Source: a virus | Strand: one strand, 5' to 3' | Length of the DNA stretch: 28,366 bases | Virus record (IMG/VR): IMGVR_UViG_3300037847_006642 | Coordinates: 1-28,366 of that record | Part shown: positions 1-28,366 of the stretch, piece by piece | Numbering within the stretch: the first letter of the stretch is position 1 | Layout: each line of letters starts with the position of its first letter | Notes under the pieces: generated by a model | Database searches by the model: none | Told to the model about the DNA's origin: nothing | What the model saw: only the letters and a program-made list of their open reading frames with translations | Made by a program: the position numbers and the translations under genes

Positions 1-1070
1 TAGTTTACGCCAAACTTAAAGTCGTACCACTCTCTATTCCAATACTTATTGTATTTACCTTCAAAGAAATAACCTAAGCTTTTGTTTACTTTTATACCGT
101 ATATTAGTCCACCGCTATAATCATACCACTGTTCACCGTCATTAAAGTTGTGATATGAAAACTCATTACCACTATCATAATGATACGGCATTAAATTACC
201 CCATGCATGTAACCATGTTTGTTTGTTGTATTTATAATAATCAAAACCAACTACAACAGAGTGTTGTATTATTCTATCAAGCTCGTTTCGTTTTTTCTCT
301 GTATAATCAGATAGTACTTGTGGTATTACTACAGCCTCCCACACCTCTGCGCTTGTAGCTACAACTTCACCGTTTGGATCTGTGTATACTGAATTAGCTA
401 CATCTACATTATAACCTTCTTGTAAAGCTAAATACGTATAGTGTAGGTTACCATTCGATAACATCCACTCGTCTAACGGATTATAACCGTATGGCTCAGC
501 TAGTCTATGTGCTAAACCTATATTCCATGATAAGTTTTTGTGTTTTCTGTATCTATATCTTTCAGACGCTTCAAAGTATTCTACGTCAGCAAAACCATCT
601 TGTAAGTATTCTAGCTTTAAAGCAAAGAAGTTTATACAAACTTCACTATCACAACCATCGTCAGAACTCCAACGCACAAAATGATGTTGATCTGTATAAT
701 CTACACCTTCTTGCCTTTTGTAATCTATCTCAATTAAATACTCTAAACCTCTAATTTTACCAACTGTAGCAGCGTCACTATAATTTGATTCTGTACCATC
801 ATAAAACGTTTGTGCTTTGTTTTCATAACCAAACCTAGCTATTTTACGAAGCCCAACTGTTAAGTTATAATCGTACGGCGTAGATATTGTACTTGTTGAT
901 AAACCGTTGTCTACAGAAAACACATCAACATCTGACAATGATGTACCACCATTTACTGCTGCGTAAAATGTAGAAAACTTTAATAGTGATTGTAAGTCTT
1001 GACTACAACAACTCTTTGGCGCTGCGCAAGAAACTAAAGTTATTAAAAGTAATATAATAAGTTTTTTCAT
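1..1070 (-). CDS. Lipoprotein-like cell-surface protein, possible outer-membrane beta-barrel (partial, runs off left edge)
   Basis: An open frame starts with ATG at 1068-1070 and stays open for about 356 codons to the left edge, so the C-terminus is missing. I checked the whole frame and saw no stop. The product begins MKKLIILLLITLVSC, a basic start, hydrophobic core and good lipobox (LVSC), so a lipoprotein with acylated Cys15 is expected. The mature part is rich in aromatic residues and in alternating polar/hydrophobic stretches. The last visible part (near GYFFEGKYNKYWNREWYDFK) looks like beta-hairpins of an outer-membrane barrel. There are cysteine pairs at CC near residues 21-22 and at CDSEVC. 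The ATG overlaps the stop of the upstream gene in an ATGA, which suggests translational coupling. I do not recognise a family. Possible roles are host-surface change, superinfection exclusion or a lysis accessory; these are inference. Confidence 0.75.
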   Translation of the reverse strand, partial: MKKLIILLLITLVSCAAPKSCCSQDLQSLLKFSTFYAAVNGGTSLSDVDVFSVDNGLSTSTISTPYDYNLTVGLRKIARFGYENKAQTFYDGTESNYSDAATVGKIRGLEYLIEIDYKRQEGVDYTDQHHFVRWSSDDGCDSEVCINFFALKLEYLQDGFADVEYFEASERYRYRKHKNLSWNIGLAHRLAEPYGYNPLDEWMLSNGNLHYTYLALQEGYNVDVANSVYTDPNGEVVATSAEVWEAVVIPQVLSDYTEKKRNELDRIIQHSVVVGFDYYKYNKQTWLHAWGNLMPYHYDSGNEFSYHNFNDGEQWYDYSGGLIYGIKVNKSLGYFFEGKYNKYWNREWYDFKFGVN

Positions 1071-1639
1071 TCTTTTATTTTAATTTTTATATCGTGTGGC
1101 GCTGTTTTTTGACCACCGAAATATGGGTATAAATAATATCTATCTATATAATCTAATCTTCTATTTTGCTCTATATCTCTATCAACAATAAACTCTTGAC
1201 CGTTTATAGTAAAAATATAATGTATTAATCTTTGCTCTATTGTAACGTTATATATTTCACCAACCTCAACTTCCATCAAGTCACCTGCTTTGTGCTGGCC
1301 CCAAGTATGTTTCAACCATCTAAACCACAACTCACCAGCTTTTTCACCTTCAGTGTAATACGACCAACCTAGCCTTATAGACGCTTCTTGATGTATTTGA
1401 CCAAAGTCACTAAAGCCATATATCTTGTTTACATCATATTGATCTCTAGTATTACCACCAAAATCATATACCATCGACTCTGTAACTTTAACTAAAAAGT
1501 TTATTTTATAAGGCGCATCATTATGTAGGTATGTGCCTGATCTATGCTCACCTTTATTTATTTTAAACACTCTAAAACCGTCATCATCAATTTTTTCACA
1601 AGTTGTAAATAAAATTACACATAATAACAATTTTTTCAT
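1067..1639 (-). CDS. Secreted or lipoprotein-like jelly-roll-type protein resembling Bacteroidota hypothetical proteins
   Basis: The 190-aa product starts MKKLLLCVILFTTCEKIDDD. This is a short signal sequence with a cysteine at residue 14. The lipobox is imperfect (LFTTC, Thr at -1). The acidic run just after the Cys recalls the surface-export signal described for Flavobacteriia lipoproteins, but that match is loose. The mature part has strand-rich segments and conserved-looking patterns (FKINKGEHRSGTYL, then NKIYGFSDFGQIHQEASIRLGW, then LYPYFGG..APHDIKIKIK). I associate this pattern with uncharacterised secreted Bacteroidota proteins of likely beta-sandwich fold; I have no family name. It follows the giant ejection protein by 5 bases and overlaps the next gene by 4. 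The role is unknown. A host-derived surface or carbohydrate-binding protein is a reasonable guess. Confidence 0.8.
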   Translation of the reverse strand: MKKLLLCVILFTTCEKIDDDGFRVFKINKGEHRSGTYLHNDAPYKINFLVKVTESMVYDFGGNTRDQYDVNKIYGFSDFGQIHQEASIRLGWSYYTEGEKAGELWFRWLKHTWGQHKAGDLMEVEVGEIYNVTIEQRLIHYIFTINGQEFIVDRDIEQNRRLDYIDRYYLYPYFGGQKTAPHDIKIKIKE

Positions 1640-1644
1640 ACTAT

Positions 1645-4600
1645 TTAAAAAGGATCAACGTATTTTTGTTTATATTTTTTCTTTTTCTTTTTAACTTTTT
1701 TAGTATCAGGAATATCTAAATTCCACTTACTCCAACCACTAAACATTAAACCTCTTTGTAAAACCGTGTGTTGGTTGTCTAAACTTTCTCTAACGTTTAA
1801 TGTTTTTCTATATAATCTGTTTAATGGAACATTAGTAATACCTTCTACATAAGCGGTATAAGCAGACCATATAGGATTATCAATATCAAAAGTATCTAAT
1901 TCTTCAATAAGTTTTTTATTCCAAACAAGATCTTTTTCAGCCATTACTATTTTTCTAGCTTTAATACCAACTGGTGGTGACACTTGTAAACCTTCAACTA
2001 AAACAGCGTAAGGATCAGGTCTTTGACCTTTTTCTAAATTTTGCTGCTCATACCTTGCTTTAGCCATGTTTTTTAGTGTAGCTACTATTGAGCCATAAAC
2101 TCCAGTTCCTCGTAAAACAGAATCTATAGATCCGTTTATAGCGTACTCTTTCTTTTTAATTAGTTTTTTATCGTCTTCGTCATCGTCAAATATAGCTGCA
2201 AATAAAGCTGTTTGTAAAGTGTAAAATATTAAATTTTGTACTGCAAAGTAATAAGCTATACGAGACATGTTTGAAATATCACTTTGAAACTGTGTTTTAT
2301 TACCAGGTGTTATCCTTCTGTTTTTAAGATCTAAAAATGCTTTTTTACCTATTCTATTAAACTGTGACGTTACGTTTTGAAAAGCTAATATAACTTTACC
2401 AAGAGCAGAAGCCTGTTGTTGAGAAACCATGTCAGGTCTTGCAGACTGCTGTGTGGCTTCAGCTAATATTTGAAAATCAATAAAAGCTTTTTCTTGAGCT
2501 TCTTTTTTACTTAAACCTTCTTTTATATAAGTATTAATTCTATTTCTATAAAACGGAGCTCCACCTGTTGCAATTGCTATATTATCACCTATTTGTGTTG
2601 GTGTAAAACCAAGTTGTAATAATTTTTTAATCAAAGCTTGTACAGGATTTTTAGCGTCTTTTACAGTTGCGGCAAGTTCAGCACCGTTAACATCTATCAT
2701 AATACCACCACGTCTTTGCTTCATAAAGTCAGAGTTAAATAAAAACGACCAATCAGACCAGTATTGTTTTTGATTTGCAAAAGCTTTAGCAGCTCTGTAA
2801 ATGTTATTATCAGCAAAGTTTATAAAATTAACCATAGACATTTGCTGTAAAACCATTGATCTAATGTTAAAGAACATCGTAGCGGCTACAGAGCCGTTAA
2901 GCCAATTCATAAATTGATTAACATGTTTGTTTTGTCCAGAAGGTCTGTTTCTACCAGTTTTAATTCTATAAAGCATATCTTGTATAGCGTTAACCATACC
3001 CTCACCATAAGCAGCTCTTATTTTATTTAAGTTTTTATCAGAAAATATTATATCTGCATTTTCAAAAAACTCTTCAAAAAACTTAGCTCTACCTATTCTA
3101 CCAGTTGCGTCTATTAAATCTGTTCTTATATCACCAGCTTCCCAAGACTCATTAGGTTCAACATAGTTTTCTTGTTTTGATAATACATTTAAACTTTCAG
3201 CATAAGTTCTTAAATCAGGATCTGACATAACTATTTCTACTAATGCGTTTTCATCAGTCTTGCTTAATCCGTTTATTTCATAACCATGTTTGTTCCATAA
3301 GTAAACTCTTATTGCATCTTGATACGTAAAGTCACCATCAGGTGTTTTCTTTAACAATAGCTTTCTTACCTCTGGCATTTGCTTGTTTAAACTAGCATAA
3401 TCGTTTGCAATAGCTTGCTGAGCCATATTTAACTCTCTATAAGCTCTATTAAGTGGCTTTATTAAAACTTTTTCAAAAAAGTCTCTATGTCTATTACCTC
3501 GCTCGCCTTTACCTAAAAAGTTGTATAATAAACCTACAAAATCTTCGTGTGATGGTGGTATAAAAAACCTAAATCTACCTTTCTTAGCGCCTCTTTTTCT
3601 ACTTTTAACAAGTGAAAATATTTTTTCAGCTTCAATACCAGTAACATCTTCTAATATTTGATTAAAATCACCGTCTAAAGTTTCACTAAATTTAACTTTA
3701 GCTTGTTGTACTTTACGTTTAACGTCAAATTGCTCTAATATATTATCTACAGCTTGTACGTTTTGCAATGCGTCATCAGCAAAATAAAAATCATTATAAC
3801 CTTCACCAACTTTATCAGCAACCCACAACGCTTTTGCTTCCGCTGTGCTGTTACCTAGGCCAGTTATGTTTTTTAAAGGTATGTTTAAACCATTAGCTTT
3901 TAAAAAATCAAATATAGCTTGTGCCGCTGCTGGTGGTCTAGCTGTTAAAACAAACATATTTTGCGCTCCAAACTTACGTTGTAACTTTAAAGCTTTTTGA
4001 AATAAAGGTGCTATTTTACCACCTACAACTTTGTTAAATTCAGAAAAATCAAAAGTGTAGCCTTGATCTAATAAATCTTGATATGTAGAAGCATATTGCT
4101 CTGCGTTTAACGTACCAGTTTTACCGTCTTCAGTAGTGTATTTAACTAAAGAATTTGTAGTTGCTAACGTATCATCAAAATCTAATATAGTAATACCTCG
4201 TGAAACTTCAGAATATTTAGACGATCTAGCTTTTTCTGTAGCTTTTTTTAACGGTGCTTTTTGTTTTGCGGTTACAAGATGTTTAGCTTTACCTTTAGCT
4301 GTTACGTTAAAAACTTTATCAAAAGTTTTACCATTAATATGTTGTATACCTTTTGGATCAATACCATTTTCTATAAGAGCTACAGCTTCATCAAAATATC
4401 TATCAAACCAATTATCTATTAAAGTCCAGCCTTCACCCATACTTGTTTGTCTACCAGAACCTTTTAGCTTAACTTTATCATCGTAATTATCTAAAGCTAT
4501 TAGTTTAAAATTATTTTGAACTAAATTAAATGCCGCTTTGAAATTATAATTTTTAAAATTTTTACTTGCTTTTATTCCGCTAAAAGAAGAGTGTAATAAA

Positions 4601-7600
4601 TAATTATAAGCTCTTGAAGCTGGCATCGCGTGCTCCCACTCATATAGCTTACCTTCATATCCTTTAGGATTTTTTGACCAACCTAATAATTCAGCGCCCA
4701 TACGGTGTGGATGTTCTGTATTTTGAGAAACTGTAGAAAACCAATTAGCCCATATTCTAGCAGATTTACCGTTAGTATCTTTTATAGATTTATCAATTTT
4801 TTGCCACATCTGCGTCCACATACTAGCATGCATTTCATTTATTTGTTTAACAGTCATAATAACAGGATTTTTTTCAGTACCAGCAATTTTTTTACCTTTA
4901 CTGTTTGTTTCTGCTATTTCTTTAGGCGTATTGCCAAAATAAGTGCTATATGTTATTCCTTGTCTATACTTAGCTCCTGGTCCAGTAAATTCTTTACCTC
5001 TACCTATTTTATTACCATCGTAAGTAAGCTTGTTAATCTCTTGTTTATAATATTCTTGTAGCTTCATTTTTTTACCATCAGGAGTAGTTACTACATTTTT
5101 TCTAGTAGAACCAAGATGCCTGTTGTTATTTAAAAAAGTATTATAAGTTAACACATTTCCAGGTAAAATAGGTATTATATACTCTTTAATATCTTTAATA
5201 GCATTGTCAATTTCAGTCACAGTTTTATAAGTGTGCATTTTAGTGCCAAAATGATAATTTAAAACAGCATTAGCAATTTTTTGTTCTATTTCAAAGTTAA
5301 GATCAACGTTTCCAAATCCGTCTATATAACCATCTAAAACTTCACTAAAAGCAGTTTTGCTTTGAGCTGTTGTTATATTAGCTATTGTTTGTTTAATTTC
5401 TTGTACTTCTTGTTTAGCTTGCTCTCTAGCTTTTAACTTTTCTTTTGCATCTTTAATTAACTCAGCTTGTTTTTGTCTTTGCTCAGCTTGTTTTTGAAGG
5501 TCTGCTAATTTTCTTTGTGCTGTTGAAAATGCTACTTGTTGCGAAATAACTTTAGCTAAACCTTTAAGAAGCTGACCTATAGATGATCTTTGAGCTCCTG
5601 TAGGTTTTACATTTGTTTCCATTTTAGGAGTTATTCCAAGATCTTTTTTAACTTTCTCAACAGTTTCAAGATCAGGATTAATAAACTCTTCTTTTAAAGA
5701 GGTTACTTTAGTTTGGCTTGATAAACCTTTACTTCTACCACTAGGAGATGTAATTATACCTTCTGGATCAATAAAGTCTTCATAAAAATAATTTTGTGGT
5801 CTTCCTTTTAAACCTATAGCTAAACCTAAAACATCTCTTGAAACAGATATATTTTCACCTATTTTATTTATATCTGCTGTTGGTGCTGTAACGTTTTCTT
5901 TTGGTAATATATTTATAGACTTTTCCATATTATCAGCTACAGCAAAAAAATCTTGAATATTTTTAGCTTCCGAAGGAGATGGTATACCTTTTTTACCTGC
6001 TTTTAATTCTTTGTTACTTATTACATTACCGTTAACATCAACAATATTATCTGATGTTGTTATATTTTCATTACCATCTGTAATTTTTATTGCTGGAACA
6101 TCGAATATAATTTCTCCTACAGGACCAACAAACTTTGATATATCTTTAAAAGTATCACCTACTTTTACATCAACAACTTCTTTTAATTCTTTAATTTTAT
6201 TAGAAACTTTAGCTAAACTTAAAACATCAGTTTTTACTACTTTAGTTTCATCAAAAGATTTTGTTTCTACATCTTGAGTGTCTGCTATTTGTCTAGCGCT
6301 TTCAGTGTCTAGGCTTTCAGTGTCTAGCTGCTCTTTTACTTTAGCAGCTTCAAATATAACAGCTTGCTTTCTATTAAAGTTACCATACACATGCGTAGAA
6401 AAAGCGCCTTTAGTTTTATCAAAGTTATTTACAACGCTTACAAAGTATTTTCCTATTTCACCTACAACATTTTCTCTTGGTATACTTCCTTTTTCTTCTG
6501 TGTAACCTAAAGCATCTATAGCTAACGCTACAAAATCTCCATATAAAACTGATGCTATAGCATTTTTTTGCTCTGGAAGAGTTGAAGGGCTTTGATACAT
6601 AATAGCTAAATCTTCGTTACTATAGTTCTCTTCTTTTAAAAACTTTACTAGCTCATCGTTAACAACTTCAGACGCTTTAGCCTCAGCTTCTGTTTGCTCT
6701 TCTAAATCAACTTGTTTGGCTCTTATTGATATTGGAGGTAAACTTAAACTAGCTCTTTGACCGTAAAAATTAGTATATTCTTTTAAATGTTCAAAAGCAT
6801 TTTCAGGACCAAAGTTACTCCAATTAGTACCAACTTTTGTTTTTGTTTGAAATAAATCGCTAAAATAATTAGCTATGTTATTTAAAGTCTGACCGCTATT
6901 TTCTGTCAATTGAGTTAAGCTATACTCTTTCATAGCATCAGAAACACTTGCAAAAAGCTCAAGATAATAATTTTTAGTACCTTTTCTAATTTTACCGTAT
7001 CTTTGTTCAAACTTAGCTATTGCATCTGTGTATACAAGAGCAAATGTAGGGTCTCCAGTTCCTAACATTTGAGTTTCAAGCATTGACCAAGCTTCTTTAA
7101 GTTCTTTTCTTGATAATTTTTCTTGTATAACATGAAGTATATCATGATGGAAAGCGTTAGAAGTACCATAACCTTTTCCTTCTCTAATAAGCTCATGTCT
7201 TAATTGTTGTACACTAAAAACACCTACACCAGGTATTTCAACAGCGTTAACTTCTTTATTTAATAATCTTTGTATGGGCTTGTAATATTTATTTTTAGGA
7301 CTTAAAAAGCCTAGCTCTTTAAAATATTCTGTAGCCCTATCTTTTGTTATTAAATCTATTGGCTTAGCGTTATTGTAAAGCTCAGGGTTTTCTATTACGT
7401 GTTGAACAAAGTTTTTTCTACTTTTAACATCGTTAACAATTCTTAATTCTTCAAAGTTTTTATTTAATAAATTTCTTTGTTTTTCTTTAAGATTTTTTAT
7501 TTTTTCATTATTTCTTATCTGATTAGTATTTACACCTCCAAGTATCTCAGCGTCCATACCTTGTTTAAGCTCTTTGTTTTCAGCTTCTAACCTTGCTATT

Positions 7601-9963
7601 TCTTTTCTATTATTTGTAAGTTCGATATTATTATTGATAACAACTTGTTTTTGATCAATATCCATATCGCTATACTCTTTATAATTATTGATAACAGCTT
7701 CTTCAGATTCAAGTTCGTCAAAACGTTTGTTTCTTTCTTCTACAGTTATATCACCATCTTCATACTGCCCTTGAGTTTCTCTTTTTAATTTATTAATAGC
7801 GTTTCTAACGTAGTTAGGATCTTTTGAAGCTCTATAATTAGCTTTAACATCACTATAAGTTGATTTTATAGTAGCTCCACCGCCAACTAAAGGTATAGTA
7901 GATAACAAAGCTTGTGTTCCTGCTTCAAAATATCTTTTTAAATTTTTTTGTCTATTGCCATAGTAACCAGTTGCAATACCAACACCTGTAACGCTACTAC
8001 CTTCTTGAAAAATTTCTGTACCTGTTTCAACAATACCAGCAGCACCTAAAGGAGCTCCAGAGGCTATAGTACCTTTTACATTTCCAGAGGTTAAGTTTCT
8101 CCAAAAAGATTTAGGAATAAAAACTTTTGCTCCAGTTTTACCTACTAAACCTAAAGTACCACCGGTAAAAATTGTACTACCTAAATCAGCACCTGCGTTT
8201 ACAAGACCAACGACTATAGCTGGAGTTAAGTTTACTTCACCAGAGTTTAAAACCTCTAACATTAAATCTTTTCTTTCTTTTTCTGGTAATTTTCTAAACT
8301 GTTCTAAAGCATTTTCAAAATCAACATCTTTTGGTTTTATTATACCGTTTCGCCAGTCTTCTTTTTCTTTATCAGACATGTTTTTCCACTCTTCATCAGA
8401 CGGTGGTGCTGGCATTGGCCCTAAGCTTAAACCTTTACCTTCAATATCTTGATCAGTTGGTTTTTTATATTGACCAAAAGCTGGAAAACGTTTCATTGCG
8501 GCTTCAATTTCAATAATCTCTATAGCAGCTCCACCCGCTTCTTGTATATAAGTAGAACCACCACCTGTAACTACAGCTGAAAACATTTGAACAATTTGAT
8601 CACCTAACATACCTTGCCACTCATCAATAGTTAAATCAGGATCACTTATTGTTTTTCCAAAAGCCGTAGGTACTCTAGCATCTTTTAATCTTTTTTGATA
8701 GTCTTGAGTTTCCATAATATCCTCTGCTATTTTAACGTTTAAACCGTATATTTGCGTGTTTAAACTTTTTATAGCGTCAGCGTTTGTTTTAAAGCCAGTA
8801 GGCTCACCAAAAGGAGAGACAAATGGAGCGTTAGGGTCTAGTTTTTCTAATTCTTTTTTATTATTTTGTAGGTTAGCTAATTTTTTACCTCTATGTAATA
8901 TTTGTGCTTCGTTAAATGCTTTTGGAAACTTTATCATTGTAGTGATATAGCCTTGTCTAATCATATCTGAATCTAATCCAAAAAAATTATCACCAGTAAC
9001 CCAAGCCGGTAATGTAGCGTTTTCAGCTTCTTTTCTTTGTTTATCATTTATAGATATGCCATATCTACTTTCTAAAGCTGCTACTATAGAGTTTCCAACG
9101 TTTTGTAATTCATCTGACTCTTTAAACAACCTATCATGCTCTTTTGTTACTAAGTCTTGATATTCTTCATTAGCTTTTTTATAGCCCTCTTCTGTATTTA
9201 GATCATATTTTTTTCTTAATTCAACAATAGCTTTTGCAGAGTATTGTTCTAAATTATAATTTATATTTCTAAAAATTCTATCAGAGCCAGGTATTTTTTT
9301 ATCACCAAACATTAACTTGTTAAATGTCTCGTCAACATGAGTTTTAAGCTCTTCACTTGACATTGCCTCTAATTCTTCTTGTGATAAAAGTTTGTTAGCG
9401 TAATTCCATGTTTGAGCATAAGCTCTTTCATCAAAGTTTGTTAAGTTAGTGTTTTCTCTTATAAACTTGTTCATGTCGTTAGCAACACCTTCAGCACCTA
9501 TGTTTATACTAAGAGCGCTTGAAGACTCCCAAAAATCACCAGCTATATTATCGTCACCTTCAGAGTTTTTTGACTTGCCAATAGCAGGTAATCCAAGATC
9601 TAAATCAAATTCAAAAGTTTGTTCTTTACGCTCACCATTTTCATCTGGTGGTGCTATAGCTATAACTCTATCAAAACCAAGACCAGTTCCACCGCCAAAT
9701 CTACCAAAATAACCTAAAAAACTATCATCTTCTTTAAAATCCCAACCTAAACCACCAAACATCTTTTTTAAACGTTGAACACCTTGTTTTTCACCAAGAG
9801 CAGTTATTTCAGACGTAACAGTAGGTAAAGTATCGTCAAAGCTATCGTCTTGATACATGTCTATTTTGTAAGCTTTAGGATATTGCAACCTAAAATCGTC
9901 TAGTTGAGAAGGGTGAATCTCAAACTGCTTTCCAGAATCAGTATCAAAATAATATTCGTACAT
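1645..9963 (-). CDS. Giant polyvalent internal virion/ejection-type protein (2772 aa)
   Basis: This protein sits in the position of T7 gp16, after two internal-protein-like genes, and likely enters the host with the DNA. Visible parts in order: a soluble N-terminus; a Gly/Ala-rich hydrophobic stretch, about 580-700; coiled coil, about 765-845; a zincin-like site HHDILH at 939-944 with ELFASVSDA from E1002; a segment like sigma-70 region 2, about 1105-1210; a Lys/Gln/Glu coiled coil, about 1478-1525; an HNH-like site (EWEH at 1775-1778, Asn1818, Asn1826/Lys1830); a HAD phosphatase with DFDDT at 1928-1932, T2007 and DD at 2063-2064; a conserved-looking helical C-terminal third starting near FIPPSHEDF (about 2130), with a hydrophobic helix near 2565-2590; and a Lys-rich tail. 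Large multi-domain polyvalent proteins of phages are an established class, but the assignment of each domain here is my reading. Gaps to neighbours are 5 bases on each side. No frameshift was seen. Confidence 0.85.
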   Translation of the reverse strand: MYEYYFDTDSGKQFEIHPSQLDDFRLQYPKAYKIDMYQDDSFDDTLPTVTSEITALGEKQGVQRLKKMFGGLGWDFKEDDSFLGYFGRFGGGTGLGFDRVIAIAPPDENGERKEQTFEFDLDLGLPAIGKSKNSEGDDNIAGDFWESSSALSINIGAEGVANDMNKFIRENTNLTNFDERAYAQTWNYANKLLSQEELEAMSSEELKTHVDETFNKLMFGDKKIPGSDRIFRNINYNLEQYSAKAIVELRKKYDLNTEEGYKKANEEYQDLVTKEHDRLFKESDELQNVGNSIVAALESRYGISINDKQRKEAENATLPAWVTGDNFFGLDSDMIRQGYITTMIKFPKAFNEAQILHRGKKLANLQNNKKELEKLDPNAPFVSPFGEPTGFKTNADAIKSLNTQIYGLNVKIAEDIMETQDYQKRLKDARVPTAFGKTISDPDLTIDEWQGMLGDQIVQMFSAVVTGGGSTYIQEAGGAAIEIIEIEAAMKRFPAFGQYKKPTDQDIEGKGLSLGPMPAPPSDEEWKNMSDKEKEDWRNGIIKPKDVDFENALEQFRKLPEKERKDLMLEVLNSGEVNLTPAIVVGLVNAGADLGSTIFTGGTLGLVGKTGAKVFIPKSFWRNLTSGNVKGTIASGAPLGAAGIVETGTEIFQEGSSVTGVGIATGYYGNRQKNLKRYFEAGTQALLSTIPLVGGGATIKSTYSDVKANYRASKDPNYVRNAINKLKRETQGQYEDGDITVEERNKRFDELESEEAVINNYKEYSDMDIDQKQVVINNNIELTNNRKEIARLEAENKELKQGMDAEILGGVNTNQIRNNEKIKNLKEKQRNLLNKNFEELRIVNDVKSRKNFVQHVIENPELYNNAKPIDLITKDRATEYFKELGFLSPKNKYYKPIQRLLNKEVNAVEIPGVGVFSVQQLRHELIREGKGYGTSNAFHHDILHVIQEKLSRKELKEAWSMLETQMLGTGDPTFALVYTDAIAKFEQRYGKIRKGTKNYYLELFASVSDAMKEYSLTQLTENSGQTLNNIANYFSDLFQTKTKVGTNWSNFGPENAFEHLKEYTNFYGQRASLSLPPISIRAKQVDLEEQTEAEAKASEVVNDELVKFLKEENYSNEDLAIMYQSPSTLPEQKNAIASVLYGDFVALAIDALGYTEEKGSIPRENVVGEIGKYFVSVVNNFDKTKGAFSTHVYGNFNRKQAVIFEAAKVKEQLDTESLDTESARQIADTQDVETKSFDETKVVKTDVLSLAKVSNKIKELKEVVDVKVGDTFKDISKFVGPVGEIIFDVPAIKITDGNENITTSDNIVDVNGNVISNKELKAGKKGIPSPSEAKNIQDFFAVADNMEKSINILPKENVTAPTADINKIGENISVSRDVLGLAIGLKGRPQNYFYEDFIDPEGIITSPSGRSKGLSSQTKVTSLKEEFINPDLETVEKVKKDLGITPKMETNVKPTGAQRSSIGQLLKGLAKVISQQVAFSTAQRKLADLQKQAEQRQKQAELIKDAKEKLKAREQAKQEVQEIKQTIANITTAQSKTAFSEVLDGYIDGFGNVDLNFEIEQKIANAVLNYHFGTKMHTYKTVTEIDNAIKDIKEYIIPILPGNVLTYNTFLNNNRHLGSTRKNVVTTPDGKKMKLQEYYKQEINKLTYDGNKIGRGKEFTGPGAKYRQGITYSTYFGNTPKEIAETNSKGKKIAGTEKNPVIMTVKQINEMHASMWTQMWQKIDKSIKDTNGKSARIWANWFSTVSQNTEHPHRMGAELLGWSKNPKGYEGKLYEWEHAMPASRAYNYLLHSSFSGIKASKNFKNYNFKAAFNLVQNNFKLIALDNYDDKVKLKGSGRQTSMGEGWTLIDNWFDRYFDEAVALIENGIDPKGIQHINGKTFDKVFNVTAKGKAKHLVTAKQKAPLKKATEKARSSKYSEVSRGITILDFDDTLATTNSLVKYTTEDGKTGTLNAEQYASTYQDLLDQGYTFDFSEFNKVVGGKIAPLFQKALKLQRKFGAQNMFVLTARPPAAAQAIFDFLKANGLNIPLKNITGLGNSTAEAKALWVADKVGEGYNDFYFADDALQNVQAVDNILEQFDVKRKVQQAKVKFSETLDGDFNQILEDVTGIEAEKIFSLVKSRKRGAKKGRFRFFIPPSHEDFVGLLYNFLGKGERGNRHRDFFEKVLIKPLNRAYRELNMAQQAIANDYASLNKQMPEVRKLLLKKTPDGDFTYQDAIRVYLWNKHGYEINGLSKTDENALVEIVMSDPDLRTYAESLNVLSKQENYVEPNESWEAGDIRTDLIDATGRIGRAKFFEEFFENADIIFSDKNLNKIRAAYGEGMVNAIQDMLYRIKTGRNRPSGQNKHVNQFMNWLNGSVAATMFFNIRSMVLQQMSMVNFINFADNNIYRAAKAFANQKQYWSDWSFLFNSDFMKQRRGGIMIDVNGAELAATVKDAKNPVQALIKKLLQLGFTPTQIGDNIAIATGGAPFYRNRINTYIKEGLSKKEAQEKAFIDFQILAEATQQSARPDMVSQQQASALGKVILAFQNVTSQFNRIGKKAFLDLKNRRITPGNKTQFQSDISNMSRIAYYFAVQNLIFYTLQTALFAAIFDDDEDDKKLIKKKEYAINGSIDSVLRGTGVYGSIVATLKNMAKARYEQQNLEKGQRPDPYAVLVEGLQVSPPVGIKARKIVMAEKDLVWNKKLIEELDTFDIDNPIWSAYTAYVEGITNVPLNRLYRKTLNVRESLDNQHTVLQRGLMFSGWSKWNLDIPDTKKVKKKKKKYKQKYVDPF
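6298..6327 (-). repeat. Perfect 15-bp tandem duplication inside the giant ejection gene
   Basis: The + strand unit GCTTTCAGTGTCTAG occurs twice back to back (6298-6312 and 6313-6327). It is in frame and duplicates the residues LDTES in the giant protein, in a linker just after the sigma-like segment. The perfect identity points to a recent slippage or duplication event. Confidence 0.95.
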
Positions 9964-9968
9964 GAATT

Positions 9969-11459
9969 TTATTGATTTTTATTTTTATTAAAACTAAAGT
10001 CTATTACTGGGTTACTAAACAAAAAGTTTTGATTTTCAGGTTTACTTAAAAACCTCATGTAAGTATTAAAATCTTTTCTTGAAAAACCATAACCTTGCGC
10101 CTCTGCAACTAATATTTGAAAGTTCTTTAAAAGAGCTTCTTGATCATTAAGTGTAAACTTCTTAGATATAGCTTCACCGGCTTTAGGTTTACGCAAGTCT
10201 GGGTTTTGTATTTTACCACCTTCACCATCATCTATTTCCTCTCTCATATCTACCTTTCTTTTAAATATTTGATATGTTGGCGCTCCACCTCTTAATTTAT
10301 CATCTATTGTTCCATCATTTCCAACTCCTCTTATTACATAACCTAATAGTCTAGCGTATCTACTCGCTTCAGCCAAGTCACCTTTGGATAAGTTTTGCGT
10401 TAATTTAGTTATATCACCTAAAGTACCTGCGGTTGTTGTTGTATTGTTAAAAAAGTTTTCTATACTAAAACCTTCATCACTAACTTCTAATTCTTCTTTA
10501 TTATCTAAATAAGTTATGTTAACTTGATTTTCTAAAAGATTTTTTACAAATGAGTTGGTAGTAGCTTCGTCATAATTATCATTGCCTGGAGTAGTTAATA
10601 TTTTTATAAACTCCATAGCGTTTTCTTGCGTTACTTGCTCACCGTCTGGAGTGCCATCATTATTTAAATCAGTACCACTACTATTTAAAAGATCTGTAAA
10701 TGACTCAATATTTTCTACAAGTTGATCTTGTATGGTTCCACGTCCACCGATTGATAAATTAGAAACCATAAGTTTAGCACCCATATCATCTCTATTATCC
10801 ATAATAACACTCATGTCTTGGTTAAAAGCTATACTATTAAACTGAGCGTTTTTAGGGTCAACGTATCTATTAATTACTATTTGAGTATTTCTTACGCCTA
10901 TTGCGTCTCTTGCAACGTATTGTTTGTTTAAATCATTAAGATTAATTTCAGAACCACCTATTACTATATTTCTTTCTCTTACGTTACCAATTTCAAACTT
11001 ATTATCTAAAAGTAATTCTAAATTTGCAATAGCTTCTTCGCTCATGTTTTCGTATGAAGCTGTTTTTTTAAAATCTACTAGCTTTGTTTTTAAACGAATT
11101 ATATTATCTTTCATTACGTCTAAATTATCTAATCTTTCTACAGTGCTATTTACCTGACTTTGTTTTACAAAAGCAGCTTTTTGTATTGGCTCGTTTATAA
11201 ATTGAGCTTTATCAGCAATAATTAAATCAAGTTCAACATCGTCAGTAGAAGCCATTACTTGATTAGCTTTTGACTCAACTATACCCGCTCGTTTTTTTGA
11301 TCTAGCTTTTATTTCTCCAAATGCTCGTAATAAATTGTTTGTAGACTGTTGTCTTTGGCTACTTATATTTTGAAAACCAGTAACCATCCTACCAAATACA
11401 CCGCTTAAGTCAGGCACTACACCAGCTTCAGCTATTCCTATGTTTTTAAATTTACTCAT
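9969..11459 (-). CDS. Helical internal virion protein, gp15-like by position
   Basis: The 496-aa product has no signal peptide or clear membrane segment. It reads as mainly alpha-helical and polar, with Gln/Asn-rich and charged stretches. The N-terminus (GIAEAGVVPDLSGVFGRM, then an SSQRQQSTNNLLRAF-type helix) looks like a structural internal protein. It lies between a gp14-like gene and the giant gp16-position gene, with gaps of 12 and 5 bases. In T7-type phages three consecutive genes encode the internal core that is ejected with DNA, and this gene fits the middle slot. I see no catalytic motif. The EF-hand-like string DLNNDGTPDGEQ near the middle could bind Ca2+ but also occurs by chance in acidic loops. 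Assignment rests on context more than on sequence. Confidence 0.6.
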   Translation of the reverse strand: MSKFKNIGIAEAGVVPDLSGVFGRMVTGFQNISSQRQQSTNNLLRAFGEIKARSKKRAGIVESKANQVMASTDDVELDLIIADKAQFINEPIQKAAFVKQSQVNSTVERLDNLDVMKDNIIRLKTKLVDFKKTASYENMSEEAIANLELLLDNKFEIGNVRERNIVIGGSEINLNDLNKQYVARDAIGVRNTQIVINRYVDPKNAQFNSIAFNQDMSVIMDNRDDMGAKLMVSNLSIGGRGTIQDQLVENIESFTDLLNSSGTDLNNDGTPDGEQVTQENAMEFIKILTTPGNDNYDEATTNSFVKNLLENQVNITYLDNKEELEVSDEGFSIENFFNNTTTTAGTLGDITKLTQNLSKGDLAEASRYARLLGYVIRGVGNDGTIDDKLRGGAPTYQIFKRKVDMREEIDDGEGGKIQNPDLRKPKAGEAISKKFTLNDQEALLKNFQILVAEAQGYGFSRKDFNTYMRFLSKPENQNFLFSNPVIDFSFNKNKNQ

Positions 11460-11471
11460 GTTATTTTAATT

Positions 11472-12179
11472 TTATGAATCTAGTGTCATTATGTATGCTT
11501 GTCCTAATTGATTTAAAGCATTCATTTGATTTGCTGCCATCTGAGCTTGTAACTGATTACCGGCAACTAAAGAAGACATTTGATTAGCTTGTGCTTGACC
11601 TAAGTTAGAAGCAGCAGAAGCAGATACAGCAGCTTGCATGCTTAATAAATTAGCTTGTCTCTGACTTTCTAGTGTTTGAACATTAGCCTCACCTTTTCTT
11701 TCTGCCATGTCAGCTGTTAAAGCTCCTTTAGCAGCAGCTCTTTGGTTTATAGCTTCTTGTTTACCAATATTAGCAGCAATTTTTTGATTTTGTAACATAC
11801 CTTGATTAGCTAGTGTTTGTGCTAAAGCTGCAATACCACTAGATCCAGCCGCAGAACGAAGAGAAGATAATATGTTAGCTCTAGTTTGCTCACCTCTTCT
11901 AGACATAAACTCTGCTTCTAAAGTGTTTACTGTTAAGTCTTCAAAAGGATTTTCCATATTTTCAAAAGGATTAACAAAAACCATTTCTCTATACTTTTCT
12001 TTTTCAACAGCTAAAAGCTTCATTTGTTCATCTCTAAAAGCTCTCGCTTCTTCTAATTGTTGTTGAGTTAAAGCATCCATTCGCCTTTGGTTTGCTCTCA
12101 TTTTAGCAGCTTGTGATCTTTGACTTAAAAAATTAAGACCACCTATAATTAACATAGCTTGAGGGGTTGTAATAGGCAT
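11472..12179 (-). CDS. Small internal virion protein, T7 gp14-like
   Basis: The 235-aa product begins with a short hydrophobic segment (PQAMLIIGGLNFLSQRSQA). A charged helix rich in Arg/Gln/Glu follows, then a conserved-looking FENMENPFEDLTV segment, then a long Ala/Gln/Asn-rich helical region to the C-terminus (QAQANQMSS, AQMAANQMNALNQ). This composition and length match T7 gp14-type internal proteins, which leave the virion first and are thought to help form the channel in the outer membrane. It is the first of three ejection-type genes in transcription order. The 62-base gap upstream of it is the longest one left of the 22,844-22,869 terminator, so a separate promoter or processing site is possible. 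There is no enzymatic motif. Confidence 0.65.
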   Translation of the reverse strand: MPITTPQAMLIIGGLNFLSQRSQAAKMRANQRRMDALTQQQLEEARAFRDEQMKLLAVEKEKYREMVFVNPFENMENPFEDLTVNTLEAEFMSRRGEQTRANILSSLRSAAGSSGIAALAQTLANQGMLQNQKIAANIGKQEAINQRAAAKGALTADMAERKGEANVQTLESQRQANLLSMQAAVSASAASNLGQAQANQMSSLVAGNQLQAQMAANQMNALNQLGQAYIMTLDS

Positions 12180-12241
12180 AGTTATTTATTTTTTAAATTG
12201 TTACTATTATATTGTTACACTTTTAACGTGTTTTTTACTGT
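12180..12241 (-). promoter_or_regulatory. Intergenic spacer with a weak candidate promoter and direct repeats
   Basis: This 62-base AT-rich gap precedes the ejection-protein genes. On the minus strand it holds TATAAT (at + 12206-12211), but the region 17 bases upstream matches a -35 box poorly, and no Bacteroidota-type TAnnTTTG is present. An 8-bp direct repeat (GTAACAAT on the minus strand, + 12197-12204 and 12211-12218) has a 14-bp period. A short ACAC/GTGT hairpin is also possible. AT-rich DNA gives such matches by chance. Confidence 0.25.
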
Positions 12242-12610
12242 TTAAGTTATTTCAGAGCCAACTGAGAATAGTTTAGCTTCTGTTGTACTATTATTTTTCA
12301 TTTTAACTGTAGCGTAGTATCCAGATATACCAGATGTATTTACGACACCATTTTTTGCAAATAAAGCCATGTCATTTTGCAAGTCATCTGTACCTACAAC
12401 GCTACCACCATCATCTATTGTTATAACTCTTGTAGTTGTGTTAATAGCAGTTACAGTTCCTCTAAAAGTAGGTCCGTCGCTATTTTTATCTATATTACTA
12501 TCAGTACCGCCAGCATCTGTTACGTCTGAAATATTACACGTAAATATTTTATCACCAATACTTAAAGATTGATTTATTTCTCCACTTAATGTTATTGTAA
12601 ATGTTCCCAT
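12242..12610 (-). CDS. Small beta-rich virion-associated protein
   Basis: The 122-aa product starts MGTFTITLSGEINQSL and is made of short beta-type stretches (TFRGTVTAINTTTRVITIDD; SGYYATVKMKNNSTTEAKLFSVGSEI). There is no signal sequence, catalytic motif or membrane segment. The C-terminal YYATVKMKN...AKLFSVGSEI segment reminds me of small conserved structural proteins in uncultured marine phages. It follows the 547-aa beta protein by 6 bases and shares its Thr/Ser/Asn-rich style, so the two may form one virion structure such as a head or tail decoration. Function is unproven. Confidence 0.7.
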   Translation of the reverse strand: MGTFTITLSGEINQSLSIGDKIFTCNISDVTDAGGTDSNIDKNSDGPTFRGTVTAINTTTRVITIDDGGSVVGTDDLQNDMALFAKNGVVNTSGISGYYATVKMKNNSTTEAKLFSVGSEIT

Positions 12611-12616
12611 ATTATA

Positions 12617-14260
12617 TTAAGCCCATAACGGGTCAATTGTTAAAAAGTTATCTAAATTTAAATTTACAGTAGTATTTTCTGTAGGAAACTGTATTATTGT
12701 AAGTTGAAAACTAATCTCAGCAACTCTACCAGCGCTAGTAAAAGTTAATACTTGACCCTGCCTTATAGTTCTTTCAGCATTTACTGTTATAGTACTTTGA
12801 GAACTATCAACACCAGTTACAGTTATACCTTCTGCATTAGCACCATCTTTAATAGTTGAGACGTTTTTATATATACCTACTACAGCACCTACAGCATCAT
12901 CAAGATCAGTGTTTGTTTGTAGAGTTATACTATTACTACCAGTGTTAGCGTTAGCAGTTTTATTTACATCGTTTATTACAAGATCAGCAATAAGCTCATC
13001 ATTAATTGTACTAGCTAAAGAAAATATTAAACCTGTGTTAGTGGCTATATATTCAGCACCTCCACCCGCGAAAGTTAAAGTAGTACCATCTGCTATTGTA
13101 CCGCCAGGACTTCCACTTAAAGTTATTTCAGCCCCATTAATATTAGCAACAGTTACAGAGTTACTTATTCCAGAGCCAGTGACAGTCATACCAACAAGTA
13201 TCTTTGAGTTTGCAGAAGATAAAGTTACACTAGTACTACTTGTCGCTCCAGAAGTGGTAGATGTTGTTCTTGATTCAAAATCTGTTAATTGTATTTCTCT
13301 AGCTTTTTTAAAAGCTTTCGTGTTTAACTTTGGCTCTAGCTCTATATAATGAAGTTCATTAGCTTGAGTACCGTTAGGACCTGTTATAGCTGTAGAAGAA
13401 GGTAAAGACCCACTACCACCTGTATATGAACCGTCAGCTGAAACACATGTGAAAGTAACTGTAACATTATTTTTTTGATTAAAAGTAAAAACGTTTGTTT
13501 TTTGAGAACTACTATTTTGTAAATTAGTAGATAAATTAGTTAAATCACCAGCTACAGTTTGCACCGTGTAAGTTTCTAAAACACTGCTAGTAGGTATCGT
13601 AACACTTATTTCTGATTTGCCAGAAGAGTTAATTGTTTTAGTACCTGTATTTGTTGATGACGTTGTAAAAGTATTTGACGTAAAATCATAAGTTTTACTA
13701 TCAGAAGATCTTGTTAAAGTAGTTGTAAACACAGAGTTTTGTGCGCCTAAAACAGTAAGAACTCTTACTTCACCGTTAGGATCAACTGTTGAAGTATCAA
13801 AGTTTATTGCGTCTATTTGCACAAACTCAATATTATCAACTAATAAAACAGAAGTAGTAGAGTCAAAAGTACCTCTTGAAGAAACTTCTTCTACTTCTTC
13901 AATAAAACTTAACTCATTAAAAACAGTGTTAACATTAGCAACAGCGCTTATAGTAAATGTTTTTGTAATTGTTTGGTTTAAACTATTTTCTGTAGTCGTA
14001 CTAGTTACAATTAAATCTCCATTTGTAAAATTATTTACAAAAGTAGGTTCATTTGAATAATAAAAACCATTACTTGCGGTAAATGTAACAGTGCATAATT
14101 CTTTAGTAACATTTTCAGTCGCTGAAACAGTTAATCTTTTTACAACGTTAATATTGTTAGAGCTAATACTTGTTAAAGTAACTCCAGCACTAGCTGCAAC
14201 ATTAACTGTGTGATTAGTTTTTACGTTTGTAATTATATTTAAACCTAAATTTATTGCCAT
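12617..14260 (-). CDS. Ser/Thr-rich repetitive beta structural protein, possible fibre or decoration protein
   Basis: The 547-aa product is very rich in Thr, Ser, Asn and Val with few charged residues, typical of beta-sandwich or fibre modules. Two related modules are visible near the C-terminus. One, about residues 351-400, has the pattern VGMTVTGSGI...VTVANINGAEITLS...DGTTLTF. A looser copy, about 454-511, has VGIYKNVS...ITVTGVDSSQSTITV...RQGQVLTF. The N-terminal two thirds look like Ig-like or similar beta domains. There is no signal peptide, so it is likely assembled into the virion and not secreted. Its ATG lies one base after the stop of the 2020-aa tail gene (TAATATG), which suggests coupled translation and a tail-associated role. 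The exact location on the particle is unknown. Confidence 0.7.
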   Translation of the reverse strand: MAINLGLNIITNVKTNHTVNVAASAGVTLTSISSNNINVVKRLTVSATENVTKELCTVTFTASNGFYYSNEPTFVNNFTNGDLIVTSTTTENSLNQTITKTFTISAVANVNTVFNELSFIEEVEEVSSRGTFDSTTSVLLVDNIEFVQIDAINFDTSTVDPNGEVRVLTVLGAQNSVFTTTLTRSSDSKTYDFTSNTFTTSSTNTGTKTINSSGKSEISVTIPTSSVLETYTVQTVAGDLTNLSTNLQNSSSQKTNVFTFNQKNNVTVTFTCVSADGSYTGGSGSLPSSTAITGPNGTQANELHYIELEPKLNTKAFKKAREIQLTDFESRTTSTTSGATSSTSVTLSSANSKILVGMTVTGSGISNSVTVANINGAEITLSGSPGGTIADGTTLTFAGGGAEYIATNTGLIFSLASTINDELIADLVINDVNKTANANTGSNSITLQTNTDLDDAVGAVVGIYKNVSTIKDGANAEGITVTGVDSSQSTITVNAERTIRQGQVLTFTSAGRVAEISFQLTIIQFPTENTTVNLNLDNFLTIDPLWA

Positions 14261-14261
14261 A

Positions 14262-17200
14262 TTATGATGATGTGTTACTAGATATTATACTAAGACCCTG
14301 TACATTAAAATCACTAGTGTCTATATTACTAGCTGTAACATCGTCTCCTTTTATATAATTATACCACTTATTACCTTTTTCTAAAAACTCATTAACACTA
14401 CCTGTTTGAGGTATGTCTGTTTCTAAACCGTCTACATACCAACCTGGCTTTCCTTCAATATTGTAAAAATCTGCATCTGAGCCGTTTGTTGTTACATCTA
14501 ACCTATCAACTTTAGCTTGAGTACCTTCGTATGTTATAGTTTTAAATCTTTTGTTTTTATAAGGATCAGCATTTAAAACTAGTGTTAACTCAGGATAATA
14601 TTGAGAACCATAGAAATTAGCTCTTGTATTATTAGAGTGATGTTTCCAAAGCTCAGCGTCTTTAAAAGTATAGTATTCATTGTTTAAACTTATACCTGCC
14701 TGCATGCTAGTAAAAGATTTAAAACTTGAAAAACCTTTTATGTTTTCATTAAAACTAACAACATGATCCGTTCCCGTAGTGTCTAATTTAAGATTATATT
14801 CGTTTTTTCTAGCATCATAACTACCTATTAAAGTTGTTGATATTGGTAAGTTATCTCTAAAAAAGTCTGCCATACCGTATTGTGATATTGCTGTTAAACC
14901 GTCCATTGATAATCTAAGAACAACTCCACGTTGTTTATCTGTAAAATAAGATCTATGTGATTGTGAGGCAAAAGATCTTGGATCTTTTGATATACCAAAC
15001 TCACCAGCGTAAGGTATAGTTTGTCCTAAAACGTTTGTGTTAGCGGTTAGCTGTGGGTTTCCGTCAGCGTTAAAAACAGCATCTTTATTTGCTAATATTT
15101 TTAAAACTTTATCTTCACACAAAACTAAAAGATTAGAGTCTTTTGTATGTAGTTTTTGTATAGTACCGTATGTTGGATTAATATCTTTAGTTATTGTTTC
15201 AGCTGTTAAAAATTGATTTAAATCGTTTACGTTACTTGTAGAGTTATATATACCAGAAAATATTAAACCACTACCTCTTGTATCTTCTTTATAAACTTCA
15301 TCTAAAGTTGTTGAAGCCACTATACCTTTACCTAAACTTGCTTTGTTAAAAACATCTTTTATTCTATCAGACTCAACACCGTTGTTAAAAGAATAACAGT
15401 TATAATAAGATAAATCTTGAGTATTACCGTGATCTTTTATATCATAAAAATCACTAGCTTCATAATAAATATCTAAACCTTCTGTTTCTTTTGGCTCTGT
15501 CTCAAATATAGCTGGTTTAGTTGTAGTTAATTGAGTTTCTTCATTAGTTACAGATCCTATAAATTGTAAAATTCTACTTGTGTTACCATCCATTTTACCA
15601 GCAACAGTACCACCGGCATCATTTGTAGGTATAAAAGTAGTAGTATCAGGAAGTCTATCTAGTTTAATTATATATGTTAGTCTTCTGTTACTACCTCTAC
15701 AAAATCTTTTTTCTTCATCTTTTATTGAATCTTGTATTATAGGAACAGTACTACCTGAACCATCACCTATTGTATGTAGCTCAAAATTATTAGTGGTATT
15801 ATGAGTACTTCTAGCTCTAAATCTTTTGTATGTTCCTGTTGACGAGTCTCTTAAATCTGAAAAAGTTATATTTTGAATACCAGCAGTGTTGTGATAGTAT
15901 TGATAATACGTATAAGAATTACCAGGAAAAGGTGTGTGGTTGTATCTTTTTACAATTTTAAAATCTTTTATTTCAAACTGATTACCGGCAGGATCATCTT
16001 CAAACTTAAATTTTTTACCTACAGCTATACTATTAACTACGTCTAAAAAACTGTTAGAAGTACTAGTCCAACCACTTGAAGCTAAAGCTGTTTCTAAAGC
16101 GCTTAAGTCATTAGGATCAAATAAATTATGAGGTATATCTGAAGGCATACCGCCAAAAGAAATTTGTATATAATGTTCACCTACTTCGTGAAAAGCAGTG
16201 CCATATAGTTCTATATCTGCATCTACATCTTCTTGTATTGCAGTATAAATACCTCTAGCAGTTCTTATGTAATCGTTTTTACCTTGAGTTAAATTATTAC
16301 CAAAAGCAAAACCATCATTTGCCGCCATTTCTAACTTATTACTATTGTTTACAGCATAGTGAACAGCTCTATGAAAATGATAATATTTTCCATGTGTCTC
16401 TGGATTATAACTAGTATCTTGTTGTATACCTATATAAGACATGTTATCTATAAACCAGTTGCTTCCATATTCGCCCTGCTCTCCTAAATCATTACCTGTA
16501 GTAGCAACTCCAAATTTAAATATTCTTAAAAACTTCATATAAGAACCAATAGAACCGTACATACTATAACCATTGGTACCATTTTTTCTTTGAAATAAAC
16601 CATAGCTATATGAAAAAGCAGCGTGCCTTAAAGTTCCAGCTTTTGTAGCATCTGTCATTACTGAAGACTGATCAACCCCAACAATATTATCTTGAATACC
16701 ACTATTACCTACTGTACTAACATTTAAAGGTGAAATTGGATTGTCTATATGAGACATCATAAAAGCTAAGTTATGAGGTATTGCTTTATATATGTTTTTA
16801 CCATTACCAGCTTGCTGAGTACCACCACCAGCATTGTCACCACTATCAAACCAAGATCTAGCTTCAAAATATAAAGTATCATTATGATTTAAATTAGCTG
16901 CAAAAGGATGTCCACTACTAGAGTCGTAAGTACGAAAACTATCAGATGTTAAGTCACTCCACTGAGCACTCACAGTACTAATATTATGTATAGATATAGC
17001 GTTTGTTTTATTACGAGAATTGTTGTAGTTGTTAAAATTTACAAGGTTATTTAACGCACCACCTGCTCCAACATTAAAAGATGAATAATTTGAATCAAGG
17101 TTTAAGCTTGCAGGATCGCTTTTGTAAAATAAAGAATTATTTGACAATACTTGAGCTAACACACTATTTGTAGAGTTACTGTAAACATTATCAGTAATAA

Positions 17201-20200
17201 ACGCATCTGCGTTAACTTTTGCAAAAAATCTACCGTCAAACTCTGGTTTATTTTCTATTTTAACAGTTAAAACTTCTATTACAACACCAGAGCTTAGATT
17301 AGAACTAGTCATTATCCAAGATATATCTGACGCTTCAAATTTATTTTCAAAAGTAATTTTATAATGCTCGTTACCGCTAGGCGCTGTAACTACTTGTATT
17401 GAATCAATATTAAAAATGTCTGAAACACGGTTGTTGTTGTCTTTAAATTTAACAACTATATCTTTTGTACTAATAATTTCTGTAAGATCAGGATTACCTT
17501 CTGTTCCTATCCAATTGTTTTTATCAAATGAAATAATTCTGTCTCCAGTTATAGGCCTTGTGCTAACATCGTCAAATAAACCTGTATTTATATTAGCGTT
17601 AATACCTCCAAGTCCTATGCTATTAAAGTTTTGTTTTATAAAATCAGGAGCATTAGCTGATATATCTAAAACTTTATATATTGCGTTTTCATCTGTAACC
17701 GCCACACCGTTATCACCATGACCTTTTTTTAATATTAAAAAAGTTTCTTCATCTAATTTATTTCTCTCTGTAGAAGGAAAAGAAAGCCAGTAACTATCAC
17801 CTTTTGAGTCTGCTTTGTATATTCTATCTAAAGCGATATTATAGTATTCACTACTAGTTTCTTTTACAAAATATTTAAAGTGAGTTGCCCAGTTAGGAGC
17901 AAAACTTGTTATCTTAGCTTTTATACAGTTGTTATCTACTGAGTTTAACTTTGGAACAGATACGCTAGCTGTTTTTCCTGTTAATACAGGTGTTTCTCTA
18001 CCATATTCATCAGCATAAACAACACCAAGCTTGTAGTTTCTTTGAGATTTAACAGATTTTTTAGTATTAGTAATTACTTCTTTTAATGAAAAATTACTTA
18101 TATGACAAGTAAACACACTAGTAGTTGGATCAGAGCCAACTTGAAACATAAATTGTCTTACAAGATTATTGTTCCAAGGAGCTCCAGCAGCTGAGTTTCT
18201 TACACTTGATAAAGTTGCTTGACCGCTATAATAACCATTACCTGTTATTGATTTTTGAAAATTAGCAAACCTACCAGTACCATCGGTACCGCTAGTACCA
18301 GACATTAAAGCAGGACCTTGTAATTCTCCAGTACCAGTCCAATTAGTAACTAAAAAACTATAGTAATATGTTTTATCATTTTCAAGAATATTAACACTAG
18401 CATCAGTATTAAATTTAGCAAATTGATTATCAGAAACACATTTAACAGCACCTGCTTTTCTGTTATTATCAGAAAAAAGTCTTACGTGAGTATAGTTATT
18501 ATTATTATCTTGAGTGTAATTGTCAAAATTTTCTGACATAAATCTATTTGGTAAAAGCTCTGGACCAGTAAAAACTCTGTTATCTATATAAGCGTCAATT
18601 TTTATATTTTCATCTGGGGTATTATAGTTTTGAGTATAATTACCGTAAACTATTCTATTACCAACAACCTCTTGAGCTAAAGCTTTTTTAGGAACATTAT
18701 CCCATTGCCTTAGCAATTGTTTTTCTTCTAATAAAGAGTATATATTTTCTTTTGTAATTATATACTTATTATCAGTCCAATAAGTGTCATTGTTACTATC
18801 TTTTCTAATACTATCAACTTTATATATTTCTGGGCTATTAGACTCTGTATATAAAATATCTACTTGAACAACATCTTCTGGTATGTCTGGGGTTATAATG
18901 TTTGTTATTTCTATTTCTTTTAATTTGTTTTGCATACCAATATTAAAAGCTTCTTTAGAGTCATATAAAAAATTACCTGGTAAAAAAGCTGCTTCAGAAA
19001 AAGGTGAGAAAGTAGAATACTCACCGTCTGTATATTTATATCTTGTAGCAAAAAAAGAAAATTTATCTTTAAATAAATCACTTTCTTCTTCAAATAAAAA
19101 TATATTAAAAGCACTAGTACTACTAAGACCGCCGCCACTTAATATTTTAGCTTTAAACTTATTAGTACCTACTAAAGATTGAACCTTTAATCTTACATCA
19201 AAAACATCTTTTGTTGGTGTTGTTGGTGGAACGCTTAAATGTAAAATATCATTTGGCAAAAAAGGATTTAACCCACTAGAAGACATTTCTATCTCTACAG
19301 TATCATTATTGTTGATAATAGACATATCAATAGGTTCTGTAGATCTATCAAAAACGTTAGATCTATTTTGTTTTATGTTTATGTCTGGAGAGTTTACTGG
19401 AGATTTACGTATTACAGTAGTGTGAGTTTCATCTGCTTTTTTATCTGTAGTCAAAGGATAATGAGCAGTATTAATAGTTCCATCAGCATTTAAAACAACA
19501 CTTAGTTTAGTTGTAGTGTTAGCGTTTGTAGTACCAGCTATTGATCTTGGTATAGATATTTTTTTAGGTTCTGAATTATTATCTGTCCATATTAAAAAGT
19601 CTTCAACTATATTTATTCCAGTTATGTAATAATTTTTATTAAAGTTTAAAGCTCTTTTTTTATTTTTGTGTGTTATATGTAAAACTAAATGTTGAAAGTT
19701 TGCGGTAGCTAAAGAACTTATTTCGTTTTCAAGAGTTAATATATTTGTAGATATACTTATTATTCTATTATTCCAAACATGATTTACACCACTATTTTTA
19801 TCGTAAACATTAACGTACATGTTTGTAGATAAATTATCTTTATATGCACTTGTGTTTGGTACAGTTATAGTTTTATTAGCTACGTTAAAGTTTATATCAG
19901 TATTAACGTCCATTACATCATCGTCGTCTACATCAAAAACTGCTAAGTAGCTATAAACATCTGTAAATACGTTAGTCATAGTATTTGTACTACTATCGTA
20001 CTTTAATATTAAATCTTTACTAACACTTGGCTGATCATTATCACCAGCAAAACCATCTGTTGTTATTTCTGGTCCAGAAACAAAGTAATATATGCAGTTA
20101 TTTTTTTCGTCTGTAATTTCACCTACTATTGAACTTCCAGTAGGCGCAGAGTCTCCAGAAACTAAAGTATTACCTTTTACAGCTTGAACAGTACCAACAT

Positions 20201-20324
20201 CATTATCGTCAGATGTTGACACTTCAATATTTAGTGCATCTCTGTATTGTCCATTAGGTATTAATCTTTCATCAAGGTCTTTATTCATTTTACCTTGAAA
20301 AAAGCTATTGTTAATTTCTGCCAT
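14262..20324 (-). CDS. Very large tail protein (stabilization/nozzle-type), with inserted carbohydrate-binding-like domain
   Basis: The 2020-aa product opens with a motif I recognise from large tail 'stabilization' proteins of crAss-like and uncultured marine phages (GKMNKDLDERLIPNGQYRDA). Propeller-like repeats follow (TGINIVEDFLIWTDNNSEPK). The C-terminal third carries another conserved-looking block (NCYSFNNGVESDRI, LIFSGIYNSTSNVNDLNQF, VLKILANKDAVFNADGNP, YFTDKQRGVVLRLSMDGL), also propeller-like. Between them, about residues 590-748, lies a jelly-roll-like segment that ends ISNFSLKEV, as carbohydrate-binding modules in phage tail proteins often do. It is far larger than T7 gp12 (about 800 aa), which occupies the comparable place. 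It follows two connector/tubular-like genes with gaps of 3-4 bases. The likely role is the tail tube or nozzle, perhaps contacting surface glycans. Confidence 0.8.
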   Translation of the reverse strand: MAEINNSFFQGKMNKDLDERLIPNGQYRDALNIEVSTSDDNDVGTVQAVKGNTLVSGDSAPTGSSIVGEITDEKNNCIYYFVSGPEITTDGFAGDNDQPSVSKDLILKYDSSTNTMTNVFTDVYSYLAVFDVDDDDVMDVNTDINFNVANKTITVPNTSAYKDNLSTNMYVNVYDKNSGVNHVWNNRIISISTNILTLENEISSLATANFQHLVLHITHKNKKRALNFNKNYYITGINIVEDFLIWTDNNSEPKKISIPRSIAGTTNANTTTKLSVVLNADGTINTAHYPLTTDKKADETHTTVIRKSPVNSPDINIKQNRSNVFDRSTEPIDMSIINNNDTVEIEMSSSGLNPFLPNDILHLSVPPTTPTKDVFDVRLKVQSLVGTNKFKAKILSGGGLSSTSAFNIFLFEEESDLFKDKFSFFATRYKYTDGEYSTFSPFSEAAFLPGNFLYDSKEAFNIGMQNKLKEIEITNIITPDIPEDVVQVDILYTESNSPEIYKVDSIRKDSNNDTYWTDNKYIITKENIYSLLEEKQLLRQWDNVPKKALAQEVVGNRIVYGNYTQNYNTPDENIKIDAYIDNRVFTGPELLPNRFMSENFDNYTQDNNNNYTHVRLFSDNNRKAGAVKCVSDNQFAKFNTDASVNILENDKTYYYSFLVTNWTGTGELQGPALMSGTSGTDGTGRFANFQKSITGNGYYSGQATLSSVRNSAAGAPWNNNLVRQFMFQVGSDPTTSVFTCHISNFSLKEVITNTKKSVKSQRNYKLGVVYADEYGRETPVLTGKTASVSVPKLNSVDNNCIKAKITSFAPNWATHFKYFVKETSSEYYNIALDRIYKADSKGDSYWLSFPSTERNKLDEETFLILKKGHGDNGVAVTDENAIYKVLDISANAPDFIKQNFNSIGLGGINANINTGLFDDVSTRPITGDRIISFDKNNWIGTEGNPDLTEIISTKDIVVKFKDNNNRVSDIFNIDSIQVVTAPSGNEHYKITFENKFEASDISWIMTSSNLSSGVVIEVLTVKIENKPEFDGRFFAKVNADAFITDNVYSNSTNSVLAQVLSNNSLFYKSDPASLNLDSNYSSFNVGAGGALNNLVNFNNYNNSRNKTNAISIHNISTVSAQWSDLTSDSFRTYDSSSGHPFAANLNHNDTLYFEARSWFDSGDNAGGGTQQAGNGKNIYKAIPHNLAFMMSHIDNPISPLNVSTVGNSGIQDNIVGVDQSSVMTDATKAGTLRHAAFSYSYGLFQRKNGTNGYSMYGSIGSYMKFLRIFKFGVATTGNDLGEQGEYGSNWFIDNMSYIGIQQDTSYNPETHGKYYHFHRAVHYAVNNSNKLEMAANDGFAFGNNLTQGKNDYIRTARGIYTAIQEDVDADIELYGTAFHEVGEHYIQISFGGMPSDIPHNLFDPNDLSALETALASSGWTSTSNSFLDVVNSIAVGKKFKFEDDPAGNQFEIKDFKIVKRYNHTPFPGNSYTYYQYYHNTAGIQNITFSDLRDSSTGTYKRFRARSTHNTTNNFELHTIGDGSGSTVPIIQDSIKDEEKRFCRGSNRRLTYIIKLDRLPDTTTFIPTNDAGGTVAGKMDGNTSRILQFIGSVTNEETQLTTTKPAIFETEPKETEGLDIYYEASDFYDIKDHGNTQDLSYYNCYSFNNGVESDRIKDVFNKASLGKGIVASTTLDEVYKEDTRGSGLIFSGIYNSTSNVNDLNQFLTAETITKDINPTYGTIQKLHTKDSNLLVLCEDKVLKILANKDAVFNADGNPQLTANTNVLGQTIPYAGEFGISKDPRSFASQSHRSYFTDKQRGVVLRLSMDGLTAISQYGMADFFRDNLPISTTLIGSYDARKNEYNLKLDTTGTDHVVSFNENIKGFSSFKSFTSMQAGISLNNEYYTFKDAELWKHHSNNTRANFYGSQYYPELTLVLNADPYKNKRFKTITYEGTQAKVDRLDVTTNGSDADFYNIEGKPGWYVDGLETDIPQTGSVNEFLEKGNKWYNYIKGDDVTASNIDTSDFNVQGLSIISSNTSS

Positions 20325-20327
20325 ATA

Positions 20328-21197
20328 CTAGTGTTTAATCCACTTAGATTTACCTCTAAGTATTTGCGTTATTTCTTCTAATTTTATATTTGATAGCCTA
20401 AGTTTTGCTTTTCTTATTTCAGCTCTTTTTTCTTTTTTATATCTATTAATAATATACTCAGGTACACCTACCATAGTAGATGTAATAGCGTAAATTATAG
20501 ACTTGTACATAGCTTCTTCAGCAAATTTATGAACTTGCATCTCAGCATCAGTTCCTAAACTATCACTTATATATTCTAATATTAAAGTTTTACCATTGAT
20601 GTTAGAACTAAAATGTATTTTACCAACAAGTTCATCTATATAAAAACTTCCATTAACTTGAGCGTGTTTAGGTTCTAAACCATATCTTTCACCAATTACT
20701 AAATCATAAGTACCGTCATCATATCTATTTACATTATCTTCAGGTGTACTTGATTTGTAAGCGCTCCAGGTATCTGATTCTACATCAAAGTCTAACTCAT
20801 TATTATTTAAGTTATAAGTACCATCAGTATTTTGTTTTATATTTTTAGGATTAGAAGTTTTTATAGCAGGATATAAAACGTGTTCAATACCAGCAGCGTC
20901 ACTCCAAGATAATTTAACATAGTTAACATAGTCTTGAGGTAGTAACATCTGAAGGTTTTCTGGTACTTTTATTTCTTGAGCTTTTGTAGATTTAAAAGTA
21001 TCAAATGATAATTCTTGTAAAGCTCTTTGAGCAAAAAAAGCTACATCAGTTCTTTTAATTTTTGGTATTATTTTACCTTCACCAACATAAGCTAAAATAA
21101 ATTGATTAATAATATGTTCTAGAGAAGTAAATTGATAACTGCCAAGATTACCTGAGTCTTGATATTGTTGTTGAGTTTGATTGTCTAGTAATCCCAT
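20328..21197 (-). CDS. Head-tail connector / tail tubular-like protein
   Basis: The 289-aa product has an N-terminal helical part (TSLEHIINQFILAYVGEGK...VAFFAQRALQELSFDTFKS) of a type I recall from virion proteins of marine phages, including cyanophages. The middle is beta-rich and contains PENLQMLLPQDYVNYVKLSW. The C-terminal helix is basic (RYKKEKRAEIRKAKLRLSN). This mix of helical bundle and beta core is typical of ring or gatekeeper proteins below the portal. It lies between a second ring-type gene and the 2020-aa tail gene with gaps of 3-4 bases. No catalytic motif or membrane segment is visible. Whether it corresponds to T7 gp11 or to a separate adaptor cannot be settled by eye. Confidence 0.65.
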   Translation of the reverse strand: MGLLDNQTQQQYQDSGNLGSYQFTSLEHIINQFILAYVGEGKIIPKIKRTDVAFFAQRALQELSFDTFKSTKAQEIKVPENLQMLLPQDYVNYVKLSWSDAAGIEHVLYPAIKTSNPKNIKQNTDGTYNLNNNELDFDVESDTWSAYKSSTPEDNVNRYDDGTYDLVIGERYGLEPKHAQVNGSFYIDELVGKIHFSSNINGKTLILEYISDSLGTDAEMQVHKFAEEAMYKSIIYAITSTMVGVPEYIINRYKKEKRAEIRKAKLRLSNIKLEEITQILRGKSKWIKH

Positions 21198-21201
21198 TTA
21201 T

Positions 21202-21930
21202 TTATTGTTTTTGTTGTGATACAGTAGCAGCTTCTTTAGTGTTAGCAATTTGTGTTAAATTGTAGTCTTGTATTGATACGCCGGCTAACCCAAGTATTTT
21301 AAAAACTAATTCGTTTTCTTCTGATTCGTGTAATTCAAAGTTTACTAAATCACCTGCGCTAGAATTGTGTATTGCTTTGTTATTTATAACAACATAAGTC
21401 CATTTAACAGTGGCTGGTTTTGCAATGTAATTACAAGTTACAGTTGAGGTGCTATAAGAAGTACTTGGAGATGCTGGAAACAGTTTTAATAAAGTATTTG
21501 ATTTTCTAGTATAAACAGGTCTTGATTCAACAGGTGCATATAAAGCTGTTCTAGACATATATTCTAAATCTTTTTTACCAACTTTTTCAACTTCTACATC
21601 GTAAGCACCACCAACTGCATAAAATACAGTTCCTAATCTATGCACGTCTGCTGGTAAAGTAATTTCGTTTCCAGAAACTGAAGATACAGGTTGTTTAAAT
21701 TTTTCAAATTTAGATATTTTTTCTTCCAACAAGCTAACCATATCAGAGTACTCTGTTTCGTTACCAACAACTCTACTAAACTGATTTATATCATAAAAAT
21801 ATTGCTCAAATATTTCCATTTGAGCTTGATTAGCAAATAGATTAAACTCTTGTGGAGTTATATAACCTCTTTGTTCTTTATTAGCAATAGCTAATACTTT
21901 TTGATATACATTGTCTATATTTACCGCCAT
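21202..21930 (-). CDS. Head-tail connector ring protein
   Basis: The 242-aa product begins with helices containing NKEQRGYITPQEFNLFANQA, a pattern I recognise from ring or tubular-type proteins of crAss-like and uncultured marine phages. A beta-rich middle follows (GNEITLPADVHRLGTVFYAV; SRPVYTRKSNTLLKLFP), and the C-terminus is acidic then polar. It is the first gene after a strong intergenic hairpin and is followed after 4 bases by a second connector-like gene. This suggests that the pair build consecutive rings between portal and tail. Family naming is from memory of the motif, not from a search. Confidence 0.7.
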   Translation of the reverse strand: MAVNIDNVYQKVLAIANKEQRGYITPQEFNLFANQAQMEIFEQYFYDINQFSRVVGNETEYSDMVSLLEEKISKFEKFKQPVSSVSGNEITLPADVHRLGTVFYAVGGAYDVEVEKVGKKDLEYMSRTALYAPVESRPVYTRKSNTLLKLFPASPSTSYSTSTVTCNYIAKPATVKWTYVVINNKAIHNSSAGDLVNFELHESEENELVFKILGLAGVSIQDYNLTQIANTKEAATVSQQKQ

Positions 21931-21949
21931 ATTTTTTTATTGTAGTATT

Positions 21950-21973
21950 GTAACCACCCCGAAGAGTGGTTAC
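21950..21973 (-). other. Intergenic RNA hairpin with cUUCGg tetraloop
   Basis: On the minus strand GTAACCACTC, loop TTCG, GGGTGGTTAC form a 10-bp stem with one G-U pair. It sits 13 bases after the stop of the 275-aa gene. The bases following it are A-rich (AATACTACAATAAAAAAAT), not a T-tract, so it is not a standard intrinsic terminator. It could protect a 3' end, be processed, or give weak attenuation. Confidence 0.8.
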
Positions 21974-21986
21974 TCTACTAAGGTTG

Positions 21987-22814
21987 TTACGAATTTAATC
22001 GTTTTTCAATATTTGCATATATTTCCATACCTTCATCGGTTTTAAACCAATGAGCAAGTGCTGTGTATGGATGCTCATCAAAAGGAACTGTCATTATAGT
22101 TCTATTATTAGAGCCCCACAAAAAGTTTCTTTGATCTGCGCTTAACTTGATAATACCAAGCTCTGTTGCTCTAATACCAAAGTTTCTAAGCTGAACATTA
22201 TCATCAGAAGCTAATTCTAAGAACAAAGCAGGATTATTTCTAGCAAACACTAGTAAATCACGTTTAAGTTCTTTAGAACTCATCCTAGATACTTCAGAAC
22301 CTTTTTCTACTCTCATTATAGCCTCTGCCATTTCTATCTCCATATCTCTAGCTATAACTATTGCATCTGCTTCTAATTCTAATATTTCTATTTCTTGAGC
22401 AGCTTCTTTTACAGGCTCATATTCAGTATAAATTTTATCTTTATGCGGGTGGTATAAAGAAAGTAATTTTTGTAAAACAGTTTTTTCTTTTTCTACATAC
22501 AAACTACCATTTCTAAAAATAATGTGAGCTAATCTTTGATCACCTTTCATTTCATCAACAAATGGTGTTCTTTGGTTTTCACAATATTTTAATTCTCTTT
22601 CATAACCTTTTTCTTTGTCAAACCAATAAACACCAGAGCTTCTTAACATAAAAGATAAAGGTTTTTTTCTTCCAGTTAAATTATAAACTCTATCTTTTAT
22701 TTCCCAGCTTGGTTTTTTAGGTTCAACTTTTTTTATTTTTGGTGTTTCAACAACTGGTGTTTCAACAACCTGTGGAGTTTCTTCAACCTCCACTTTTGTT
22801 TTCTTTTTTGCCAT
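21987..22814 (-). CDS. Conserved phage structural protein of unknown function (275 aa)
   Basis: The product starts with a Lys-rich MAKKKTK and a disordered Pro/Val/Glu linker (VETPVVETP) to about residue 35. A compact domain follows (YNLTGRKKPLSFMLRSSGVYWFD), then a helical section with acidic helices (EIEILELEADAIVIARDMEIEMAEAI), and a C-terminal block (SSDDNVQ-type helices, then PFDEHPYTALAHWFKTDEG). There is no signal peptide, membrane segment or catalytic signature. It lies between the capsid and connector genes and is flanked on both sides by cUUCGg hairpins, so its message level may be set apart from its neighbours. It could be a head completion, decoration or internal protein. I do not recognise a characterised family. 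Confidence 0.7.
   Translation of the reverse strand: MAKKKTKVEVEETPQVVETPVVETPKIKKVEPKKPSWEIKDRVYNLTGRKKPLSFMLRSSGVYWFDKEKGYERELKYCENQRTPFVDEMKGDQRLAHIIFRNGSLYVEKEKTVLQKLLSLYHPHKDKIYTEYEPVKEAAQEIEILELEADAIVIARDMEIEMAEAIMRVEKGSEVSRMSSKELKRDLLVFARNNPALFLELASDDNVQLRNFGIRATELGIIKLSADQRNFLWGSNNRTIMTVPFDEHPYTALAHWFKTDEGMEIYANIEKRLNS
22741..22769 (-). repeat. 14-bp direct repeat with 15-bp period coding for a VETPV linker
   Basis: GGTGTTTCAACAAC (+ strand) occurs at 22741-22754 and again at 22756-22769. A degenerate third copy follows (TGTGGAGTTTCTTCAAC). The repeat encodes the Val-Val-Glu-Thr-Pro linker at the N-terminus of the 275-aa protein. It looks like a short slippage expansion in a flexible tail. 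Confidence 0.9.
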
Positions 22815-22843
22815 AATATAATATATAATAAAATTAATAAAAT
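22815..22843 (-). promoter_or_regulatory. A/T-only leader of the 275-aa gene
   Basis: The 29 bases before the ATG are only A and T and end TATATATTATATT ATGGCAAAAAA. They lie directly after a terminator hairpin. No Shine-Dalgarno motif is present. The leader resembles that of the scaffold gene. It may serve as a translation start region, or hold a promoter that restarts transcription after the terminator. Confidence 0.35.
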
Positions 22844-22869
22844 AAAGTCGAGGCCGAAGCCCCGACTTT
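22844..22869 (-). terminator. Intrinsic-type terminator after the major capsid gene (cUUCGg loop)
   Basis: On the minus strand AAAGTCGGGGC, loop TTCG, GCCTCGACTTT form an 11-bp stem with one G-U pair, closed by the extra-stable C(UUCG)G tetraloop. A T-rich run follows (CTTTATTTTATTAATTTTATT). It starts 11 bases beyond the capsid stop codon. Capsid is the most abundant phage protein, and a terminator after its gene would limit read-through into the tail genes. Confidence 0.8.
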
Positions 22870-22880
22870 TAAATAATGAT

Positions 22881-24359
22881 TTACTTCATTAACATAAAGT
22901 TGTTAGCAGCTTGAGTTACTAAACATCTTTCAGTTAAAAAGTGTAAGTGCATTGCATCTAAAGAAGTTGTAGCAGCACCAACAGAACCAGTAACCCAAGT
23001 TTTCATTCTTCGGTCATCAGTTTGTGAAGCTCTAAATCTTACATGTAAGAAAGGTCTCTTTATGCTAGAACCTACAGTTTGGTCGTAAACTGAAGTTGTA
23101 CCAGCAGGTATCATAACACCTCTAATAGCGTTAGCTGTGGAAGCAGCGTTAATACCACCTCTTGTAGCTTTGTCATTTAAGTATCTAAAGTCAGACTTAT
23201 AGAAGTCATAAGAACCTCTTCTGAAACCAGAGAAACCTAAGTTTAACGCCATATCTTCAGAGTTGTTAAATACACCGTAAGATGTACCACCAGCACCGTA
23301 AGAGTTCATTGAAGCTAACATATCATCAACAGCTAAACTAGTTGATCTATCAACAAACATCATGTACTCTTCGATAGCACCTTGTCTGTCAAACTCAGCT
23401 AAAATAGCATCGAACTCAGCTAAATCAGTAGCGGCGTTAACACCAGTTACACCAGTAGTTATGTTACCTCTGTCTTCAATAGCGTCGAATAAACCTTGAG
23501 TACCAACACTATCAGTGTCAGCTCTTAAGTGTACGTCTACGTCGTGGGAGTTAGAACCTTTAACAGCTTCTAGCATTGCCATTTCAATGTAGTCGTTAAA
23601 TCTAGCTCTAGTGTCAGATTCTGCTTTTAAATACCATAAGTAACCTCCTTGTCCACCTTCAGTAGATATTTCAACCCAACCTATTTTAGAAGTATCAGAA
23701 CCATTTACTTCGTAAAAGTCCTTCATAATAATAGGTTTGTTGTTAAAAGTTTTGAAAGTAGGCTCGTTAGAAGTGTGACGCTCATGCCCTCTAGTTATAG
23801 TACCACTATCGTTTTGATAGTAACCAGTACCTTTACCATATTCAGAACCATAAACTAGTAACGTTGAAGTTTTGTCACCAGCAGATCCTAAAGCAGCTAT
23901 AGTACTAGCATCGTAAGTTTTAACTGTAATAACTTCGCTAGCAACATTAGTAACTAAAGCTTTAAATATACCATTTGCATTTGAAATGATTACAGTGTCA
24001 TTAATTCTAACACCGTGATTAGCTACTGTAAAACCGTCACCAGCAACGTTTTCGTCAATATCAGAAACTACAGTAAATTCACCTGTACCAGATATAAAAC
24101 CTTTAACAGATATGTGTAGTCTTGATTGCTCTGACCAAATAACTTGATCAGCAGTCATAGCTTCTTCAGCACCAATTTGTGCTAAGAAACCAGAAATTGT
24201 GCGAGGTCCAAAAACCTCAGCTTCTTTTTCCATTAAGTCTGGAACGTATTGTTGACCCCAACCTGCGTTAGTTGAAAGGTCTAAATAATTTGTAGCAAAT
24301 GTAGCTTTCTGTGAAGAAGGTACACTGTTCAAATTATTTCCAGGATTTGAAATTGCCAT
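22881..24359 (-). CDS. Major capsid protein
   Basis: The 492-aa product lies directly after the scaffold gene and before a strong terminator, the usual place for an abundant shell protein. It is of even composition with few cysteines. The N-terminal arm (NYLDLSTNAGWGQQYVPDLMEKEAEVF) is followed at about residues 85-175 by a beta-barrel-like insert (HGVRINDTVIISNANGIFK...VITVKTYDAS). The C-terminal part contains DDRRMKTWVTGSVGAATTS and ends TERCLVTQAANNFMLMK. I read this as the capsid family seen in uncultured marine podovirus-like phages, with an HK97 fold expected. The ATG is preceded by AAATTACAAAATT with no ribosome-binding motif. Confidence 0.85.
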   Translation of the reverse strand: MAISNPGNNLNSVPSSQKATFATNYLDLSTNAGWGQQYVPDLMEKEAEVFGPRTISGFLAQIGAEEAMTADQVIWSEQSRLHISVKGFISGTGEFTVVSDIDENVAGDGFTVANHGVRINDTVIISNANGIFKALVTNVASEVITVKTYDASTIAALGSAGDKTSTLLVYGSEYGKGTGYYQNDSGTITRGHERHTSNEPTFKTFNNKPIIMKDFYEVNGSDTSKIGWVEISTEGGQGGYLWYLKAESDTRARFNDYIEMAMLEAVKGSNSHDVDVHLRADTDSVGTQGLFDAIEDRGNITTGVTGVNAATDLAEFDAILAEFDRQGAIEEYMMFVDRSTSLAVDDMLASMNSYGAGGTSYGVFNNSEDMALNLGFSGFRRGSYDFYKSDFRYLNDKATRGGINAASTANAIRGVMIPAGTTSVYDQTVGSSIKRPFLHVRFRASQTDDRRMKTWVTGSVGAATTSLDAMHLHFLTERCLVTQAANNFMLMK

Positions 24360-24379
24360 AATTTTGTAATTTTAAATTG

Positions 24380-25582
24380 TTATTTATTGTTTCTAATTTT
24401 AAACTTAAAATCATTAGAGTTATCACCTAATACTTTTACTTTAATACCTCCAGCTTCAACTTCACCAAAAGCTTGTCTTGGATTCATATCAACATTTTTA
24501 GATTTAGCTATGCTTTCTTTTAAAGCATCAGCTTTACCCTGCTCGTAGAAGTGTTTTGCAACAGCATCAGCATTCATTGCTGTAAACAAAGACTTGTGAT
24601 AACCCGCAGCATCTTCCATTTCATTATTCTTGTTTAAGAACTTCTTAACAAAATTATTAATGTCGCTTTGAGTTTCTTTTACTTCGTTTGTGTTTTTAAC
24701 GTTAAATCTATACTTTTTATCACCAACATCATAATTAAAACCTTTAAAGTTTTTATTAAATATGTTATCTGTTTTTAATTTAAAAGTATTTGCTTGACGC
24801 TCTACAACTTTTTGATTCTCTTCTGATTCTTTGTTGTATCTATTAAAGAAATCAACAGCCTTCTGTTGTTCAGGAGTCAACTTTGACCCAGCTTTAATTT
24901 CTTCGTAGTATTTAGACTTTTGCCCGTCTAAGTGGCTTCTAGCGCTGGCAACTTGCTCTTTAAACGCTAGTTTTTTTCTTTTTATATCTCTTTCTTCATC
25001 TTCTGTTTCATCGTAAGAAAAAGAGTCTTCTATTAAAAAGCTAATCTCTTCATCTGTAAGATGCTTTTTAGTTTGTTTGTAATATTCTCTTAATACGCTA
25101 TTGTCATCGTATTTACTATAATCTTGATTTAGTCTAACATAATCTTCAACACTACCACCGGTTTCATCCATAAAGTCAACTAACTTCTGTATGTTTTCTG
25201 GTAATGGTTTACCTGTTTCTTGAGCTTCAACTATAGCCTCTTTAGTTTCTTCAACTAACTCTTCTGTCTTTTCTTCAACTTGTTCGTCTGTTACTTCCTC
25301 AATAACGGGTTGTTCATCTTGAACTGTGTCGGAGACTTCTTCTCCGGTAGGTTTTTCATCTGTTGTTTCGACGTTTTCTTCGAGTACTTTTTCGCTAGTT
25401 TCGGATTCGTCGCGTACAGAAACCTCATCTGTGCTTTGCTCTGGAACGGCATCTTCTTGTTTTTTTGGGTTATCTAAATCTACTTTGATGATATTATCAT
25501 CTTCTTTTTTTACATTAATATCTACTTTAGTAGTATTATCAGTAGTCTTTTTAGCTACTTTTTCTTTTTGTTTTTTTGCCAT
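24380..25582 (-). CDS. Capsid scaffolding protein
   Basis: The 400-aa product lies between portal and capsid genes, the standard scaffold position. The first 120 residues or so are a low-complexity acidic region rich in Glu, Val, Thr and Asp (VEEKTEELVEETKEAIVEA), after a Lys-rich start. The middle is charged and helical (DEEISFLIEDSFSYDETEDEERDIKRKK). The C-terminus is basic (KVKVLGDNSNDFKFKIRNNK), as needed to contact the inner shell. High charge, predicted helices and lack of membrane or catalytic motifs agree with a scaffold. No protease gene or protease motif is visible beside it, so scaffold removal may not involve cleavage. Confidence 0.75.
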   Translation of the reverse strand: MAKKQKEKVAKKTTDNTTKVDINVKKEDDNIIKVDLDNPKKQEDAVPEQSTDEVSVRDESETSEKVLEENVETTDEKPTGEEVSDTVQDEQPVIEEVTDEQVEEKTEELVEETKEAIVEAQETGKPLPENIQKLVDFMDETGGSVEDYVRLNQDYSKYDDNSVLREYYKQTKKHLTDEEISFLIEDSFSYDETEDEERDIKRKKLAFKEQVASARSHLDGQKSKYYEEIKAGSKLTPEQQKAVDFFNRYNKESEENQKVVERQANTFKLKTDNIFNKNFKGFNYDVGDKKYRFNVKNTNEVKETQSDINNFVKKFLNKNNEMEDAAGYHKSLFTAMNADAVAKHFYEQGKADALKESIAKSKNVDMNPRQAFGEVEAGGIKVKVLGDNSNDFKFKIRNNK

Positions 25583-25609
25583 AATATAATATAATAATAA
25601 TTAATAAAT
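25583..25609 (-). promoter_or_regulatory. A/T-only leader of the scaffold gene
   Basis: All 27 bases are A or T, ending TATTATATTATATT ATGGCAAAAAAA on the minus strand. No Shine-Dalgarno motif is present. The end of the leader and the first codons resemble those of the 275-aa gene. It could be a translation start region or a promoter element; neither is shown. Confidence 0.3.
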
Positions 25610-28033
25610 TTATTTAGGATCAAAAGCACCTAAATCAAACCCGCCTCCTAGTATATCATTACCTGCAGATTCAAAATTTTTAGGTGGTTTGCCTGTTTTT
25701 CTTTGATCTATAAGCTCACTTTGTTGTGTTGCTTGAATTTTAGTTCTTTCGTCTTTTCTATCTTCTTTTTCTTTTTCTCTACTTTTCATACCTTCAACTT
25801 CCATATTCTTTAATTGCATGTTCATTTGAAACTCTAACTGCATAAGTTCTTTTTTGTGCGCAACTTCTTGTAACATCTTGTTAGACTCTAGCTCTGCTTT
25901 TATTTGTTCTAGCTGAGCGTTACTTTGAGTTATAGCTTGATTTTTTTGTATTTCAGCTTGAGCTGCCACTTGTTGAGCTTGAGCGTTTGCTTGAGATTGA
26001 GCTTGAATATTCTGTTGCGCTATAACTTGATCTTTTTGCTGTTTTTTTCTTCTACGTATCTTTAACAACTCATTAGCTAGTTTTAAATTTTTAACTTCTC
26101 TAATATCAATAGCATCTTCAAGATCAATTGTTTGTTGAGATAAAGCTACTTGTATGTTGTTTTCAAGCATTTGTTTTTCTTCTTCATCTGGTTGTAGTTG
26201 TATAAATATACCAAAATCATACAAATATAATTTTTTTATTTCATCTAAAACAGCTACATTATTAACACCAATAGCGTGAACAAAAGCATCTCTAGTTGGT
26301 GAATATTCTAAAACATCAGATATTCTTAACGAAAGTTTTTCCGCTATTTCAGCTGTTAAAAATAAACCAGCTTGTAATATATGTCTTGTGGCTGTGTTGC
26401 TATTTGCAGCAGCTAGTTTTTGCACACCAACTAAAGCGTTTTTATCTGGCATACCACCATCTCTAGCTTCATTAAGTCCGGTAGTGTCTCTAATCATTTG
26501 TAAATAGTAGTTGTAGTTTGCTATTAAAGCTTGAATTTTATTACCACCACTACCACTTGTTATTTCTTGTATTGGTACTTTACCAGCGTTTATATCTCCA
26601 TCACCTGTGTATGATCTACCAATAACACTACCTGTTTGGAAGAACATGTTTAAAGCTTCTTGTGGATTGTAATTTGTACCGTTACCTAAATCTATTTCAG
26701 CTAAACCATCAGCGTCAAGATAAACACCATCTGGTACCATACGCGCCATAACTTGCTGTAGCTTTAAGTGCGTAAGCTGTATCATATCTGCAAAGCCTGT
26801 TATACGTCTAACTAAACTTTCAATTTTACCTTTGTATAAACGAGGTGCTACAATAGAATAGTTCATTTTTACTTTATTAAAATCACTATTTGATCTTAAC
26901 ATATTTTTAGATAACTCCCACTTCAAAAGTTTGTTAGTACCTAGTATTAAAGCTCCTTCGTAAATAACTTCAATAGCTCTTTGTAATCTTTGAAAGCTAC
27001 CTTCTTTATTTTCTGGTGGATTAAAGCTATCGTCTTTTTCTATAGCTTTTTCAGCGCCACTACCAACTTCCTTTACTTTATAAACTTCGTTCATGTAGGT
27101 TTTATAATTAAAATATAAAACTTGAACTTTATTATTATCTATTTCTTTATACTGTGCAGAACCTTGATCGTAGTTAGTTTGATGATAGTTTTTGTTTTTT
27201 ATTATGTCTTCTAAATCTTCTTGCTCTAAAAAAGGAAACTGTTTAGCTAGCTCATTAACTGGTATTTTTTTAACTTCGCCAACATAATATAAATCATCAA
27301 AATACGGTGATTCAGTGTAAGAATAAATTAAATCAGCTGGATCTACGTATTCTATAGTAATACCTTCTGACGTGTTAAAGTTAGTTTTAACAGCACCAAT
27401 ACCTAAAACTGTTAAGTCGTAATAAAAACGTTTTTTAATTAAATCGTAATTATTACCTTTCATTAAAGTGTTTAAAGCTTGTTCTTCAGCAATTTCAATA
27501 TTTTGTTTATAAGTTAATTGCATGTGAAGCTGTATTTCTTCTTTAGTTTCTGGAATATCTTTTAAATCAGATCTTCTAGTATTAATACCAAAAACTTCTT
27601 GATTGTATTCGTTTAAACTTCTTAAGCTCATATCAGCTAATATATCTTGCAGATACTTAGTTTTTTCATCTATGCTAAGAGGATCTTGCGAATAAGCTTT
27701 TATATCGTACATACGATCTGCTAGGCCATTAACAACTATATCAACGAACTTAGGTATTATAGGTACAGGTTTCCAATCAAGATTTAAGTAGCTTAAGTCA
27801 CCGTTTATAGATAACTCATCTTTATATTTTTGTATTGATTGCTCTCCTCTTGCGTAAAGCCTTAAATTATGATAATTGTTTTTATTAGTTGTATACCTAG
27901 TTTGATTGTAATCATTGTAAAACCACTCTGTTTCAATAGCCTTAGCAACTTTTAAACCATAGTCATAGCTTAACTTTTCAGCATCGCTTACAACTTGACT
28001 TGGAAAATAACTTTTTACCGCAGACTCTGCCAT
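25610..28033 (-). CDS. Portal protein
   Basis: The 807-aa product has the layout of a podovirus-type portal: an N-terminal domain with LYARGEQSI and DWKPVPIIPKFVDIVVNGLA, a central stem and wing region, and the segment RDTTGLNEARDGG at about residues 510-525, followed by ALVGVQKLAAANSNTATRHI. That last segment is one I recognise from crAss-like and uncultured marine phage portals. The C-terminal 140 residues or so form a Gln/Ala-rich, then Glu/Lys-rich coiled coil (QAQSQANAQAQQVAAQAEIQ), which fits a barrel crown inside the head, and the protein ends in a short Gly/Phe tail. It starts 4 bases after the stop of a probable terminase gene and precedes the scaffold. It forms the dodecameric DNA channel at one vertex. 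Confidence 0.9.
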   Translation of the reverse strand: MAESAVKSYFPSQVVSDAEKLSYDYGLKVAKAIETEWFYNDYNQTRYTTNKNNYHNLRLYARGEQSIQKYKDELSINGDLSYLNLDWKPVPIIPKFVDIVVNGLADRMYDIKAYSQDPLSIDEKTKYLQDILADMSLRSLNEYNQEVFGINTRRSDLKDIPETKEEIQLHMQLTYKQNIEIAEEQALNTLMKGNNYDLIKKRFYYDLTVLGIGAVKTNFNTSEGITIEYVDPADLIYSYTESPYFDDLYYVGEVKKIPVNELAKQFPFLEQEDLEDIIKNKNYHQTNYDQGSAQYKEIDNNKVQVLYFNYKTYMNEVYKVKEVGSGAEKAIEKDDSFNPPENKEGSFQRLQRAIEVIYEGALILGTNKLLKWELSKNMLRSNSDFNKVKMNYSIVAPRLYKGKIESLVRRITGFADMIQLTHLKLQQVMARMVPDGVYLDADGLAEIDLGNGTNYNPQEALNMFFQTGSVIGRSYTGDGDINAGKVPIQEITSGSGGNKIQALIANYNYYLQMIRDTTGLNEARDGGMPDKNALVGVQKLAAANSNTATRHILQAGLFLTAEIAEKLSLRISDVLEYSPTRDAFVHAIGVNNVAVLDEIKKLYLYDFGIFIQLQPDEEEKQMLENNIQVALSQQTIDLEDAIDIREVKNLKLANELLKIRRRKKQQKDQVIAQQNIQAQSQANAQAQQVAAQAEIQKNQAITQSNAQLEQIKAELESNKMLQEVAHKKELMQLEFQMNMQLKNMEVEGMKSREKEKEDRKDERTKIQATQQSELIDQRKTGKPPKNFESAGNDILGGGFDLGAFDPK

Positions 28034-28037
28034 ATAT

Positions 28038-28366
28038 TTATTTTATTATTTTAGAATTATAACCAGTATTAGTATATCTGGATATGTTTATATTTATTTT
28101 TTGTTTTTCAACGTTTGGATTTGGAGCATACAAGTGCCTATTACAAGCCATGATAGCTAAACCACTACTAATCGTTGCATCAAACTTTGTACGTTTGTTT
28201 ATATCAAACTTACCCCAATCATTTAACGTTCTATTAAAATACATGCTTCCGTAACTACCTGTTTGCATTTGACCAACATGGCCTTGTATATACATTTCTA
28301 TCGCAGCAGCATGCGCTTGTTTAATATCTTCACTTGAATTAGGTATACCACCTATTTCTTTTTCAG
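28038..28366 (-). CDS. terL: Probable large terminase subunit, C-terminal end (partial at right edge)
   Basis: The frame stays open from the stop at 28038-28040 to the right edge, about 108 codons, so the ATG at 28293-28295 is internal and not the start. The visible tail reads EIGGIPNSSEDIKQAHAA..., then KFDATISSGLAIMACNRHLY, and a polar end (NINISRYTNTGYNSK). The D-A-x-x-S-x-G-L-A pattern fits the last helix of terminase nuclease domains, where a conserved Asp binds metal. The gene directly upstream of a portal gene is normally the large terminase, which packages DNA with an ATPase and cuts with this nuclease. The ATPase and most nuclease motifs lie outside the window, so the call leans on position. 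Confidence 0.6.
   Translation of the reverse strand, partial: EKEIGGIPNSSEDIKQAHAAAIEMYIQGHVGQMQTGSYGSMYFNRTLNDWGKFDINKRTKFDATISSGLAIMACNRHLYAPNPNVEKQKININISRYTNTGYNSKIIK

Follow-up and report, generated by a model that had tools for sequence, protein, structure and literature searches.

A giant cysteine-free protein at the ejection slot of a marine Bacteroidota podovirus as a candidate polyvalent cargo protein

Phage polyvalent proteins were named in 2017 by Iyer et al., who described zincins as hub domains of the class and proposed roles in processing and in early conflict (PMC5512222). Two of the precedents differ in their handling, since DdrB of phage P1 is processed before packaging, with its zincin domain as the proposed agent, while the N4 virion RNA polymerase, another protein with a zincin-like domain, enters the particle without processing (PMC5512222). 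N4-type virion RNA polymerases are giant and Cys-free, and the absence of cysteine has been proposed to help their entry. In crAss001, the muzzle is followed by packaged cargo proteins whose proposed ejection is partly unfolded. In T7, the last and largest protein of the ejection slot is gp16.

We analyzed a stretch of 28,366 nucleotides (the window) from a marine podovirus of Bacteroidota, which covers the greater part of IMG/VR record IMGVR_UViG_3300037847_006642 (30.4 kb). The window encodes a giant protein of 2772 aa without cysteine at the ejection slot (1645..9963; this and all features below lie on the minus strand). Like T7 gp16, the giant is the last and largest protein at its slot, but it is about twice as long and has other modules, and no SLT/transglycosylase was found in it, as the first-pass annotation had already remarked. 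It shares with the packaged crAss001 proteins gp45-gp50 the position after the muzzle gene and the pattern of a giant with two smaller companions; the crAss001 giants are RNA polymerase-associated, whereas the window giant lacks their DxDxD motif. The N4 virion RNA polymerase is similarly giant and Cys-free and contains a HExxH domain as well as a large helical portion, but no T7-like RNA polymerase module was found in the window giant by Pfam, PHROGs, NCBIfam and PDB searches. With the polyvalent proteins, the giant has in common its very large size, unrelated domains, a recurrent zincin, a gene among virion genes and predicted injection (PMC5512222), as well as a predicted core fold common to proteins annotated as large polyvalent. 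It differs from them in having no LPD or MPTase-PolyVal sequence match and in carrying a HDxxH variant of the zinc motif.

The single polypeptide combines several unrelated domains (HAD and zincin-like supported, sigma-like tentative), and its gene lies among virion structural genes. LPDs, common in the class without being required, gave no sequence match. HAD and sigma-like domains are unmentioned in the founding description, and HNH appears there only in another system (PMC5512222). The giant is very probably of the known polyvalent kind, with a module combination absent from that description. The earlier proposal of a protein with several effectors held for the ejection slot and the multi-domain effector character, but the concept has been known since 2017 (PMC5512222), and host takeover is inferred.

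Gene neighbourhood and cysteine content

The frame of the giant runs from ATG to stop with zero internal stops, and comparable intact giants of 2118-3620 aa (median 2752) were present in 80 relatives, indicating that the frame, described at first pass as unbroken over 8.3 kb, is not a chance ORF. Searches with the whole protein against Pfam, PHROGs, NCBIfam, PDB and a phage collection were uninformative. On the minus strand, the gene order starts with the portal, a 400-aa protein, a capsid-type protein, a 275-aa protein and two ring-position proteins, and continues with a 2020-aa muzzle-type protein, proteins of 547, 122, 235 and 496 aa, the giant, and proteins of 190 and 356 aa; in this podovirus of Bacteroidota, the giant is the last protein of the head/tail module. 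In PHROGs, the portal was phrog_6547 (E 6e-149) and the capsid-type protein phrog_13704 (E 1e-99), and the nearest portal and capsid were those of Manatee Spring podovirus MW202828, Maribacter phage Panino, Flavobacterium elemo phages and the Cellulophaga phages phi38:1 and phi18:3. The muzzle-type tail protein (14262..20324) matched Pfam crAss_MUZ_C with an E of 1e-6, above its cut-off. The 235-aa protein (11472..12179) is a candidate first ejection/cargo protein by its position and zero Cys, and is kept beside the giant in relatives; the 496-aa protein (9969..11459), which is also Cys-free and adjoins the giant, is a candidate second one. Downstream of the giant, after the 190-aa gene, the 356-aa protein (3-1070) has a signal-peptide-like start and a FSTFYAAVNGG motif and is possibly secreted or in the outer membrane. 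Its counterpart lies directly downstream of the giant in L016, L017 and L018.

Giants also close the structural block in the cultured relatives, namely in Manatee (3859 aa), Panino (1829 aa), elemoA (gp90, 3694 aa), phi38:1 (gp101, 1691 aa) and phi18:3 (gp123, 1935 aa), and they too are nearly Cys-free. Gp123 of phi18:3 is annotated as structural 'based on experimental MS/MS proteomics analysis', elemoA gp90 is annotated as 'structural protein' and phi38:1 gp101 is structural by similarity. These three resemble the window giant in slot, giant size, freedom from Cys and annotation as virion proteins, but they show little sequence similarity to it and are without its helical C-terminal core (C-core), which was not found in the giants of the cultured relatives. 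The cultured giants are tied to the 2772-aa giant mainly through their slot, their low Cys content and one short module of weak statistics. Since the giant follows a muzzle and small Cys-free proteins and giants occupy the same slot in relatives, its earlier assignment to the DNA-ejection position is supported. By analogy with the same-slot proteins, of which phi18:3 gp123 is MS/MS-annotated, a virion location of the window giant is likewise supported. A literature search on elemo-phage virion proteomics and on sigma domains in polyvalent proteins gave no direct match.

The bodies of the 80 giants contained 15 Cys in ~219,000 aa, and a further 93 Cys sat in short C-terminal tails of ~20 members. 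ORFs just upstream of the giants had 1.4 Cys per 1000 residues and those downstream had 27, the downstream value including Cys-rich proteins and possibly spurious ORFs. The depletion fits ejection but does not prove it. In ~20 relatives, one or two CCCH mini-fingers (C-x9-11-C-x10-C-[YF]-x-H) ended exactly at the C terminus of the giant (L022, L032, L047, L069, L074, L080, L082-L087, L091, L092, L094, L096, L098, L099 and L101), and these tails held nearly all the Cys of the clade giants. They may serve as a tag for packaging, retention or DNA binding.

Relatives of the giant and exchange of modules

Because a single-sequence scan of viral contigs with the giant returned zero relatives, we reached them via the 235-aa neighbour and then by alignment of the C-core. 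This alignment, covering the last 880 residues (HAD and helical core), matched at least 493 IMG/VR stretches of an uncultured clade; 80 of them were kept, and the 80 fetched giants were all >2000 aa. It also had four matches in MAG contigs, three of them from Bacteroidota. When the C-core, the HNH-like piece and the zincin and sigma piece were compared with named phages by tblastn, we obtained one weak C-core match and nothing else. HAD and C-core were found in 88-90 of ~90 sequences, while the E-H (HNH-like) module occurred in ~32, the Gly/Ala-rich module in ~28-31, the window-type zincin in five and the sigma-like domain in nine, later ~14 distinct sequences. Since the former are near-universal and the latter patchy, the C-terminal part is the chassis and the remainder is exchanged.

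The Gly/Ala-rich hydrophobic module (aa 565-726; 7786..8271) is a probable membrane-contact or ejection part. It matched elemoA gp90 with an E of 2e-6 and phi18:3 and Panino more weakly, these E-values being those of a small database. The coiled coils and hydrophobic stretches that had been reported between the segments were recovered, with hydrophobic stretches near aa 582-600 and 2574-2592 and a coiled-coil-like linker at aa 1455-1545 (5329..5601), which was recognized from its sequence and had only a weak spectrin-type match. A conserved domain after the sigma-like domain (aa 1239-1447; 5623..6249) matched strongly in the relatives that carry the sigma-like domain and in a few more.

Insertions were also noted among the relatives. 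A 445-aa domain lies between HAD and the helical core in L053:10421-11755 and L064:10616-11950, the two copies being 70% identical mutually, and pieces related to it are found at other places in the L051, L041, L055 and L017 giants. At L018:3178-13282, the giant is split between frames of 1566 and 1708 aa, and since there are unknown residues in the upstream one, an assembly fault is possible.

Some relatives carried recognisable enzymes. The L076 giant has a GH108 muramidase domain at its N-terminus, which by analogy would possibly do the cell-wall job of the T7 gp16 transglycosylase. Zeta-toxin/AAA_33 kinases were present in giants of relatives, and in L030, L033, L040, L053 and L059 a P-loop kinase of the zeta/polynucleotide-kinase type was nested within HAD just after motif I. 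This fusion recalls polynucleotide kinase-phosphatase, with a weak TIGR04075 match and with phrog_505 in two members. The nesting of the kinase within HAD makes nucleic-acid or nucleotide ends a plausible target of the HAD domain.

Domains of the giant

The HAD-type phosphatase domain (aa 1921-2090; 3694..4203) was well supported by sequence motifs and by its modelled fold, in line with the first-pass annotation. Motifs I to IV were all present (D1928xD1930xT, T2007AR, K2044 and D2063D2064), and the catalytic residues were kept in 74-83 of 83 sequences. At relaxed E, Pfam DUF2608 matched 30 of 31 members and HAD 14 of 31. The top Foldseek matches by probability were HAD phosphatases (0.99, 0.97 and 0.87); for this long query, their E-values were weak. 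A HAD-only sequence profile retrieved no HAD entry from PDB, so that the assignment rests on motifs, Pfam and fold. The adjoining helical C-terminal core (aa 2095-2767; 1663..3681), present in 89-90 of ~90 sequences, is predicted to share its fold with phage large polyvalent proteins. Its model had 60 viral model matches below E 0.001, including proteins annotated large polyvalent, ART-PolyVal, MuF C-terminal and one UDP-N-acetylglucosamine kinase, with moderate TM scores outside the clade of ~0.3-0.4 on the full query. No convincing match was found by fold search of the core against PDB, and no LPD Pfam family was detected by sequence in 31 C-core members or in the whole giant.

The zincin-like domain (aa 894-1071; 6751..7284) aligned on the HELLH...EEIFTAFSDAI of relatives, in which HELLH is followed by the EEIFTAFSDAI helix; the window giant has HDILH (aa 940-944; 7132..7146) and then LELFASVSDAM. 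HExxH was present in 77 of the 80 giants (exactly one in 76, two in one) and the remaining three had HDxxH, while only 51 of 4000 shuffled sequences contained at least one HExxH. In the window, Asp replaces the catalytic Glu; the same HDxxH occurs in L020, L045 and L077, and the close homologue L033 carries HEAFH. H940, H944, E1002 and D1009 were invariant in a nine-row alignment, E1002 being the third-ligand Glu on the downstream helix. The zincin profile compared with MPTase-PolyVal (PF18818) by hhalign at 17% (controls at most 2.4%), but hmmscan gave no match of the segment to that family, and the fold search with the zincin and sigma model had no significant match. The alignments support a relationship to zincins, the change at the catalytic base being conservative yet unusual. 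The earlier zincin-like reading thus stood on homology, on HExxH in the relatives and on the retained E1002, but not on a HExxH in the window copy itself. Because of the change, activity of this copy cannot be assumed, and the substitution probably lowers or alters it.

For the sigma region-2-like domain (tentative; aa 1140-1227; 6283..6546), the sole PDB match of a nine-sequence profile was the sigma factor 8x6g_H (E 2.3e-4), aligned up to the FST motif, and a sigma factor match recurred with a wider alignment. Against 16 Bacteroidota sigma region-2 sequences, hhalign gave 42-54%, compared with <1% for other segments of the giant used as controls, and with the A3 alignment the two were in register over the FSTxV motif. 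Profile-profile comparison with only four RpoD-type sequences gave no match, Pfam Sigma70_r2 (PF04542) did not match the segment, and about one third of the 50 fold matches listed for the zincin and sigma model were sigma factors, none significant. Taking the profile evidence with the Pfam and fold results, we lean slightly towards a true relative of sigma region 2, and the earlier sigma-like label was retained in part. The HNH-like label fared less well. The E-H module (aa 1708-1887; 4303..4842) has E1777-H1778 invariant in 18 sequences, and in a model of 1131 residues (mean pLDDT 79.9) the pair is predicted at a strand end, followed by helices, a NFKLIAL strand and a helix (beta..beta-alpha arrangement). 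This topology is compatible with HNH, but library, fold and profile tests gave no match to HNH families and GmrSD_C scored no better than controls in profile comparison; an HNH identity is not established.

Proposed mechanism and alternatives

We consider it very probable, from slot, composition and domain content, that the window giant is an ejected virion cargo protein of the polyvalent class with a proposed delivery part and payload. The giant would be synthesized late and placed inside the head close to the portal, and it would leave through the tail, unfolded at least in part, alongside the two small Cys-free proteins. Delivery, with membrane contact, packaging and refolding, would fall to the Gly/Ala-rich module (aa 565-726) and the helical core (2095-2767). 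The zincin-like domain would separate the payload from the delivery module, a position expected for a protease that processes the protein or acts on the host. The sigma-like, E-H and HAD modules would be the payload, acting in the cytoplasm in the first minutes and most likely engaging host RNA polymerase and dephosphorylating a nucleotide or nucleic-acid end.

The presence of one zincin between modules in almost every relative also suits a polyprotein that is cut before packaging, so that only part is ejected and the zincin-like part is left behind or in the cell. P1 DdrB would be the precedent for such cutting, but N4 vRNAP is its counterexample (PMC5512222), and the window copy has HDxxH and no known cleavage site, so we regard this course as unlikely. 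That only HAD and the helical core are kept in nearly all members, and that the window zincin has HDxxH, might instead indicate a mainly structural ejectosome protein, in which the hydrophobic module and helical core build a channel for the DNA, as T7 gp16 does, and the enzyme-like modules are carried along in degenerate form. Some ejectosomes need no transglycosylase, so its absence here accords with such a role. The catalytic residues of HAD, HExxH in the great majority of giants and the swapping of modules for recognisable enzymes, e.g. GH108 and kinases, speak against degeneracy, and we find a purely structural role quite improbable. A divergent relative of the crAss and N4 virion RNA polymerases is scarcely credible and was rejected, since the slot of the crAss001 RNA polymerase-associated giants, the crAss-type muzzle and a giant, Cys-free, zincin-bearing make-up like that of N4 vRNAP are outweighed by the absence of the DxDxD catalytic motif (only two matches, both in acidic runs), by the lack of any polymerase match in Pfam, PHROGs, NCBIfam and PDB, and by an upstream part that, unlike an essential polymerase, is not conserved in the clade.

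Within the ejected polyvalent cargo reading, we also advance, as a distinctly unlikely but specific proposal, that the injected sigma region-2-like domain engages host RNA polymerase before phage genes are read and that the neighbouring HDxxH zincin-like domain may release it. If true, early transcription would have a third route in an injected sigma-like domain, besides the N4 and crAss polymerases. Little is known about early delivery, in the first minutes, by marine Bacteroidota phages. The chassis of this clade, consisting of a helical core, near-total Cys loss and one zincin-like domain, takes many payloads, so that these can be treated as an inventory of functions in early takeover and counter-defence.
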